Positions 1 through 64,000 of a stretch of 64,000 nucleotides of DNA are shown here, piece after piece; position 1 is the first letter of the stretch, and each line of letters starts with the position of its first letter. A program made the translations under genes and the position numbers. This DNA is from Paenibacillus sp. JJ-223 (GTDB taxonomy: Bacteria > Bacillota > Bacilli > Paenibacillales > Paenibacillaceae). The notes under the pieces were generated by a model. It searched no databases. It was not told the origin of the DNA and saw only the letters and a program-made list of their open reading frames with translations. Location: positions 186,001-250,000 of the forward strand of contig NZ_CAKMMP010000006.1 of assembly GCF_927798175.1 (NCBI RefSeq), in the 5' to 3' direction.

Positions 1-161
1 TTATTGGCGGCTCGGCCGGCATTCCCGTCGTATTCCTGTTAACAGGCATCGCCCTGTTGGCTGCGGCGTGGATGGTGCGAAAGAGCGCGGTTACCCCACA
101 AAAGCTGGAGCAGGACAATTCAGGCACTGTCGCCGGGGCAGGGCAAAGCAGCAACCACTAA
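1..161 (+). CDS. C-terminal end of a membrane transporter (partial)
   Basis: The reading frame is open from base 3 to a TAA at 159-161; its start lies before the window. The visible 52 residues are one hydrophobic helix (about residues 7-25, rich in I, V, L, A and G) followed by a charged, polar tail that looks cytoplasmic. This is what the last helix of a major facilitator or similar multi-pass transporter looks like, but the family cannot be fixed from one helix. The next gene starts 26 bases downstream on the same strand, so the two may be co-transcribed, which would fit a transporter paired with a monooxygenase acting on the imported compound. Confidence 0.6.
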
Positions 162-187
162 TTCATCCATTCGGGGAGGAATACACG

Positions 188-1510
188 ATGAGCAAACGAC
201 AATTGAAACTGGGAGCCAATCTGAGCGGGGTCGGCAACAGCATCTCTTTCTGGCGGCATCCGGACATTCCGGTCAATGCCAGCGTCAGCATCGAATACTA
301 CAAACAGCAGGCGCGCAAGGCGGAGGAAGGCAAATTCGACCTGTTGTTTATCGCGGACGGTTTATATATCAACGAAAAATCCAACCCCCATTTCCTCAAC
401 CGTTTCGAGCCGATTACGCTGTTATCCACGCTGGCTGGCGCGACGTCGCACATCGGTCTTGTGGCTACGTTGTCGACCTCGTATAGCGAACCGTTCACCG
501 TAGCAAGGCAGTTCGCTTCGTTGGATCAGATTAGCGGCGGACGGGCGGGTTGGAACGTCGTTACTTCTCCGCTCGAAGGCTCGGCCCTGAATTTCGGCAA
601 AGGCGAGCATCCCGATCATTCGCTGCGCTACGAAATTGCCGAGGAACATTTGCAAGTCGTCAGAGGACTGTGGGATTCGTGGGAAGATGATGCCTTCGTA
701 GGCGACAAGGAGGCCGGCATTTTCTTCGATCCGTCCAAGCTGCATGCGCTGAATCATCGCGGAAAGCATTTTTCCGTGCAGGGTCCACTCAACGTAGCCC
801 GTTCCTCCCAAGGACACCCGGTCATCTTCCAAGCCGGTTCCTCGGAATCGGGCAAAAATCTTGCAGCCCGGTCGGCAGATGCGATCTATACCGCTCACGA
901 AACTTTGGAAGAAGCCAGAGAATTCTACCGGGACGTAAAAGCGAGAGCGGCAGCCCATGGACGCAAACCGGAGGAACTGCTCATTTTCCCAGGCATCGGT
1001 CCGATCGTGGGGCGTACCGAAGAAGAAGCCGAGCGCAAATATCAAGAAATCGCCGCTCTCGTATCCATCGACCAAGCGCTGAATTACTTGGGGCGCTACT
1101 TCGAGCATTTCGATTTTTCGCAATATGCGCTGGATGAGCCGTTCCCGGACATCGGCGATTTGGGCAGCAACAGCTTCCGCAGCACGACGGACAAAATCAA
1201 GCAGCAGGCCCGCGAGCAAGGCTTGACCTTAAGGGAAGTGGCATTGCTGGCATCCACGCCGCGCACTTCCTTTATCGGCACGCCGGAGAAGATCGCGGAC
1301 CTGATACAGGAATGGTTCGAGTCGGAAGCGGCGGATGGATTCAACATCCGGACGGTCGTGCCGAACGGCCTGGCGGATTTCGTAGACTTGGTGGTGCCCG
1401 TTTTGCAAGAACGCGGTTTGTTCCGCACGGCGTATGAGCAAACGACGCTGCGGGGCAATCTGGGCCTTGAAATTCCGTCCAACCGTTACGCATTGGAGTC
1501 GGTAAAGTAG
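188..1510 (+). CDS. FMN-dependent monooxygenase, NtaA/SnaA/SoxA (luciferase-like) family
   Basis: The 440-residue product matches the class of flavin-dependent monooxygenases that includes nitrilotriacetate monooxygenase component A and DszA-like enzymes: an early [11 protein letters not shown] segment, [11 protein letters not shown] near residue 57, and [12 protein letters not shown] near residue 118. Such enzymes use FMNH2 supplied by a separate reductase to oxidise organosulfur, amine or chelate substrates in the cytoplasm. The ATG at 188 is chosen because GGGGAGGA lies 7 bases before it; the frame is open further upstream, but that part overlaps the previous gene and has no family similarity. 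The substrate is not evident; the preceding transporter end hints at uptake and breakdown of the same compound. A terminator hairpin follows. Confidence 0.9.
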
Positions 1511-1553
1511 AATTATAGATCAGCATCAGCAGGCAAAAAAAGCTGAACGTCAG

Positions 1554-1582
1554 ACCACGTCTTCCTAGGGCGTGGTTTTTTC
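1554..1582 (+). terminator. Rho-independent terminator after the monooxygenase
   Basis: ACCACG at 1554-1559 pairs with CGTGGT at 1571-1576 and is followed directly by a run of T. It ends the plus-strand transcript 45 bases after the monooxygenase stop codon. Confidence 0.8.
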
Positions 1583-1610
1583 GTTTCATCCTGCGGCAAG
1601 CATGGATAAG

Positions 1611-1637
1611 CCCATCACCCCGGAACCGGGTGATGGG
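1611..1637. other. Perfect 10-bp hairpin between convergent genes
   Basis: CCCATCACCC (1611-1620) pairs perfectly with GGGTGATGGG (1628-1637) across a 7-base loop. Neither strand has a clear T-run right after it. It lies 50 bases beyond the 3' end of the minus-strand regulator, so it may protect or end that transcript. Confidence 0.5.
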
Positions 1638-1664
1638 GGGAGAATCCGTTTTCAGGATTTTGGA

Positions 1665-1674
1665 CAAACGTTTG
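1665..1674. promoter_or_regulatory. LacI-type operator copy 1 (CAAACGTTTG), downstream of the regulator gene
   Basis: The perfect palindrome CAAACGTTTG occurs here, 12 bases beyond the end of the lacI-family gene, and again at 2918-2927 and 3055-3064 upstream of the transport operon. LacI-family operators typically carry a central CG in an even palindrome. A copy on the far side of the regulator gene could act as an auxiliary operator for looping. This role is inferred. Confidence 0.55.
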
Positions 1675-1685
1675 CGCGGACATGC

Positions 1686-2720
1686 TTAAATCTGTCTTGG
1701 CAAGGTATAAAGTGAAGATTCCCGGACCATCAAGCGATGGGGGATGATAATCGGGTTCGGCGAGATTGCGCCTTCGTCGCCTTGGATGATCTTCAACAGC
1801 AATTGAACGGCGGAATAGCCAAGCTGATAGGTGCCGATATCGATGGAGCTCAGCGGCGGTGAAGCCAATTCGGACAGGGCGATATTGTTGAAGCTGACGA
1901 CGCTGATGTCCTCGGGTACGCGATATCCCAACTCATCCAATGCACGCAATACGCCAAAAGCCACATGATCGTCGATGACCACGATCGCCGTCGGTCGGTT
2001 TGGCAGTGACATAAATAGCGACATGGCCCGGAATCCGCTGTCCTGCAAATATTCTCCTTCCAGAATCCAATCGGAATGGGTCGGCAGCTGCGCATCTTCC
2101 ATCGCTTTGGCATATCCCGTCATGCGATCATGAGAAAGGGTGAACTCCGGCGGTCCGCTGACGAACCCGATGCGGGCATGTCCCTGCGCAATCAAATGGC
2201 TGGTCGCGTCATAAGCCGTTTGCACATTATCATTGTCCACCATGGGTGCATCAGGATGGGTTTCGCTGCGGCCGATCAGCACAAACGGAAAACGCTCCTC
2301 TTCCAGAAACACAATATGCGGATCTTCCCGTCGCGACGAAAGCAGCATAATGCCATCGACTCTTCTTCCATAGACCAGGCGGGAGATGGCGTCAAGGCCG
2401 TTGCCCGAAGTCGACTCGGTAGATAGCAGCACTTCATAATTCATGCGGGTGGCATGGCTCATGATGCCTCGCAGCAATTCCCCAAAGAAGTAGTTCTGAA
2501 ACAGCTCCTCCGCCGGCCGCGGCAGCATGATGCCTAACGTTTGCGTTGTTTTGGACACCAGGCTCTTTGCCATGATGTTGGGATGATAGTTGTGTTCTTT
2601 CATGATCTGCCGGACCTTGACCGAGGTTTCGCGACTGATCCGGGGATGATTCGAGATCACCCGGGATACTGTAGAAGGGGATACTCCCGCCATTTTGGCA
2701 ATATCTTTGATTGTAATCAT
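1686..2720 (-). CDS. LacI-family transcriptional repressor (maltodextrin/cyclodextrin operon regulator)
   Basis: The 344-residue product has the classic LacI N-terminal helix-turn-helix (ITIKDIAKMAGVSPSTVSRV, residues 2-21), a hinge-like segment to about residue 60, and a periplasmic-binding-protein-type sugar domain to the end (ending PHRLMVRESS). The start ATG at 2720 is preceded by GGGAAGGGA at a good distance. It is divergent from the maltodextrin-type transport genes starting at 3175, and the 454-base gap between them holds two copies of one palindrome, so it most likely represses that operon and is released by a maltooligosaccharide or cyclodextrin. The effector is inferred from context only; the closest functional analogues are MalR/YvdE-type regulators. 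Confidence 0.9.
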   Translation of the reverse strand: MITIKDIAKMAGVSPSTVSRVISNHPRISRETSVKVRQIMKEHNYHPNIMAKSLVSKTTQTLGIMLPRPAEELFQNYFFGELLRGIMSHATRMNYEVLLSTESTSGNGLDAISRLVYGRRVDGIMLLSSRREDPHIVFLEEERFPFVLIGRSETHPDAPMVDNDNVQTAYDATSHLIAQGHARIGFVSGPPEFTLSHDRMTGYAKAMEDAQLPTHSDWILEGEYLQDSGFRAMSLFMSLPNRPTAIVVIDDHVAFGVLRALDELGYRVPEDISVVSFNNIALSELASPPLSSIDIGTYQLGYSAVQLLLKIIQGDEGAISPNPIIIPHRLMVRESSLYTLPRQI

Positions 2721-2917
2721 GTGAAAAATCCCTTCCCTACCGTCATATCAAAACATGCTCCTATGTTAATTCATGGTTTGGAAGAAATCAATCGGCAAGT
2801 ATGCGGGACAATACTCCAGAGAGGAAAATGAAGGAAAATAAAGACAGATCAAGCAAAACGTCACTTTTTCAAGACAGATAACAAATTTTGGGGCAATTTC
2901 GTCTAAAATCATTTGTG

Positions 2918-2927
2918 CAAACGTTTG
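2918..2927. promoter_or_regulatory. LacI-type operator copy 2 (CAAACGTTTG)
   Basis: This is the second exact copy of the palindrome, in the divergent gap about 200 bases before the regulator start codon and 250 bases before the binding-protein gene. The context is GTGCAAACGTTTGTTC. Confidence 0.75.
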
Positions 2928-2964
2928 TTCAAGGGGAGAACCCTAGTGTATGATGTGTGTATTA

Positions 2965-2978
2965 TTACAGCGCTTACA
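2965..2978. promoter_or_regulatory. Candidate CcpA cre site
   Basis: TTACAGCGCTTACA matches 12 of 14 positions of the cre consensus TGWAANCGNTNWCA. It lies between the two LacI-type palindromes, so carbon catabolite repression of the transport operon is likely in addition to specific repression. Confidence 0.55.
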
Positions 2979-3054
2979 TGGACGATTTTTGGGTGTTAAC
3001 GTCTGTTTCCTCCTTCTTGATGAATAAGCAAAGACGCTTGATTTGAATTTTGGG

Positions 3055-3064
3055 CAAACGTTTG
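3055..3064. promoter_or_regulatory. LacI-type operator copy 3 (CAAACGTTTG)
   Basis: Third exact copy, 110 bases before the binding-protein start, in the wider imperfect palindrome GGCAAACGTTTGTCC. The distance from copy 2, centre to centre, is 137 bases, about 13 helical turns. It is the best placed of the three to block the operon promoter or early transcription. Confidence 0.75.
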
Positions 3065-3174
3065 TCCACGCGTAACACGCAGTCTTTGCTGTGATTCGAA
3101 GCTTTGGCGACAAGAGCACGGCAGAGGGGGAAAGAGCGCAACAATAACGCTTTACCAATCAGGGGGAAGGGGAA

Positions 3175-4473
3175 ATGAGAATGAAGAAATGGCAGGGGAT
3201 TCTACTCGCGGCATTCACGTCGTTATCGCTGGTTGCTTGTTCGGCAGGCGGAGGCGGGGGAACGGCGGGAACAACGCCGGTCGCCGAAGAAAATACGGAA
3301 GGACCGGCCGTCACTCCAGACACGCTGCAACCGGAACCAGGGGCCACGTTGGTCATTTGGGAAGACAAAAACCAGAGCAGCTTCATTGCGGACAGAATCA
3401 AACAATTCGAGGAGAAATACGGCGTGCCGGTCAAATTCGAAGAATTGCCGCCGACGGACCAGGTGACAAAGCTTACGACGGACGGACCGGCCGGATTGGC
3501 CGCGGACGTTGTCGTCTTCCCGCACGACAAAATCGGAAGTGCCTCCGAAGCGGGCCTGATTTTGCCCAACGACGTATTTGAATCGAGAACGAAGGAATCG
3601 ACCAGCGAAAACGCTTTGAAGGCAGTAACGTTCAAGGACATTCTGTATGGATATCCGTACAGCGTGGAAACGTATGCCTTGTTCTATAACAAAGCGCTCT
3701 ATCCGGAAGCGCCGAAATCGTTCGATGAAATCATCGACTTTGCCAAAACGTTCAACGATACCAAAAACAATAAATATGCACTCATGTGGGAGCTGCAGCA
3801 GTTTTACTACGACTTTGCGTTCCTGGCATCCCAAGGCGGATACATCTTCGGGGATGACGGCATGAACAGCGAGGATATCGGTTTGAACAACGAAGGCGCG
3901 CAAAAGGGCGGGGAATTCCTTCAAAAGCTGAGAGCCGAGGTCCTGCCTGTCAAGCTCGGCGACGTGAATTACGATATCAAAAAAGGATTGTTCAGCAGCG
4001 GCAAGCTCGCGATGGATATCAATGGACCATGGACGATCGCCGACTATCGCAATGCAGGCATCGATTTCGGCGTTGCGCCCCTTCCGCAAATCGAGGGACA
4101 ACCGATGACCTCGTTCTCCGGCGTCAAGGCGTATTACGTCAATGCATTCACGCAATACCCGAATGCATCGAAACTGCTTGCGGCATTCCTCTCCAGCGAG
4201 GAATCGCAGATGCTTAATTTCGAGATGAACGGAACCCTTCCGGCAGATAAAAACGTGGCGGCAGACCCCAAAGTTCAAGGGGACGACATCACCAAAGCGT
4301 TCCTGGAGCAATTCAACCATTCAACGCCGATGCCTTCGCTTCCGGCCATGGATAGCGTATGGGGACCGATCTCTTCCGCCATTACGGACATTTGGGACGG
4401 GGGCAAAGACGTGAAGTCATCGCTCGACAATGCCGTCAAACAGATTAACGAGAGCCTTGCTACCACGAAATAA
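3175..4473 (+). CDS. ABC transporter substrate-binding lipoprotein for maltodextrin or cyclodextrin
   Basis: The 432-residue product is a family 1 extracellular solute-binding protein of the MalE/MdxE/CycB type. The N-terminus is a lipoprotein signal peptide with lipobox LVAC, so Cys22 would carry the lipid; a Gly/Thr/Pro linker follows. The body contains VIWEDKNQ, ADVVVFPHDKIG, PYSVETYALFYNKAL and AMDINGPW, all typical of this family. AGGGGGAAGGGG precedes the ATG at 3175; a second in-frame ATG at 3181 is also possible. It heads an operon with two permeases. No ATP-binding gene is nearby, so the shared MsmX-type ATPase found in Bacillales is presumably used. The exact sugar is inferred from the CGTase and neopullulanase neighbours. 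Confidence 0.9.
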   Translation: MRMKKWQGILLAAFTSLSLVACSAGGGGGTAGTTPVAEENTEGPAVTPDTLQPEPGATLVIWEDKNQSSFIADRIKQFEEKYGVPVKFEELPPTDQVTKLTTDGPAGLAADVVVFPHDKIGSASEAGLILPNDVFESRTKESTSENALKAVTFKDILYGYPYSVETYALFYNKALYPEAPKSFDEIIDFAKTFNDTKNNKYALMWELQQFYYDFAFLASQGGYIFGDDGMNSEDIGLNNEGAQKGGEFLQKLRAEVLPVKLGDVNYDIKKGLFSSGKLAMDINGPWTIADYRNAGIDFGVAPLPQIEGQPMTSFSGVKAYYVNAFTQYPNASKLLAAFLSSEESQMLNFEMNGTLPADKNVAADPKVQGDDITKAFLEQFNHSTPMPSLPAMDSVWGPISSAITDIWDGGKDVKSSLDNAVKQINESLATTK

Positions 4474-4623
4474 TCGCGTCCGGACCGTGTTCGTTACGAT
4501 GGATTGCTGAACGTTCGACTTCGACTACGGCAGCAGTCCATGGTGGCAAGGTACGGCCGGCGGATAAAGACCAGCCTGTCCGCACTGCGGGCAGGCCACT
4601 CTAATGCCGGAAGGAGCATATCC

Positions 4624-5979
4624 ATGAAGCAGCAGCATGTTCCGGTGAACGTAAAACCGGAAGGAGCGAGGCAGCACCGCGTGACCGCGGCCGTGCTGTC
4701 CGTTATTTTGCAGGGACTGGGGCAGTTGTACAACGGCCAGTGGATCAAAGGACTGATTTTGATCGCGCTGGAAGCCGTAGGGCTTGCCTACCTCATTCCC
4801 CGCCTGAACCATGCGGTCTGGGGCATCTGGACCTTGGGCGAGAATACGCAGCGGTTCGTGAAGGTCAATGGATCGACCGTTCTGCAGAAAGGGGATCACT
4901 CGATCTTTTTGCTGCTGGATGGCTTGATCGTACTGTTGGTTCTGTTCGTATTTCTACTTATATATACGCTTAACGTAAGGGATGCATATTTAACGGGAAA
5001 ATGGAGGGAAGAAGGCAAACAGCCGCGATCCGCCATGAATTCTCTTCGAAGCGCGCTGGATACCCAGTTCCCGTATCTGTTCCTTGCCATTCCTGCTTTG
5101 GGTGTCCTGTTCTTCACGATCATGCCGATCTTGTTCACCATCACGCTGGCTTTCACCAACTACTCGGCTCCGGATCACATTCCTCCAGCCAAACTCGTCG
5201 ATTGGGTCGGGTTCGGCACGTTCAGCGACCTGGTCCAGTTGAAATCCTGGAGCCAGACGTTTATGGGCGTATTGGGTTGGACGGTCGTTTGGGCCGTGCT
5301 GGCCACCGTCACGACGTATTTTGGCGGCGTGTTGGTTGCGCTGCTGATTGAGCAGCGCGGCATTCGTTTTAAGAAGCTGTGGCGTACAATCTTCATTCTT
5401 CCTTATGCCATCCCGCAGATTATTTCCTTGCTCTTGATGCGCAACCTGTTCAACGGACAGTTCGGTCCGATCAATACGTACATGAGAGCGTTCGGTTTGG
5501 AAGGGCTGCCTTGGCTGACCGATCCGTTCTGGGCCAAAGTGACGGTCATCGTCGTGAACATGTGGATCGGCATCCCCGTCAGCATGGTGCTCATTTTGGG
5601 TGTGCTTACCGCCATTCCTCGTGATTTGTACGAAGCCGCCGAAGTGGACGGGGCGAGCAGCTTTCAGAAATTCCGCATCATTACGATGCCGTTCATCCTG
5701 TTTGCCACAACGCCTGTGCTGATCATGCAGTTCGCGGGCAATTTCAACAACTTCAACGTCATCTACCTGCTCACGAACGGCAACCCGCTTCGCGGCGATT
5801 ACCAGTATGCCGGGTCTACCGATTTGCTCGTGACATGGCTGTACAAACTGACGCTCGATAACAACAAGTTCAACATGGCGTCGGCGGTAGGCATCATCAT
5901 TTTCCTTATTATTGCATCGTTCTCCATTTGGAACTTCCGCCGTTCGAAATCATTCAAGGAGGAGGACATGATCCAATGA
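4624..5979 (+). CDS. ABC transporter permease, MalF/MdxF type
   Basis: The 451-residue product is the larger inner-membrane permease of the maltodextrin importer. An N-terminal region with GLGQLYNGQWIKG and two or three extra helices precedes the conserved permease core; the EAA loop is EAAEVDGASSFQKFRII near residue 338 and contacts the ATPase. The ATG at 4624 is chosen because GGAAGGAG lies just before it; the frame extends 40 codons upstream but that part is arginine-rich and has no signal. It lies 150 bases after the binding-protein gene. Its stop codon overlaps the start of the next permease (ATGA), a sign of translational coupling. Confidence 0.92.
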   Translation: MKQQHVPVNVKPEGARQHRVTAAVLSVILQGLGQLYNGQWIKGLILIALEAVGLAYLIPRLNHAVWGIWTLGENTQRFVKVNGSTVLQKGDHSIFLLLDGLIVLLVLFVFLLIYTLNVRDAYLTGKWREEGKQPRSAMNSLRSALDTQFPYLFLAIPALGVLFFTIMPILFTITLAFTNYSAPDHIPPAKLVDWVGFGTFSDLVQLKSWSQTFMGVLGWTVVWAVLATVTTYFGGVLVALLIEQRGIRFKKLWRTIFILPYAIPQIISLLLMRNLFNGQFGPINTYMRAFGLEGLPWLTDPFWAKVTVIVVNMWIGIPVSMVLILGVLTAIPRDLYEAAEVDGASSFQKFRIITMPFILFATTPVLIMQFAGNFNNFNVIYLLTNGNPLRGDYQYAGSTDLLVTWLYKLTLDNNKFNMASAVGIIIFLIIASFSIWNFRRSKSFKEEDMIQ

Positions 5980-6812
5980 AGAAACGAAACAATCCGCTGC
6001 GGCTGGTCCTCAGCTATGTCCTGCTGGTCATCATTGCCATCGTTTCGATCTATCCCGTGCTGTGGATCGTTCTCTCGTCCTTGCGCCCGGGCGCCGCGTT
6101 ATTCAGTGAAAGCCTGTGGCCGGAAGCGTTCACGCTGGCGCATTATGGTGAACTGTTCACGACCCCTTCTTTCCTGTACGGCAGATGGTACATGAATACG
6201 CTCAAAATCGCGTTCTTTACGATGATTTTCTCGACGCTGCTCGTCACGCTGGGAATGTATGCATTGTCCCGCTTCCGCTTCCGCGGGCGCAAGACCATCC
6301 TGTCCACGATGCTGATTCTGGGCATGTTCCCAAGCTTCATGAGCATGATCGCGATCTACATCATCCTGCTGCAAATTCAGCTGCTGGATACGCATGCCGC
6401 GCTGATTCTGGTGTATTCGTCGGGTGCCGTGCTGGGCGGTTTCATCGTCAAAGGGTTCTTCGATACGATTCCGCGCAGCCTGGATGAAGCGGCACGGATC
6501 GATGGAGCGAGCCATCTGCGCGTCTTCGTCAGCATCATTCTGCCGCTGTCCCGTCCGATGTTGACCTACGTGGCGCTCACCAGCTTCACGGGGGCATGGA
6601 TGGACTTTATTTTCGCCCGGCTGGTGCTGCGCACCAAAGAAAATTGGACGCTGGCCGTAGGCATGTGGGATCTGGTCAGCCGATATCAGGACAGCAACTT
6701 TACGATGTTCGCCGCGGGTGCGGTGCTGATTGCGATTCCGATCACGCTGCTCTTCGTGTTCCTGCAGCGCTTCCTGGTACAGGGGCTTACGACAGGAGCC
6801 TCCAAAGGATAA
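5976..6812 (+). CDS. ABC transporter permease, MalG/MdxG type
   Basis: The 278-residue product is the second permease of the importer, with about six membrane helices and the EAA motif EAARIDGASHLRVFVSIILP near residue 169. The start ATG overlaps the stop of the previous gene by four bases, and AAGGAGGAGG stands 9 bases upstream. It ends with LTTGASKG, close to the usual MalG end. Together with the preceding two genes it makes the membrane and binding parts of a class I carbohydrate importer. The transcript probably ends at the hairpin at 6836-6887. Confidence 0.93.
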   Translation: MKKRNNPLRLVLSYVLLVIIAIVSIYPVLWIVLSSLRPGAALFSESLWPEAFTLAHYGELFTTPSFLYGRWYMNTLKIAFFTMIFSTLLVTLGMYALSRFRFRGRKTILSTMLILGMFPSFMSMIAIYIILLQIQLLDTHAALILVYSSGAVLGGFIVKGFFDTIPRSLDEAARIDGASHLRVFVSIILPLSRPMLTYVALTSFTGAWMDFIFARLVLRTKENWTLAVGMWDLVSRYQDSNFTMFAAGAVLIAIPITLLFVFLQRFLVQGLTTGASKG

Positions 6813-6835
6813 ACATACATTCATCACCTCTTCAG

Positions 6836-6887
6836 GCGCTTTGATCGAAGGAATTGCACAATGACTCCTTCTTTCGGAGCGCTTTTC
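6836..6887 (+). terminator. Imperfect terminator hairpin after the sugar importer
   Basis: GCGCT...GAAGGA (from 6836) pairs with TCCTT...GGAGCGC (to 6882), with a few mismatches in the middle, followed by TTTT. It lies 24 bases after the MalG-type stop codon. Confidence 0.6.
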
Positions 6888-6943
6888 ATGCATGTCCTAT
6901 TTACGGCTGGAATGATCGATACAAACGGGAGGGAAACGAAATT

Positions 6944-8245
6944 ATGGATACTGTTCGTCCGGTGGATTCGGGCTCCGGCTCTGCGGATTTGCACCCAGGC
7001 ATGGGTACGGCTTGTCCTGCAAACGATACCGCGTCCGAACCGGCATTGCGGCACAACAAAGCTTTTCGAAGACTGCTTTACGGCTACGGCATTTCCGTCT
7101 TCGGCGATTGTTTCAACGGCATTGCCATCAGCTTGTGGGTCTTGCAGACGACGGGCAGCGCCAAGAGCATGGCCGCCGTGCAAATTTGCAACATGGCGGT
7201 CAGCTTTGTTTTCGGTTCCCTTGCAGGCACGCTGGCAGATCGCTTTGACCGTCGCACATTGATGCTGTCCTCGGATCTGTTCCGGGCTTTTATGGCCGCG
7301 ACCATTGCCGTAAGCCTGTTTGTGCTGCATGCCCCTTTTCCATTGCTGCTGCTCATGCTTGGCCTGTCGATGTTCTCCAGCTTGTTTCAGGCACCTGCCT
7401 TTTACGCTTCGGTTAGCCGCCTGGTCGGCAAGCCACATCTGCAGCAGGCTACGGGCGCAATCCATTTGGTCGACAACATTGCCCGGATCAGCGGACTTGC
7501 TGCGGCAGGAGCGGCGGTGGCGCTGATCGGCGGCTTCTATGCCATTCTCGTTACGGCAAGCACGTTTTTGCTCTCGGCGGTCTGCGTGGCGGCTGCCGGC
7601 CGTTTTCCATCCGTGGAACGGACAACGACCGCCAAAACCACCTTTGTTCAGGAGTGGAGAGGCTCCTTCGCTTATCTCTTCTCGCAGCCGCTTGTGCGCG
7701 CCATTGTTGTGCTGCAGCCGATTCTGCTGCTCTTTTTCATGTCTGCCATGATGCTCGTGCAGGTGATGGCGGTAAAGGTATGGCAAGCGAATCCGGTGCA
7801 ATTCGGATTGATCGAAACCTGCATTCCGCTCGGGTACATGCTTGGTTCTGCCGGGCTTATGGCCATGGCGGGCCGGATGAAGCACCGGGGAAGGTGGATA
7901 TTTGTTGGCCTCCTGCTGCTGGGACCGTTGTACGCGGCGTTATCCTACATCACTTCGCCGTATTGGGCTTTGCCGCTCATTGTAGCCGGCGGAGCCATGT
8001 TCGCCTGCTGCACGATGCTGCCGCAGATCATGGTTCGCGCTGAAGTGCCCGATGAACTTCAAGGGAGGGTTTATGGAGTCATGGGCACGCTCACAAGCAC
8101 GGCGCCGATCATTGGCCTATCGGTCGTGTCCGTTTGGGCGGACCGCTACGGAGCTCCGGTGGTGCTGGAAGGACTGGGAGCTCTGCTTTTGTTGACCGCG
8201 TTTGTTATGGCAGTGGCCATGAAGCCCATCCGTGCTTATAAGTAG
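6944..8245 (+). CDS. Major facilitator superfamily transporter (exporter-like)
   Basis: The 433-residue product is a 12-helix MFS protein: the N-terminal half starts with YGYGISVFGDCFNGIAISLWVLQTTGS and carries GTLADRFDRRTLM, the conserved loop between helices 2 and 3. The C-terminal half has ELQGRVYGVMGTLTSTAPIIG, typical of the MFS_3/enterobactin-exporter-like group. The ATG at 6944 is selected since GGGAGGG lies about 10 bases upstream; an earlier in-frame ATG overlaps the preceding terminator. The first 45 residues are polar and acidic, longer than usual. Substrate unknown; a drug or metabolite exporter is the best guess. Confidence 0.88.
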   Translation: MDTVRPVDSGSGSADLHPGMGTACPANDTASEPALRHNKAFRRLLYGYGISVFGDCFNGIAISLWVLQTTGSAKSMAAVQICNMAVSFVFGSLAGTLADRFDRRTLMLSSDLFRAFMAATIAVSLFVLHAPFPLLLLMLGLSMFSSLFQAPAFYASVSRLVGKPHLQQATGAIHLVDNIARISGLAAAGAAVALIGGFYAILVTASTFLLSAVCVAAAGRFPSVERTTTAKTTFVQEWRGSFAYLFSQPLVRAIVVLQPILLLFFMSAMMLVQVMAVKVWQANPVQFGLIETCIPLGYMLGSAGLMAMAGRMKHRGRWIFVGLLLLGPLYAALSYITSPYWALPLIVAGGAMFACCTMLPQIMVRAEVPDELQGRVYGVMGTLTSTAPIIGLSVVSVWADRYGAPVVLEGLGALLLLTAFVMAVAMKPIRAYK

Positions 8246-8480
8246 AAGGCATGCTTGGGACTTGAGGAAAACACGTACTGCGGTTTCGCCTGCTTGGTGC
8301 GATCGTTTAGTTTCCACTTGGGAATTCGTCCGGTCGGCGTCCGTTCCCCCGTTCATCTTGCGATCTGATGGTGGTCTTTGAATGCGATTGGTCGTATATT
8401 AATAGTATGCGGTTACATGCGGAGAACGTGGCCGTATGGCGCAATAATTATCAATTCTACATATAAAGGGATGAGCGAAC

Positions 8481-9614
8481 ATGGATTTTAAACCGCTTGC
8501 TTCATTTATCGACCGCATCACCGCTTGGCGTATTCCGTGGGCGGAAGTACTTGTCATGCATCGCAACGAAACGGTTTTCCGTTATCGCAACGGCTTTGCT
8601 AATTTGGAAGAGCAAACGCCCATCGGCGAAGGCGCGATCATCAACTTGTACTCCATGACCAAAATCATGACCTGCGTCGCAGCGCTTCAGCTTGTGGAGA
8701 GAGGACAAATGCTGCTTGGCGACCCGATCTCGAACTATCTGCCGGAATATGCCGAGATGACGGTCAGAAAAACTTTGCCGAACGGGGAAGTACGGCTGGA
8801 GAAAGCGACAAAAGCCATTACGGTGCGCGACCTGTTTACGATGACGGCCGGATTTTCCTATGACGTTGGAGCACCATCTATCCAGGAGGCCGTGAAGAGC
8901 ACGAACGGAACGTTGTCGACGCGTGAATTTGCGAAGGCGCTTGCGAAAGAGCCGCTGCTGTTCGAGCCCGGGACGCAGTGGAATTACAGCATGTGCCACG
9001 ATGTGCTTGGCGCTTTGATTGAAGTCGTGGATGGCAGACGGTTCGGCACATACTTAAAAGAGGAAATCACCGACCCGCTCGGCATGCACGATACGGCATT
9101 TGACCTGAATGACGAGCAGCAGGCCAGATTGATTCCGCAGTATGCGTACAATGACGAGCTTGGCAAAGCCGTTCGCATGGACGGCAACGGTTTCCGGGTA
9201 GGCACGGCGCTGGAAAGCGGGGGCGCAGGATTGTTGTCTACCGTCAGCGATTACGCGCTGTTCCTGAATGCGTTGACTGGGCGCGGCACAAGCCCGGACG
9301 GCGTACGCATCTTGTCACAGGCTTCGGTCGAACTGATGCGTACGGACCATCTGAATGATTTGACCCGAGGCGATTACTCCTGGGATCAAATGAAAGGCTA
9401 CGGCTACGGGTTAGGCGTACGGACCCATGTCTCCAAGGCCGGCAGCGGCTCCTTGAGTCCGCTGGGCGAGTTCGGCTGGAGCGGCGCTGCCGGCTGCATG
9501 GCCATCATCGATCCGGATTCGGAACTTACGGTTATGTATGCGCAGCACCTGTTGAACAGTCAGGAGCCGTACATCCAGCCTCGCTTGAGAAATATCGTTT
9601 ACGCTTGCTTATAG
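8481..9614 (+). CDS. Serine hydrolase, beta-lactamase/esterase EstB-like (PF00144)
   Basis: The 377-residue product belongs to the class C beta-lactamase-like serine hydrolases. The nucleophile motif SxxK is SMTK at residues 58-61, and the YxN-like tyrosine lies in QWNYSMCHDVLG. FTMTAGFSYD and GGAGLLSTVSDYALFLNAL are diagnostic of the esterase/penicillin-binding-protein-like branch. There is no signal peptide, so it is cytoplasmic and unlikely to be a secreted beta-lactamase. An esterase or peptidase role is probable. AAAGGGATG stands before the ATG at 8481. It is followed by a terminator shared with the convergent CGTase gene. Confidence 0.88.
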   Translation: MDFKPLASFIDRITAWRIPWAEVLVMHRNETVFRYRNGFANLEEQTPIGEGAIINLYSMTKIMTCVAALQLVERGQMLLGDPISNYLPEYAEMTVRKTLPNGEVRLEKATKAITVRDLFTMTAGFSYDVGAPSIQEAVKSTNGTLSTREFAKALAKEPLLFEPGTQWNYSMCHDVLGALIEVVDGRRFGTYLKEEITDPLGMHDTAFDLNDEQQARLIPQYAYNDELGKAVRMDGNGFRVGTALESGGAGLLSTVSDYALFLNALTGRGTSPDGVRILSQASVELMRTDHLNDLTRGDYSWDQMKGYGYGLGVRTHVSKAGSGSLSPLGEFGWSGAAGCMAIIDPDSELTVMYAQHLLNSQEPYIQPRLRNIVYACL

Positions 9615-9681
9615 AGCAGATGGGAATTCTTGTTTATCCATTAATCAGCGATGCAGCTTGAAAAGCAAAACGGAAATACGG

Positions 9682-9730
9682 ACACCCCGAGCATACGCGA
9701 AATGCGTGCTGCATCGGGGTGTTTGGTTTT
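9682..9730 (+). terminator. Terminator between serine hydrolase and CGTase
   Basis: ACACCCCGA (9682-9690) pairs with TCGGGGTGT (9714-9722), with an internal GCATACGC/GCGTGCTGC helix, followed by TTTGGTTTT. It serves the plus strand and possibly the convergent gene too. Confidence 0.75.
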
Positions 9731-9741
9731 GCCGAGTTATT

Positions 9742-11898
9742 TTATTGCCAGTTCACGTTTACGGTTGCGGTGCCGCTGGCTGGCGTGGTGAAGGTGTGAT
9801 TCGATCCGCTTTCCCATGTGACGGTAGAGCCGTTTTTCTTGAAGAACTTGAACTCGAGCGGCGTTCCGGCAGGCACGCTAACGTCGTAATACCATGTCGG
9901 ATAGGCGTGAATGACCTGGTTGAAGGTTGGCCCAACGGCGTTTGCTCCTGTGGACCAGTTGCCGAGCTCGGCAACGTTGCCGGTCAAGTACACGTTCTGG
10001 CCCAGGGATGTCGATGCATTATTGACAACGAATCGAACGGTGACCTGCTCGCCGGTCAAAATATTAAACCCGTTATAGCTGTTGCTGGTTACGCCGCCTG
10101 CGGTTACCTTCACCGCGTAATTGCCCGCTGCAACGGCAGGAACGGTAACTTTGATTTGGGTATCTTCCCACGATTGGATCGCAGATCCGCTTACGGCCGT
10201 CGTGCCGAAGTAAACGGTGCCTTTGGTTGCGCCGAAGCCGCGGCCGTCGATCGTGACGACGTTGCCGGGTTTGCCCATCATCGGTCCGACGTGCCCGATC
10301 GTCGGCGTGCTTTCGGAAGCCGTGTACTGCCACACTGCCGTCCCGCCTGCGGCCAACGTGAATGTAGGAACGCTGCCGTTGTTGGACGTAATGCTGTTGC
10401 CGTTCAGCGCGCCGCCAAGGACGTCCGTGTACGTTCCCGAAGGCAGGGACGTTGCAAGTCCGCTAATGGAGGCAGAGGACGATTGGTTGCGGTTGATCGC
10501 CACGACGGCAACGCTTTTGCCGAATTTGCGTTCATAGACGTACACGTCATTATTAATCCAGCGCTGCTGCGTCGAGCCGTAAGCGATGGCCGGATTGGAT
10601 TTGCGCAGCGGAGCCAGCTTGCTGATCACGTTGAATGCCGTCGTTGTTTTGGAGAACGATGGCATTTTGGCGCGGTTGTTCGGATCGCCGTTTCCGGTCA
10701 GGTATTGTTCAGTGCCGTAATAGATGGCAGGCACGCCGCGGGATGTCAGCGTGAAGGCCAAGGCTTGTTCCAGCTGCCGGTTGTTGACCGCGCTTGTTTT
10801 GAAACGGTCCATGTCATGGTTATCGATAAAGGTCACCTGGTCATTGACTTGCGTGTAGTCTGCTGCTGTGCTGCTGATCATGGAATCCAGTGCATGCATG
10901 TTCGACGTGTTGTCGCGGAACACGTTCCGCACTTCGGCATTGAAGCGGAAATCAAGCAGGCTCATGCCTGAAGTGTTCGCGAATTTGGTGTTGTCCGCAT
11001 CCGCAGCAGAAGAGCCGAGGAACCACTCACCGAACGTGAATACAGGCTGATGGCTGTAAATGCCCGACATCCAGCTCTTTTGCCAGCCTTCCGGCATGTG
11101 TTTGACCGCATCCACGCGGATGCCGTCGACGCCCATGTCAAGCCAGAGGTTGATGGCGTCTTTGAAGTATTTGTCAATGGTCGCATTGTTGTGGTTCAAG
11201 TCGGCGAGATCATAAAGGTTTTTGTAGATTCCGTTCTCGAGGGAAGAGAAGTCCGAGCCGCCGTTATGGTGGAAGTAACCGTTGGTGTCGTTGGTGTAAC
11301 CGCCAAGGAGCGTGCCGTTGTCATACAGCTTGCCGTTCTCGGCGAACGAGGTATCGGTCTCCATGGCCGGTGACGTATGGTTTGGAGCAAAGTCGATGAC
11401 GATTTTGATGCCTTTGGCATGAGCGGTCTGAATAAGGTTCTGGAAGTCGGTCATGGAACCGAAGTACGGGTTGGTTTTCTTGAAATCCCGCGCCCAGTAT
11501 CCATGGTAGGAAGTGTTGTTGACGCCGGAGTAATTGACGACGGCATGGATGTTTTCTACCGGCTGCGAAATCCAGAGCGCCGTGATGCCCAGGTCCGTGA
11601 AATAGTTGTCGTTGATTTTGTTGATCAATCCCTGCCAGTCCCCGCCGCAGTACAATTTCAGGTTGGTACAGCTGGCATCGTACGCTGCTCCGGAAGGGTT
11701 GTTGGAGGGATCGCCGTCCAGAAAGCGGTCGGTGAATACCTGATAGATGACGTCCGTGCTGAAATTCTGCTTGTTCGTTACGGCAGTGTCGGGGTCTGCA
11801 AGCACGGAAGCCGCCGGCAGGAAGGGGAGTGCGCTCCCGGCCAGCAAGCCGAGGGTTAACGTGGTGCTGAGAATGATGCGTTTGGTCACATTCAACAT
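9742..11898 (-). CDS. cgt: Cyclomaltodextrin glucanotransferase (CGTase), secreted
   Basis: The 718-residue precursor has a Sec signal peptide with cleavage expected near Ala34 and the five-domain CGTase layout: A/B barrel (about 35-440), C, D (IPT/TIG fold with [15 protein letters not shown]) and E, a C-terminal starch-binding CBM20 ([20 protein letters not shown] to the end). Catalytic residues are Asp263 (GIRVDAVKH), Glu291 (FTFGEWFLG) and Asp362 (FIDNHDMD), 34 above the numbering of the Bacillus circulans enzyme. Tyr229 matches the central aromatic residue (Tyr195) around which the glucan chain circularises, which separates CGTases from alpha-amylases. The ATG at 11898 has GGGTGG upstream; the open frame 30 codons earlier is not used. 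It converts starch to cyclodextrins outside the cell, feeding the importer at 3175-6812. Confidence 0.97.
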
Positions 11899-11948
11899 GG
11901 TAATCCACCCTTCGCGATTAGAATATGTTATTATGTAATCCGTGGAAG

Positions 11949-11962
11949 TAAAAACGCTTACA
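11949..11962 (-). promoter_or_regulatory. Candidate CcpA cre site upstream of the CGTase gene
   Basis: On the minus strand TGTAAGCGTTTTTA matches 13 of 14 cre consensus positions (TGWAANCGNTNWCA). It ends about 50 bases before the CGTase start codon, within the likely promoter, so glucose repression of CGTase is expected. Confidence 0.7.
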
Positions 11963-12018
11963 ATTGCGGACGGCCAATCATTTGCCAACCATGGACGGGT
12001 CTACCTCCTTCCTGCATG

Positions 12019-12056
12019 CAAAAACCCCGGCATCTCCTGCTGGAGTTACCGGGGTT
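12019..12056 (-). terminator. Minus-strand terminator upstream of the CGTase promoter
   Basis: AACCCCGG (12023-12030) pairs with CCGGGGTT (12049-12056), with an inner CTCC/GGAG helix. Read on the minus strand it is followed by TTTTTGC. It would stop antisense transcripts coming from the right before the CGTase promoter. Confidence 0.6.
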
Positions 12057-12060
12057 GTCC

Positions 12061-12075
12061 TAGACCTTAGGTCTA
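12061..12075. promoter_or_regulatory. Perfect 7-1-7 palindrome TAGACCTTAGGTCTA
   Basis: This 15-base palindrome is symmetrical around one T and lies in the 470-base gap between the divergent CGTase and esterase genes. The format suits a dimeric regulator. No regulator gene is adjacent, and the palindrome was not seen elsewhere in the window. Confidence 0.4.
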
Positions 12076-12176
12076 AAAAGCATGGCCCTCGAGTTGTACA
12101 TCACACCGTAATCATAAAAAACGGCAATGGGTTTGTCAATAACTTTTATTTTAGGTTTATTTTTCTTGTTTTCGTA

Positions 12177-12205
12177 TTTACAAACCGCATCATTGGATTT
12201 ACACT
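12177..12205 (+). promoter_or_regulatory. Candidate sigma-A promoter for the esterase/BtrH-ACP/ligase operon
   Basis: TTTACA (12177-12182) and TACACT (12200-12205) are separated by exactly 17 bases in an AT-rich stretch. Transcription from it would give a leader of about 155 bases containing the hairpin at 12262-12295. Confidence 0.45.
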
Positions 12206-12261
12206 AATCGCAGAATCCACAATACAAGGGCCATGCATTTCGGAAACGATGATCCGATCCG

Positions 12262-12295
12262 AAACAACCCCGTCTCCTTCGAGGCGGGGTTGTTT
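12262..12295 (+). other. Strong leader hairpin before the acyl-transfer operon
   Basis: AAACAACCCCG (12262-12272) pairs perfectly with CGGGGTTGTTT (12285-12295). It ends in TTGTTT and so is terminator-like, yet lies between the candidate promoter and the first gene of the operon. It could be an attenuator, or the end of an upstream transcript. Confidence 0.5.
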
Positions 12296-12368
12296 GTCGT
12301 TGCAGGCAGCAGCGTAGAGAGGCGTTTCATTATTGCAAGGCATGATGAGCTGAGGGGAGCGATGATCC

Positions 12369-13754
12369 GTGATGAGTTCATTGGAGACAAGGTCGGTTAT
12401 CGAATGTTTGAGCGAATTCAAGGCAACGCGGCTGGGCAACAGCCGAAATATCCATGTGTATCTGCCTCCGGGATATCATGAGCATACCGATAAAAGGTAT
12501 CCGGTCGTTTATATGCATGCAGGCCAGCGCGCTTTCGGCCTCTCCAAGCCGGGCCAGGAAACGTGGCAGATGGATGTGGCGGCAGACCGCCTGATCGGTT
12601 TGGGGCTCATGGAGGAGCTGATTATTGTGGGCATCTCCCATGTTCGCCCGGTTACGCACAATGAGTTTTACCATTATGCTGCGCCGGTCCGCGAAGCTGT
12701 AGACGTGGGATGCTCGGGGCTGCTGTACGAACATTTCATCGTGCATGAGCTCAAGCCGTTCATTGACCGGCGATATCGGACGTTGACGGAGCCGGAGCAT
12801 ACGGGGATGATCGGATCATCCGCAGCCGCATTGTGCACGTTCCACATCGGCATGCGCCATCCGGACGTTTTTGGCAAGCTGATGATGTTGTCGCCGTTTT
12901 TTTATGACGTGCAGTTGGATGCGAGTTCCCCGGGACGGCTGAAAGAAGAGCCGATGATTCGGCTTCCCGCAGGAAAACCAGACGTACGGATGTGGATGGA
13001 TATCGGGGATATGGAAGGTCTGTTCCTTCCAAGCCAAATTAGAGAGGTTGTCGACCAACTTCTGAACCTTGGTTACGTGGCTGGCAAGGACCTCATTTAC
13101 CTGGAACAACCCGATGCCGGCCATCAGGAAGCCGATTGGGCCGAACGCGTACATCTTCCTTTGCTGTGCATGTTTGGCAAAAAAGGAAACCCGGTTTCCC
13201 TCGAACTCAAGGGCAGAAGTGTTCTAGGGTTGAAAGGAGATATGAAATGCCGAATTAATGCTCTGCTCCGCTATGACAACGGCGTTAAGGTCAGTCTGCT
13301 GGAAGGGACATACATTTCCGAACAACCTGACGTGCTCGAGGTACTGCCGGATGGAACGCTGATTCCCGTCGCTACCGGCAGGGCGGTCGTTCGGCTTCAG
13401 TTCGGGGAATTGACGGCGACCAAGGCGTACACCGTCGTGGAGGAGCTTTCCGGTCACGTTCTCATCTGCCTGAGTGCCCAATCGCCGTCTCGCGAACCTG
13501 CGGAAGACACCATATACGGCGGCATGGGCATGAAGCTGAAACATGTCGGAGACGGACATTACGAAGGATGCTTCGAAGTTCCGCGGGACAGCGGTTTCCG
13601 GTTCCGGTTTACGCGTGGTTTCCGCCGATTTGAGACCGACCCGGATGGTCGGCCGATGCCCAATCGCGTCTTCCGGGCCACGCATCCGCAGTCTCTCCAT
13701 TATACGATCCGTTCCTGGGGCGACAGCCCGGCCAGAAACGAAACGAGGAGGTAA
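12369..13754 (+). CDS. Esterase-fold alpha/beta hydrolase with C-terminal carbohydrate-binding-like domain
   Basis: The 461-residue product starts with an esterase D/enterochelin-esterase-like domain (about 1-280): SRNIHVYLPPGYHEHTDKRY, PVVYMHAGQ and a nucleophile elbow in GMIGSSAAALCTFH, whose first Ser of GSSA is the likely nucleophile; the late His is in DAGHQEADW. A middle Ig-like segment (about 285-365) follows. The last 90 residues resemble the CBM-like domain seen on such esterases, with FRFTRGFRRFETDPDG and PNRVF. No signal peptide, so it is cytoplasmic. GTG at 12369 and ATG at 12372 are both possible after GGGGAGC. Four bases separate it from the BtrH-like gene, so a role in the same pathway, such as releasing or hydrolysing an acyl ester, is likely. 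Confidence 0.8.
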   Translation: MMSSLETRSVIECLSEFKATRLGNSRNIHVYLPPGYHEHTDKRYPVVYMHAGQRAFGLSKPGQETWQMDVAADRLIGLGLMEELIIVGISHVRPVTHNEFYHYAAPVREAVDVGCSGLLYEHFIVHELKPFIDRRYRTLTEPEHTGMIGSSAAALCTFHIGMRHPDVFGKLMMLSPFFYDVQLDASSPGRLKEEPMIRLPAGKPDVRMWMDIGDMEGLFLPSQIREVVDQLLNLGYVAGKDLIYLEQPDAGHQEADWAERVHLPLLCMFGKKGNPVSLELKGRSVLGLKGDMKCRINALLRYDNGVKVSLLEGTYISEQPDVLEVLPDGTLIPVATGRAVVRLQFGELTATKAYTVVEELSGHVLICLSAQSPSREPAEDTIYGGMGMKLKHVGDGHYEGCFEVPRDSGFRFRFTRGFRRFETDPDGRPMPNRVFRATHPQSLHYTIRSWGDSPARNETRR

Positions 13755-13758
13755 ACCG

Positions 13759-15324
13759 ATGTCATCCTTACGGCATGTTCAGCCACTGATGGATATTCCG
13801 TTTTATTATCCCTGCCATTTTCCGCTGATTCATGAGGTTTTGCGGCGCCAGGGCTGCCAGAGCAGCCTTGGCCTTCTGGCGGCCAGCCGATTGTTTACCC
13901 TTCCCTCGTGTTCGGACACGGGGCTGGTCAAGCCTTATTTTCACAAGCTGGATTACGAGGATGCCGTCTGGAGCATGGGGGAGCAGCGCGAAATGGGCAG
14001 TTTCGAGGAAGGGCTTGCCGCCATTCGTGAGCGCGTGGGAGAAGGTGAATTGTTCCTCGCAACGGGTTCGAGCTACCATTTGCCGTATGACGAGAACTTT
14101 CGGAATCCGGAGTATATCCATAAACATCTAAGGGAGGGTTCCCGCCTGCATCTGGTGGACCACTGGCTGGCCGTGTGCGATATCGGGGAACGGCATGTGG
14201 ACGTGTATGATCCGGTCCCCTCCAAATATAAGGGGGCGGTCTCGCTTTCGGCCTTTCGCGATTTCTGGAAAGGGCACAAGGCGATGCCCGAGCTGGCGTC
14301 AGCCAAGCGAAAGGAAGAGCTGAGAACCTACGGAACGATGGAGGTTCGGGCCGCGGGCCAGCTGGATGATGACGGGTATCGAGAGGTGCTGCGCGCAGCC
14401 CTGGCTACGCAAATTCACGAGTTCCTGGCGGCCAGGCAGGTGAGGCAAGGGGAACGGAACTATTACTTTGGACAAGCCGTCACCGTAGAGCTGCTGCGCA
14501 CGCTCCATATGGAAGGGAAAGAAGACGAAGGCGGGGCACGTTCCCGCGTTCAAGGGGAATCCGGGAATGAACGTGCACACCATTCTGTCTTCCGGAATGG
14601 GCAGCAGGGGGCGTTCGCTGCAATGTCTGAGGTTAACCTTTCCGGTGATTGGAAATCCAGTAATGCTGGTGTTTCCCGGCTACCGGGCCTATTGTTCGAT
14701 ATGCGATGGAGCCGGTATTTTTTCAGAGATTTACTGCTGGAAGCGGCTCGCGTGTTAGGCTCGCCGTACGACGCTTATCTTGAGGCCTGGCAGGGCCTGA
14801 TCTTGCGTTGGGAACGCAGTCACAAGCTGCTGATGGCCAGGCTCGCAAAGCGTGATTCCGGTTGGAACGATGAGCTCAGTGGGGCCATCGGGCAACTGGC
14901 GAACGATGAATGGGCCTGGTACGAGAAGATGCAATCCATCCATGGCAGCGAATCCCGCTTTGTTCAGCGCGCATTTGCCGGGAATGAAAAGGCGAATTCG
15001 GCGGAGGCGAAGCGGGAAGAAACGCTGGCCCGCATCGTTCTGGAGAGCTGTCATGAACTGAATGCATATGGACGCGGCGGCATCCCGGTGGAGCTTGGAC
15101 TGCATGCTCCGCTCTATGGCAGGAACGGCCGGTTGGATTCGCTTGGTTTGGTGTCGTTATTAGCCGTCGTGGAACAGGAGGTCGAGGATCGATACGGCAT
15201 ATCGGTCGCACTGACGGAGATGGCGGCTGCTTCGATGCCTGAAAGTCCTTACCGCACGGTCGGTTCGCTGGTGGGTTACCTGGAGGGCAAACTGCGTGCG
15301 CAGCGGGAAGGAGTGGAACCATGA
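13759..15324 (+). CDS. BtrH-like acyltransferase fused to an acyl carrier protein domain
   Basis: The 521-residue product appears to hold two activities. The N-terminal 200 residues look like the BtrH N-terminal domain (papain-like fold; BtrH moves an acyl group from carrier protein BtrI to ribostamycin): an early Cys in FYYPCHFPL (Cys19), His135 in DHWLAVC and Asp151 in VDVYDPVPSKY would form a Cys-His-Asp triad. A helical middle of about 230 residues follows. The last 75 residues look like an acyl carrier domain: RLDSLGLVSLLAVVEQEVEDRYG, with Ser461 as the probable phosphopantetheine site. The ATG at 13759 follows AGGAGG; 216 earlier in-frame bases overlap the esterase gene. Its TGA overlaps the ligase start. 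Assignment is by motif, so the BtrH link is a strong inference, not proof. Confidence 0.72.
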   Translation: MSSLRHVQPLMDIPFYYPCHFPLIHEVLRRQGCQSSLGLLAASRLFTLPSCSDTGLVKPYFHKLDYEDAVWSMGEQREMGSFEEGLAAIRERVGEGELFLATGSSYHLPYDENFRNPEYIHKHLREGSRLHLVDHWLAVCDIGERHVDVYDPVPSKYKGAVSLSAFRDFWKGHKAMPELASAKRKEELRTYGTMEVRAAGQLDDDGYREVLRAALATQIHEFLAARQVRQGERNYYFGQAVTVELLRTLHMEGKEDEGGARSRVQGESGNERAHHSVFRNGQQGAFAAMSEVNLSGDWKSSNAGVSRLPGLLFDMRWSRYFFRDLLLEAARVLGSPYDAYLEAWQGLILRWERSHKLLMARLAKRDSGWNDELSGAIGQLANDEWAWYEKMQSIHGSESRFVQRAFAGNEKANSAEAKREETLARIVLESCHELNAYGRGGIPVELGLHAPLYGRNGRLDSLGLVSLLAVVEQEVEDRYGISVALTEMAAASMPESPYRTVGSLVGYLEGKLRAQREGVEP

Positions 15325-16844
15325 TCGAAACGTTACTGCGGCGATTCGAGGGATGGGGCTCCGCCCCGGCCATGGTATGGCAGAATGACGGTTACAGCTA
15401 CGGATGGCTGCGCGGAGAGGTACGCAGGATGAACCGCCTGATCGGCAATGCCGGCATGGCGGGCTGCGTCGTTACGCTGGAGACAGACTATTCTCCCCAT
15501 GCCGCTGCCGCTTTGCTGGCTCTGCTGGAGCAGCGCTGCATCGTTATTCCGCTGGCTCCGGACCTGGTTCGGAACAAGCGGGAGGAGTATATGGATTTGG
15601 CTGGAGCGGAATGGCGAATCGTGGCCAGGCGGGAGAAACACTCCGATACTGATGGGTATGGGGCCGACGTTGATGATGTAGGTGACACTTTATCGGAGGG
15701 GTTGCTTTGGAGTGCGGACAAGCTTCGTTCCGTGCCTGACGAAGATCGGTGTACGGCAACGTTAAGCGATGCCGTGCCTGGCGGTCTGGTGGCCTTAAGC
15801 GTAAAGCGATTCGAGGCGGACGGATTGCCGCCGCTATTAACCGAACTTCGTCAGCAGCAGGTCGGCGGTCTGGTCATTTTTTCTTCCGGTTCGACGGGAC
15901 GAAGCAAGGCTGCCGTGCATCGCGCCGATCGGCTGCTGCAGCGGTTTCAAAGGCAGGGCCGCCCGCTGCGGACGATTCCTTTCATGCGTTTTGACCATAT
16001 CGGCGGTTTCAATACGCTGCTGCAATCGCTGGCCAGCGGCGGCTGCCTGTGCATGATCCGCGAGCGATCGCCGGGGGAGGTGTGCAGAACGATCGAGCGG
16101 CATCGGGTGCAGGCCTTGCCCGTATCGCCGACGTTTATGAACCTGCTCCTGCTCAGCGGTGCGTACCGGGACTTTGATCTGTCCAGTCTGGAAGTGGTGT
16201 CGTATGGGTCTGAGGTGATGTCACAGGCGCTGCTCGAAGCATGGAACAGGGCGTTTCCTCACATTCGGACGGTTCAAGCTTACGGGATGTCCGAGCTCGG
16301 CATTTTGCCGACGCGCTCCAAAGCGTCGGGCTCCCTGTTGTTTGCCGTACGGGACGGGGAAGTGCAGTATCGCGTGGTGGACGGGCTGCTGGAAATTCGC
16401 ACGGCAACGGCCATGCTCGGATATTTAAACGCGCCGTCGCCGTTTACCGAAGACGGTTGGCTGCGCACAGGAGATGCTGCCGTGCTGGAAGGGGAGTATC
16501 TCCGCATTCTGGGCCGCGATTCCGAGATCATCAATGTAGGCGGCCGCAAGGTCTATCCGGCAGAGGTGGAGGGCGTGCTGGAGCAGATGGAGGTCATTGA
16601 AGTGGCGGTCGTTTGCGGCGAACACAGCGGCATCACCGGCCAGCGTGTAACGGTCACCGTGCAGACAAGCCGGGAGATGCCCCTCGCCGAGCTGCGCCGG
16701 ATGATCTGGGATTATTGCCGCGAACGCCTGCCGGATTACAAAATTCCGCAAAAGATCATCTTGGCGAAGGACGGCCTGACGAGCCCGCGCATGAAAAAGG
16801 TAAGGCAGCCCCTTGCCGTCTCGCCAGAACAAATCGAAACATAA
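15321..16844 (+). CDS. AMP-forming acyl ligase (ANL superfamily)
   Basis: The 507-residue product carries the ANL core motifs in order: P-loop VIFSSGSTGRSKAAVH (185-200), VQAYGMSELG (A5), GWLRTGD (A7), GRDSEIINVGGRKVYPAEVE (hinge and A8) and a C-terminal SPRMKK with the catalytic lysine. It would activate a carboxylic acid with ATP and pass it to a thiol. Since the start overlaps the stop of the carrier-containing gene (ATGA), the obvious acceptor is the phosphopantetheine arm on that protein. The acid is unknown. It is shorter and more divergent than housekeeping acyl-CoA synthetases in its first 180 residues. It ends the operon, and a terminator follows 32 bases later. Confidence 0.88.
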   Translation: MIETLLRRFEGWGSAPAMVWQNDGYSYGWLRGEVRRMNRLIGNAGMAGCVVTLETDYSPHAAAALLALLEQRCIVIPLAPDLVRNKREEYMDLAGAEWRIVARREKHSDTDGYGADVDDVGDTLSEGLLWSADKLRSVPDEDRCTATLSDAVPGGLVALSVKRFEADGLPPLLTELRQQQVGGLVIFSSGSTGRSKAAVHRADRLLQRFQRQGRPLRTIPFMRFDHIGGFNTLLQSLASGGCLCMIRERSPGEVCRTIERHRVQALPVSPTFMNLLLLSGAYRDFDLSSLEVVSYGSEVMSQALLEAWNRAFPHIRTVQAYGMSELGILPTRSKASGSLLFAVRDGEVQYRVVDGLLEIRTATAMLGYLNAPSPFTEDGWLRTGDAAVLEGEYLRILGRDSEIINVGGRKVYPAEVEGVLEQMEVIEVAVVCGEHSGITGQRVTVTVQTSREMPLAELRRMIWDYCRERLPDYKIPQKIILAKDGLTSPRMKKVRQPLAVSPEQIET

Positions 16845-16875
16845 GCCGAAGATAAGGCTGAAACATTAAACGTGA

Positions 16876-16928
16876 AAACACCCGCAGGGATGGCCCATCG
16901 ACCATCGGTTCCTGCGGGTGTTTGGTTT
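16876..16928 (+). terminator. Terminator closing the acyl-transfer operon
   Basis: AAACACCCGCAGG (16876-16888) pairs perfectly with CCTGCGGGTGTTT (16911-16923), followed by GGTTTGG. It stands between two convergent genes and may work in both directions. Confidence 0.8.
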
Positions 16929-16951
16929 GGGTTAACGTTGAGCCGAATACA

Positions 16952-18706
16952 CTAGACTTCAAGTTTGAGCAGGCGGAAATCAAGCCCTTCCAACGCTATA
17001 TCCAGCGTCGACGTTTCCGAGGTCAGCACTTCGCCGCTAAATGCATCGCGCCAGCTTGCTTCTTCCGGCATGGGCAATTGCAGCACCCGAGGCGACTCGG
17101 CGGCATTCATCAGCAGGCGGAAATGTTCGTGGCTCCCGTCATCGGTGCGTTCGATTATGATTGCGGCATCTTTTTGGGCGGCGTGCACGATGCGCCAATG
17201 GGAGCCGCGCAGCGCCGCATGGGTTTTGCGCAGCGTGATGATCCGCGTGTAGAAGTCGAGCAGTTCGCGGTTTTGCCGGGTTTCGTCCCATTCCATGCAT
17301 TTCCGGCATCCCGGATCGTAGCCGCCTTCCAACCCGACTTCGTCGCCGTAGTAGATGCATGGTACTCCCGGGTAGGTCAACAGCAGCAGGACGGCAAGCT
17401 TCATGCGCCGAACGTCGCCCTCGCAGACCGTCAAGAGGCGCGGCGTGTCATGGCTGCCCAGCAGATTGAAGGCCGCCTCCGTGACGGATTGCGGATAAGC
17501 CGCGAGCAGATTTCCGATCTCTCCGGCGAAGGCAGCTCCGTCTAATTTGCCATGGACCGCATAATCCAGCACCGAATTGGTAAAAGGGTAGTTCATGACT
17601 GCATCGAACTGGTCCCCTTGCAGCCACATGATGGAATCGTGCCAGATCTCGCCGAGGATATACGCGTCCGGCTTGATGCTTTTGACCGTATCCCGGAACT
17701 CGCGCCAGAAGCGGTGATCCACTTCGTTCGCCACGTCCAGCCTCCATCCGTCGATGCCGATTTCCTGCACCCAATACCGGGCGACCTCAAGAAGGTAGGC
17801 TTTGACTTCGGGGTGCTCGGTGTTGAGCTTAGGCATGATCGGTTCGAAGGCAAACGTATCGTACGTCGGAATGCCGTCCTCGATCCGCAGCGGCCATTCG
17901 CGCACATGGAACCATTCGGCGTATGGCGAAGCCTGGCCGTTTTTCATTACATCGACGAAAGGCGGGAAGTCTCTTCCCGAATGGTTGAATACCGCATCGA
18001 GCACCACCCGAATGCCGCGGGCATGACATGCATCCACGAGCTCCTTAAGCTTGGCATTGGTGCCGAAATGAGGATCGACCCTCAAATAATCGGCCGTATT
18101 GTATTTGTGGTTGGTGCTGGCCTCGAACACCGGAGTAAAGTAAATGGCGTTTACGCCGAGCTGGTTCAAATGGTCGAGGTGGTCGATCACTCCCTGCAAA
18201 TCTCCGCCGAAGAAATTGGTCGGGGTCGGTTCGCCGCCCCAAGGCTCCGCATCTTCGGGGCTGATGGACGGGTCGCCGTTCGCGAAACGCTCCGGAAAAA
18301 TCTGATAAAAGACAGCGTCCTTCACCCATGCAGGCGCCTGGAAAATGTCCGCCGGATTCAGGAAAGGAAAGTCGTAAAATTCCAGCGGGTTTTCGGGCAG
18401 CTCGGTTTCGAATCCCCGTTCGGTCATCCAAATCCGTTCGCCGTCCTGCTCCAGTTCGAACCCGTAGCGCAATCTTCGATATGGAGGCTGCACTTCGATT
18501 TGCCAGTAATCGAACAGCTCGTCGCTGGCGAATTTGCGCATCGGAAGGGTACGGGCCGTGCGTTCCCAAGCGTATTTGTCCCCGATGACGGCGGATACCT
18601 GATCCAGATCGTCACGTCCGGTTCGCAGGCGGATATGCAGGGTGTTGCGATCATAAGCATAAGACCAGTTCAAGCGTGCACGATGATAAATAGCTTCAAG
18701 CTGCAT
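16952..18706 (-). CDS. Neopullulanase/cyclomaltodextrinase-type GH13 glycosidase
   Basis: The 584-residue product is a GH13 subfamily 20-like enzyme: an N-terminal beta domain of about 120 residues (involved in dimer formation in the family), a TIM barrel and a C-terminal domain. Catalytic residues are Asp324 (GWRLDVANE), Glu353 (ILGEIWHD) and Asp420 (LLGSHDTPR); the region IV-V signatures [10 protein letters not shown] and [10 protein letters not shown] are intact. There is no signal peptide, so it acts inside the cell on imported cyclodextrins and maltooligosaccharides, cutting alpha-1,4 and perhaps alpha-1,6 bonds. AAGGAGTG precedes the ATG. With the CGTase and the importer it completes an extracellular-cyclise, import, intracellular-hydrolyse route. 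Cyclomaltodextrinase, maltogenic amylase and neopullulanase cannot be separated by sequence alone. Confidence 0.93.
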
Positions 18707-18760
18707 TACACATTCACTCCTTGGATGGAATAGTGGTGGTGCAAATCAGGCCAGAAAACG

Positions 18761-18797
18761 CAAAAAAGGCACAACCTCCAATGTTCGCGAGGTTGTA
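18761..18797 (-). terminator. Minus-strand terminator after the M32 carboxypeptidase
   Basis: On the minus strand ACAACCTC pairs with GAGGTTGT (18789-18796 with 18771-18778), followed by GCCTTTTTTG. It lies about 140 bases after the carboxypeptidase stop codon and before the neopullulanase start, so the two minus-strand genes are separate units. Confidence 0.75.
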
Positions 18798-18934
18798 CCT
18801 TTCGGCAACATAGCCTTTAAATTATGTCATTATTATACAGTCGGACGGAGGAAAAGGGAAGCCATAAAATGATAAATTTTTTCCCGAAAAGAAATCATTT
18901 CCGGTTGTGTTTTGCTGCATTGGGTTTGTTGCGC

Positions 18935-20437
18935 TCACAACGAATATAACCGTTCGTATTTCTCGGTCAAATAACGAATCAATGGAGCGGTATCAATGCC
19001 TTGTCCCGTAATAGCGTGAATGAGTTCGTCAGCGGAACGCGATTTGCCGTATTGCTGGACATGCGTTGCCAGCCATTCGAGGATCGGTTCAAGTCGGTCT
19101 TCTTCGACCAGTTGGTCGTAGTCGGAAAGGTCTCGGCGGATCGCTTCATGAAGCTGCGCAGCGTAGACGAAACCGAGCGTATACGAAGGGAACAGTCCAA
19201 ACCCGGCAGACCAATGTCCGTCTTGCAGAATGCCCTCCAGATGGGATGGCGGACGCACGCCGAGATATTCCTCGTACTTGTCGTTCCAGGCTTCAGGCAA
19301 TGCATCGTAATCGACTTCCCCGGCAATGATAGCCAGTTCCAGTTCGTATCGAATGATAAGGTGCAGGTTGTAGGTCAGCTCGTCCGACTCGAAACGGTTC
19401 AGCGAAGGCCGTACGGCGTTCAGAGCTAAATAAAATTCGTCCAGCTCAACATTGGCGAACGGGTCCGGCTGCAATTGCTGCAGGCCTGGATAATGGTTCT
19501 GCCAGAAGCCCTTGTGCCTGCCGATAAATTTTTCGAAAAAGATGGATTGGGATTCATGTATGCCGTAGGAGGTAAAGATGCCAAGACCGGTATGGATCAA
19601 TTCGGGATCGATATGCTGGGTATAGAGCGAGTGGCCCCCTTCGTGGAGCGCGCTCCATAATGAAATGCGCACGTCATTTTCTACATATTTCGACGCCACC
19701 CGCGCGTCATGGGGGTTAATGGCTGAGCTAAAAGGATGTACCGTTGCGCCGAATTTACCGGCATCGAAGTCGTATCGTATTGCATTTAACAACTGTATTC
19801 CGAGCTGTTCTTGTTTATCCAACGGAAACGGCCGAGTGAAGATGGATGTGTCCGGCTGTCTTGGCGCGGAGGTTACGCGTGCAATCAGGGGCAACAACGC
19901 CGATTTCAATTCTCCGAAGATACGGTTCAAGGTGCGGGCATTCAAATCGGGATCGAATTGCTGCACCAGCGCATCGTACGGATGCTCGTCATATCCCCAG
20001 TAGGAAGCAAATTTCAGGCTGAGATCGAAAATGGATTTCAGATGAGGAGCGAACAGGGAAAAATCATTGGCTGCCCTGGCTTCGAGCCAGGCTACGCTTG
20101 CGAGTCCTTGCCGATCTACGAATGCTCGATATTCCTCCACAGGGATAGCGCTCCAGCGCGTAAAAGCTCTGCGATGCTCTCGTACAATCCGCTTCGTGAG
20201 ATCATCCGCATGTTCATCAGACTCTGCTTCTTCCAAAAGCTTGCCGAATTCCGGGTCCCTTTGTAATTTGAACAATTCTTCGGCAAGTGTACCTTTGGCA
20301 CGTGCGGCGTGGATCGCGCCTTTGCGCGGCGCACCTGTTCGGGCATCCCAGTTCAGCAGGGTGAGCACCTGTTTGTAATGTTCGATTTTTTCGATATGTT
20401 GAAGCAATTTCGGATGCAGGTTCGTGATCGTTGGCAT
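18935..20437 (-). CDS. Carboxypeptidase M32 (carboxypeptidase Taq family)
   Basis: The 500-residue product is a full-length metallocarboxypeptidase of family M32. The zinc motif HEGGH is at residues 265-269, with the third ligand Glu in IHESQS (about 295-299). HPFSSAINPHDARVASKY and VRPSLNRFESDELTYNLH are family signatures. It removes C-terminal residues from peptides in the cytoplasm and has no signal peptide. AAAGGAGC stands before the ATG at 20437. The peptide importer starts 250 bases away on the opposite strand, and a shared role in peptide use is plausible but not shown. Confidence 0.95.
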   Translation of the reverse strand: MPTITNLHPKLLQHIEKIEHYKQVLTLLNWDARTGAPRKGAIHAARAKGTLAEELFKLQRDPEFGKLLEEAESDEHADDLTKRIVREHRRAFTRWSAIPVEEYRAFVDRQGLASVAWLEARAANDFSLFAPHLKSIFDLSLKFASYWGYDEHPYDALVQQFDPDLNARTLNRIFGELKSALLPLIARVTSAPRQPDTSIFTRPFPLDKQEQLGIQLLNAIRYDFDAGKFGATVHPFSSAINPHDARVASKYVENDVRISLWSALHEGGHSLYTQHIDPELIHTGLGIFTSYGIHESQSIFFEKFIGRHKGFWQNHYPGLQQLQPDPFANVELDEFYLALNAVRPSLNRFESDELTYNLHLIIRYELELAIIAGEVDYDALPEAWNDKYEEYLGVRPPSHLEGILQDGHWSAGFGLFPSYTLGFVYAAQLHEAIRRDLSDYDQLVEEDRLEPILEWLATHVQQYGKSRSADELIHAITGQGIDTAPLIRYLTEKYERLYSL

Positions 20438-20688
20438 CGGTCAAGCTCCTTTCCCATAATCAGGATAATTTTTCAAGTATCTTAGCATCCGGCGTTTGTG
20501 GGTGTAAACGAAATCGACCCACTTTGTGGATTAACAAAAAATGAATTCATAGTTTATAAATGCTTATTTTACAAAACGCAGGCCTCCGTTTAGCCTTAGA
20601 TTAAATTTCACTAATCCGACAAGTTAAGTCGTGATTATCGTTCCTGTCGGGCCTTACCCATCGGGAAGAATAGAAAGGGGATTGTCTT

Positions 20689-22290
20689 ATGAAAAACAAA
20701 TGGAAACCTGCGCTGCTCTTGATCCTGATCGTGCTGCTGCTCGCCGGCTGCGCTTCGGGAGGTCAGGGGCAAACGACGCAGGGAGCAGCTGCGTCCGGGA
20801 ATGACGCACCCGCATCGGCCGAAGGCGAGGCCAAGCAAGGCCAGGTGCTGAATATCGGATATCCGACTCAGCCCGTGACGCTGGACGCCCACATTTCCTC
20901 CAATACGGCCGTAAAGGACGTGTCCCGCGAAATTTACGAACAATTGGTTACGCTGGACCAAAACGCCCAAGTCATTCCGCTATTGGCCGAGTCCTACGAA
21001 GTTAGCGAGGATCGATTGACGTACACGTTCCATCTTCGCCAAGGCGTGAAGTTTCACAATGGCAAGGAACTCCAAGCCGAGGATGTCGAGGCTTCATTGA
21101 ATCGCTGGATCAGGTTGTCCAGCCATGGGAAAGCCAATTTTGTCGGTGCCGTTGCCAAAGCCAAAGACAAATATACGGTGGAGCTTCAGTTGAAAACGCC
21201 GTTCTTGCTGACGCTGCAGCTGTTGGCCGACCCCATTCCGGCTGCTGCCATTTATCCAAAAGAGGTGGTCGAAGCGGCCGAGGATACGGGCATTAAAGAG
21301 TTCATCGGCACAGGGCCTTATCAATTGGAGGAATGGAAGCAAGATCAGTACATTCACCTGAAAAAGTTCGATGATTACAGTGCGCGAACCGAACCGGCCG
21401 ACGGTGCGGGAGGCAAGAAGGAAGCGATCGCCAGCGATCTCTACTTCCGCTTCGTGACGGATGAGTCCACGCGGTTGGCCGGGATTGCTTCCGGGGAGTA
21501 CGACATTGCGCTCAACATTTCGGTGGACAATGAGCAGCAGGTCGCTTCGAATCCGGATCTGCAGACGTATCTGAGTCCAGGCGGTCTGATCGCTTACTTC
21601 TATAACAGCCAGAACGGCCTGTTTCAGAACGTGAAGCTGCGTCAGGCGGTCAACGCGATCCAGAATGCGGACGACATCCTGACATCGACGTTCCGGGACG
21701 AGCAATTTTATGTCAAAACATCCTCCCTGGTCCTGCCGGAATTCCCGAACTGGTACTCGGAGAAAGGCAAGGAAGCCTATAGCCAGGCGAATGCCGAGAA
21801 AGCCAAGCAGCTATTGCAAGAAGCGGGATACAACGGGGAGGAGATTACCATCTTCACCACTCGCGATTACGTGGACCAATACAATGTGGCCGTCGTGCTC
21901 CAGCAAGAGCTTGAATCGATCGGGGTGAAGGTAAAACTCGATGTGTACGATTGGCCTACCTTGCAGGAGAAGCTTGCGACAGGAAAGGGATGGGACATCT
22001 ATCCGATGAGTTATGCATTCCGGCCAACGTTCTACCAGTATTCGTTCTGGGGAGGGGCCGCTGGGCTGCTGAAGAGCGAGAAGCTGGATGAGCTTCTTCA
22101 AGGCATTCGCACCGCTTCATCGGTGGAAGAAGCACGTCCGTTGATCGATGGACTGCAACAATTTGTATGGGACGAGGTGCCCTTCTCCATCATTGGGCAC
22201 TCGAAACAAATTACGGCGCTGTCCAAAAACGTTCAGGGATTCCAAAACATCCTTGGACCGATTTTCTGGAATACGTCCAATACCAAGTAA
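20689..22290 (+). CDS. Dipeptide/oligopeptide ABC transporter substrate-binding lipoprotein
   Basis: The 533-residue product is a family 5 extracellular binding protein (DppA/OppA type). The signal peptide ends in lipobox LLAGC with Cys21 as the lipidated residue, followed by a low-complexity Gly/Ala/Ser linker. GYPTQPVTLDAHISSNTAVKD and YTFHLRQGVKFHNGKEL are typical of this family. GAAAGGGG lies upstream of the ATG at 20689. It is the first gene of an operon with two permeases, two ATPases and two hydrolases of the M20 and M28 folds, so it likely brings in peptides or N-acylated amino acids processed by those enzymes. The divergent 250-base gap has no operator I can identify. Confidence 0.93.
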   Translation: MKNKWKPALLLILIVLLLAGCASGGQGQTTQGAAASGNDAPASAEGEAKQGQVLNIGYPTQPVTLDAHISSNTAVKDVSREIYEQLVTLDQNAQVIPLLAESYEVSEDRLTYTFHLRQGVKFHNGKELQAEDVEASLNRWIRLSSHGKANFVGAVAKAKDKYTVELQLKTPFLLTLQLLADPIPAAAIYPKEVVEAAEDTGIKEFIGTGPYQLEEWKQDQYIHLKKFDDYSARTEPADGAGGKKEAIASDLYFRFVTDESTRLAGIASGEYDIALNISVDNEQQVASNPDLQTYLSPGGLIAYFYNSQNGLFQNVKLRQAVNAIQNADDILTSTFRDEQFYVKTSSLVLPEFPNWYSEKGKEAYSQANAEKAKQLLQEAGYNGEEITIFTTRDYVDQYNVAVVLQQELESIGVKVKLDVYDWPTLQEKLATGKGWDIYPMSYAFRPTFYQYSFWGGAAGLLKSEKLDELLQGIRTASSVEEARPLIDGLQQFVWDEVPFSIIGHSKQITALSKNVQGFQNILGPIFWNTSNTK

Positions 22291-22391
22291 AAAAGGCGGC
22301 AAATCGGCAGCCCAAGCTGCGGCGCATTCACGCATAAGGGCTGCCATTCTGCTAACTGATGCGAAGCGGGGGGATTTGATTGGGAGGATAC

Positions 22392-23330
22392 ATGGTTCGC
22401 CGGTTGCTTTCGCTGGTGCCTGTGCTGTTCGTCGTGGCGGTGGTCGTGTTCTCTATCATCCATCTGACGCCCGGCGATCCGGCGGCGATTCTGCTGGGTG
22501 AGGAGGCAACCCAGGCCGACATTGACGAAATGCGAAGCCGGATGGGACTGGATCGCCCGATTTACGAGCAATTCGGCATTTGGCTGCTGGGCCTGCTCTC
22601 CGGCGATTTGGGACAATCCGTTTTTCTGGACAAACCGGTTGTGCAAGCTTTCGTGGAAAGGTTGGGCCCCACGTTGTCTCTTGCCATCCTTGCCCAGATC
22701 ATCGGTATTGCGCTGGCATTGACGCTAGGCATCACTGCGGCTAGACACAGAGGCGGCATCGTGGACCAATTCGTCATGGGGTTCTCGATGTTAGGCATCT
22801 CCATACCAAGCTTTTTGCTCGGCTCCCTGCTGGTCATCCTGTTCGGGGTCAAGCTGCAATGGCTTCCCGTTGCAGGATATCAACCGCTGGAGTCAGGCTT
22901 GTGGTCGCACCTGAAATACTTGCTGTTGCCCGGCATTGTGCTGGGCGTAATCCAAGCTGCCCTGATCGCACGCATGACGAGAGCGTCCATTCTGGACGTG
23001 CTGTCGGAGAACTTCATCAAAACGGCCAAAGCCAAGGGTGTAAAGGAAAAATGGATCATTTATACACATGCGCTCCGGGTTGCGTTCATTCCCATCCTGA
23101 CTGTCATCGGCGAATCCTTTGGCGGTCTCGTAACAGGTGCAGCTGTCATCGAAACGCTGTTCAATATTCCGGGCGTGGGGCAATTGATCGTCAATTCCAT
23201 CAGCCGCCGTGACTACACGGTTATTCAGGGCTCGGTGCTGCTCGTGACCGTGGCATACGTATTCGTGAACTTGATCGTCGATTTGTTATACGGCGTGGTT
23301 GATCCGCGCGTTCGTCTGAATAAAAAATAA
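22392..23330 (+). CDS. Peptide ABC transporter permease, DppB/OppB type
   Basis: The 312-residue product has the DppB/OppB layout: first helix MVRRLLSLVPVLFVVAVVVF, HLTPGDPA, MGLDRPIYEQF, then the core with the cytoplasmic loop RASILDVLSENFIKTAKAKG that contacts the ATPase, ending VDLLYGVVDPRVRL. The ATG at 22392 follows GGGAGGA closely; a TTG four codons earlier also has a purine-rich stretch before it, so the start is uncertain by 12 bases. It is 101 bases after the binding-protein gene. Confidence 0.92.
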   Translation: MVRRLLSLVPVLFVVAVVVFSIIHLTPGDPAAILLGEEATQADIDEMRSRMGLDRPIYEQFGIWLLGLLSGDLGQSVFLDKPVVQAFVERLGPTLSLAILAQIIGIALALTLGITAARHRGGIVDQFVMGFSMLGISIPSFLLGSLLVILFGVKLQWLPVAGYQPLESGLWSHLKYLLLPGIVLGVIQAALIARMTRASILDVLSENFIKTAKAKGVKEKWIIYTHALRVAFIPILTVIGESFGGLVTGAAVIETLFNIPGVGQLIVNSISRRDYTVIQGSVLLVTVAYVFVNLIVDLLYGVVDPRVRLNKK

Positions 23331-23371
23331 TTTCATCGTCATTAATTTTGACTACAAAAGGAGGAACGCCT

Positions 23372-24295
23372 ATGTCGGCGAATTCGGGAGCCGCTCTGGC
23401 CCCGGCCGGGCTCCGCTCCGCCACAAACCGGCGCTTGGCCTTCAAGCGCATCACGCATAACCGCCTACTGGTGACGGGGGCGTTCATTCTGTTCCTGCTC
23501 TTGCTGCTCATTAGCTTCGGGCCGCTTCTGACGCCATACGGTCCGTTGCAGATCGATCCGGTCAACCGCCTGAAAGGGCCCAGTCTGGCTCATCCGTTCG
23601 GCACGGACAACTTCGGTCGCGACGTGTTCACCCGCGCGGTGTACGGACTGCGCATTTCGGTCATCGTGGGATTGGCGGTGACGGCCATCTCGTCGCTGAT
23701 CGGCATGCTGATTGGATTGCTGTCGGCCAGTTACACGCTGTTGGACCATATCCTGATGCGCATCTGCGACGGGTTGTTCGCGTTTCCTTCCATCTTGCTC
23801 GCTATTTCGATCATGGCTGCACTCGGACCGCGTCCGGTGAATGTCGTCATCGCCTTAAGCATCATTTTCATTCCATCCGTGGCGCGAATCATTCGGGCCA
23901 AGGCGCTTGTGGTCAGGGAACTGACCTACATCGAGGCGTTGCATGCCCAAGGGGCAAGCCGTTGGCGGATCATCTGGATCCATATGGCTCCCAACACCTT
24001 ATCGCCGCTCATCATTCAGGCCACGTTCATTTTTGCGGTATCCATTCTGACGGAAGCGTCGCTCAGTTTCCTTGGTGCGGGCATCCCATCGCCTGCGCCG
24101 AGTCTCGGAAACATGCTGTTCGACGGCAAAAACGTCATCTATAACGCTTGGTGGATGACCGTGTTTCCCGGCAGCTTCCTGTTGCTGGTCGTACTCGGCC
24201 TGAATTTGTTCGGCGACGGGCTCAGGGACCTGATGGACCCGCATGCACGCAAGGCGAAAGGAGGGAAGCGCCGTGGAAAAAGAGCCGTTGCTTGA
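23372..24295 (+). CDS. Peptide ABC transporter permease, DppC/OppC type
   Basis: The 307-residue product has the DppC/OppC features: a charged N-terminal tail, a first helix after FKRITHNRLLVTGAF, the motif HPFGTDNFGRDVFTRAVYGLR, and the ATPase-contact loop VRELTYIEALHAQGASRWRI. AAAGGAGG sits before the ATG at 23372. It ends NLFGDGLRDLMDPHARK and overlaps the next gene by 23 bases, so the two are translationally coupled. Confidence 0.93.
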   Translation: MSANSGAALAPAGLRSATNRRLAFKRITHNRLLVTGAFILFLLLLLISFGPLLTPYGPLQIDPVNRLKGPSLAHPFGTDNFGRDVFTRAVYGLRISVIVGLAVTAISSLIGMLIGLLSASYTLLDHILMRICDGLFAFPSILLAISIMAALGPRPVNVVIALSIIFIPSVARIIRAKALVVRELTYIEALHAQGASRWRIIWIHMAPNTLSPLIIQATFIFAVSILTEASLSFLGAGIPSPAPSLGNMLFDGKNVIYNAWWMTVFPGSFLLLVVLGLNLFGDGLRDLMDPHARKAKGGKRRGKRAVA

Positions 24296-25292
24296 CGTAC
24301 GGGACTTGAAAGTGTCCATTGCTACCGAACGAGGAACCATTCATGCGGTGGATGGCGTCACCTTCCGCGTTCATGCGGGAGAGACGCTTGGCATTGTAGG
24401 TGAATCCGGTTGCGGCAAAAGCGTCACCGCCGAATCGATCCTACGACTGTTTGACGAAGAGGCCGTACGGTACGGCGGAGAGGTCCGCTATGAGGGAACC
24501 AACTTGCTTGCGTTGTCCGTGCGGGAGATGGAGCGTATTCGAGGCAACGACATCTCGATGATTTTCCAGGACCCGATGTCTTCCTTGAGTCCGGTGCATA
24601 CCATCGGCAAGCAGATTGCCGAAAGTTTGAGGCTCCATCGGGGGTTACGAGGCAAAAAGGCAAAAGAAGCGGCCGTGGAATTGCTGCGCAAAACGGGCAT
24701 TCCGTCCCCGGAACGGCGCTTCGACGAGCATCCGCATGAAATATCGGGCGGCATGCGGCAGCGCGTCATGATCGCGATGGCCTTGGCTTGCAATCCCAAG
24801 CTGCTCATTGCGGATGAGCCGACTACAGCGCTCGATGTCACGATTCAGGCGCAGATCCTGGATTTGATCTCCAGCTTGAAGAATGAAAACCGCATGGGCG
24901 TCATCCTGATCACGCATGATCTGGGGGTCGTCGCCGAGACATGCTCCAGAGTGGCAGTCATGTATTTGGGCCAAGTCGTGGAGGAAGCGGATGTGGATGA
25001 CCTGTTCTTCAACCCCCAGCATCCGTACACGTCGGGGCTGATGAGCTCCATCCCCCGGATTGACGGGGATCGCAGCGAGAAGCTGCATGTCATCGAAGGT
25101 ACGGTGCCCTCCCTCCACCATGTTCCGGCCGGTTGCCGGTTCGCCTCCAGATGCGCGCATGCCAGCGAACGCTGCCTGAAGGAGACCCCGCCCTTGAAGG
25201 GCATCGGGGAAAATCATATAGTGCGCTGCTGGTATCCGGGTATCGCAGCGGCGACGCAGGAGAGGGGGGAGGAATATGAGCACATTGTCTGA
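24273..25292 (+). CDS. Peptide ABC transporter ATP-binding protein, DppD/OppD type
   Basis: The 339-residue ATPase has Walker A GESGCGKS, the signature ISGGMRQRV, Walker [13 protein letters not shown] and the C-terminal oligopeptide-transporter extension with [14 protein letters not shown], whose cysteines resemble the Fe-S cluster ligands found in some members. The GTG at 24273 is selected since AAAGGAGGG lies 6 bases before it. It overlaps both neighbours. Confidence 0.93.
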
Positions 25293-26259
25293 GGAGCAGC
25301 CGCTGCTGCATATCGACGGATTGACCAAACATTTTCCGGTGAAATCGTCTCTGGGCAGAACGACGGGCCAAGTCAAGGCTGTGAACGGTGTATCTTTTGA
25401 CGTCCATGCCGGGCAGACCTTCGGACTTGTGGGCGAGTCGGGCTGCGGCAAAAGCACGCTCGGCCGAACGATCCTTCGATTGATCGAACCGACGTCCGGA
25501 AACGCCGTTTATGACGGTACGGACATTTTCGGCCTAGGCAAAAGCCAGCTTCGAAGTTACCGCCAGCATATGCAGATGGTATTCCAGGACCCGTACACTT
25601 CGCTTGATCCGCGCAAGCGCGTTGGTTACACCATTGAGGAGCCATTGCTGATTCACCGCAAAGGCAGCAAGCGGCAACGGACCGAGAAAGCGTTGGAGCT
25701 GCTGTACAAAGTAGGTTTCAACGAGGAGCATTACAGTCGTTATCCGCACGAGTTCTCAGGCGGACAGCGCCAGCGTCTGGGCATTGCCAAAGCGCTGGCG
25801 CTCGATCCCAAGCTCATCATCTGTGACGAGCCGGTATCGGCGTTGGATGTCTCCATCCAATCGCAAGTCATTAATCTGCTGGAAGAAGTGCAGCAGGAGA
25901 GCGGCATCGCGTATCTGTTTATTGCGCATGATCTGAGCGTGGTACGACACATTGCCGATCGGATCGGAGTGATGTATTTGGGGCATATGGTCGAACAAGG
26001 ACCGACGGAAGAACTGTTTGCCGATCCGCTGCATCCGTATACAAAATCACTGCTGTCGGCCGTGCCCGTGCCGAATCCGCGCCTGAAGAGAGAGCGGGTC
26101 GTCTTGAGCGGAGAAATTCCTTCTCCGCTGAACCCGCCGTCCGGATGCGTGTTTCACACCCGCTGTCCCTATGCGATGGATGTGTGCAGAGCCGTCGTGC
26201 CGGACAATCTTGCCGTTGCCCCGGGCAGGGAGGTACAGTGCCACCTTTATCAACACTGA
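25276..26259 (+). CDS. Peptide ABC transporter ATP-binding protein, DppF/OppF type
   Basis: The 327-residue ATPase has Walker [10 protein letters not shown], the Q-loop region [19 protein letters not shown], signature [15 protein letters not shown], Walker [13 protein letters not shown], and the OppF C-terminal segment [15 protein letters not shown]. The ATG at 25276 lies inside the end of the previous gene (17-base overlap) after GGGGGGAGGA. It forms the heterodimeric motor with the preceding ATPase. Confidence 0.94.
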
Positions 26260-26304
26260 CCCGTTCTGAATGTTATATAGAAGAAAGAGAAGGAGGAGTA
26301 TGAT

Positions 26305-27543
26305 ATGAGCTTTGCATGCGTTGCCGAAAAGTGGAAGGATGAAGCGATCCGGCTGCGCCGCCAGTTCCATCAGCATCCTGAACTGGGACATCAGGAATTC
26401 GAGACGGCCCGAACCGTTGCGGAGTTTCTGCAGGGAGCCGGTCTGGAAGTGCGGACCGGCGTCGGCGGCACGGGTGTCGTTGGGCTGCTTCATGGAAGCA
26501 GGCCGGGAAAGGTGCTGGCACTGCGGGCAGACATGGACGCACTACCGATGGAGGAAAAAACAGGCTTGCCCTTCGCCAGCCTTATTCCGGGGGTGATGCA
26601 TGCCTGCGGACATGACGTACACACGGCTATTCTATTAGGCACGGCCGCGGCGCTGAGCGAATACCGCGAACATTTGCATGGCACGGTGAAGTTCATATTT
26701 CAGCCTGCCGAGGAAGTGAGAGGAGGCGCAACCGACTTAATCGCAGACGGTGTGCTGCACAGCCCGAAGGTGGACGCCATTGCGGCCCTTCATGTATGGC
26801 CGAACTTGCCTGCGGGAACGGTTGGTATCCGAAAAGGACCGATGCTGGCTGCGGCGGACGCGTTCGATATACGCATCACGGGTAAAGGAGGCCATGCTGC
26901 TTATCCCCATCAGACCGTGGATGCCGTCGTGATCGCGGCCCAGGTCATCAGCGCTTTGCAGACGATCGTGTCCAGAAATGCTTCGCCGCTCGATTCCGTC
27001 GTATTGTCGATTACGAAGCTTCAAAGCAACAGCAAGGCGTACAATATCATTGCCGATGAAGTGCTGTTGGCGGGCACCGTCCGCACGCACCGCACCAAAA
27101 CGCGCGATGCGCTGCCGGAGCGTATCCGGCAATTGGTTCAGCGCGTTGCCGAAGGTTTCGGGGGACAAGCCGAATTGACGTATTATCGGGGAGGCTCGCC
27201 CGTCGTAAACGACGACCGGTTCGTGGACGTGATCCGTCAGGCCGGAGAGGCCATCGTGGGGCGGGAAGCTGTCGTTGAACTGCTGGAACCCTCCATGGGG
27301 GCCGAAGATTTCGGGGCTTATCTGGAGCATGTGCCGGGTGCGATGTTCCGCTTGGGGACCGTATCGGCGGAAGACGCCAGGTCACAGCTGCCTTTGCACA
27401 GCGATTCGATCATCTTTGACGAGCGCGCGATCGTCACGGGCATCGCGATCCTTGGGGAAACAGCGCTTCGCTATCTTGGCGGGAATTCGCAGGACGACCT
27501 CGTCATCGGGGTGGCCGGAAAGGTGGGCGATGCCCGTGACTGA
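26305..27543 (+). CDS. M20-family amidohydrolase (N-acyl-amino-acid or peptide deacylase)
   Basis: The 412-residue product belongs to the M20D amidohydrolases, which remove acyl groups from amino acids or cleave dipeptides. Metal-binding positions are seen in RRQFHQHPELGHQEFET, ALRADMDALPMEE, MHACGHDVHTAILLG and FQPAEEVRGGA, and the dimerisation lid carries GKGGHAAYPHQTVDAV. AAGGAGGAG precedes the ATG at 26305. It is 45 bases after the transporter ATPase, so it likely processes the imported substrate in the cytoplasm, which suggests N-acylated amino acids or peptides as cargo. Confidence 0.93.
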   Translation: MSFACVAEKWKDEAIRLRRQFHQHPELGHQEFETARTVAEFLQGAGLEVRTGVGGTGVVGLLHGSRPGKVLALRADMDALPMEEKTGLPFASLIPGVMHACGHDVHTAILLGTAAALSEYREHLHGTVKFIFQPAEEVRGGATDLIADGVLHSPKVDAIAALHVWPNLPAGTVGIRKGPMLAAADAFDIRITGKGGHAAYPHQTVDAVVIAAQVISALQTIVSRNASPLDSVVLSITKLQSNSKAYNIIADEVLLAGTVRTHRTKTRDALPERIRQLVQRVAEGFGGQAELTYYRGGSPVVNDDRFVDVIRQAGEAIVGREAVVELLEPSMGAEDFGAYLEHVPGAMFRLGTVSAEDARSQLPLHSDSIIFDERAIVTGIAILGETALRYLGGNSQDDLVIGVAGKVGDARD

Positions 27544-29335
27544 ACGGAAACCACCGATCGGGAAGGCAGGAACGGGGTATTGGACGGAGCGAGAAAGGGA
27601 AACGGAACAGGCTGAACGAGCGCGCCAGGCAGCGCTGGAAACCATCCTCGGCAGCATTGATGCTGGCTGTTTGACCGTATATAACGAAAACGTGGCTAAG
27701 GAAATACGTCTCTCAGGCTCGGCTGAGGAATTGCGTGCCTTCGAGTACATCCGTGATACGCTGGAGGGTTTCGGGTTGGAGCCAAAGCTGGAATTCCACG
27801 ACGCGTTCATCAGCTTGCCAGGACACGCGGAACTGATCGTGGGCAGCGTCGCTTACGATGCCATTACGCATGCCATGTCGGCATCGACCGCGCGGTTGGA
27901 CGTACCGCTTCAATATGTGGACGCGCAGGCCATCGGCGATCATGAGTTCAACGGAGGCGCTGCCGTCGTGCACGGCTTGGCGAACTGGACCGTGTTGGAC
28001 CGACTTCAGCAGCAAGGAGCGAGCGCCGCGATTTTCATCAACAACGGGACGTACACCCATGAAATGATCGTATCGGCGGTATGGGGGAACCCTGCGTCTT
28101 TGGAAGACAGATACCCGGTTATTCCGGTCCTGTCTGTCAACCGGACGGATGGTGAACGAATCAAAGCCCAGCTGGAAAGCGGAAACGATGGCATCGTTCA
28201 CGCTGTGATCCAGACGGAAGTAACGACCGGCTGGCTCCCTATTCCGACGTTGACGGCGGAAATCCGCGGACAGGCGGAGCCCGAGCAGTTCATTCTGTTC
28301 AGCGGCCATGTGGATTCCTGGCATTACGGCGCCATGGATAACGGTTCGGCCAATGCCGTCATGCTGGAGACGGCCCGCGTGCTCTCGTTGTACCGGGAAC
28401 GTCTGCGGCGAAGCGTCAGGCTGGCTTTCTGGTCCGGCCATTCGCACGGCAGGTATGCAGGCTCTGCGTTATACAGCGATTTGCATTGGGAAGAGCTGTA
28501 CGAGAATGGCGTATTGCACGTCAACATCGACTCGGTGGGTGCCGTTGGCGCGGTTAGCCTCGGTGCAGCCAACACGATGGCGGAGACGCGCTCCTTGTGC
28601 GCAGACGCTGTCCGCGTCGTCACGGATGAACCCTTCCGCGGGTCGCCTTTCGGCCGAGCCGGTGACCAATCTTTCTGGGGAGTCGGCTTGCCATCGGTCT
28701 TCATGGGTTTGTCCTACCAGCCCGACGGTTGGTTCGGCTGGTGGTGGCATACCACCGAGGATACGCTCGACAAGCTGGCCCCGGCGCATCTGGTACGCGA
28801 TTGCAAAGTATATGCCGCCGCCATCTACCATGCCGCATCCGCGCCGATCGTGCCCATCGACCAGCGTGAAGCCGTTCATGCCCTGCAGGACAGGGTGAAT
28901 GCCTATGCCAAACTGGCGGGAGAGCACCTCGACTTTGGACGCATCGAGCTTCGGCTTCGGCAGCTTGACCAGACGGTGGACGCATTCTATCGGTTGGTTG
29001 CTTCGGTCTCGCCGGGGCTGTCCGAACCGGGCCTTCGGGTTGCGAACCGGGTTGTGCTGGGACTCAGCCGCATATTGGTGCCCCTCAATTATGTCCGCGG
29101 CAGCGTGTATGGGCATGATCCGGCGATCAGCCAGCCGCTCGTACCGGCATTGGCGGATGCCGAGCTTCTGGCAGCATCCACTCCAGGCAGCGATGTTTAT
29201 TATCGGTTGCGAACCGGGTTGGTGCGTGAAATGAACCGGTTCGGCCATGAGTTGAAACGAGCGGAACATTTGGTTGCTGCCGGAATGGACGAGTTGGAGA
29301 AAGCGGAAGCTCCCGCACATGTCGGGAACCATTGA
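27530..29335 (+). CDS. M28-like peptidase homologue with an inserted PA-type domain and altered active site
   Basis: The 601-residue product has the M28 aminopeptidase fold in its second half: FSGHVDSWHYGAMDNGSANA gives the first zinc ligands (His, Asp), NIDSVGAVG supplies a later Asp, and WWWHTTEDTLDKL a final His. Residues of about 90-220 form a PA-like lid. The usual catalytic and zinc-binding Glu-Glu pair before the GS.Y motif is replaced here by WSGHSHGRYAGS, a His-rich variant. A C-terminal helical region of about 130 residues follows. The start is the ATG at 27530 after AGGTGGG, overlapping the M20 gene by 14 bases. It has no signal peptide and closes the operon, so it probably acts on imported peptides, possibly with changed chemistry. 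Confidence 0.8.
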   Translation: MPVTERKPPIGKAGTGYWTERERETEQAERARQAALETILGSIDAGCLTVYNENVAKEIRLSGSAEELRAFEYIRDTLEGFGLEPKLEFHDAFISLPGHAELIVGSVAYDAITHAMSASTARLDVPLQYVDAQAIGDHEFNGGAAVVHGLANWTVLDRLQQQGASAAIFINNGTYTHEMIVSAVWGNPASLEDRYPVIPVLSVNRTDGERIKAQLESGNDGIVHAVIQTEVTTGWLPIPTLTAEIRGQAEPEQFILFSGHVDSWHYGAMDNGSANAVMLETARVLSLYRERLRRSVRLAFWSGHSHGRYAGSALYSDLHWEELYENGVLHVNIDSVGAVGAVSLGAANTMAETRSLCADAVRVVTDEPFRGSPFGRAGDQSFWGVGLPSVFMGLSYQPDGWFGWWWHTTEDTLDKLAPAHLVRDCKVYAAAIYHAASAPIVPIDQREAVHALQDRVNAYAKLAGEHLDFGRIELRLRQLDQTVDAFYRLVASVSPGLSEPGLRVANRVVLGLSRILVPLNYVRGSVYGHDPAISQPLVPALADAELLAASTPGSDVYYRLRTGLVREMNRFGHELKRAEHLVAAGMDELEKAEAPAHVGNH

Positions 29336-29508
29336 ATTCGGGAAAATGGGTGAAGAACATGCGTGAATGTGATCATCGTCGAGGTGAACAGGACGAAGAG
29401 GCGCGACTCGTCGATTTCAATCCGGCAAGCCTGGGCTTTGTAAAAGGATGAAGGGTTGCCCGTTGCGGGCATGAACACAACATAGATGATAAAAAGGAGT
29501 ACGGATGC

Positions 29509-30267
29509 ATGCCAGATCATCGATTCATTGGCAAAAAAGTAGTGATTACCGGGGCGGCAGGCGTGTTCGGCCGCTGGATTGCACGTGCTTATGCCGCTGA
29601 AGGAGCAAGGCTGTTTTTGACGGATCTACGCGAGGAGCCGTTGCGAAATGCTGCCTCTTCGTTGGAGGCGGTGGAGGTTCATACGCATGCGGCCGACCTT
29701 ACCGACGAGAGCTCTGCGGACGGGTTGATCGCAGCGGTACAGCAGCATTGGGGGGCGCCCGATATCGTTATCAATAATGCGGGTATCTATCCATATCGGA
29801 CATTGATGGAGATGGACCTGAAACAATGGAACGAGACGCTGGACCTGAATCTGGCCGCCCCGTTCCTGTTGACCCAGCGTTTTGCCAAACGGATGATCGA
29901 GAACGAAGTGCCGGGTTCGTTTATCAACATTAGTTCAGGGGCTGCCAGCACGGCTGGCGTAGGCATGGGCAATTATTCGGTCTCCAAGGTTGGTTTGGAA
30001 ATGCTGACCAAAACGTTTGCGCTGGAGCTGGCCCCGTACCATATTAGAGTGAACGCGGTAGTTCCCGGTTACGCTCCGGGCAGCGAGGTAAGCGTGATGA
30101 CGGAAGAGCACACGGAAATGATGATTCGTATTACGCCGCTTGGTCGCACTTCGGGGCCAGATGACGCGCCGCAAGCCATTTTGTATCTGACATCGGAACA
30201 GGCCAGCTTTATTACAGGGGCTGTGTTAACGGTGGATGGCGGACGTACGGCAGGGAGACTGAAGTAG
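29509..30267 (+). CDS. Short-chain dehydrogenase/reductase (SDR)
   Basis: The 252-residue product is a classical SDR: the nucleotide-binding TGAAGVFG near residue 14, NNAGIYPY near residue 89, and the catalytic Ser...Tyr-x-x-x-Lys in ISSGAASTAGVGMGNYSVSK. It ends with SFITGAVLTVDGGRTAG, the usual SDR C-terminal signature. AAAAGGAG stands before the ATG at 29509. The substrate is unknown. A terminator hairpin shared with the LysR gene follows. Confidence 0.93.
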   Translation: MPDHRFIGKKVVITGAAGVFGRWIARAYAAEGARLFLTDLREEPLRNAASSLEAVEVHTHAADLTDESSADGLIAAVQQHWGAPDIVINNAGIYPYRTLMEMDLKQWNETLDLNLAAPFLLTQRFAKRMIENEVPGSFINISSGAASTAGVGMGNYSVSKVGLEMLTKTFALELAPYHIRVNAVVPGYAPGSEVSVMTEEHTEMMIRITPLGRTSGPDDAPQAILYLTSEQASFITGAVLTVDGGRTAGRLK

Positions 30268-30304
30268 GCTGAATTAGGCCGCACTGCCTTCAAGCCCGAA
30301 CGCT

Positions 30305-30334
30305 AAAAAACTGCGGCACTGAGCCGCAGCTTTT
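30305..30334. terminator. Bidirectional terminator between SDR and LysR genes
   Basis: CTGCGGC (30311-30317) pairs with GCCGCAG (30323-30329), flanked by AAAAAA on the left and CTTTTA on the right, so both strands see a hairpin followed by T residues. Confidence 0.85.
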
Positions 30335-31265
30335 ACTCTGCCCGTGCGATCGGCGCCGGGGGCTGAAATTCGGGAATATGCAAATGGCGTTGCAGCAACG
30401 CGGAGCGAATATCCTGCATCAGTTTTGTCCCAGCAGAGCCTATGGGCATGTTGCGTTTGCGCAGAATGCCGACAAGCGGTCCGACGTTTAAATCTGATAG
30501 TTTTCTTATCGTTGTACCCGGAATTTCGGGAGCAATCGTTCCCACCGGAGCGATCGTGATCCCCAGTTTCGCTTGCACGTAGTACTTGTGCGATCGGATA
30601 TTGCTGATTTCAATGGCCTGATAATCGTTTCCGATGTGTTCTTTCAACAGTTGTTCGATGCGGATCCGGATGGGGCAATTGGGAGGCGTGAATAACAGAT
30701 GGTGGTCCTTCAGGTCTTTAAGACGGACTTCATTCATTTCGGCAAAAGGGTGATCCTCGTATACGAGCAGTGCCATCGGCTCAAACAGCAGCGGGTGAAA
30801 CTCGGTATCCAGGCTGGCTTCCGGTGAAGGGCAAACGGCGAAATCGAGCTGCTCGTCAATCAAAAGTTCGTTCAGCAGCTTGCTGTCCCCGATGCGAACA
30901 TTTAGTTTGACTTTGGGATGATGCGCCCTGAAGGCGGAGAGGATGGCTGGCAACCGATGGCTTGCCGTAGGCTCCGAAACGCCTAACCGTACATACCCTG
31001 CTTCGCCTTGTTGAATATCCGCAATGGTATGTGTCAGGAAATCGTATTCCCTCAGCAGCATTTCGGCACGCGCATAGAATATTTTCCCCGCTTCCGTCAG
31101 CTCGATCTTTTTGCCCCGATGAATCAGTTTGGCGCCGAGATCGGCTTCAAGCTTCTGCATGTGCAGCGTAATCGCTGGCTGAGAATACTGCAGCGCTTCT
31201 GCGGCCTGCTGGAAACTGCCCAGCTTCACGATGGTCTGAAAGGTTTTGATCATTCTCATTTCCAT
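30333..31265 (-). CDS. LysR-family transcriptional regulator
   Basis: The 310-residue product has the LysR winged helix-turn-helix at its N-terminus (MRMIKTFQTIVKLGSFQQAA then LQYSQPAITLHMQKLEADLG) and a two-lobed substrate-binding domain (GYVRLGVSEPTASHRLPAIL, DFAVCPSPE). The ATG at 31265 follows AAAGGTG; the frame extends 60 codons upstream but without a signal or LysR similarity. The group resembles CynR/CysL-like regulators. The target may be the convergent SDR gene or a distant locus; the effector is unknown. Confidence 0.93.
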   Translation of the reverse strand: MEMRMIKTFQTIVKLGSFQQAAEALQYSQPAITLHMQKLEADLGAKLIHRGKKIELTEAGKIFYARAEMLLREYDFLTHTIADIQQGEAGYVRLGVSEPTASHRLPAILSAFRAHHPKVKLNVRIGDSKLLNELLIDEQLDFAVCPSPEASLDTEFHPLLFEPMALLVYEDHPFAEMNEVRLKDLKDHHLLFTPPNCPIRIRIEQLLKEHIGNDYQAIEISNIRSHKYYVQAKLGITIAPVGTIAPEIPGTTIRKLSDLNVGPLVGILRKRNMPIGSAGTKLMQDIRSALLQRHLHIPEFQPPAPIARAE

Positions 31266-31498
31266 GGCATACACCTTTCTTTTTATATCGAGTTTGGATG
31301 CATGACGGCATTGTGACGGGCGTTGCTTGTTAAGTAGTATAGCATAGTTTCTCCTGGATTTGGTAAGCTTGTCTGCATGCGTACGGATAGATCGGATTCG
31401 TTTCGGAAGGGATGTCCTGGATGCAGATGGCTGTGGAATGTGCACGGCGTAACTTTTAGGCGTTCAGAGACTCTGATATTGACTAAGATAGGTTATAC

Positions 31499-31549
31499 TT
31501 AAGCCCAGGAGCCATGAAGTTTCGTTTTGGTGGGCTAAGGGCTTTTTCG
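31499..31549 (+). other. Hairpin with T-run upstream of the GNAT gene
   Basis: TTAAGCCCA (31499-31507) pairs with TGGGCTAA (31531-31538) with one bulge, followed by GGGCTTTTTCG. A second GGGCT could pair in the alternative with the same AGCCC, so this may be a switchable leader or just a terminator of an antisense unit. Confidence 0.4.
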
Positions 31550-31586
31550 TTTTAATGCGAATGGTGGAAAAAGGAGAATGGAATCC

Positions 31587-32036
31587 ATGGATATGCAGGT
31601 GAACATGCGATGGGCCGCAAAGGAAGATCAGGACAGGCTCGCCGATCTGCGGGCGGTTGTGTTGTATGACGATTTAAACCGCCTGGGCAGGTATGACGAT
31701 GTGAACGTGCGCGAGCGGTTCCGAAAGACATTCGATCCTGAGCATACGTGGATCATTGAGGTGGACGGGAATGAGGCCGGATGCGTGGCGCTGAAGCCGA
31801 AGGGCGACGATGCGTATTTACTGGAGCATTTCTACATTGATCCTGCGTATCAGGGCAGGCGCATCGGTACACACGTGCTGAAGACATTGCTTGCGAGAGC
31901 CGAGGTGCAGGGGCGGATCGTTCATCTGAACGTCCTGCAAGGCAGTCCGGCACGGCGGTTGTACGAACGTTTCGGTTTTGCGGTGGACAGCGAGGATGAG
32001 GTGGACGTGTTTATGTCTGTACGGAGTTCTGAATAA
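31587..32036 (+). CDS. GNAT-family N-acetyltransferase
   Basis: The 149-residue product is a single GNAT domain: NMRWAAKEDQDRLADLRAVV at the start, then the acetyl-CoA-binding motif A in LEHFYIDPAYQGRRIGTHVL and motif B in LYERFGFAVDSEDEVDVFM. The ATG at 31587 stands 10 bases after GGAG; the ATG at 31578 is only one base from it. The amine substrate is not evident. A short terminator hairpin follows. Confidence 0.9.
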   Translation: MDMQVNMRWAAKEDQDRLADLRAVVLYDDLNRLGRYDDVNVRERFRKTFDPEHTWIIEVDGNEAGCVALKPKGDDAYLLEHFYIDPAYQGRRIGTHVLKTLLARAEVQGRIVHLNVLQGSPARRLYERFGFAVDSEDEVDVFMSVRSSE

Positions 32037-32101
32037 CGCGGGAGCAGTCAGTTGAAGCTTAGACGCAGCCTTTTGGCAGCTGGCTTCGGATAGACTGAAG
32101 G

Positions 32102-32125
32102 AGGGGCAATGAAGCCCCTTTTTTG
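32102..32125 (+). terminator. Terminator after the GNAT gene
   Basis: AGGGGC (32102-32107) pairs with GCCCCT (32114-32119), followed by TTTTTG. Confidence 0.8.
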
Positions 32126-32168
32126 TGTTGTCCGGAAGTTCATGAATCATGGCAACTGCTGTACTTGT

Positions 32169-33050
32169 TTATTTCAAATATCCGCGTTCTGCAAGCAAGG
32201 TTTCGGTATCACGCCACAGCTGCTGCTGTAACGCCACGTCCCGGGCAGGGGCGACAGCGTGGATCTCTTTTCCTGTTCCTACATTAAAATAACCTCCAGT
32301 GACCTGCCCGTATTTGGGCTCCGTTACCAAGCGCACCATCATATCCGTGCCCCGGCGCGGGTCGCCGATGCGGAGTGCGTTCAGGATGCGTTCGAGCACG
32401 GATGCGAACCGGAGTTCACGGCCAAGTCCGGTTACGTTGAAGCCGGGGTTCAGGGCATTCGTCGATATGCCGCTGCCTGCGCATCGGCGCGCCAATTCTG
32501 CGGTGAACATAATATTAAGCAGCTTGGTTTTGCCATAGATCGGGGAGGATCCGCGCGCCGTGAAGGGAGATGTGTCGGTCAAATCATCCGGCAAGGTTAG
32601 CGTTCCGTGACGGCGCGAAGCTTCGGATGCGACATTGACGATCCGCGCATTCCCGGCATTTCGCAGGGAAGTCAGCAGCGTATGCGTGAGCAGCCATGGC
32701 GACAGGTAATTGACGGCCATCATTTCGGGCAATCCTTCGGACGTTGTGCGAGGTTCGAACGCATGGAGTCCGGCATTGTTGAGGAGTACGTCGATTTTCG
32801 GGAAAGCCGTGCCGATTTCTTGTCCGATGCGCTGCACGTCCTGCATGGAAGACAAGTCTCCGTAGAAGAATTGAATCTGCGCGGAAGGCACGGTTTCTAC
32901 AATGAGCTTATGAGTGGCAGCGGCGCGCTCTCGGCTTCGGGCAGTCAATACCAACTGCATGCCGCGTTTGGCCAGTTCAAGGGCGGCGAGCTGACCGAGC
33001 CCGCTGGTGGCGCCGGTAATGACAACGATCGGATGATTGGACTTGGACAT
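32169..33050 (-). CDS. Short-chain dehydrogenase/reductase, retinol-dehydrogenase-like
   Basis: The 293-residue product has TGATSGLG (cofactor binding, residues 13-20), LLNNAGLHAFEP, VNVASEASRR and the catalytic pair in SPIYGKTKLLN (Tyr-x-x-x-Lys). Length and the C-terminal region are like WWOX/retinol-dehydrogenase-type SDRs. AAAGGAGA stands before the ATG at 33050. It is divergent from a MarR-type regulator across 141 bases with two palindromes, so the regulator probably controls this gene. Confidence 0.92.
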   Translation of the reverse strand: MSKSNHPIVVITGATSGLGQLAALELAKRGMQLVLTARSRERAAATHKLIVETVPSAQIQFFYGDLSSMQDVQRIGQEIGTAFPKIDVLLNNAGLHAFEPRTTSEGLPEMMAVNYLSPWLLTHTLLTSLRNAGNARIVNVASEASRRHGTLTLPDDLTDTSPFTARGSSPIYGKTKLLNIMFTAELARRCAGSGISTNALNPGFNVTGLGRELRFASVLERILNALRIGDPRRGTDMMVRLVTEPKYGQVTGGYFNVGTGKEIHAVAPARDVALQQQLWRDTETLLAERGYLK

Positions 33051-33124
33051 GAATCATTCTCCTTTGGCGAATAAAATAAAATCCGTCCTCTGATTTTGAC
33101 AAGAGGCTGCGAGGGGTTATATGA

Positions 33125-33138
33125 TTGATATAAATCAA
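33125..33138. promoter_or_regulatory. Candidate MarR operator 1 (TTGATATAAATCAA)
   Basis: This 14-base palindrome (TTGAT-N4-ATCAA) lies in the SDR/MarR divergent gap. Its half-site TTGA(T/C) is shared with the palindrome at 33150-33167, and MarR-family operators often have TTG...CAA ends. Confidence 0.7.
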
Positions 33139-33149
33139 CTATAATGATT

Positions 33150-33167
33150 AATTGATATTTGTCAATT
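33150..33167. promoter_or_regulatory. Candidate MarR operator 2 (AATTGATATTTGTCAATT)
   Basis: This palindrome has arms AATTGA and TCAATT and lies 24 bases upstream of the MarR start codon, close to where RNA polymerase would bind. Its centre is about 27 bases from that of operator 1. Confidence 0.7.
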
Positions 33168-33191
33168 AAATGAGTGGGAGGAATATTGGAG

Positions 33192-33650
33192 ATGAAGGAT
33201 TTTCAAGCGGATCTAACTGAACGGGAACGGTTGGAACTCGCGCTCGGAGAGCAGATCCAAGCGTTAATCAGCGCGTCGCATGCACTGCATGTGCAAACGG
33301 CGGCACGCTTCGACGCAGCCCTCCAACCTGCGGCATTTCACCTGATTCGCTGGCTGTATTCCCACGGCCGGGCGAGCGCGGCTGCGTTGGCCGAAGCGAC
33401 GGCCATGGACCGCAGCTCGGTCAGCCGTTTGATCAAACAGCTGGAGCAAGCCGGTTACGTCAGCCGCGAGGTATCGCCGGAAGACCGCCGCGGCGTGCTG
33501 CTCTCGCTCACGGAGCAGGGACGGCAGCAGACGATCGAGGCGCTGAAGGAAAAGGAAGATGCGTTTTACGGGCGAATTTCCCATTGGGATGACCAGCGCT
33601 TGACTGATTTTACACAGATGCTGAGGGAGTTTAACGGAATGGAGAAATAG
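33192..33650 (+). CDS. MarR-family transcriptional regulator
   Basis: The 152-residue product has the MarR winged helix: ASAAALAEATAMDRSSVSRLIKQLEQAGYV is split here as the HTH (ALAEATAMDRSSVSRLIKQL) and the wing (REVSPEDRRGVLLSLTEQG). The ATG at 33192 is used with GGGAGG 10 bases upstream; a GTG at 33174 is a less likely start. Its position next to a divergent SDR with two operators indicates autoregulation plus repression of the SDR. The ligand is unknown. Confidence 0.92.
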   Translation: MKDFQADLTERERLELALGEQIQALISASHALHVQTAARFDAALQPAAFHLIRWLYSHGRASAAALAEATAMDRSSVSRLIKQLEQAGYVSREVSPEDRRGVLLSLTEQGRQQTIEALKEKEDAFYGRISHWDDQRLTDFTQMLREFNGMEK

Positions 33651-33667
33651 AGGGGAGATGAAGCGGC

Positions 33668-33720
33668 AAAAAAAATCCCATCCGAAACAGAGCATCGCAG
33701 CGCTGAAATTCGGAGGGGAT
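33668..33720 (-). terminator. Minus-strand terminator of the membrane hydrolase gene
   Basis: On the minus strand ATCCCCTCCGAA pairs with TTCGGATGGGAT across about 28 bases, followed by eight T. It lies about 90 bases after the stop codon at 33808. A second small hairpin, AAAGGAC/GTCCTTT near 33749-33765, stands between. Confidence 0.8.
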
Positions 33721-33807
33721 CTTTGGTTTAAAACCATCAAGTCGGTTAAAGGACGACGTCCTTTTAGTATAGAATCTTCCTGTTTATTGCAAAGCATCAG
33801 GTAGTAT

Positions 33808-36075
33808 CTACGGCTTGGCGTTGCGGATGCCAATGTCCCGGATGAATAGGTTTCCTTTGGCCGTCTGATCGAACACAAAGCTGATTTTGCGGATTCGTTC
33901 CGGGTTAAAATTAGAGTTGGTCTTGGCGAACTCGGCCAGGCTGAAGGTATAATTCTGAAAGATCGGCTCCTTGGTTGTCTGAAAGAATGCAAACGGCCGT
34001 TTTGCAAGGGACCCTTCGAACATCGGCAGCAGGGGAGAAACGCTGCTTAGCGGCAAACGGCCGGCATTTCCTTGGTCATCTTCAACCAAAACGGTTAGAT
34101 CGACCAGCGCGTCTGTTCCGTCTTCTGCATCATGATCCGCATTCCCGTTAGCCAGGGAGAACACGATGGAACTCTGCTCGGTCGTTTCGATTCCCCGATC
34201 AGGCAAAACGACCCTGTAGGCAGGGACGGAAGAAGCTGTCGCGTGATCCCACTCCAGGGAAACGGCGCTATACTGCTCGACCGTATGGGCCATCTCCATC
34301 TTCTGCTCCTTCCATCCCCCAAGCGACTCTCCTTCCAAGCGGCCCCCCGACAACGTGGTCGTCTCAGGATCGCTGTCCTCGTCATAACTGCTGATCGTTG
34401 TTGTATTTGCATCCCAATAATTGCTGATATACATCGTCTCGGGCAGCCATTCCCTGGCGTGCCCAAGATCCTGAAACACGGTTTGGTACCCGGCTTGATC
34501 CTTCAGCGTGGCTTCCAAAAAAGACGAAATCAGCACCTTTGCCGCCAGTGCTTGCTGCTCCTCGGGAAGAAGCTCGGCCGTATTGAACAGCATGTTTCCC
34601 AAGCCGACACCATCGTGTTTGCCCCACTCGTTGTTGAATTGTCCATGGTTGGCTCCGTAGATGTACACATAGGATTTGAAAAATCCGTTGTTACCCGTAA
34701 ATTGGGTCCGGTGATACTGATTTGCTCCGGCAAACGAAGAGACGTCCATATCGTTTGAACCGTGCAGGGCCAGATAGTTCACGTCTTTCAAGACGATCGG
34801 TTGTCCGGCCGGTTGATATTGCCCATCGGTGCCGGCAATCGAAACGATGGAACGGATGTTGAAATGGTAGTCGAACTTGATGTTGGCATCCTCGGGATAG
34901 GATGTCATTTCATTGTAAGCCGCCGCCGTGGTGACGGCTTCGCCGCCCCGGGAATGTCCGATCAGCCCGATGCGCTGCATATTCACCTTGCCATAGAACG
35001 GATTGCCTTCGGTGGAGTTCCATTTCTCCCATGTCTTGAGATGCTCCAGCATCAGCCATCCCCTGGCGCGATTCTCTCCTTTCAGAACGCTGAACATGAA
35101 CAGGTCGTTGAATGGAGAAGTGTTCAGGTAGTTTTGATCGATGGAAGCCAGGATGAATCCCCGGCTTGCCAGCAGCTCGCCCAAATAAGCATAACCCGGG
35201 TCGGAAGGCTCCGTCGCAAGGTGATTGCCGTGTACGATCAACACCAGCGGGAACGGACCGTCGCCTTCGGGATACCAGACCGTCCCGTTTAACGGCATCG
35301 CTTCCGGCCCGAAACCGAACGTTTTTGTGCGTCTCGCCGCCCATTGGTCCACAAAGGCTGAACCGTCGACGGGTTCGGTTATAAGCATGCCTTGTTCTCC
35401 GAGATCTTTGCGAGATGTTGGATCGCTTCGGTAGGTTATCGATTTCACGCGGAATTTCCCAGGCTCCGCCGGATTGGATAATGTCGTGCGGTATTGTTCC
35501 GCCGATTTGACGGTTTGTAACGGATACGGCACGGTTAGCTCAGCTTTGCCTTCACTCATGAGCCAGTACCCCAGCATGCAGATCAGAATGAGAGCCGCTG
35601 CGGCAGCTGCTCCTGCCGTCCGTTTTTTCCAGATCTTAGTTTCCCGATAAGCTCCAGCCTTAAATCGATAGAGCACCGCACCGAGCAGGGAAAAGCAAAT
35701 AATCATTACTAGAGCAACCAGCAGCGTTAACGGGATGGGACCAAAAAAACTGATCGACAACACACAGAACGAAGCAAGCATGGACCACACATATCGTGAA
35801 GGCATTTGTTTTGCCCAATGCAGCAACCCGGCAATGATTCCGGTAATACCCAGGATTACGGTCAAAAACAATGAAGTCCCGATTAAATAGTCCGCAACGC
35901 TTCGTGATCCCAAATAGTAGTATCCTTGCACCAATCCATTACATAACGTGACTAAGCTTAATACCGTGATCGCACCTGTCCACCCCGGCCCAAGGGGAGA
36001 AACGCGCTTCAGGGGCAATGTCGGCAAGGGTATTTTTTTAACGGAACGCTGGTCGTTTACCCTCTGTTTTTGCAT
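33808..36075 (-). CDS. Membrane-anchored alpha/beta hydrolase
   Basis: The 755-residue product begins with five or so membrane helices (about residues 32-172) and continues as a large domain with an alpha/beta hydrolase core: FPLVLIVHGNHLA (oxyanion region), nucleophile elbow RIGLIGHSRGGEAVTTAA (Ser in GHSRGG), VNYLALHGSNDMDVS, and a late YGANHGQFN giving the His. The last 200 residues are beta-rich and may be an outer accessory domain. GGAAGGTG precedes the ATG. The catalytic part is probably outside the membrane. Homologues are annotated as chlorophyllase-like or dienelactone-hydrolase-like, but the substrate is unknown. Confidence 0.8.
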   Translation of the reverse strand: MQKQRVNDQRSVKKIPLPTLPLKRVSPLGPGWTGAITVLSLVTLCNGLVQGYYYLGSRSVADYLIGTSLFLTVILGITGIIAGLLHWAKQMPSRYVWSMLASFCVLSISFFGPIPLTLLVALVMIICFSLLGAVLYRFKAGAYRETKIWKKRTAGAAAAAALILICMLGYWLMSEGKAELTVPYPLQTVKSAEQYRTTLSNPAEPGKFRVKSITYRSDPTSRKDLGEQGMLITEPVDGSAFVDQWAARRTKTFGFGPEAMPLNGTVWYPEGDGPFPLVLIVHGNHLATEPSDPGYAYLGELLASRGFILASIDQNYLNTSPFNDLFMFSVLKGENRARGWLMLEHLKTWEKWNSTEGNPFYGKVNMQRIGLIGHSRGGEAVTTAAAYNEMTSYPEDANIKFDYHFNIRSIVSIAGTDGQYQPAGQPIVLKDVNYLALHGSNDMDVSSFAGANQYHRTQFTGNNGFFKSYVYIYGANHGQFNNEWGKHDGVGLGNMLFNTAELLPEEQQALAAKVLISSFLEATLKDQAGYQTVFQDLGHAREWLPETMYISNYWDANTTTISSYDEDSDPETTTLSGGRLEGESLGGWKEQKMEMAHTVEQYSAVSLEWDHATASSVPAYRVVLPDRGIETTEQSSIVFSLANGNADHDAEDGTDALVDLTVLVEDDQGNAGRLPLSSVSPLLPMFEGSLAKRPFAFFQTTKEPIFQNYTFSLAEFAKTNSNFNPERIRKISFVFDQTAKGNLFIRDIGIRNAKP

Positions 36076-36251
36076 GAAAGTTCACCTTCCTGTTCATGGT
36101 CCATTTTCGTTCAAACGATTCGTACGCTGGATACGTTAAGTATACGAAAGGCATCTTTCAACGGACTGTCTTTTTTCTTACTTTAATATTACGTTTAAGG
36201 AATTAAAAGGTTGGGGAAAAGTGGAGGATTTATAATATTATTGATAGATAT

Positions 36252-36430
36252 AAACCGCAAAAACATAAACACGTTAACGAAGAGGCAGGACCAATCTGAA
36301 GAAGCGAAGCGTTCGCCTTTATCACCGGATTTCCCCTTGAAAAAGGGGATTCAAAAAAATCTGGGGATAACAGCGATCGGAAGATGGTACTGAACTCGCA
36401 GTGGCCAAGTGTGATTGATTAATGCGGTTT
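36252..36430. repeat. MITE-like dispersed repeat, copy 1
   Basis: About 180 bases bounded by inverted ends AAACCGCA (36252-36259) and TGCGGTTT (36423-36430). It contains CACGTTAACG, AGAGGC and ATCTGAAGAAGCGAAGCGT, ATCACCGGATTT and GGGGATAACAG, which recur in the same order at 62400-62617. The inner part forms a hairpin (TCCCCTTG/AAAAAGGGGA). It fills most of the 397-base gap before the gene at 36473; the rest is AT-rich with no clear gene. Confidence 0.8.
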
Positions 36431-36472
36431 CTATAGTAACAACGATTATGAAATACAGGGGAGAGATGATGA

Positions 36473-37465
36473 ATGGGGCATCGTGCAAATCTGTTACTGG
36501 TTGAACATCATACATATTCACTGTATTACAGTCATTGGGGCGGCATCTCGATGCCGGAAAATTTGTTTTGGGGCCCGGAAGGAGCATTGGAATTCATCAA
36601 ACGTCAAGAGCCGACGACAGCATGGCTTGATACGGCGTGGGCGGAAGGGGGCGCGCTGATGGATTTGGATCGTCAAGTGCTGCTCTGGTACGGCGGGGAG
36701 GACGTGAATTACGAAATTCCGCTGCGCAGGCACCTGATTCGAATGATGAAGCCGCTATGGCCCGGGTGGTCCATTGAATGGGCATCGGCGGGCATTCTGG
36801 ATCTGGCTGAATATGTCGGCCATCCCACGGATGAATTGACGGGGCGGACCAACAAGCCTGTAGAGCCTGCTGCATTAGCGCCGGAATCGGCGGAAGGCTG
36901 GGTGCGAACGATTGCGAGCATCGTTTTTTCGAACGGGGAACTACGATTATATCCGGCACAGTGGGAGATGGAGGAATATTTGCTGCAAGGTCCCGAACTG
37001 CTCGAACACTTGGACCAACATGTCGGACGCACGGAACTGGATTTGAAAGAATGGCCGGAGGAGATTCCGGATCAAGGATTTCATCTCGATATCCCAGCCC
37101 GAACGATCCATTTGTGGTATGCCCCTGGTCTGGGAGAAGTGATTCGCGAGGTCCGGGAGATTTGGTCAGGCTGGCATGTCGTCGATCTCAAGGACCAATT
37201 TGAGGAACATGTTTCTTTGGTACACGGTAAGCTTTGCTTCGTAAACGAGGAACCGGAAAAGCTCACGGAAAGACTATGCCGCTCATTGCTTAGAAACTAC
37301 ACCAGCCCGGTGAACACCATGATGGAAATTGCGCAGCAGCAGGAGGCTGCCGGAAAAAAAATCGAAGTGAATCCACAAGCATTAAAAGACGCCCCACTGG
37401 AGATTACGCAAGCGAAAAAAGCACAATTGCTGCAATATGCCATCGCTCGTCTGGGGGATGTGTGA
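36473..37465 (+). CDS. Conserved hypothetical protein with two internally similar halves
   Basis: I do not recognise this 330-residue family. It is rich in Trp and Glu and has no signal peptide or membrane helix. Two segments resemble each other: VLLWYGGEDVNYEIPLRRHL with WPGWSIEW near residues 70-105, and TIHLWYAPGLGEVIREVREI with WSGWHVVD near residues 210-245, which suggests an internal duplication. The ATG follows GGGGAGAG. A membrane-protein gene starts 1 base after its stop, so they are co-expressed. The neighbourhood (DUF2262-like gene, duplicated fragments) recalls immunity-type gene arrays, but nothing in the protein proves that. Confidence 0.7.
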   Translation: MGHRANLLLVEHHTYSLYYSHWGGISMPENLFWGPEGALEFIKRQEPTTAWLDTAWAEGGALMDLDRQVLLWYGGEDVNYEIPLRRHLIRMMKPLWPGWSIEWASAGILDLAEYVGHPTDELTGRTNKPVEPAALAPESAEGWVRTIASIVFSNGELRLYPAQWEMEEYLLQGPELLEHLDQHVGRTELDLKEWPEEIPDQGFHLDIPARTIHLWYAPGLGEVIREVREIWSGWHVVDLKDQFEEHVSLVHGKLCFVNEEPEKLTERLCRSLLRNYTSPVNTMMEIAQQQEAAGKKIEVNPQALKDAPLEITQAKKAQLLQYAIARLGDV

Positions 37466-37466
37466 A

Positions 37467-38141
37467 ATGGTAAGCAACCGAGCCTTGAATTCTATTCGAA
37501 CCCCGATTGGGTCGACCAAAGAACACAAGCTTCGTTCCATCGTTTATGCCACCGTGCTGGGAATCATCATGGGTGTAGCCGCAAAGTTAGTAGACAATGC
37601 AAGCATTAACCCCATATTTGATAATATCGGCGGACGCCTGGGGATCTGGGTATTTACGGCGACGCTTTTGTCGGTGTTTAGCTGCTCGCCCAAATGGGCG
37701 TCAGCGAACGTTTTTGCGTTTTTTGTTTCCATGCTTGCCGTTTATTACGTGTATACCACGCTGTTTCTGAAATTTTTCCCTGGAAAAGCCATCTTGTTCT
37801 GGGGCATATGTGCGTTGATATCTCCAGTCTGTGCGTATGTAATGTGGTATGCGCGTGGAAAAGGGTTCATCTCTGCTGCGATCCTATCGCTTCCCATCAC
37901 CTTGCTGCTGGCGGAAGGGTATGAATTACGAAACGCATACTTGCCGATTCACACGCATTATTATTTGATCCCATGGCTTTATGCGATATACATATTAATG
38001 GTCGTAATCCTGCTGGCTGCCATCCCGAAGAACAAAAGGAATCTGTTGGTTGGTCTATCTTTAGCTATGATATTATGTTGGATATTTGTACAATGGGATG
38101 TGTTAGGCCGGATGTTCGGCGGAATGAACGGGGTGTTGTAA
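37467..38141 (+). CDS. Seven-helix integral membrane protein of unknown function
   Basis: The 224-residue product has about seven hydrophobic helices (LRSIVYATVLGIIMGVAA, IWVFTATLLSVF, FAFFVSMLAVYYVYTTLF, ILFWGICALISPVCAYVMWY, ISAAILSLPITLLLAEG, YLIPWLYAIYILMVVILLAA and LLVGLSLAMILCWIFVQW). The start ATG lies one base after the previous stop. A damaged second copy of its 3' half is present at 39870-40056. I cannot name a function. Confidence 0.75.
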   Translation: MVSNRALNSIRTPIGSTKEHKLRSIVYATVLGIIMGVAAKLVDNASINPIFDNIGGRLGIWVFTATLLSVFSCSPKWASANVFAFFVSMLAVYYVYTTLFLKFFPGKAILFWGICALISPVCAYVMWYARGKGFISAAILSLPITLLLAEGYELRNAYLPIHTHYYLIPWLYAIYILMVVILLAAIPKNKRNLLVGLSLAMILCWIFVQWDVLGRMFGGMNGVL

Positions 38142-38157
38142 GGGAGGATTGTGGACG

Positions 38158-38260
38158 TTGTTGAAATCGATTCATAGTGCGAAGATGGGCACGGGAGTAT
38201 AACGTCAGCAAAGAAAGATTTGCGGCGTGCATCGGGCTGTTGAATATTGGGATGAAGTAG
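38158..38260 (+). pseudogene. Deleted copy of the DUF2262-like gene
   Basis: Bases 38142-38199 match 40057-40107 closely (TTGAAATCGATTCATAGTG... GATGGGCAC), then the sequence jumps to the counterpart of 40362 (GGGAGTATAACGTCAGC). About 254 bases are missing, which shifts the frame and gives a TAA within 15 codons. The similarity ends at GATGAAGTAG (38251-38260). It is the broken downstream partner of the intact membrane-protein gene. Confidence 0.85.
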
Positions 38261-38268
38261 GGGGTGAA

Positions 38269-38404
38269 CAGTTTAGCTCACGGGGTCAAGCCCCACGGGC
38301 AGAGACGTCTACCCCGGCTACCCATACTAAACCTCCTACGAACAAAAGAGGTCAAACAGTAAAAAACTGGATGACCTCATAATACGAACGGGCAGTTTAG
38401 CCCA
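38269..38404. repeat. Structured segment bounded by direct repeats CAGTTTAGCYCA
   Basis: CAGTTTAGCTCA (38269-38280) and CAGTTTAGCCCA (38393-38404) are near-identical direct repeats. Between them are GGGGTCAAGCCCC, AGACGTCT, and a hairpin GAGGTCA...TGACCTC (38348-38378) with an inner CAG/CTG. The segment lies exactly at the right edge of the truncated duplicate and could be the end of a mobile element or its scar. It codes for nothing visible. Confidence 0.5.
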
Positions 38405-38428
38405 ATACAACGTTTGTAAAACGTACTG

Positions 38429-38455
38429 TATAATGATATATTTGTATAGTATAAT
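38429..38455 (+). promoter_or_regulatory. Tandem TATAAT boxes before the XRE-cupin gene
   Basis: GTATAATGA occurs twice, 21 bases apart (TATAAT at 38429 and 38450). No good TTGACA box was found at 17 bases, so only the -10 elements are supported. The repeat may also be a regulator site. Confidence 0.4.
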
Positions 38456-38477
38456 GAACGAAAGGGGATGTTACTTC

Positions 38478-39035
38478 TTGAATGCTATACACATCAGGAT
38501 AGGAAACAACCTGCAACGTATTAGAAAACATAGGCAGTTAAGCTTAGATAAGCTTGCTGATTTAACAAAGGTTAGTAAAGGTATGCTTCATCAAATTGAG
38601 CGAGGAGAAACGCAGCCCACAGTGACAACCGTGTGGAAAATTGCTACGGGACTCAATATTTCGTTTTCATCTCTACTTAAAGAGGATGAGGCAGTAGTAT
38701 CCATTGCAACTCGAAAAGAAATTCCAGATTTAACAGAAGACAATGGAAATTGTAGAGTATACTTGCTGTTTCCGTTTGACCCCCAAACACGTATTGAAAC
38801 GTTTACGATTATTCTTAGTCCTACTTGTAACTATGTTTCACTCCCACACAATGATGGGGTTCAAGAGTACATCACAGTTATCTCTGGAGTGTTTAATCTA
38901 CAGATTAAGGATGAAATATACGCCTTACAAGAAGGACAGGCTATAAGATTTGCAGGCAATGTTGAACACCGTTATATAAATAAATCGGACGAAGATGTGA
39001 CGATACAGGTTGTTATGTATTATGCGGAATCTTAA
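38478..39035 (+). CDS. XRE-family regulator with C-terminal cupin domain
   Basis: The 185-residue product has an N-terminal Cro/C1-type HTH (NNLQRIRKHRQLSLDKLADL then TKVSKGMLHQIERGETQPTV) and a cupin domain (EYITVISGVFNLQIKDEIYAL, GQAIRFAGNVEHRYINKSDE), the SutR/PuuR layout in which the cupin senses a small molecule. The TTG at 38478 is preferred since AAAGGGG lies 10 bases before; an ATG at 38454 overlaps the second TATAAT region. Codon use is AT-rich, unlike most of the window. It is followed 30 bases later by a YbaK-type gene, a pairing that suggests it controls that gene. Confidence 0.88.
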   Translation: MNAIHIRIGNNLQRIRKHRQLSLDKLADLTKVSKGMLHQIERGETQPTVTTVWKIATGLNISFSSLLKEDEAVVSIATRKEIPDLTEDNGNCRVYLLFPFDPQTRIETFTIILSPTCNYVSLPHNDGVQEYITVISGVFNLQIKDEIYALQEGQAIRFAGNVEHRYINKSDEDVTIQVVMYYAES

Positions 39036-39065
39036 TTGCTTGTAATCATTAAGGAGGGATACACG

Positions 39066-39545
39066 TTGACAAGTCAACTTAAAGATAGTGCACAACAGGT
39101 GCAAAACAAACTAATAGAGTTGGGATATGCAAATAAAGTTATAGAACTACCTGACAGTACACGAACTGCACAGGAAGCTGCCGATACGATAGGTTGCGAG
39201 GTTGCACATATAGCTAAGTCAATTATCTTTCGACTCAAAAATAACGATAAACCCTTATTGGTGATAGCCAGTGGAGTAAATCGAATTAATGAAAAGCAAA
39301 TTAACACCCATCTGAATGACAATTTAGGAAAAGCTGACGCTGATTTTGTACGTAAACACACAGGATTTGTTATTGGAGGCGTACCCCCTTTAGGACATAA
39401 AGAGCCAATCATCACTCTTATCGATGAAGACTTGTTACAATTTAGAGAGATATGGGCTGCTGCCGGACATCCAAGAGCAGTGTTTCAATTAACACCTGAA
39501 GAATTAGTGCAAATGACAAAAGGACGAGTAATCTGTGTTAAATAA
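39066..39545 (+). CDS. YbaK/EbsC-type aminoacyl-tRNA deacylase
   Basis: The 159-residue product matches the YbaK/ProX family, which hydrolyses mischarged aminoacyl-tRNA: ARSIIFR-like HIAKSIIFRLKNNDKPLLVI, the lysine in that segment, NRINEKQINTHL, FVIGGVPPLGHKEP (the family glycine loop) and WAAAGHPRAVFQLTPEELVQMT. The TTG at 39066 stands 7 bases after AAGGAGGG, which decides the start. AT-rich like its partner. It may protect translation against a non-standard or misloaded amino acid, but the exact tRNA is not evident. Confidence 0.9.
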   Translation: MTSQLKDSAQQVQNKLIELGYANKVIELPDSTRTAQEAADTIGCEVAHIAKSIIFRLKNNDKPLLVIASGVNRINEKQINTHLNDNLGKADADFVRKHTGFVIGGVPPLGHKEPIITLIDEDLLQFREIWAAAGHPRAVFQLTPEELVQMTKGRVICVK

Positions 39546-39604
39546 ATTTGTGTTAACTTTCTGTTATTTCGCTAACGGGAAACGATAGCTCAATAAATTC
39601 AAGT

Positions 39605-39636
39605 GAAGTCAATCGTAATAGTGATTGACTTCTTTG
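39605..39636 (+). terminator. Terminator after the YbaK-type gene
   Basis: GAAGTCAATC (39605-39614) pairs perfectly with GATTGACTTC (39623-39632), followed by TTTGACTTT. It lies 60 bases after the stop codon. Confidence 0.65.
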
Positions 39637-39869
39637 ACTTTAAAGATTTCATTTAAACCATAATTTACACTTCCTCTAACTCAAATTGTACATTTTGAAG
39701 GTGTTACTTCCTGCAACCGATATTTTTAGTGATTTTTCATTCATAAAGGTCCTGAAACGGGCACTTTTTGCACATTTTCAAAGCGAAATAGGAATGTGTG
39801 TATGTAGATGGGTGAATTGAAAGCATAAGCTTGCCAAATGGCAAACTTATGGGTTAAGTCTCATTAATT
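39637..39869. other. AT-rich gap ending in a hairpin at the junction with the duplicate copy
   Basis: No gene is seen. At 39824-39851 CATAAGcTTGCCA and TGGCAAaCTTATG form a near-perfect hairpin, 18 bases before homology with the membrane-protein gene resumes at 39870. It may be a terminator or the inner edge of the inserted segment. Confidence 0.45.
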
Positions 39870-40056
39870 TCTCCAGTCTGTGCGTATGTGATGTGGTATG
39901 CGCGTAGAAAAGGGTTCTGTAATCCTGCTGGCTGCCATCCCGAAGAACAAAACGAATCTGTTGGTTGGTCTATCTCTAGCAATGATATTATGTTGGATAT
40001 TTGTACAATGGGATGTGTTAGGCCGGATGTTCGGCGGAATGAACGGTGTGTTGTAA
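39870..40056 (+). pseudogene. Truncated, frameshifted copy of the seven-helix membrane-protein gene
   Basis: The sequence from TCTCCAGTCTGTGCGTATG (39870) matches 37821-37868, then skips about 135 bases and resumes as the match of 38004-38141, down to the same TAA. The join changes the reading frame, and the first half of the gene is absent. It leads straight into the intact DUF2262-like gene, as in the other copy. Confidence 0.88.
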
Positions 40057-40072
40057 GGGAGGATGGTAAACG

Positions 40073-40531
40073 TTGCTGAAATCGATTCATAGTGTGAAGA
40101 TGGGCACATTGGTTTACGAAGAAATAAGTGAAGGATACACGCTTCGCGAAGGCACAGTGCACTGGACATTGGATGCGTCCGACAACAAAGTAAACATGCA
40201 AGAGATGATACACCGGGCTGAGAAGCTGTACGAGGGATTGTCTGAATTTGATCAACAGGCCAAGGCAAGGATCGCGGGTGAGTTAGTGACGTTCAAAAAT
40301 GATTTCTGGCCAGAGTACGACGAGGATGACCCAAACCTGGACTGGGATCGGGTTGATGCGGGGGAGTATAACGTCAGCGAAGAAAGATTTGCGTCGTGCA
40401 TCCGACTGTTGGATATTGTGATGAAGCAGGATTATATTTACTGCGAGTACGACGATGGAGAACTGTTTGGCGGTCACAGAATCCATGCGTATTTTGACAA
40501 TGACTATAATCTGATCCGTGCGGATATTTAA
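40073..40531 (+). CDS. DUF2262-like acidic protein
   Basis: The 152-residue product is acidic, soluble and has no signal. Its end, YIYCEYDDGELFGGHRIHAYFDNDYNLIRADI, is discussed here as GELFGGHRIHAYF plus the following stretch, resembling the C-terminal motif of DUF2262 proteins (GH-x-I-x-V followed by an ADI-like end). The TTG start at 40073 stands 10 bases after GGGAGG and is shared with the broken copy; an ATG at 40100 is the alternative. DUF2262 proteins often appear in immunity-like gene sets, but their biochemical role is unknown to me. It survives only in this copy of the duplication. Confidence 0.7.
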   Translation: MLKSIHSVKMGTLVYEEISEGYTLREGTVHWTLDASDNKVNMQEMIHRAEKLYEGLSEFDQQAKARIAGELVTFKNDFWPEYDEDDPNLDWDRVDAGEYNVSEERFASCIRLLDIVMKQDYIYCEYDDGELFGGHRIHAYFDNDYNLIRADI

Positions 40532-40559
40532 AACTTGTTATAACGAAAACGGAAGAGTT

Positions 40560-41359
40560 CAAAACGGCCATCTGAGAGGCGTTCCGGGTGGGTACCGGCA
40601 TTTCGATACGGCGGCATTTATGGCAACGAAAGATCGCTGGGTGAGGAAATTAGGCAAAGCGGAATCCGAGAGAATAATTTTTCATTACGTGCAAAGTGTG
40701 GAACACGAATCATGGTTACGAAGCAACGAAAAGCGCCTTTCAAACGACGATCGATAAATTGGGGGTTGATGTCCTGGACATGTATTTGATTCATTTTGCT
40801 TCGCCCAAGTATATCGAGACGTGGAAAGCGATGGAGGAGCTTTAGTTGGCAGGAAAAATCAAGGTCATCGGTATCGCGAACTTCGAGATCGAGCATCAGG
40901 AAAACCTGATGAGACACACCAGCATCCCCCCCATGGTCAACCAGATCGAAGCGCACCCGGAATTTCCGCAGTATGAACTGCGCGCTTATATGGATAAACA
41001 TCATATCCTGCATGAAGCCTGGGGGCCGCTCGGACAAGGCAATAAAACGTTACTCTCCTATCGAACTTCAAAAGATAGCCGATCACCACCACAAAACGGT
41101 AGCTCAAATCATCCTGCGCTGGCATCTGGAACGCGGGGTTATCCTGATCCCGAAATCCTCGAATCCAAAGCGGATTAAGGAAAACAGCGAAATCTTCGAT
41201 TTCTCATTAACGCCCGAGGAAATGGAGCGGATCCCCAAGCTGGATACAGGCACGAGATATTCGATTGATCCGAAGGGATATATTATTAATCCGGTGTTTA
41301 ATGGGCTGATGAAGTTGTTTGTGAGGTGGGGGAGGAACCTTACAATACTATGGCCATGA
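40560..41359 (+). pseudogene. Aldo/keto reductase pseudogene
   Basis: Joining three frames recovers most of an aldo/keto reductase: GYRHFDTAA (near 40590), YGNERSLGEEIRQSGI, FITCKVWNTNHGYEATKSAF, LGVDVLDMYLIHFASPKYIE, GKIKVIGIANFEIEH, MVNQIEAHPEFPQYELRAY, WGPLGQG, then VAQIILRWHLERGV, IPKSSNPKRIKEN and LTPEEMERI. The lesions are frameshifts near 40617, 40678 and 41048 and an in-frame TAG at 40843-40845 (EEL-stop-LAGKI, normally EELY). The N-terminal 40 or so residues are also missing, so the gene is dead. Confidence 0.9.
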
Positions 41360-41395
41360 TATAAAGACTTTAAGTTGACGGTGCACGGGTAAGAC

Positions 41396-41436
41396 GATGG
41401 GGAGCACTGAATGAATCAAGTGCCCCTCATTTTTAT
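41396..41436 (+). terminator. Hairpin with T-run between the pseudogene and lipoprotein gene
   Basis: GGGGAGCACT pairs with AGTGCCCCT, leaving a bulged A, and is followed by CATTTTTATG. It may serve the old reductase gene or the convergent lipoprotein gene. Confidence 0.55.
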
Positions 41437-41451
41437 GAATGATAGATCACT

Positions 41452-41880
41452 TTATTTTGAGTTTTCAAATTCAATAACGTCAGAGTTTTCTTTCTTCGCA
41501 GCAAGTGTTTTTTTCTCATTATTCGGTAATAGCTGCTCAAATGTTACGTTATAAAGTTCTAGCGCTTTTTTCCAATCCCCGGTATTTGTTACCTCAGAAG
41601 CTTTAGAAAGAAACTTCTCATAGATCGCATTTTGTTTGTCAGTGGAAGGAACCTCATCATTTTTGAATTGCAATCCTAAGTAAAACATCTTTGTATCCGG
41701 ATTATATGCATAGTGGGTTGAGGCGACTTCTGCTTCATCTGTTTCAATGTTTAGACTTGATTCTTTCATTGTTATAATCAAGTCATCGAGAGACACCTCG
41801 GTTTTCTCATTGCATGATATAAGTAATGCTGAGACCAGGACTATTAGAGTTATTGTAATGACAAAACGTAATTTAATCAT
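41452..41880 (-). CDS. Small lipoprotein of unknown function
   Basis: The 142-residue product has a lipoprotein signal peptide (MIKLRFVITITLIVLVSALL) ending in LISC, so Cys23 is the likely lipidated residue. The mature part is acidic and polar (SLDDLIITMKESSLNIETDE ...), with no domain that I recognise. The ATG at 41880 follows GGAGGAG; the frame starts five codons earlier without a signal. AT-rich, at the left edge of the AT-rich island. Confidence 0.75.
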   Translation of the reverse strand: MIKLRFVITITLIVLVSALLISCNEKTEVSLDDLIITMKESSLNIETDEAEVASTHYAYNPDTKMFYLGLQFKNDEVPSTDKQNAIYEKFLSKASEVTNTGDWKKALELYNVTFEQLLPNNEKKTLAAKKENSDVIEFENSK

Positions 41881-42226
41881 TTTTACTCCTCCCATTATTT
41901 TAAATTTAACTTTTCTTTAAAGAAAACATAAAAGTTACTCAAGAGGATAAACGTTAACTGCTCTCTGAAAGTTGAATAATAATCATTTCTTTTCTTTTTA
42001 TTAAGGTATGTTATCTGGCGAAAGTTGCTTCGCAAGGTTTAGCTTGGGGCCTAGACAGGTCAACAATTCAAAGGTTAAGTAAATGTGAAAATGTGAAAAT
42101 GTGGTAATACAAAGTGGACTTAGATATATGATGATGAAATCCTAAGCACTTAATGTCCTATATTTAACTAATCGTATATAATAAGGATGACGTATAGGAT
42201 ATATGGTTGTTGATGGAGGGGATTAA
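41881..42226. other. AT-rich leader of the defence-type genes with short tandem repeat
   Basis: No gene is seen in these 346 bases. AATGTGAAAATGTGAAAATG (from 42082) is three copies of an 8-base unit. TCCTATA (42156-42162) and TATAGGA (42193-42199) form an inverted repeat around a TATAAT box at 42177-42182, 50 bases before the helicase start. A matching -35 box is not clear. The inverted repeat may be an operator. Confidence 0.4.
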
Positions 42227-45200
42227 GTGTTAGATAGCAGGAATGTACTTCGGTACTTCGTTGAATATGAAAAGAGAACAGCTCTGATGGAAAATTCGTT
42301 AAGCCAAGTGGAAGGTGAGTTATTTAGTGATGAGATTCTGAGTGATCCCACTAGGCTGGAACAACTTGTTCAGCAAAAGAGGAGGAGGGATATATTTAAG
42401 AAAATTACATCGTACCCCGATATTAATGATCATTTGGAAATAGGAAGATACAGGAAAGATGAACTAGACAGTCAGATTGAGCTTGTTGTTTCTGGCAATA
42501 AGTCAGTAGAGGAGTTTCTGACATGGCTTTCCTTTAAATATAAGGACAATAGGGCTAATTCAGAAAAGTTCATTAGCAATTTGTTAAATGATGCAATAAC
42601 GATTTGTTACCCATTATTGAAGAAGACGACGAAAAAAGAGACTTCAACGAAACCATTAATCACTTTTATTGGACGTATTGAAGAGGAGAAGCTGAAAATA
42701 GAGCAGTTTTATATCAACCATGAGAGTTTGGGAATTGTGGTTGCCTGGTTAACGAATAATTCTACATTTGAGGTCGGTGAGATTGAGAAAGCAAATTTAC
42801 TTGAACTAATGAATGCTAATGATTACTCTCAGCAGCAAGATATGCATGAAATCCTCAATATTTTTAGTACGGAACTGAAACGAAAATACCAAAAAGATCT
42901 AAATAACTTTAAGAGCTACGAAGGTTGGCAAATGCCTGCCCAAGTCTTTGTTACATTTGAAATGCTGGAGGAAATGAAACGACCAATTTTCCAAAAAGAA
43001 ATAGAACGTATTCTTGAACTTACGACAGACGAATTTCCACTACCTGAACTTTTAAATACATATTTAACAGGTGGCCAGAATACTACAGCATATATTAAAG
43101 AAAATGCCGGGCTTTCTTTTCATTACGGCAGCTATACGGACCAATATCCAATTAACGAAAAACAGTGGCATGTTATTGAAGCGATCAATGACCACTCTCT
43201 ACTTTCAGTGAACGGACCACCGGGGACTGGGAAAAGTACATTACTCAAAGAAGTATTCGCAGATAACATGGTGATGAAGGCAAAGACTTTGACTGATCTT
43301 TGGGAAAAGCCGTGGGAGAAGATTAAAGAGAGAGGCAAAGAGTTGTATCGGATTCCTTTCGAAGTAGACAACAGAACATTCTCCATGGTGCTCACAAGTA
43401 CCAACAATAAAGCTGTAGATAATATCGGTCTGGAATTGCTCAAAGAAGTGTCTTACTTTACAGATTTTTTAAAACAGAAGACAGAGGGAGAGGAAACAAA
43501 AGGATTCTTCTGTGCAAGGTTAGGCAACGCTACTAATAAAATGGCTTTCACGACAGAGTTTGTTCCGGAGTTTATTGAAGGGTTGGAAGAAGCTAAGACT
43601 CAGAACATGGATGAGACAGCAAAAGGGCAATTTATTGCTGCTTATCAAGAATTGGAACACATACATAAGGATATTGAGAAGTGGGCCGCAGCGAAGGAGG
43701 AATTAATTCGTTTTTATGCCAGTCAAGGCCGAGTATTGAACGATCCTGCAACTGATCTGTCTTCGTATCAATTGGAATTAGAAATTAAGAGTGGTCAACT
43801 GAATACCATTAAAAATTCTATTCTGTCTCTAAAGAGTGTCATTCATGAACGAAAACAAAAAATTAGAGACTTGGAAGTTCAAATAGAATCTACAGTATTG
43901 GACCTCTCAGAATATACAGAGTTGATCAAAGAAGGCTACGACACGTTGGAGAAGTTTCGAGCCTGGAAAAAGAACGCTTGGCTGAAATGGCTTTTACCAA
44001 AAAGGAAAGCATTTTTCATACAATATCCTTCCGAGAATTATATTGAGAATCGTCTAATAAAGAAGAAAGAAAACGAAGAAGAGGAACTGAGAGCGACACT
44101 GCTTCTTAAGCGATCTGAGCAAGATCATCAGAGAGCAGAGATAGTAATTCTGAAGGACAACCTGCACGAACTGGAGCAACAGCAAACAAACTGTAATGAA
44201 GCCATCCAGTTTATTGGTCAGTTCATAGGAAAACTTGAAACATTTTTATCGTTGGACAAAGAGATTGCTGTTAAGTGGGGATTCGAGGATATTTCCCAAT
44301 ATAACGCATTTGCTTTTGCATCTGATCGAGTTGTTCTGGAAAAAAGGTATGAACTCTTTCAGCACTCACTGAGAGTAACAGAGCAATACGTGAAGTTACA
44401 TGCGGAAGAAGTTTTGCACAATCTTAAAATGGTCTGTCAGGGGATGTGGTTTCAACCATTTTATAGTGAAGGAAATAAGCGGGATCAGGAATTTAATAAA
44501 GGCATCAGGGCCCTATGGAACACGGTTTTCTTATGTTTTCCTGTAGTTACATCAACTCTTCATTCGTTTGGAGAACGAACATTTCAATTATTACCAGGAC
44601 TTATCGATACACTGCTTGTGGATGAAGCAGGTCAGATTATGCCGCATTATTTAAGTAGTCCTCTTTATAGATCTCAGAGAGCGGTTATTGTAGGAGATAT
44701 TGAACAATTAGAACCCGTAAGGCTTTTGAAAACCAATGTAGTTGAAGAAATACCAGGAATCCCAGAGGAACATCATGAGCAAATATGTGTACAGCGCAAT
44801 AGTGCGCAGAGTTACATTGACCGGAATTCAGATATTTACGAGTGGGATCATAGAGGTAAAAGAAAAGGATTAATTCTTACTGAACATCGCAGATGCGAAA
44901 AAAGTATCATGGAGTTTTCTAATCAACATGTATATGGGGGAATTCTGACCATTGTTAATCAGGACAATCATGATAAATTGTTTGGTAATAATCTCGTTGC
45001 GATTGATGTGAGGGGCTTAAAGAACATTAGGACACATACTAATATGTCTGAAATTAAAGTATGTCAGAGATTGGTTGATATTTATGTAGAGCAAAAGGGG
45101 ATGAGTAAGAAGGACATAGGTATCATCACACCTTTCACGAAGCAAAAGGATAAGCTGCAAAAGGAAATTCCCGGTGTAGATATAGGAACGGTTCATGCGT

Positions 45201-46054
45201 TTCAAGGGCAGGAAAAGAAGATTATTATTTTTAGCTCGGTCATTGATAATTCGAAGCAAACGGGGATTGCCTCATTTGTTGGTGGAAGCACTAATCTGCT
45301 GAATGTTGCTCTATCTCGAGCCAAAGAACAGTTTGTTTTGGTAGGTAACATGGAAGTGATCTCTGAGCTCAAACAGAACCATCTAAAGAATGTGTTCGAG
45401 ATTATTCAGAAAAGTGGAGTGTGTATAAGTCCGCTAGAAGAGAGCTTCCATACGATTGCTGAGGATATGGATGCGATGGCATTCAGTCTATATATCGATT
45501 CTTCAGAAGGCTCTCAAGAGTTGCTTGATCCGTTCTCTGTATACCTTCGTGAACATCTACCTGAGCGTCTCATTCTCAATCCAAGAGATCATTACTTGTT
45601 GCTGATGGAAGCTTTACGGCATGCAAACAAGTCGATAGTCATTTTTTCACCTTGGATTATGTCGTATATAGTCAATGACGAATTTGTTAGTTTAGTTCAA
45701 GCCGCGATGAGTAGACAGGTGGAAGTAAGAATTGGGTTTGGATATCAAGGTGGGAAAGGAATTGATCTTGGCAATATTCCTGGAATTGTGAAAAGGGATA
45801 ATTCATATGGGGATTATGATAAAAACGTCAAGTCTGTTTCAACTCTTAAAGAAGTTATGGGAGAGTCGCTTAAATACATCCCTCCTATTCATTCTAAGAT
45901 TTTGCTGGTTGATGATCGTTATCTCTTCCTAGGATCACATAACTGGCTTTCTAAGCTTGGCAAGCATAAACGAGACGAAATTAGTTGTTTGGTGACAGAA
46001 GATCGAATGATTAAGTATTTGCAGGAAAGATATATTCAGGAAAAGTTGAAATAG
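42227..46054 (+). CDS. SF1 helicase fused to a C-terminal phospholipase-D nuclease (type II Mokosh-like)
   Basis: The 1275-residue product is a superfamily 1 (COG1112/UPF1-like) helicase: Walker A GPPGTGKST at 330-338, motif II DEAG at 799-802, motif III GDIEQLEP from 823, motif V VHAFQGQE at 989-996 and motif VI NVALSRAKEQ from 1026. The 460 residues between Walker A and DEAG hold a long coiled-coil insert (about 500-740). The C-terminus is a PLD domain with a complete H-x-K-x4-D motif (His1222, Lys1224, Asp1229) and GSHNW. This fused layout is that of MkoC, the single gene of type II Mokosh anti-phage systems. GTG start after GGAGGG. The nuclease gene starts 49 bases downstream. Defence is inferred from architecture and context. 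Confidence 0.85.
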   Translation: MLDSRNVLRYFVEYEKRTALMENSLSQVEGELFSDEILSDPTRLEQLVQQKRRRDIFKKITSYPDINDHLEIGRYRKDELDSQIELVVSGNKSVEEFLTWLSFKYKDNRANSEKFISNLLNDAITICYPLLKKTTKKETSTKPLITFIGRIEEEKLKIEQFYINHESLGIVVAWLTNNSTFEVGEIEKANLLELMNANDYSQQQDMHEILNIFSTELKRKYQKDLNNFKSYEGWQMPAQVFVTFEMLEEMKRPIFQKEIERILELTTDEFPLPELLNTYLTGGQNTTAYIKENAGLSFHYGSYTDQYPINEKQWHVIEAINDHSLLSVNGPPGTGKSTLLKEVFADNMVMKAKTLTDLWEKPWEKIKERGKELYRIPFEVDNRTFSMVLTSTNNKAVDNIGLELLKEVSYFTDFLKQKTEGEETKGFFCARLGNATNKMAFTTEFVPEFIEGLEEAKTQNMDETAKGQFIAAYQELEHIHKDIEKWAAAKEELIRFYASQGRVLNDPATDLSSYQLELEIKSGQLNTIKNSILSLKSVIHERKQKIRDLEVQIESTVLDLSEYTELIKEGYDTLEKFRAWKKNAWLKWLLPKRKAFFIQYPSENYIENRLIKKKENEEEELRATLLLKRSEQDHQRAEIVILKDNLHELEQQQTNCNEAIQFIGQFIGKLETFLSLDKEIAVKWGFEDISQYNAFAFASDRVVLEKRYELFQHSLRVTEQYVKLHAEEVLHNLKMVCQGMWFQPFYSEGNKRDQEFNKGIRALWNTVFLCFPVVTSTLHSFGERTFQLLPGLIDTLLVDEAGQIMPHYLSSPLYRSQRAVIVGDIEQLEPVRLLKTNVVEEIPGIPEEHHEQICVQRNSAQSYIDRNSDIYEWDHRGKRKGLILTEHRRCEKSIMEFSNQHVYGGILTIVNQDNHDKLFGNNLVAIDVRGLKNIRTHTNMSEIKVCQRLVDIYVEQKGMSKKDIGIITPFTKQKDKLQKEIPGVDIGTVHAFQGQEKKIIIFSSVIDNSKQTGIASFVGGSTNLLNVALSRAKEQFVLVGNMEVISELKQNHLKNVFEIIQKSGVCISPLEESFHTIAEDMDAMAFSLYIDSSEGSQELLDPFSVYLREHLPERLILNPRDHYLLLMEALRHANKSIVIFSPWIMSYIVNDEFVSLVQAAMSRQVEVRIGFGYQGGKGIDLGNIPGIVKRDNSYGDYDKNVKSVSTLKEVMGESLKYIPPIHSKILLVDDRYLFLGSHNWLSKLGKHKRDEISCLVTEDRMIKYLQERYIQEKLK

Positions 46055-46103
46055 GACTCGAATTAATGTTGCTTTTTTAATTCGATCACAGGGAGGCGGT
46101 AAC

Positions 46104-49100
46104 ATGAAAGTGACTGAAGGAAGTGGAATATTTTCTAAATCAGACATAGGAGCACAGGCAGCTTGGAAAGGATTTTCTTCACAAACATTATATATTGCCT
46201 CTCGATTAATGTCTGATACTCACAACCATGATTTTTTCCCTGAAGATATTGAAGATTTAGTTATAAAAAATGAAGGGAAAATAATAGAGGCAATACAAAT
46301 TAAAAATATTTCATCGGACTTAACTCTCTCATCTTTAGCTTCCGCGAAATCTTCTGTCGGAGGAGAAGGTTTTTATAAAAGAGTGTGTAGCATACACGAA
46401 GTAGATAATTCATTTTCAAAAGTAAGAGTTATTTATTTTAATAATTTAGGAGAGGAATTAAAAGGGTTAATTGATGGAGAAATTAGTTGTAAAAAATCAG
46501 TGCTGAAAAAATTAACTGAAAATCACGAGCTTACACTAGAATCTGCGGAATGGTTAATCTCATCTTTAGTTTTTGAAAAAGTAAATATTGAAGATCTTCA
46601 AGAACAGATATTAAAACAGTTAAAAGACTTTGTGCCAGTGATGGCAGCTCCTGATCTTGCTTATTCATTGCTCATCCAATATGTTTCTGATCTTTCTAAT
46701 AAAAAAGGAAGTACTAGCCTCAAGTTATGGGAGGAGCAAATACATCAAATTGGAAGAGATATTTCAGCAATAGACGGTTACTACAAAGAATATAACAATT
46801 CCTTGATAAGACTATGCGATATCGCTACAGACAAAAGTTACAATAAGCTTAAAGATGAGTTTGATCAAGGAATATCTGCACATCCATCTCATGTACGTAA
46901 TGGGCTTGATTTAAGTAGACGAACTTGGATTGACAAGATTAATCATAAAATTGAAGATAACAAAGCAGTAATCATAAGAGGGGTATCTGGACAGGGTAAA
47001 ACAACTCTTTGTTATCGTTATCTACTTGATCATTATCCAGAACAATTAATTTTCTGCATTCGCTCAATCTCTTCTATTAGACAAGCAGAAAATTTAGCTA
47101 ATGCTTTAAAAGGTATCACTAAACACACTGGAAATCTAATTGTATACATCGATGTCCATCCAGGGGAACAACAATGGATAATCCTAATACAGGAACTACA
47201 GGCACGTGGCATTGCTGTTCCGGTGTTAGTTTCTATACGTGAAGAGGACTTTAGAATGACTCGTATTGATTCTAGTTCTGTAAGTATTGAAATTATTGAT
47301 TTAGACCTAACTAAACAAGAAGCGATGTCAATCTATCAGACAATTATAGATTCATCGCCACATGCTTATTTTCGAAGTTTCGAAGAAGCTTGGGCAAGAT
47401 TTGGTGAAAATGGCCCATTAATAGAATTTGTTTACTTACTTACGAACAATCAAACATTGAAACAAAGGTTAAGAGCACAAATTGAAAATCTTTTAAGAGA
47501 AGGGCATCCTGACTCGTGGTTTTTATTATTACAACTTGTTAGCTTTGCAGGGAGAATTGGTTGTCCTCTTTATCTTGAACATGCGAAAAAAGTTGTTGGC
47601 ATCAATAATATATTCTCTGCAATCCAACGTTTTAGTAATGAGTACTTGATAAAATCTTCAGATGATGGTTTGTTTTTGGAATCCCTTCATCCACAGAGAG
47701 CGCTCATTGTTTCGGAGATTATTTATGAAATTATTGGAGAGGATTCCTTCGAGCTTCTATTGTTAACTCTGGATTGCCTAGATAGTAAATATTATCAATA
47801 TATCATGATGGATTTTTTCTCTAAACATTCTTATTCTAAAGAGATAGTCACTTTAATCTCTTTCAAAGGGCAAAAGGACTGGATAGCTTGTGCAGGTTTA
47901 ATTAAAACGATGTTATGGCTTGATGTTAAGCGGTATGTTGAAGCTAATATAGAAGTGATTCAAGAAATTAAAAATAAATATGGAATTGGTTGGTTGAAAT
48001 ATATGCCTGTAGATATTTCAGGATACATGCGACCTAACGAATTTATTATTGAAAGACTTAATGGAGAGAAATCAAGAGAAGAGGTTGAGACAATAAAGAA
48101 CTCATTGACCTCTCTACAGATTGATTATGAAGCTACAGATTCATTAATTCTCAATTTGAAACTTCCTTTAAACATGCCGATGCATGATAAAGAATGGTCA
48201 CAATTAGGATATTCTTTATTTTGGTTGGCAAAGCGTGGTAAAAAGATAGAGATTCCTTTCTCAGTTGATGAAATTATTGATGAAATGTTAACTGGCGATG
48301 TTAAGTCAAAGGCGGACGCTTTAAGAGGACTTCATGAGATAATTAATGAAGAACTGTATATTTCAGCAAGGAATGTATTGTCTTCAAGAATAATTAAAGA
48401 ATACTGTGTAATAAACCTAGATATTTCTGATTCAGACATACAGTGCTATTTTATCCCTCCTGTTTTTAATGATTATTATAAGGTAGGAAATTCAAACTCT
48501 TCTGAAACAAATTTTAACTTCTATTGGAGAAATAAGATGACAGCTTTGCTTGATCAGATATTTCCTGATAGGGAAAATATAGGGGTTAAGTTGATTGGAA
48601 CTGATTTATTGCGTGATATAGGCATTGATGCATATAATAGCGAGTCTAAAATTAATAAAAAAAATCGTCCAGATCTATGGATTATGGAACTTAATGCCTG
48701 GGAACAGACGCGAATAGAGTATTTAGATCGACCCGATACATGGACACAATATGTAATGCAGGTAGACCATAGACGAAAAAATTCAAAGAAACTTATTTAT
48801 TTTACCATTGACTATATTGATTTCATCTACAAGAAGAAACGACACGACAATGTACGTTGGGACAGAGTAATAGAGACTGCAAAAGAGTTTAAATATGCAA
48901 TGAACAAAGAAATTTTACTGCCAAAAACTGCGGTTGATCCTTATTGTCTTATTAGAGAGAAAATGAACAGTGACTTTAATACTGGGAATATTGATATTTT
49001 AAATAAAGTAGGTATTGCCTCAGACTCTCTAGAAACCTCAATTCATCAGTACATTAATTTTGAAAAAGCATTTGCTGAAACATATAGAAAATTAGAGTGG

Positions 49101-50189
49101 TTTTATGATCAAATTGCAGATGTAATAATAGCAAGGTTACAAGGAGCTCGTTTAGATCATATTAAAAATTCCCGTTTAGCACTTTTCACTTTGTTTGGTG
49201 CTGTAAAATCATTAACAAGAATGCAAAAAGAATATGAATCACTGTTTAAAGAATACAGCACTATTGAAACAGTTTTTGTTACTGAAGAAACTGAAGAAAT
49301 GCTTACTCTACTAAATATGTGGTCACATGTTCTTAATTATCCTATAAAAGGCGTTTCTATAGCCTACAATGCTAGAGAAATGTATAAAAAATCGAATGAT
49401 AGAATTGAAAGAGCTTATGAATTAGCATCTGAGAGAATTGGAGGAAAAACAGTAACCGTAAATGGAGATATATATGTTCTTAGCAAGATTGAAGATTTAA
49501 TGGATTCTTATGTTATAGAGGATGAATATGTAAAAATAGTTCTTAAGTTTCGTGAGGCTTTTAAATCAGCAATACCATATAACAGTTATAGATGGATATT
49601 GGAAACAAAATCACTAAACATGATTTACGTACCTATTTTTAAAGATGTACCACTGCTAAGTGGTTATACCATACCGCTACATCGATTACTTGATGCGGAT
49701 GAAGCGGTGATTTCAAAGCCACTATTTCCGACTAGCTTACCAAAGGAATTGTTTTCATATTTGGATCTTGATGTTGTAGAGTTTGAAAAGTGGAGGTTGG
49801 CTTCAGGTAATCTAGGTCTTATTAGGATGCTAATTACTCAATATAATGATGTTATTCAAACGGCATCAGCTTCGAATAAATTATGTGGAGAAGGTATAGC
49901 AAAATATATAGAAATATTCAGTGCTCAATTTTCACAGATGTTAACGGAATTCTTAAATAATGTTACTCCTTCTTTTAAATTGCTTGAGTTAGTAGTAGAT
50001 GCAGAGGTCGTTGAACTGGCTGGAGTTATTCAGAATGCTTTATATGAAATAGGCGGAATTTACGAATCTTTATCTGAACTTAAGACGGTAGTAGGCTTTG
50101 AAAGAATTATTGATTCCATTATTGTTTGTATGATACTTTTACAGTCCCACATAATTAGAGGGAGCAACGTTAATAGCATTATAGAATAA
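46104..50189 (+). CDS. STAND-type NTPase with N-terminal PD-(D/E)XK nuclease-like domain (Avs-like)
   Basis: The 1361-residue product begins with a domain like the Cap4/DUF4297 nucleases: GAQAAWKGFSSQTLYIASRL, then EDIEDLVIKN and IEAIQIKN, where Asp51, Gln65 and Lys67 fit a PD-(D/E)XK active site. At 293-300 is Walker A GVSGQGKT, and LIVYIDVH (Asp350) fits Walker B, followed by a winged-helix-like stretch, as in STAND ATPases. Residues from about 530 to the end are mainly helical with no named domain. Nuclease, STAND and a long C-terminal sensor is the plan of Avs anti-phage proteins, whose C-terminus binds a phage protein. AT-rich; GGGAGG before the ATG. Not an obvious member of Avs1-4, and probably co-transcribed with the helicase-PLD gene. 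Confidence 0.75.
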   Translation: MKVTEGSGIFSKSDIGAQAAWKGFSSQTLYIASRLMSDTHNHDFFPEDIEDLVIKNEGKIIEAIQIKNISSDLTLSSLASAKSSVGGEGFYKRVCSIHEVDNSFSKVRVIYFNNLGEELKGLIDGEISCKKSVLKKLTENHELTLESAEWLISSLVFEKVNIEDLQEQILKQLKDFVPVMAAPDLAYSLLIQYVSDLSNKKGSTSLKLWEEQIHQIGRDISAIDGYYKEYNNSLIRLCDIATDKSYNKLKDEFDQGISAHPSHVRNGLDLSRRTWIDKINHKIEDNKAVIIRGVSGQGKTTLCYRYLLDHYPEQLIFCIRSISSIRQAENLANALKGITKHTGNLIVYIDVHPGEQQWIILIQELQARGIAVPVLVSIREEDFRMTRIDSSSVSIEIIDLDLTKQEAMSIYQTIIDSSPHAYFRSFEEAWARFGENGPLIEFVYLLTNNQTLKQRLRAQIENLLREGHPDSWFLLLQLVSFAGRIGCPLYLEHAKKVVGINNIFSAIQRFSNEYLIKSSDDGLFLESLHPQRALIVSEIIYEIIGEDSFELLLLTLDCLDSKYYQYIMMDFFSKHSYSKEIVTLISFKGQKDWIACAGLIKTMLWLDVKRYVEANIEVIQEIKNKYGIGWLKYMPVDISGYMRPNEFIIERLNGEKSREEVETIKNSLTSLQIDYEATDSLILNLKLPLNMPMHDKEWSQLGYSLFWLAKRGKKIEIPFSVDEIIDEMLTGDVKSKADALRGLHEIINEELYISARNVLSSRIIKEYCVINLDISDSDIQCYFIPPVFNDYYKVGNSNSSETNFNFYWRNKMTALLDQIFPDRENIGVKLIGTDLLRDIGIDAYNSESKINKKNRPDLWIMELNAWEQTRIEYLDRPDTWTQYVMQVDHRRKNSKKLIYFTIDYIDFIYKKKRHDNVRWDRVIETAKEFKYAMNKEILLPKTAVDPYCLIREKMNSDFNTGNIDILNKVGIASDSLETSIHQYINFEKAFAETYRKLEWFYDQIADVIIARLQGARLDHIKNSRLALFTLFGAVKSLTRMQKEYESLFKEYSTIETVFVTEETEEMLTLLNMWSHVLNYPIKGVSIAYNAREMYKKSNDRIERAYELASERIGGKTVTVNGDIYVLSKIEDLMDSYVIEDEYVKIVLKFREAFKSAIPYNSYRWILETKSLNMIYVPIFKDVPLLSGYTIPLHRLLDADEAVISKPLFPTSLPKELFSYLDLDVVEFEKWRLASGNLGLIRMLITQYNDVIQTASASNKLCGEGIAKYIEIFSAQFSQMLTEFLNNVTPSFKLLELVVDAEVVELAGVIQNALYEIGGIYESLSELKTVVGFERIIDSIIVCMILLQSHIIRGSNVNSIIE

Positions 50190-50259
50190 TACCTCTTTTA
50201 TCTACAATATAATTAAGTTGTATTAACTAACCCGAGGGATATCAGAAATGTTTCATCAA

Positions 50260-50475
50260 TCAGACATCCCGAATCTCAATAATCTCCCTAATATCATCAA
50301 TATCCAGCGCCTCAGCGATCCGCTCAATATGAGCAAAGTTGATATTCTCTCGTTTCCCAGACTGCAACTCACTCAACGCAGCATGGCGAATATCTGATAA
50401 TCGGGCCAGTTCGCGAAGAGAGATGTTATGTTTTTCCGTTAGTTTGTGGATATTGACAACCACTTTCTTTGCCAT
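50260..50475 (-). CDS. Small XRE-family regulator
   Basis: The 71-residue product is a single Cro/C1-type HTH: HKLTEKHNISLRELARLSDI then RHAALSELQSGKRENINFAH. The ATG at 50475 follows AGGAGTG; the frame is open eight codons upstream. It faces the small gene at 50584 across a large palindrome, which it probably binds. It lies just beyond the end of the STAND gene, convergent with it, and could also act on the defence genes. Confidence 0.9.
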   Translation of the reverse strand: MAKKVVVNIHKLTEKHNISLRELARLSDIRHAALSELQSGKRENINFAHIERIAEALDIDDIREIIEIRDV

Positions 50476-50505
50476 GATAATCACTCCTGAAATTTCCATA
50501 TGGAC

Positions 50506-50535
50506 TTGACGTTACGCATGAGCGTACCATATACT
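50506..50535 (+). promoter_or_regulatory. Sigma-A promoter of the small coiled-coil gene
   Basis: TTGACG (50506-50511) and TATACT (50530-50535) are 18 bases apart and lie inside the palindrome at 50513-50563. On the minus strand TTGGTA and TATACA are 17 bases apart in the mirror position, a promoter for the XRE gene. Confidence 0.65.
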
Positions 50536-50563
50536 TTTTGTATATCTGGTACTCTTATGCGTA
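50513..50563. promoter_or_regulatory. Large palindromic operator between the XRE gene and its divergent neighbour
   Basis: TACGCATGAGCGTACCATATAC (arm 50513-50534, shown here for its first 20 bases: TACGCATGAGCGTACCATAT) is mirrored by the arm ending at 50563, whose complement starts TACGCATAAGAGTACCAGAT. Both arms match at all but three positions around a short T-rich centre. The two divergent promoters overlap it, so one protein could repress both. Confidence 0.8.
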
Positions 50564-50583
50564 CCAATTTTAGGAGTGGTAAC

Positions 50584-50853
50584 ATGACAGCTACCAACAT
50601 TGAAGCACTAACCGTAGAGTACACAAAGCTAATCGAGCGAGAAGATGAAGCCTTAAACGAACTTACAAGGTGTCGCAAACTCATCTCGGACGCGATGGAC
50701 ATCATTGCCAAGCAGGCTGGAGTACTTGAAATGGACACCGTGAAGCAAGCTGCTTACCATCTGCACTCCATGGAACAGGAACTGAACCGAAAATTGTTCG
50801 AGATTCGACTAGAGAAAAGCATGCTGGCGTATCGCATCAGTCACTCTACATAA
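50584..50853 (+). CDS. Small coiled-coil protein of unknown function
   Basis: The 89-residue product is charged and almost entirely helical (EALTVEYTKLIEREDEALNE, then MEQELNRKLFEIRLEKSML), with heptad-like spacing. The ATG at 50584 follows AGGAGTGG; the frame is open further upstream through the operator, which excludes that part. A terminator follows 16 bases after the stop. Its job is unknown; as the divergent partner of an XRE regulator it could be an antitoxin-like or phage-type accessory protein. Confidence 0.75.
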   Translation: MTATNIEALTVEYTKLIEREDEALNELTRCRKLISDAMDIIAKQAGVLEMDTVKQAAYHLHSMEQELNRKLFEIRLEKSMLAYRISHST

Positions 50854-50868
50854 CGCGAAACCCACAAG

Positions 50869-50912
50869 GGACAGTGCGGGATCATGGTTTTACGATCTTG
50901 CACTGTCTTTTT
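50869..50912 (+). terminator. Terminator after the coiled-coil gene
   Basis: GACAGTGC (50870-50877) pairs perfectly with GCACTGTC (50900-50907), with an inner GATC/GATC pair, followed by TTTTT. Confidence 0.85.
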
Positions 50913-51050
50913 CCATCACATCATAGCTACTTTAAATTTCAACTGAAGCATTGACTTTCCGCCCGACTCCACCTAAACTTCACTTATTAAAACTCTTTTA
51001 AAATAATCAACCGTGAAATCCAACATCGCGAAAGGAGGCTTGACACCGCC

Positions 51051-52085
51051 TTGAACCCGACAGCACACAATACGCAGCAGGTCAAACGAATCAACGTGGA
51101 GCTGGTAAAAAATACGCTGCGCACCATCCGCGTTGGCACGAAGGCGTCTATCGCGAATCTAACGAAACTCAGTGTCGCGACGTGTGGCACGATTCTGAAC
51201 GAATTGCTCCAGACCGGGGAGATTATCGACCTTGGACCGGACGAATCAAGCGGGGGCAGACCCGCGAGCCGGTATCAGTTCAATGCGGATTACGCCAGCG
51301 TATTGTCCCTCATCGTTCGCATCGTAAATGGGGAGCGCTCGATCGTGGCGGTTAACGCCAACCTGAATGGCGAGGTACTGGATGAGCAGACGCTTCTGTA
51401 CGATGAGATTACCCTCGTTACGATGGAGAAACTGGTTGCGGAGCTTGTTGACCGGTATCATAACGTGCAGGCGATCGGGATCGGTATTCCCGGCGTGGCG
51501 CATCATGGGGTGATCGGCATCTGCGACGTACCGGAGCTGGCGGAGCAGCCGCTTGGTCCGCGGCTCAAGGAGCAGTACGAGGACGTGGAAGTGGTCGTGG
51601 GCAACGACATGAACCTGACGGTGTACGGGCTGTACACTGAGCAGCATTTTGCCGAGGAAAAAAACTTTGCCGTGCTGTCGTTTTCCCCGAATTATTTTCC
51701 GGGTGCGGGCTTTATGATCGAAGGTCATCCTTTATCCGGCAACACCCATTTCGGGGGTGAAATTTCGTATCTGCCGTTTGGCATGACGCGGGAAAAACAG
51801 CTTGAAATGCTGAAAACGCCCGCAGGGCTGCTGCAATTGGTCGTGCACTCAATGGTCTCGATCATCGCGATTATCAATCCCGCGGCCATCGTCATCACGG
51901 GAGACGCCGTCGAGCCGGACATGCACGATGCCATTATTGAACGCTGTCTCGATACAATTCCGCAGGAGCATATGCCGAAGCTGCTCATTCACCAGGATAC
52001 CCGGCGCGAATATGTAAATGGCCTTGTGGCGGTGACGCTGGAGAGCCTGACTTACCGAATCGAACGGGTCGAGAAACGCTGGTAA
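51051..52085 (+). CDS. ROK-family transcriptional regulator
   Basis: The 344-residue product has an N-terminal winged HTH (TKASIANLTKLSVATCGTIL, wing GGRPASRYQFN) and a ROK/kinase-like domain with AIGIGIPG and VVGNDMNLTVYGLY; the usual ROK zinc motif (CGxxGCxE) is not present. The NagC/XylR type binds a sugar or sugar phosphate. The TTG at 51051 stands 12 bases after GGAGG, slightly far but the only good start. The MFS transporter at 52445 is likely its target or partner. Confidence 0.88.
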   Translation: MNPTAHNTQQVKRINVELVKNTLRTIRVGTKASIANLTKLSVATCGTILNELLQTGEIIDLGPDESSGGRPASRYQFNADYASVLSLIVRIVNGERSIVAVNANLNGEVLDEQTLLYDEITLVTMEKLVAELVDRYHNVQAIGIGIPGVAHHGVIGICDVPELAEQPLGPRLKEQYEDVEVVVGNDMNLTVYGLYTEQHFAEEKNFAVLSFSPNYFPGAGFMIEGHPLSGNTHFGGEISYLPFGMTREKQLEMLKTPAGLLQLVVHSMVSIIAIINPAAIVITGDAVEPDMHDAIIERCLDTIPQEHMPKLLIHQDTRREYVNGLVAVTLESLTYRIERVEKRW

Positions 52086-52444
52086 AGGGAAGCCGTGAAC
52101 AAGTAAAGACGACCCGAGAAATAAGCAGGCGAGTAATTTTCAAACGAATGACGATTGCTGATAAAAGGGCTGAACCAACCCGAGCGAAGGATGCAAAAGC
52201 TGTCATTTTGTCCTGCATATGCGCTGGAAGAAAGCAGTACCAAGGAAGAAACGTTTGCTCCGGCTTACCTGAGTGATCTCCAGCAGTACCGCTTTCCCTC
52301 GCTCGGGGCATTATTCCGAAAACGAATTCGGAACGTTATCATCCCGTTTTGGCACGACCAGACACAATTTATATTAGGAAAAGTAAAGCTTGGTGTCCGC
52401 AGCACCATTTTTGATCTTTGGATCGGATTACAGGAGGACCTATT
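52086..52444. other. 359-base gap before the MFS gene with no supported gene
   Basis: A 97-codon open frame at 52155-52448 lacks a ribosome binding site and similarity, so I leave it out. ACGAATTCGG and neighbours form short palindromes near 52318-52335. Nothing else stands out. Confidence 0.5.
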
Positions 52445-53692
52445 TTGAATCAGCGAGCGACGACGAAAAAGAAATTCAACAAGTTATATGCCATGCAGCT
52501 GGCAACGATCTTTCTAGGTTTTATCGTGTTTGGCATCTCGGAGAATATTAAAGGTCCCGCGATTCCGCGCATTCAATTCGACTTTAACCTGGATGAGAAA
52601 CAGCTTGGGACGTTGTTGTCCCTGAACGCGCTCGGATATCTCATTGCCTGCTCGTTCACCGCGATTTTGGTGCGCAAATGGGGCATCAAGGCCGTTAGCA
52701 TTATCTCTTTTGCCTCGATGATTTTGTCGGGCGTATTCATTTATTTGTCTCATACGTATCCACTTTTTGCTTCATCCTATTTTTTCATGTACATCGGAAA
52801 CGGCATGCTGGAGATTGCACTTGCGATTCTGGGGGCACGGATTTTCGTAAAAAATACGGGCATGATGATGAACTTGTCCCATTTCTTCTATGGGGCCAGT
52901 TCGACGATTGCACCACTGCTCGCCACAGGCGTGATGTCGCTCACGGTGTTTGGACACCAGCTCGACTGGCGCGGCATGTACCTCGTCATGTTGGCGCTCT
53001 GTTTGCTGCCGATCATTGCTGCGCTGCGCAGTACGTTTCCGGGCGACGATCTGGCGCATGAGGACCGTATTTCCCTCAAAATGCTGACGCGTGATCCTGC
53101 ACTCTGGATGATGGTCGCCATTCTGTCCTTCGGCGTTGTATCCGAGCTTGCGGTAGGCGGCTGGCTGGTCAACTTCCTGGAGAAAGCGTACGCGTGGGAT
53201 ACAGTCAAAGCCTCAGGCATGTTGTCGGCGTTTTTCCTCACATTCTCACTCGGGCGGCTGCTGCTTGGTCCGCTGACGGACCGCATCGGGTTTGTGCTGT
53301 CGCTCATCCTGTTCTCTGCGTTCTCGGCGGTGTGTACGTTCGCAGCGATTGGGGGCGGAGAAAGTCTGGCGTTCCTGTTCGCCGTATCCGGCGCAGGCAT
53401 TGCGATGATCTATCCGACGGTCATGGCCTTCATTGCCAAAAGGTACCCCAAAGGCAGCGACACAGCGATTACGTTTACGGTCACGCTGATGGGCGTGGGC
53501 AGCGTCATCGGCAACTACGTGATCGGCTGGGTCATCGAAGGTGTGAAGGGTTTCTACGGTCAGACAACTGAAACCGGCCTGCTGCGCGGACTTCAGGCAG
53601 GATACGGGTTCATCGGACTATGCGCAGCGATTTGCGCGGTATCCGGCGTCGCGTTGTATGTATACCTGAAGCGCAAGCAGGAACTTATCTAG
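52445..53692 (+). CDS. Major facilitator superfamily transporter, sugar-type
   Basis: The 415-residue product is a 12-helix MFS protein: LGFIVFGISENIKGPAIPRI in helix 1, a helix 2-3 loop RKWGIKAVSIIS, LSHFFYGASSTIAPLLATGV in helix 5, and SLGRLLLGPLTDRIGFVLSL at the helix 8-9 loop. It resembles the FucP/YfkF-like sugar transporters. The TTG at 52445 lies 8 bases after AGGAGG and decides the start. It follows the ROK regulator on the same strand, so sugar uptake or export under ROK control is likely. A terminator comes 55 bases later. Confidence 0.9.
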   Translation: MNQRATTKKKFNKLYAMQLATIFLGFIVFGISENIKGPAIPRIQFDFNLDEKQLGTLLSLNALGYLIACSFTAILVRKWGIKAVSIISFASMILSGVFIYLSHTYPLFASSYFFMYIGNGMLEIALAILGARIFVKNTGMMMNLSHFFYGASSTIAPLLATGVMSLTVFGHQLDWRGMYLVMLALCLLPIIAALRSTFPGDDLAHEDRISLKMLTRDPALWMMVAILSFGVVSELAVGGWLVNFLEKAYAWDTVKASGMLSAFFLTFSLGRLLLGPLTDRIGFVLSLILFSAFSAVCTFAAIGGGESLAFLFAVSGAGIAMIYPTVMAFIAKRYPKGSDTAITFTVTLMGVGSVIGNYVIGWVIEGVKGFYGQTTETGLLRGLQAGYGFIGLCAAICAVSGVALYVYLKRKQELI

Positions 53693-53746
53693 GAAATTTA
53701 TTTACGCAGCAGATGCCACAGCATCGAAGTTGCTAAAAGCGAAACA

Positions 53747-53786
53747 GCATCCCTGTCGTGAAAACACGTGCAGGGATGTTTTTGTT
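53747..53786 (+). terminator. Terminator after the MFS gene
   Basis: GCATCCCTGTCGTG pairs with CACGTGCAGGGATGT across AAAA, followed by TTTTGTTTTT. Confidence 0.85.
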
Positions 53787-53950
53787 TTTCAAAATAACGA
53801 TGGACAAACGAGTCTCCGATGATATTCTTTCCATTAATAAGGGCAAAACGAACCATCTTCATTATCCTCTATGTAGATCATATGGATATTCAATTGTGGT
53901 GAGGAGGAGTATAATTGGAACAACAATCCAAAGAGAGGTGTGAAAAGGTC

Positions 53951-54217
53951 ATGACGACAGTCACACTCAGCAAGTGGGGGAATAGCAGTGCCATTCGGAT
54001 TCCCAATCAACTGCTTAAACGTCTTAATCTGGAGGAAGGTTCGGAGATTGAAATACGCGTTACGGAAAATAATGAATTGTTGCTGCGTCCCAAAACTAGA
54101 CCTTCTGAATCCAATAAAGAGTTGCGTGCACACCTCAAAAATTTGCTTTCAAGAGTGAAAGAAGATCAGCGTCATGATGAAATCGATGTCGGCACGGAGG
54201 GTGCTGAATCGCTGTGA
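53951..54217 (+). CDS. MazE/AbrB-type antitoxin without an intact toxin partner
   Basis: The 88-residue product has the swapped-hairpin AbrB/MazE DNA-binding motif at its start ([20 protein letters not shown], then [21 protein letters not shown]) and a charged helical tail ([20 protein letters not shown]) such as binds MazF. The ATG at 53951 fits the family length. A TTG at 53915, five bases after GAGGAGGAG, would add 12 residues and has the better ribosome site. A MazF gene would normally overlap the stop, but none is complete here. Confidence 0.85.
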
Positions 54218-54303
54218 GTATTCCCAAGCGTTGCAATCGGATCAGGCTTGATAAACCTATATTTGTTTTTACATATAAAGAGAACTATAATAGTTGTTCC
54301 ACA
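54214..54303 (+). pseudogene. Possible remnant of a MazF-type toxin start
   Basis: A GTG overlaps the antitoxin stop (GTGA at 54214-54217), as in intact mazEF pairs, and reads [15 protein letters not shown], which resembles the usual MazF opening (IPKRGDLIWLDFDP-like). After about 15 codons the similarity is lost and the frame runs on into the alcohol dehydrogenase. It looks like a truncated toxin gene, but the match is short. Confidence 0.35.
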
Positions 54304-54336
54304 AAAATTCAGACTTCTTTGGAGGAAACAAACGTT

Positions 54337-55500
54337 ATGAGATCTTTTCAGTATTATAATCCGACCCGGCTGATTTTCGGCCAAGGACAGCTTCAGGCAT
54401 TGCAAACGGAAGTACCCAAATACGGAAAACGTATTTTGCTTGTATATGGCGGCGGGAGCATCAAACGCAGCGGGCTGTATGATCAGGTGATCGCCCAATT
54501 GAACGAAATCGGCGCAGAAGTGACCGAACTGGCAGGCGTCGAACCGAATCCGCGCCTATCTACGGTCCACAAAGGCGTGGAGTTATGCCGAACGCACCAG
54601 ATCGAATTGGTGCTCGCGGTTGGCGGAGGCAGCGTGCTCGACTGCGGCAAAGCGATCGCGGTAGGGGCCAAATACGAGGGAGATATGTGGGATGTCGTTG
54701 TGCGAGAGGCCACACCGCAAGGCGGACTTCCGCTCGGAACGGTGCTGACGATGGCTGCAACGGGATCCGAGATGAACAACGGTTCGGTCATCACCAATGA
54801 GAATACGCAGGAAAAATGGGCCTGGTTCAGCGAATATTCCTATCCCGCGTTTTCGATCCTCGATCCGGTACATACGTATACCGTTCCTTTGGATCAGACC
54901 GTCTACGGCATGGTAGACATGATGTCGCACGTCTTCGAGCATTATTTCCATCCGGACACCAACACGCCGGTTCAACTCGGATTCTGCGAGACGATTCTCC
55001 GGACGGTGATTGATACGGCGCCTTTGCTCATTAAAGATCTGGAAAACTATGAACTTCGCGAAACCATTCTCTACTGTGGAACGATGGCACTGAACGATGT
55101 ACTGAACATGGGTCTTGCCGGGGATTGGGCAACGCACAATATCGAACACGCGGTGTCGGCCGTGTATGACATTCCCCATGGCGGCGGACTGGCTATCCTT
55201 TTCCCGCACTGGATGAAGCATAATCTCGATGTCAATGTAGAGCGATTCAAACGACTCGCCGTAAACGTGTTTGGCGTATCCACGGAAGGCAAATCGGACA
55301 AACAGGTTGCCGAAGAAGGCATTGAAGCGCTGCGCAGCTTCTGGACTTCGATCGGAGCTCCCAGCCGCTTGGCCGATTACGACATTGATGGCAGCCAGAT
55401 TGATGCGATGGCCGATAAAGCCATGCGTTTTGGACCATTCGGCTTTTTCAACCAATTGCAGCGCGAAGATGTCATCTCCATATACCAAGCTTCGCTTTAA
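54337..55500 (+). CDS. Iron-containing alcohol dehydrogenase (butanol dehydrogenase-like)
   Basis: The 387-residue product belongs to the type III, iron-dependent alcohol dehydrogenases (YugJ/BdhA group). NAD(P)H-binding [18 protein letters not shown] near residue 92, [17 protein letters not shown], and metal ligands in [16 protein letters not shown] and [19 protein letters not shown] (Asp and three His) are intact. GGAGGA stands 10 bases before the ATG at 54337. It reduces aldehydes such as butyraldehyde or methylglyoxal in the cytoplasm. The upstream frame joined to it comes from the toxin remnant, not from a fusion. Confidence 0.94.
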
Positions 55501-55547
55501 GAAAAAATTCTGCGCCGGTCCTTGCCGCAAAGGCCGGTACAAACCAG

Positions 55548-55589
55548 GCACCGCATATCCCTTTGAACGAGGGATGGCGGTGCATTTTG
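55548..55589 (+). terminator. Terminator after the alcohol dehydrogenase
   Basis: GCACCGCATATCCCT pairs with AGGGATGGCGGTGC, followed by ATTTTG. The rest of the gap up to the chemoreceptor holds two further hairpins, ATTCCTT/AAGGAAT (55664-55680) and ATTTGGA/TCCAAAT (55679-55704), of unknown role. Confidence 0.75.
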
Positions 55590-55811
55590 TTTTGAACGAT
55601 CGGGACATTCCAACTTTACAGTTACAGCTTGATGGCCCACATGAGTGATTACCTTTTATTACCATTCCTTTGCAAGGAATTTGGATTTTTATAAATTTCC
55701 AAATTTATAATTGCCACTCTTTCACTGATGAAATAGATGTCATCTGCCGATATAGAATCAAGGCATATGAACTGACATGTACAATGATGAAAGTGGAAGG
55801 TGAACGCAATC

Positions 55812-57869
55812 ATGTTGAAACCCAAAGAAAAAGAGCGAATGCAGGGCATGTCGTTCAAGGTGAAGCTGCCTCTGATGATCGGATTGCTGGTCACGATCGT
55901 ATTGGTGGTGACAGCAATGCTGTGCTACAGGGTAGCCGAGAGCATTACGCTGGACAAGAGCAAGGATGAAATACGGGCCACCTCGGACCGGATCGGCGAA
56001 GCGCTGTTTTCCTCGTTAAGCCTGGAAGAACAGTCCACGTTTCTGATTACGACCCATCAAACGTTCCATGAACTGCTGAGTCTTCGCAATGCGTCTGATC
56101 AGGATAACGATGCGTTCTTCGCAGAAAACAAGGAGCTGGTAGACAAGTCCAACGGCATATTAGCAGACAGTCTCGCGGGCATGGAGGGCAACAGCAACAT
56201 CATCCTTCTGGACCGGAACGGCGTCGTGGTTGCCGCCAATGATCCTGAGGCAGTGGGCGGGGAACGCAGCGACCGTACATATTTCAAAGAGGCAATCCAG
56301 GGCCGCAACGTCATCAGCGAGGGGATCATCTCCAAACAGTTGGGCACACTGGGTACGGCCTTTGCGATGCCGTTACTGGATGACAACAAACAGGTGGAAG
56401 GAGTTCTGGTGTCCACGGCTTCAACCTCTTTTTTTGTTAACCAATTGCAGAACGTAAAAATCAATGAAGAAGGCAAAGTGATCATCCTCGACCGGGTAGG
56501 TACGGTAATGTTCAACTCCGCGGACGAGAAGATGGCTGGACAGAAAATGGAATCGGACGAGTACCAGTCCCTGATTGATCTTCCAGTCAGCGAAAAGCTG
56601 CAGCAGGGAGAAATCAGTACGGAGGAGAAAGTCGCATTTTACTCCAAAATCCCGAGATCGGATTGGACGGTGATCGTCGGGGATTCCATGAGTGACGTAA
56701 GCAAACCACTCGAAGCCATGAAGTACAAGATGTATATCGTGCTCTTCAGTGCGATTGCGGTCTCCATTGCGGCTGGAATTCTCATCTCAAGGTTGGTTAC
56801 CCAACCGATTACTCGCGTGACCAAGCTGTTCGGACAGCTGGCGGAAGGCGATCTTACCGTGAAGGCCGAAGGCAAATATAGCGGAGAGTTCAAGCGGCTG
56901 GCGGACAGCTTCAACATGATGGCCGAGGCGAACAAACAGCTGATATCGCGCATGAACGATTCCATCGGCATTTTGCACGCCAGTACCGCGGAGCTGGATT
57001 CATCGACAAAGCAGACGGCGGTTTCGATCACCGACACGACGATAACGGCACAGGAAATTGCGCGTGCCATGGTATCCCAATCCAGTGATACAGAAGCGAT
57101 CGTGGACAAGTTCATGAACGTGGGCGACAAAATCGAGCATGTCAACGAAGTTTCCCAGTCCGTCAAACAAAAGGCCGATGAAATCAAGGACGTCTTCCGC
57201 AACAATCAGGCGACGATTGATGCTTTGATTGCCGTCAATGATCGGAATGAGACCGAGGTGCGCAACATTTCCGATATTACGGTCCAGTTGGCCGAAAGCT
57301 CAAGCGGTATCCAGCAGATTACCGAGACCATTGCCGGCATTGCCAAACAAACGAAATTGCTTGCGCTGAATGCTTCCATCGAGGCTTCGCGTGCAGGCGA
57401 TCAGGGACGCGGTTTTGCCGTCGTTGCCGCAGAGATCGGCAGCCTTGCGCAGCAGACGACCGCGCAGTCGGACGTCATCCACCAGATCGTCATGCAGACG
57501 ATCGAACATGTGGAGCAGAATAATCGCAGCGTAAAGGCGATCGAGGCCATTGCCGAGCAGCATAAGCAGAGCGTGGCAGATACGCAGGAGATTTTCCGAT
57601 TCGCGACCGAAAAAATGAACACCATCCTGAACCAGATCCAGGATATCGCGGGCCAGATCGCATCGATCGAACGCGACAAGGACGACGTGCTTGGATCGGC
57701 ACAGAGTCTGTCCGCCTCCGGGGAAGAGGTATCGGCTTCGGTGGAAGAAGTCTCGGCGACGATGCAGGAGCAGACCGCCAAGACGGAAATGCTGGCCGAC
57801 ATGGTTCGTACCATCGATGACTTGACTAAACAGCTCGCCGAGGAATCTTCCCGCTTCAAAACGAAATAA
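55812..57869 (+). CDS. Methyl-accepting chemotaxis protein
   Basis: The 685-residue product is a classical chemoreceptor: a first membrane helix (about 18-40), an extracellular dCache-type sensor (about 41-290, with [16 protein letters not shown] and [14 protein letters not shown]), a second helix [19 protein letters not shown], a HAMP domain ([20 protein letters not shown]) and a cytoplasmic coiled coil with the signalling tip [20 protein letters not shown]. The ATG at 55812 follows GGAAGGTG; a GTG at 55800 overlaps that site. It signals through CheA/CheW to the flagellar motor. The ligand is unknown; dCache domains often bind amino acids or organic acids. Confidence 0.96.
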
Positions 57870-57921
57870 CCTATTCGGAACCTTGGCGCTGCCCTCATCG
57901 TCCGTTCCGAATGTAATCAAC

Positions 57922-57982
57922 AAAGACGTGTATCGGACTGAATTCAAGTTCCATGGATTCAGGCTCGTGCACGTCTTTATTA
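57922..57982 (+). terminator. Terminator after the chemoreceptor
   Basis: AAAGACGTG (57922-57930) pairs with CACGTCTTT (57970-57978), with an inner CTGAAT/ATTCAG helix, followed by ATTACG. Confidence 0.7.
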
Positions 57983-58007
57983 CGTTGATGGTCGGAAATG
58001 TAATGTA

Positions 58008-58051
58008 TTGAGAATGATCGGTAAAAATAATTCTTTACCAATCATTCTCAA
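58008..58051. promoter_or_regulatory. 18-bp-arm inverted repeat containing TGAGAATGAT
   Basis: TTGAGAATGATCGGTAAA (58008-58025) and TTTACCAATCATTCTCAA (58034-58051) are complementary with one mismatch. The outer TGAGAATGAT half is also the core of the palindromes at 58096 and 58636, so one regulator may bind all three. Confidence 0.65.
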
Positions 58052-58095
58052 TATGATAAGATCAATGCAGATGAAGGAACAAGATGTCTCAACCT

Positions 58096-58121
58096 GAATT
58101 AGAATGATCATTCTCGAATTC
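58096..58121. promoter_or_regulatory. Palindrome AGAATGATCATTCT (site 2) before the STAS-like gene
   Basis: The core AGAATGATCATTCT (58101-58114) is perfect, with outer GAATT and GAATTC arms. Its size and composition fit the sites of the Fur/PerR/Zur family. It lies 44 bases before the next start codon. Confidence 0.7.
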
Positions 58122-58157
58122 AATACAACAACCCAAATGTCGAAGGAGTTGGCCCAC

Positions 58158-58574
58158 ATGGTTCATTTTCAATCCAAAAATGGCGTCGTATCATGGAATG
58201 AGGAGCTGCAGAGCGTAATCATCGAATGGAAAGGGTTTGCTTACGGACAGGAATTTCAAACCATCCTTTTGGAAGGCGCAGCGTTGCTCCAAAAAATGAA
58301 CGGCAGCAAAGTGCTGATGGATACGCGCAACGGAGCAGCGATTAAGGCCGATGACAAGGTATGGATCGGGGAATTTTTCATCCGACGGGCGTATGAGAGC
58401 GGGCTCAAATACATCGCTTTGCTGCAGCCGACCAGCGTCATCGCCAAGTTAAGCGTAAACCGGACGGTAGAGGGGCTTGGTGCGTTACCCTATCACCAGG
58501 AGAACTTCACCGATTGGAACGAAGCCGTGCAGTGGTTGTCCAACCCGGTTCCTTTGTTAAGCGCCATCAGCTGA
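58158..58574 (+). CDS. Small STAS/SpoIIAA-like protein
   Basis: The 138-residue product has alternating strands and helices like the STAS or SpoIIAA-like (PF11964-type) fold: VVSWNEELQSVIIEWKGFAY, then GSKVLMDTRNGAAIKADDKV and GLKYIALLQPTS. No enzyme motif is seen. The ATG at 58158 follows AAGGAG; the ORF starts earlier, inside the palindrome. It stands between two identical palindromes and upstream of the RclA-like gene, so both genes may belong to one stress response. Confidence 0.7.
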   Translation: MVHFQSKNGVVSWNEELQSVIIEWKGFAYGQEFQTILLEGAALLQKMNGSKVLMDTRNGAAIKADDKVWIGEFFIRRAYESGLKYIALLQPTSVIAKLSVNRTVEGLGALPYHQENFTDWNEAVQWLSNPVPLLSAIS

Positions 58575-58635
58575 AGATAAGGTACGCAAGTGGAGAGGCA
58601 ATGTTCACCATCAAAGAGGATTTTTTATCTATTTT

Positions 58636-58649
58636 AGAATGATCATTCT
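58636..58649. promoter_or_regulatory. Palindrome AGAATGATCATTCT (site 3) before the RclA-like gene
   Basis: The exact 14-base core of site 2 is repeated here, followed by CTCATATAG, 23 bases before the rclA-like start codon. A repressor bound here would block transcription or translation initiation of that gene. Confidence 0.75.
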
Positions 58650-58671
58650 CATATAGAAAGGTCGGTCCAAA

Positions 58672-60048
58672 ATGACCAGAAAAACATTTGACGCGTTAAT
58701 CATCGGTTTCGGCAAAGGCGGGAAAACGTTGGCTCCATTTCTGGCCGAGCAAGGCTGGAAGGTGGGTGTGGTGGAAAAGTCGCCCTCCATGTACGGCGGG
58801 ACCTGCATTAATATCGGCTGCATCCCCACGAAAGCGTTGGCCTATCAAGCGCATCTCGCTTCACGGGAAGAAGGGAACGACCAGCAAACGAGACAGGCCA
58901 AGTACGCGCATGCCATGCAGGAAAAGAATGAGCTGGTCTCTCTGCTCCGCGACAAAAACTTCAATCAACTGAACAACCACCCTAACATCACCGTGCTGAC
59001 CGGAACGGCTTCGTTTCATTCGCAGCATGAGGTCCGGGTGGAGACCGAGTCGGATACCATTATGGTGGAGGCCAAGCAGATCTTCATCAATACAGGGGCC
59101 AAACCGAACATTCCCGATCTTCCGGGCATCCATGGTCCCCGTGTCTATACGAGTACCGAAATGCTGGATTTGGCTAAACTCCCTTCCCGGTTGACGATTA
59201 TCGGAGGCGGATATATCGGTTTGGAGTTTGCATCCATCTATGCCGGGTTCGGCTCGCAGGTGACTGTTCTTGAGAGCGGAAAGGTGTTTCTGCCGAGAGA
59301 AGATCGAGAGATTGCCGAAGAAGTGAAAAACGTGCTGGAGCAGAAGGGAATTCGCTTCCGGCTGCAGACGAACGTTACGAACATCGAAAGCCAGGGCGAA
59401 GCTGCACGGCTGCTCTTGTCCGGGCCTGACGGCGAAGAAGAATGGTTGGCAGATGCCGTGCTGGTCGCTGCGGGCAGACGGGCCAATACGGATGGATTGA
59501 ATCTGGCAGCAGCAGGCGTAGAGGTGACGGAACGCGGGTTTATCCGAGTCGATGAAACACTTCGGACCACTGTCCCGCATATCTGGGCTATGGGCGACGT
59601 AAACGGCGGGCCGCAATTTACCTATATCTCGTTGGATGACTCCCGTATCGTTAAAAACCAGATGTTTGGCGACAAGACACGCACGACCGTCGACCGCCGA
59701 TTCGTTCCTTACTCCGTTTTTATCGACCCTCCGTTGGCACATGTCGGATATACGGAACAGGAGGCGGTAAAAAGGGGGCATGCCGTCAAGACGGCAAAGC
59801 TGCCTCTTACGGCATCGACGAGGGCTCGCCAGTTGCAGCAGACGGATGGTCTGATGAAGGCGGTCGTGGATGCGGCTTCCGATCGATTGCTCGGATTTAC
59901 GATGTTCGGAGCGGAGTCCAGCGAAGTCGTGAACATCGTTTCCGTATTCATGCAATCGGAGCAGCCGTTCACGGTGCTGCGCGACACCATTTTCACCCAT
60001 CCGTCGATGGCCGAGACGATCAACGATCTGCTTGGCGCGATCCAATGA
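58672..60048 (+). CDS. rclA: RclA-like flavoprotein disulfide reductase
   Basis: The 458-residue product is a class I pyridine nucleotide-disulfide oxidoreductase closest in motifs to E. coli RclA (YkgC): ALIIGFGKGGKTLAPFLAEQ, redox pair Cys45/Cys50 in GGTCINIGCIPTKAL, NKNFNQL-like RDKNFNQLNNHPNITV, the NAD(P)H site IIGGGYIGLEFASIYAGFGS, IWAMGDVNGGPQFTYISLDD, and FTHPSMAETINDLL at the end. RclA protects against reactive chlorine species and can reduce Cu(II). The ATG follows GAAAGGTCGG. It is preceded by the palindrome at 58636. Mercuric reductase is less likely as its N-terminal metal-binding domain and C-terminal Cys pair are absent. Confidence 0.85.
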   Translation: MTRKTFDALIIGFGKGGKTLAPFLAEQGWKVGVVEKSPSMYGGTCINIGCIPTKALAYQAHLASREEGNDQQTRQAKYAHAMQEKNELVSLLRDKNFNQLNNHPNITVLTGTASFHSQHEVRVETESDTIMVEAKQIFINTGAKPNIPDLPGIHGPRVYTSTEMLDLAKLPSRLTIIGGGYIGLEFASIYAGFGSQVTVLESGKVFLPREDREIAEEVKNVLEQKGIRFRLQTNVTNIESQGEAARLLLSGPDGEEEWLADAVLVAAGRRANTDGLNLAAAGVEVTERGFIRVDETLRTTVPHIWAMGDVNGGPQFTYISLDDSRIVKNQMFGDKTRTTVDRRFVPYSVFIDPPLAHVGYTEQEAVKRGHAVKTAKLPLTASTRARQLQQTDGLMKAVVDAASDRLLGFTMFGAESSEVVNIVSVFMQSEQPFTVLRDTIFTHPSMAETINDLLGAIQ

Positions 60049-60111
60049 CGTATCCCAAGTTTTTATAATGATATAAATTGATGAATTCAACTTGAAGGAG
60101 AGAACAAATAC

Positions 60112-61143
60112 ATGACGAAAAAAACGATGAAAGCTGTAGGTTTGTACAACTATTTACCGATTGAAGATCCGCAAAGCTTGATCGACATAGAGTTGGACAC
60201 ACCGACGCCAACAGGAAGGGATCTGCTGGTCAAGGTCAACGCCGTTTCGGTGAATCCCGTCGATTACAAAGTCCGTTCGCCGAAAGACCGCGAGGAGAGC
60301 GTACCCAAAGTGCTGGGATGGGACGTGTCGGGAGTCGTTGAACAGGTCGGGTCGGATGTCACGCTGTTCCAGCCAGGCGATGAAGTATTCTACGCGGGCA
60401 GCATTATGCGTCCCGGAGGCAACAGCGAGTTTCATCTGGTGGACGAACGGATCGTTGGCTCCAAGCCTTCCCGAGTGGGGTTTGCAGAGGCTGCGGCGCT
60501 CCCGTTGACATCCATTACCGCATGGGAAAGCTTGTACGACCGCTTGGGCATATCGCAGACGAAGGAGCACAATGAAGGAAAAAACATTCTGATCATCGGA
60601 GCGGCCGGGGGAGTCGGTTCAATCGCAACGCAGCTTGCGAAATATTCAGGATTGACGGTCGTCGGGACGGCTTCCCGTCCGGAATCGGCCGATTGGATCA
60701 AGGAACTGGGAGCGGATTACGTCATCAACCATTTCGAAGCATTAGTGCCGCAATTGAAAGCGATCGGCATGGAGCAGGTCGACTACATTTTGTGCTTAAA
60801 CAGTACAGGGAAACACTGGGCGAACATGGCCGAAGCGATCGCGCCGCAAGGCAAGATTTGCTCGGTGGTCGAGACGGCTGAACCGTTAAACCTGACCTTG
60901 CTCATGAACAAAAGCGCCACGTTTGCCTGGGAGTTCATGTTTACGCGTTCAACGTACCAGACGCCGGACATGATTGAGCAGCACGCACTGTTAAACGAGA
61001 TCGCGCGCCTCGTCGACGAAGGCGTGATTCGGACGACCACGAACGAAACATTGTCGCCAATCAACGCTGCGAACCTGCGCAAGGCACATGCGATGCTGGA
61101 GACGGGCCGGACCGTGGGGAAAATCGTCTTGGAAAAATTTTGA
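60112..61143 (+). CDS. Zinc-type alcohol dehydrogenase-like reductase (MDR family)
   Basis: The 343-residue product is a medium-chain dehydrogenase/reductase of the quinone-oxidoreductase type: VKVNAVSVNPVDYKVRS, VLGWDVSGVVEQVGSDV, GDEVFYAG, and the NADPH site ILIIGAAGGVGSIATQLAKY. The usual structural zinc cysteines are lacking. AAGGAGAG precedes the ATG. It probably reduces electrophilic carbonyls or quinones with NADPH, which fits its place next to an oxidative-stress flavoprotein. A terminator follows. Confidence 0.92.
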   Translation: MTKKTMKAVGLYNYLPIEDPQSLIDIELDTPTPTGRDLLVKVNAVSVNPVDYKVRSPKDREESVPKVLGWDVSGVVEQVGSDVTLFQPGDEVFYAGSIMRPGGNSEFHLVDERIVGSKPSRVGFAEAAALPLTSITAWESLYDRLGISQTKEHNEGKNILIIGAAGGVGSIATQLAKYSGLTVVGTASRPESADWIKELGADYVINHFEALVPQLKAIGMEQVDYILCLNSTGKHWANMAEAIAPQGKICSVVETAEPLNLTLLMNKSATFAWEFMFTRSTYQTPDMIEQHALLNEIARLVDEGVIRTTTNETLSPINAANLRKAHAMLETGRTVGKIVLEKF

Positions 61144-61178
61144 GGCATGCATGCGCAGAAAAAAGCAGAATATCGTCC

Positions 61179-61206
61179 AAGGGGCCTTCTCAGAAGGCCC
61201 CTTTTC
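61179..61206. terminator. Bidirectional terminator between MDR reductase and sarcosine oxidase
   Basis: GGGGCCTTC (61181-61189) pairs perfectly with GAAGGCCCC (61193-61201), followed by TTTT. It almost touches the stop codon of the convergent gene. Confidence 0.85.
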
Positions 61207-62366
61207 TATGGGGAAATGCCGGAGATGTTCGCTTCCGCAAAACGGGAAAGGACAAACCTTGAGATGTCCTGATCCGTGACCCCGGTCTGCACAAGATCGG
61301 ACAGAATGCTGCCCACCGCGCTGGCGAACTTGAAGCCATGGCCCGAAAATCCGCCGGCAATCCATACATGATCATGGGCAGGATGCCGATCGATGATAAA
61401 ATGCTCGTCAGGCGTGAATTCGTATTTGCATACCGCTCCACGCTTCAATCTCCCCGCAGCGCGAGGCATCCGGCGTTCAAGCAGCCTGCGCAAGTCGCCT
61501 TCGTCGGTTTCTTCGCTGCCGAAGGGAGCCGGGGGAGAGCCTGGCGTCCACGGTTGGCCCGTATCGTGGCGGCCGATCTTTAACCCCGCCCCGCCGATGC
61601 TTGGAAACCCGTAGTACCCGCCCTCCGGTCCGGCCAGGGTGAAACCGGGGAAGTGCTCCTCCGCAAACAGTTCCTCCGATGCTTCGAACCATCCCACCGT
61701 TTTGCGCACGGCCCGAATGGGCAGGTTCACGAACGGTTCCAAAGTCCGGAACCATGCGCCTGTACTCAATATGAGCCGATTCGCGGAGTAGGTCGAGCCA
61801 TCCGATGTTTTGACGCTCACGGTCTGCGGGCCGCATTCGACCTGCTGGACGAGCGTGTTCGTCAACAGGGTGGCTCCATGCGCTTCGGCCCGTTGTCGAT
61901 ACGCCTGAACGCAGCGTTCGCTGAACAGATAGCCTGCGTCAGGTTCATACATCGCTTCGTAATGCTCCGGCACGTCGATGCCGGGCCAGCGTTTCATGAT
62001 CTCGCTTGCTCGCAGCAGTTCGTAACGCACACCTGCCTCATCCGCATGGGCCAAGCGGTCGCGGAAGGAGTAAACGCCCGGATCCACGATGTTAAGCACG
62101 CCGGAAGGAACGAGCAATTTGCTGCCCGAGGCATCCTCAAGCTCTTCCCAGAGCTGCTGAGCAAGCAGCGCCATCGCGATATAATCGGGTCCGCCGCTAT
62201 AGACGTGGCGAATGAGACGGGGTTCACCGTGATGGCTGCCTTCGCCATGCGGGGGATCGAACGCATCGATCAGCAATGTTTTGAGCCCGCTCCGCGATAG
62301 ATAATAACCCGCGCTCATGCCCATCGAGCCTGCCCCCACGATAATAACGTCATAGTTATGTGACAT
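61206..62366 (-). CDS. Monomeric sarcosine oxidase / N-methyl amino acid oxidase
   Basis: The 386-residue product has the FAD-binding DVIIVGAGSMGMSAGYYLSR at its start, SSHGEPR-like GEGSHHGEPRLIRHVY, and a cysteine in AVCKYEFTPDEHFIIDRHP (Cys313), the place of the Cys315 that holds FAD covalently in the Bacillus enzyme. The length is as usual (about 390). It oxidises N-methylated amino acids such as sarcosine to the amine, formaldehyde and H2O2. The ATG at 62366 follows GGGAGG; the frame upstream runs into the MITE-like repeat. N-methyltryptophan oxidase is the main alternative. Confidence 0.92.
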   Translation of the reverse strand: MSHNYDVIIVGAGSMGMSAGYYLSRSGLKTLLIDAFDPPHGEGSHHGEPRLIRHVYSGGPDYIAMALLAQQLWEELEDASGSKLLVPSGVLNIVDPGVYSFRDRLAHADEAGVRYELLRASEIMKRWPGIDVPEHYEAMYEPDAGYLFSERCVQAYRQRAEAHGATLLTNTLVQQVECGPQTVSVKTSDGSTYSANRLILSTGAWFRTLEPFVNLPIRAVRKTVGWFEASEELFAEEHFPGFTLAGPEGGYYGFPSIGGAGLKIGRHDTGQPWTPGSPPAPFGSEETDEGDLRRLLERRMPRAAGRLKRGAVCKYEFTPDEHFIIDRHPAHDHVWIAGGFSGHGFKFASAVGSILSDLVQTGVTDQDISRFVLSRFAEANISGISP

Positions 62367-62399
62367 GGCCAACCCTCCCGTATCTTGGTACTCCAGAGA

Positions 62400-62617
62400 A
62401 AACCGCAAAAAAATATCCACACGTTAACGGAGAGGCGGAACCGATCTGAAGAAGCGAAGCGTGCGCTAAAAGCTTTCTGCAAGAAAGCTGAATCGGAAGC
62501 ACGGCTTATCACCGGATTTTCCCTTTGAAAAAGGGAATTCGAAAAAATCCGGGGATAACAGTAATCGGAAGATGGTACTGCACTCGTAGTCGTCAAGTGA
62601 GATTGTTAGTGCGGTTT
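62400..62617. repeat. MITE-like dispersed repeat, copy 2
   Basis: About 218 bases bounded by AAACCGCA (62400-62407) and TGCGGTTT (62610-62617), the same inverted ends as copy 1 at 36252-36430. CACGTTAACG, ATCTGAAGAAGCGAAGCGT, ATCACCGGATTT, GGGGATAACAG and ATCGGAAGATGGTACTG are shared in order. This copy has about 40 extra bases with a hairpin (AGCTTTCTGCAAGAAAGCT). The remaining bases to 62826 are AT-rich with no gene seen. Confidence 0.85.
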
Positions 62618-62826
62618 ATATAGTAGCCTAATTTAGTCCTGATCTGCGAGGAAGTCAATACATTCGCTTATAAAGAAAGGCAATACCACCATCAAATTTT
62701 CGATAAGCCATGGCATTGTATGGTTATTGAAATCATGGTAGAGTTTTGAAACAAACATTCCGATAAGATTAGTCGGCATTTATGCGACCAAATTTCTTAC
62801 AAAACTAACATGGGAGGAGCTAAGCG

Positions 62827-63786
62827 ATGTTTTCCAATCCTGAATTCCGAGTGTTCGACATCCACGGCCATCTGCCATATAAACTGCTGCTGTCCCCGCA
62901 CAAACCGCACGAATCAGTTTCGAATTATGGCAAGGAACGAAGCGAGCGCATGAGGCTTTCGTGGGATTTTCGGGCTCCTGAGGAGACCGCCGGGGAAGCG
63001 GCGAAACCTCTGATCGAACGTTGGGTGGATGAGCTGGACAAATACAAGATCGGCGGACTCAACTTTCTCACTGCGCTCGATAACGACAAGCTGGCCGAGC
63101 AAATCGCCGGATATCCCGACCGGTTCACCGGCTTTGCCTGCCATCCGATTGAAAGTGAAGATGCTGCCTCCGAGCTGGAGCGCGCCGTTGACGAATTGGG
63201 GCTTCGAGGATACAAACTGTTTGGCCCGCTCACACCGATCCCGTTCGATTCACCTTCATTGGACCCCGTCTGGAAATTCCTTGCAGAGCGCCGCCTGCCC
63301 GTCCTGATCCATTTCGGGATGCTGGGCCATGCGGGGGGGATCGTGCATCATCCCAACATTAACCCGCTGGCGATTTTCAATACGGCTCGGGCTTACCCGG
63401 ACATTCCCTTCATCATTCCTCATTTTGGAGCAGGATATTTTCAGGAACTGCTGCATTTATGCTGGAGCTGTCCCAACGTATATATCGACACGTCAGGCTC
63501 CAACCAATGGGTGCGGTGGGTGCCGTATGAGCTGACACTGGAAATGCTGTTCCGCAAAACGTACGAATTGCTCGGACCGGAGCGAATCATTTTCGGCACG
63601 GATGCAAGCGGGTTCCCGCGCGGGTATCCATATCGGTATTTGCAGGATCAAGTCAGGGTATGCCGTGACCTGCGCTTCCGCGAGGCGGAGATCGAGCTGA
63701 TCTTCGGCAACAATGCGAGACGTTTGCTTCACGTCCCATGGGGGAAAGAGGCAGGGCACAGGAATGAAGGTAAGGCCCGGCAATGA
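62827..63786 (+). CDS. Amidohydrolase-2 family metal-dependent hydrolase
   Basis: The 319-residue product is a TIM-barrel amidohydrolase (PF04909 type): metal-binding FDIHGHLPY at the start, LPVLIHFGMLGH, FIIPHFGAGYFQELL, NVYIDTSGSN and RIIFGTDASGFPRGYP with the catalytic Asp. GGGAGGAGC precedes the ATG. Members decarboxylate or hydrolyse ring or lactone substrates; the substrate here is unknown. A lipoprotein gene starts 65 bases downstream, so it may be part of a catabolic operon with an ABC importer. Confidence 0.88.
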   Translation: MFSNPEFRVFDIHGHLPYKLLLSPHKPHESVSNYGKERSERMRLSWDFRAPEETAGEAAKPLIERWVDELDKYKIGGLNFLTALDNDKLAEQIAGYPDRFTGFACHPIESEDAASELERAVDELGLRGYKLFGPLTPIPFDSPSLDPVWKFLAERRLPVLIHFGMLGHAGGIVHHPNINPLAIFNTARAYPDIPFIIPHFGAGYFQELLHLCWSCPNVYIDTSGSNQWVRWVPYELTLEMLFRKTYELLGPERIIFGTDASGFPRGYPYRYLQDQVRVCRDLRFREAEIELIFGNNARRLLHVPWGKEAGHRNEGKARQ

Positions 63787-63851
63787 GGACCGTTCATAAA
63801 TGAAGCGGCAGGCAAGGAAAACCAAACTATAGCAAAGGGGAAGTGGTCGAC

Positions 63852-64000
63852 TTGGCACGATCCGGTTTATTTTCATTCGGTCTTGGGAAAGCACTGCGTT
63901 TGTGGGTTGTAGGTGCGCTGGTGTTAAGCATCACGGCCTGCTCGGCAAAGCCTTCCCAGGAAGCGGACACGGGAGCAAACACCGCTGCCGCCGGGCAGGC
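63852..64000 (+). CDS. N-terminal part of a lipoprotein, probably an ABC binding protein (partial)
   Basis: The frame starts at TTG 63852, 11 bases after AAAGGGG, and runs off the window. It encodes a lipoprotein signal peptide (LWVVGALVLSITAC, Cys30 lipidated) and a polar Ser/Thr/Ala linker (SAKPSQEADTGANTAAAG), the form of many solute-binding lipoproteins. A GTG at 63843 is a weaker start. The family is not visible in the 49 residues. Confidence 0.75.
   Translation, partial: MARSGLFSFGLGKALRLWVVGALVLSITACSAKPSQEADTGANTAAAGQ

Follow-up and report, generated by a model that had tools for sequence, protein, structure and literature searches.

Why should genes apparently for loading, carrying and transferring an acyl group lie among the starch and cyclodextrin genes of a Paenibacillus? 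The question is raised by three adjoining genes of the soil bacterium Paenibacillus sp. JJ-223 (GCF_927798175.1, NZ_CAKMMP010000006.1, positions 186,001-250,000 of the forward strand; this whole stretch of 64,000 nucleotides is termed the window), which encode an esterase (EST), a middle protein (MID) and an AMP-forming ligase (LIG) and are together called the trio. Enzymes that handle carrier-bound acyl groups are known from several pathways: BtrH is an ACP:aminoglycoside acyltransferase (PMC10318531), CcbD charges its cysteine with an acyl group from a carrier and hands that group on to an amino sugar (PMC12945683), and CtaG is proposed to work from one carrier protein to another in closthioamide synthesis (PMC6772006). 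An initial annotation, made from the window alone, had described the trio as a self-contained operon in which a BtrH-like transferase is joined to a carrier, and had considered a sugar-based acceptor conceivable.

Organization of the locus

The three open reading frames were found exactly where the initial annotation had placed them, with the spacing it gave: a gap of four bases separates the esterase from the middle gene, and the stop codon of the latter shares a 4-base ATGA overlap with the ligase start (Table 1). The setting between two starch genes on the opposite strand was likewise recovered, the neighbours being a cyclodextrin glucanotransferase (CGTase) and a cyclomaltodextrinase/neopullulanase-type enzyme. 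The upstream secreted enzyme is a true CGTase, matched by 1CGT_A across the whole mature length and composed of GH13, Alpha-amylase_C, TIG and CBM20 domains, and malE lies just 5' of the malF- and malG-type permease genes. A CGTase, importer genes and a cyclomaltodextrinase-type enzyme are thus found together, and the locus therefore qualifies as a CM-CD cyclodextrin pathway, a type defined by the joint presence of CGTase, importer and cyclodextrin-degrading enzyme (PMC8760340). Between the MFS transporter gene and the CGTase gene, window positions 8481-9614 hold a beta-lactamase-fold serine hydrolase (6.9e-61) that is confined to this species among the loci compared.

Table 1. Features of the putative acyl-transfer and cyclodextrin locus, in window coordinates
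Feature	Position	Strand	Basis
malF- and malG-type permease genes, cyclo/maltodextrin importer	malF ~4504-5976, malG ~5928-6809	+	Likeness to sugar ABC permeases by inspection; clusters kept in all syntenic loci
MFS transporter (EntS-like)	6854..8245, start probably near 6935	+	MFS_1 6.3e-26, MFS_3 8.7e-22
CGTase	9742..11988, start probably ATG at 11901	-	1CGT_A 1409 bits
RNA leader copy 5' of CGTase, with AGGGCCATGC, P1 stem and terminator-like hairpin	12017..12097	-	Model R1 70.9 bits; covariation; fold z -3.8
RNA leader copy 5' of trio	12219..12297	+	Model R1 75.6 bits; fold z -3.65
EST, esterase-fold serine hydrolase	12369..13754, GTG start	+	PF00756 4.4e-21; Fes/CE1 structure match
MID, papain-like transferase, helical and C-terminal carrier domains in one chain	13759..15324	+	BtrH_N in relatives; AlphaFold2 model
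Catalytic Cys19 codon (MID)	13813..13815	+	Invariant residue
His135 codon (MID)	14161..14163	+	Invariant residue
Asp151 codon (MID)	14209..14211	+	Invariant residue
Carrier domain of MID, residues 417-514	15007..15300	+	ACP matches Z 8-8.8; stand-alone homologues
Ser461 codon (MID), predicted phosphopantetheine site	15139..15141	+	Invariant; opens helix 461-479
LIG, AMP-forming acyl ligase	15321..16844	+	AMP-binding 1.9e-31 (Pfam); SSGSTGxSK motif and C-terminal Lys conserved
Cyclomaltodextrinase/neopullulanase-type enzyme	16952..18706	-	GH13 1e-81; cyclomaltodextrinase model 3.1e-106, below cut-off

A transferase and a carrier in one chain

MID appears to unite a papain-like, carrier-dependent acyl transferase domain with an ACP-like domain. 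Its AlphaFold2 model (mean pLDDT 81.7) comprises papain-like, helical and C-terminal helical domains, and the first ~400 residues of the predicted structure match the solved structures of AziU3 (Z 19.1), CcbD (Z 17.7) and CtaG (Z 16.6) well above unrelated entries, with a shared fold over ~280-318 residues at a sequence identity to AziU3 and CtaG of 11-15%. The Cys19-His135-Asp151 arrangement reported in the initial annotation is invariant across 24 sequences, comprising orthologues and carrier-less relatives at 23-28% identity, so that MID possesses the Cys-His-acid catalytic residues of AziU3/CcbD/CtaG-type transferases; those reported for CcbD are Cys-His-Glu (PMC12945683), whereas MID has Cys-His-Asp. 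An insert of ~43 residues (~258-303) in the window protein, found only in this species, coincides with a low-confidence stretch of the model.

The designation of this domain as BtrH-like holds in part. A search of 13759-15324 for BtrH_N and PP-binding, proposed as a check, left the window protein below the cut-off for both and with no Pfam match, while 19 of 24 aligned relatives match BtrH_N (best 2.2e-7, taken by E-value rather than by curated cut-off). BtrH is a relative in sequence; among solved structures, however, AziU3, CcbD and CtaG come nearest, and a profile comparison of MID with the one clear BtrH_N protein of its own genome is weak (probability 13%). Among 399 genomes drawn from the class, the fusion was seen in Paenibacillaceae alone; carrier-less relatives occur also in two other families. 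Some of these carrier-less relatives (L107 9713-12340, L110, L113, L114) have ABC-transporter and ligase-like genes as cluster neighbours.

For the C-terminal domain, comparison of residues 411-518 with solved structures returns acyl carrier proteins at Z 8-8.8, a score that taken alone is weak for a helical bundle. Other observations agree with it: Ser461 is invariant both in close orthologues and in stand-alone relatives of the domain, it opens the long helix 461-479 of the model and so occupies the start of helix II in a predicted four-helix, ACP-type fold, the stand-alone relatives occur beside ligases of the same subfamily as LIG, and the best sequence matches are ACPs. The PP-binding profile gives the window domain 14.2 bits (0.054) against a cut-off of 20.8, with 0.0038 for the best relative, and the domain is therefore termed ACP-like rather than a member of Pfam PP-binding. 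The earlier claim that carrier and transferase form one chain is upheld by the transferase fold match and the ACP-like domain with its invariant Ser461 in a single protein. Two PPTase-family genes are present in the genome.

Ligase and esterase

The annotation of LIG as an AMP-forming ligase whose gene overlaps the middle stop codon is supported by the Pfam AMP-binding match and the ATGA overlap. An attempt to read its substrate from the A4 motif (FDHIGG) was dropped: the Asp lies one alignment column off the substrate Asp of NRPSs, and no substrate is therefore assigned. Other members of the LIG subfamily (41-48% identity) have stand-alone carriers (L099-L102, L126) or glycan genes (L098) as neighbours, and some of them belong to PKS-like clusters; these stand-alone carriers are of the same type as the MID carrier domain.

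EST is an esterase-fold protein, as annotated, by its PF00756 match; a Big-like domain scores sub-threshold in Pfam. The predicted model (pLDDT 88.6) contains alpha/beta hydrolase, Ig-like and C-terminal beta domains, the catalytic domain resembling the enterobactin esterase Fes (Z 26.7) and CE1 feruloyl esterases (Z ~25), and Ser151 and His252 are invariant in the alignment. The carbohydrate-binding-like domain formerly attributed to EST was not borne out: a C-terminal beta domain is predicted, with no family assigned to it. In two genomes, extra esterase paralogues adjoin the MFS gene (L118 2447-3613; L121 509-2913).

Distribution of the trio and its co-occurrence with an MFS gene

The middle gene occurs in 36 of 75 genus genomes, flanked by esterase and ligase genes in all 30 genus loci compared, and the fusion is present in 13 further family genomes outside the genus, again with esterase and ligase beside it. 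The initial annotation had let the operon stand or fall by a neighbourhood survey, and in that survey the three genes were contiguous in every examined genome with the fusion (36 genus and 13 family genomes); the trio is a unit. Three of the 13, P. curdlanolyticus and two more (L109, L112, L115), carry it without adjoining starch genes, and broken copies in G005 and G054 may be assembly errors.

The MFS gene between importer and CGTase is present in exactly the same 36 genus genomes as the trio, from which it is separated by the CGTase gene. CGTase is found in 44 genus genomes, of which eight have neither trio nor MFS gene and yet retain the importer, CGTase and cyclomaltodextrinase genes; a tree of the retained genes puts these joint absences at four points (about four lineages). 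Fisher tests of the association take no account of relatedness among the genomes and serve as a guide to scale only. Outside the genus, the MFS gene is present in 11 of 13 module genomes as against 2 of 12 compared non-module genomes (the two being leader genomes without the trio), so that the link is strong, not absolute. The MFS gene is part of the module; among named models its product matches EntS (2.5e-27, below cut-off). A PhyH-type oxygenase gene lies 3' of the ligase in ~9 loci outside the genus (two confirmed by Pfam, the others by sequence likeness), and no PhyH homologue was found in the genus at E 1e-30. The notion of a self-contained operon finds no support: the trio goes with an MFS gene, outside the genus often with PhyH, and has a leader in common with CGTase.

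A shared RNA leader

CGTase and trio diverge from a single intergenic region, in which alignment places one leader element on each strand; the trio copy ends 71 bases ahead of the esterase start. In the element, AGGGCYATGY precedes the variable stem P1, which is followed by ACAACCCCG...CGGGGTTGTT, a terminator-like hairpin. Across 38 sequences, eight of the nine P1 base pairs vary in both partners, and the covariation score of 0.458, compared with 0.206 in shuffles (0/500), drops when partners are slid. Within the genus, a covariance model finds two copies in every genome that has the module, one for CGTase and one for the trio, and a single copy in every genome with CGTase alone, with weak matches only elsewhere; in the family Paenibacillaceae it matches 151 of 396 genomes. 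Outside the genus, the leader lies 5' of the esterase in 13/13 module genomes, including those whose trio lies outside the starch locus, and of 41 further family copies examined most precede CGTase (29), the others cyclomaltodextrinase (2), large GH13 (2), CBM21-type (2) and AAC(3)-type (4) genes, with 2 unclear, the CBM21 and AAC(3) assignments having been profile-checked on one member each (copies outside the window, L168-L207). A shorter form of the leader stands before genes of the aminoglycoside 3-N-acetyltransferase type in L195, L196, L198 and L199 (PF02522 1.2e-84, L196).

A covarying helix followed by a terminator-like hairpin before functionally related genes is the arrangement of a cis-regulatory RNA attenuator, a role the element would plausibly fill; no Rfam family matches at gathering score, the best match in a lax search having E 0.63. 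An antiterminator could form between GGG in the first motif and CCC in the hairpin; both are invariant, and covariation therefore cannot test this pairing. Since the leader precedes CGTase, the trio and other starch genes, the link to starch is real and regulatory: the starch or sugar connection suggested in the initial annotation survives as co-regulation through a common leader, while a sugar acceptor stays putative. Strict matches to a CcpA cre consensus in the intergenic region were sporadic only, and this candidate was set aside.

Proposed function and competing explanations

We consider it reasonably probable that the trio and the MFS transporter constitute a load-carry-transfer-export module expressed with the cyclodextrin and starch enzymes, its chemistry being read from folds and invariant residues. 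LIG would adenylate a carboxylic acid and load it on the phosphopantetheine arm at Ser461 of MID; Cys19 of the same chain would take over the acyl group as a thioester and hand it to an acceptor amine, or possibly hydroxyl, in the manner of CcbD, whose carrier is supplied in trans; trimming, release or further transfer of the product may fall to the Fes/CE1-like hydrolase; and the EntS-like MFS transporter would export it. The leader with its terminator-like hairpin, common to CGTase, may tie expression to the starch/cyclodextrin regulon, and the bacterium thus probably makes and exports an acyl compound while feeding on starch. Against the model stand two points that it leaves unexplained, the acceptor and why an esterase is needed; the two trio genomes outside the genus that lack the MFS gene and the two leader genomes that have it without the trio; and the PP-binding and BtrH_N scores of the window protein. 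The AAC(3)-type genes behind the leader also imply that its signal may be an inhibitor or other metabolite rather than starch itself.

Several components invite comparison with a reduced enterobactin-style system, in which an EntE-like ligase, a carrier, an EntS-like exporter and a Fes-like esterase would yield an exported siderophore-like or catechol-type ester or amide. EntS is indeed the match of the MFS protein among named models, Fes is nearest to the esterase domain and fecBCD lies nearby in several genomes; however, fecBCD is kept in genomes without the module, for which reason a link to iron transport was rejected, CE1 feruloyl esterases are nearly as close as Fes, no catechol or iron genes were seen in the module or locus, and the leader is common to starch genes; this reading is improbable. 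Slightly more credible, though still unlikely, is acyl decoration of a maltodextrin, cyclodextrin or surface glycan, with EST as the matching deacylase: the leader common to CGTase and other starch genes, the CE1 fold of EST and the carrier-associated ligase relatives that neighbour glycan genes (L098, L126) would fit a sugar acceptor, but those enzymes of the MID fold whose reactions were considered form amides (PMC12945683), cyclodextrins have no amine and the module is without glycan genes. There is also a slim chance that the system is protective, acylating and exporting a sugar-like inhibitor with an amine, such as one of the acarbose type, that is taken up by the maltodextrin importer. 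The presence of importer, CGTase and cyclomaltodextrinase at one locus, the drug-efflux type of the MFS protein and the leader before AAC(3)-type genes in four genomes would agree with such a role, itself putative, but a ligase/carrier route is costly for detoxification and the esterase would have no explanation.

An extension of the favoured load-carry-transfer-export reading, offered as speculation that we regard as rather doubtful, is that starch and cyclodextrin enzymes are under the control of an RNA attenuator found across Paenibacillaceae, and that through it the self-loading carrier-transferase makes an exported, novel acyl conjugate only during starch feeding, for instance an inhibitor or a protectant used when competing for starch.

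Relation to known systems

Transferase, carrier, ligase, hydrolase and exporter are all of already known kinds; as far as the open literature searched shows, the novel points are a transferase of this type fused to a single carrier, the position of this fusion in a CGTase regulon and the leader RNA. No description of CGTase attenuation, of Paenibacillus leader RNAs or of carrier-fused BtrH/CcbD-like proteins was found in the open-access literature. A donor carrier and transferase in one chain would offer a compact system for studies of CcbD/CtaG-type acyl transfer; the module represents a probable biosynthetic addition to cyclodextrin metabolism, a pathway with industrial use that is mostly regarded as catabolic; and a leader without an Rfam match provides a testable handle on CGTase regulation and the timing of compound synthesis.

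In butirosin synthesis the activating enzyme differs from this ligase type, and no aminoglycoside genes were seen in the locus. BtrH, with its ACP BtrI, resembles MID through the BtrH_N matches of MID relatives and differs in having a separate carrier. The lincosamide condensation enzymes CcbD/LmbD share the predicted fold over MID residues 8-396 and the catalytic cysteine (Cys19) and, by analogy for MID, carrier-dependent transfer to an amine (PMC12945683), but obtain the carrier domain from another protein; the carriers of CtaG (closthioamide) and AziU3 (azinomycin), both like MID in fold, are separate as well. Among CM-CD clusters, the passages of PMC8760340 on the described cym, cgt, cyc, cld, thm and thb clusters mention neither an acyl-transfer module nor a leader RNA; CGTase, importer and cyclodextrin-degrading enzyme are held in common, and the JJ-223 locus adds both. 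A precedent for fusion in cis is provided by related bacteria (L103-L106), in which three-module NRPSs, with carriers in the same chain, terminate in a domain related to the MID transferase (E 2e-21), possibly a chain-releasing domain; there the transferase-type domain ends a protein of 3,300 residues, whereas in MID it precedes a single carrier.
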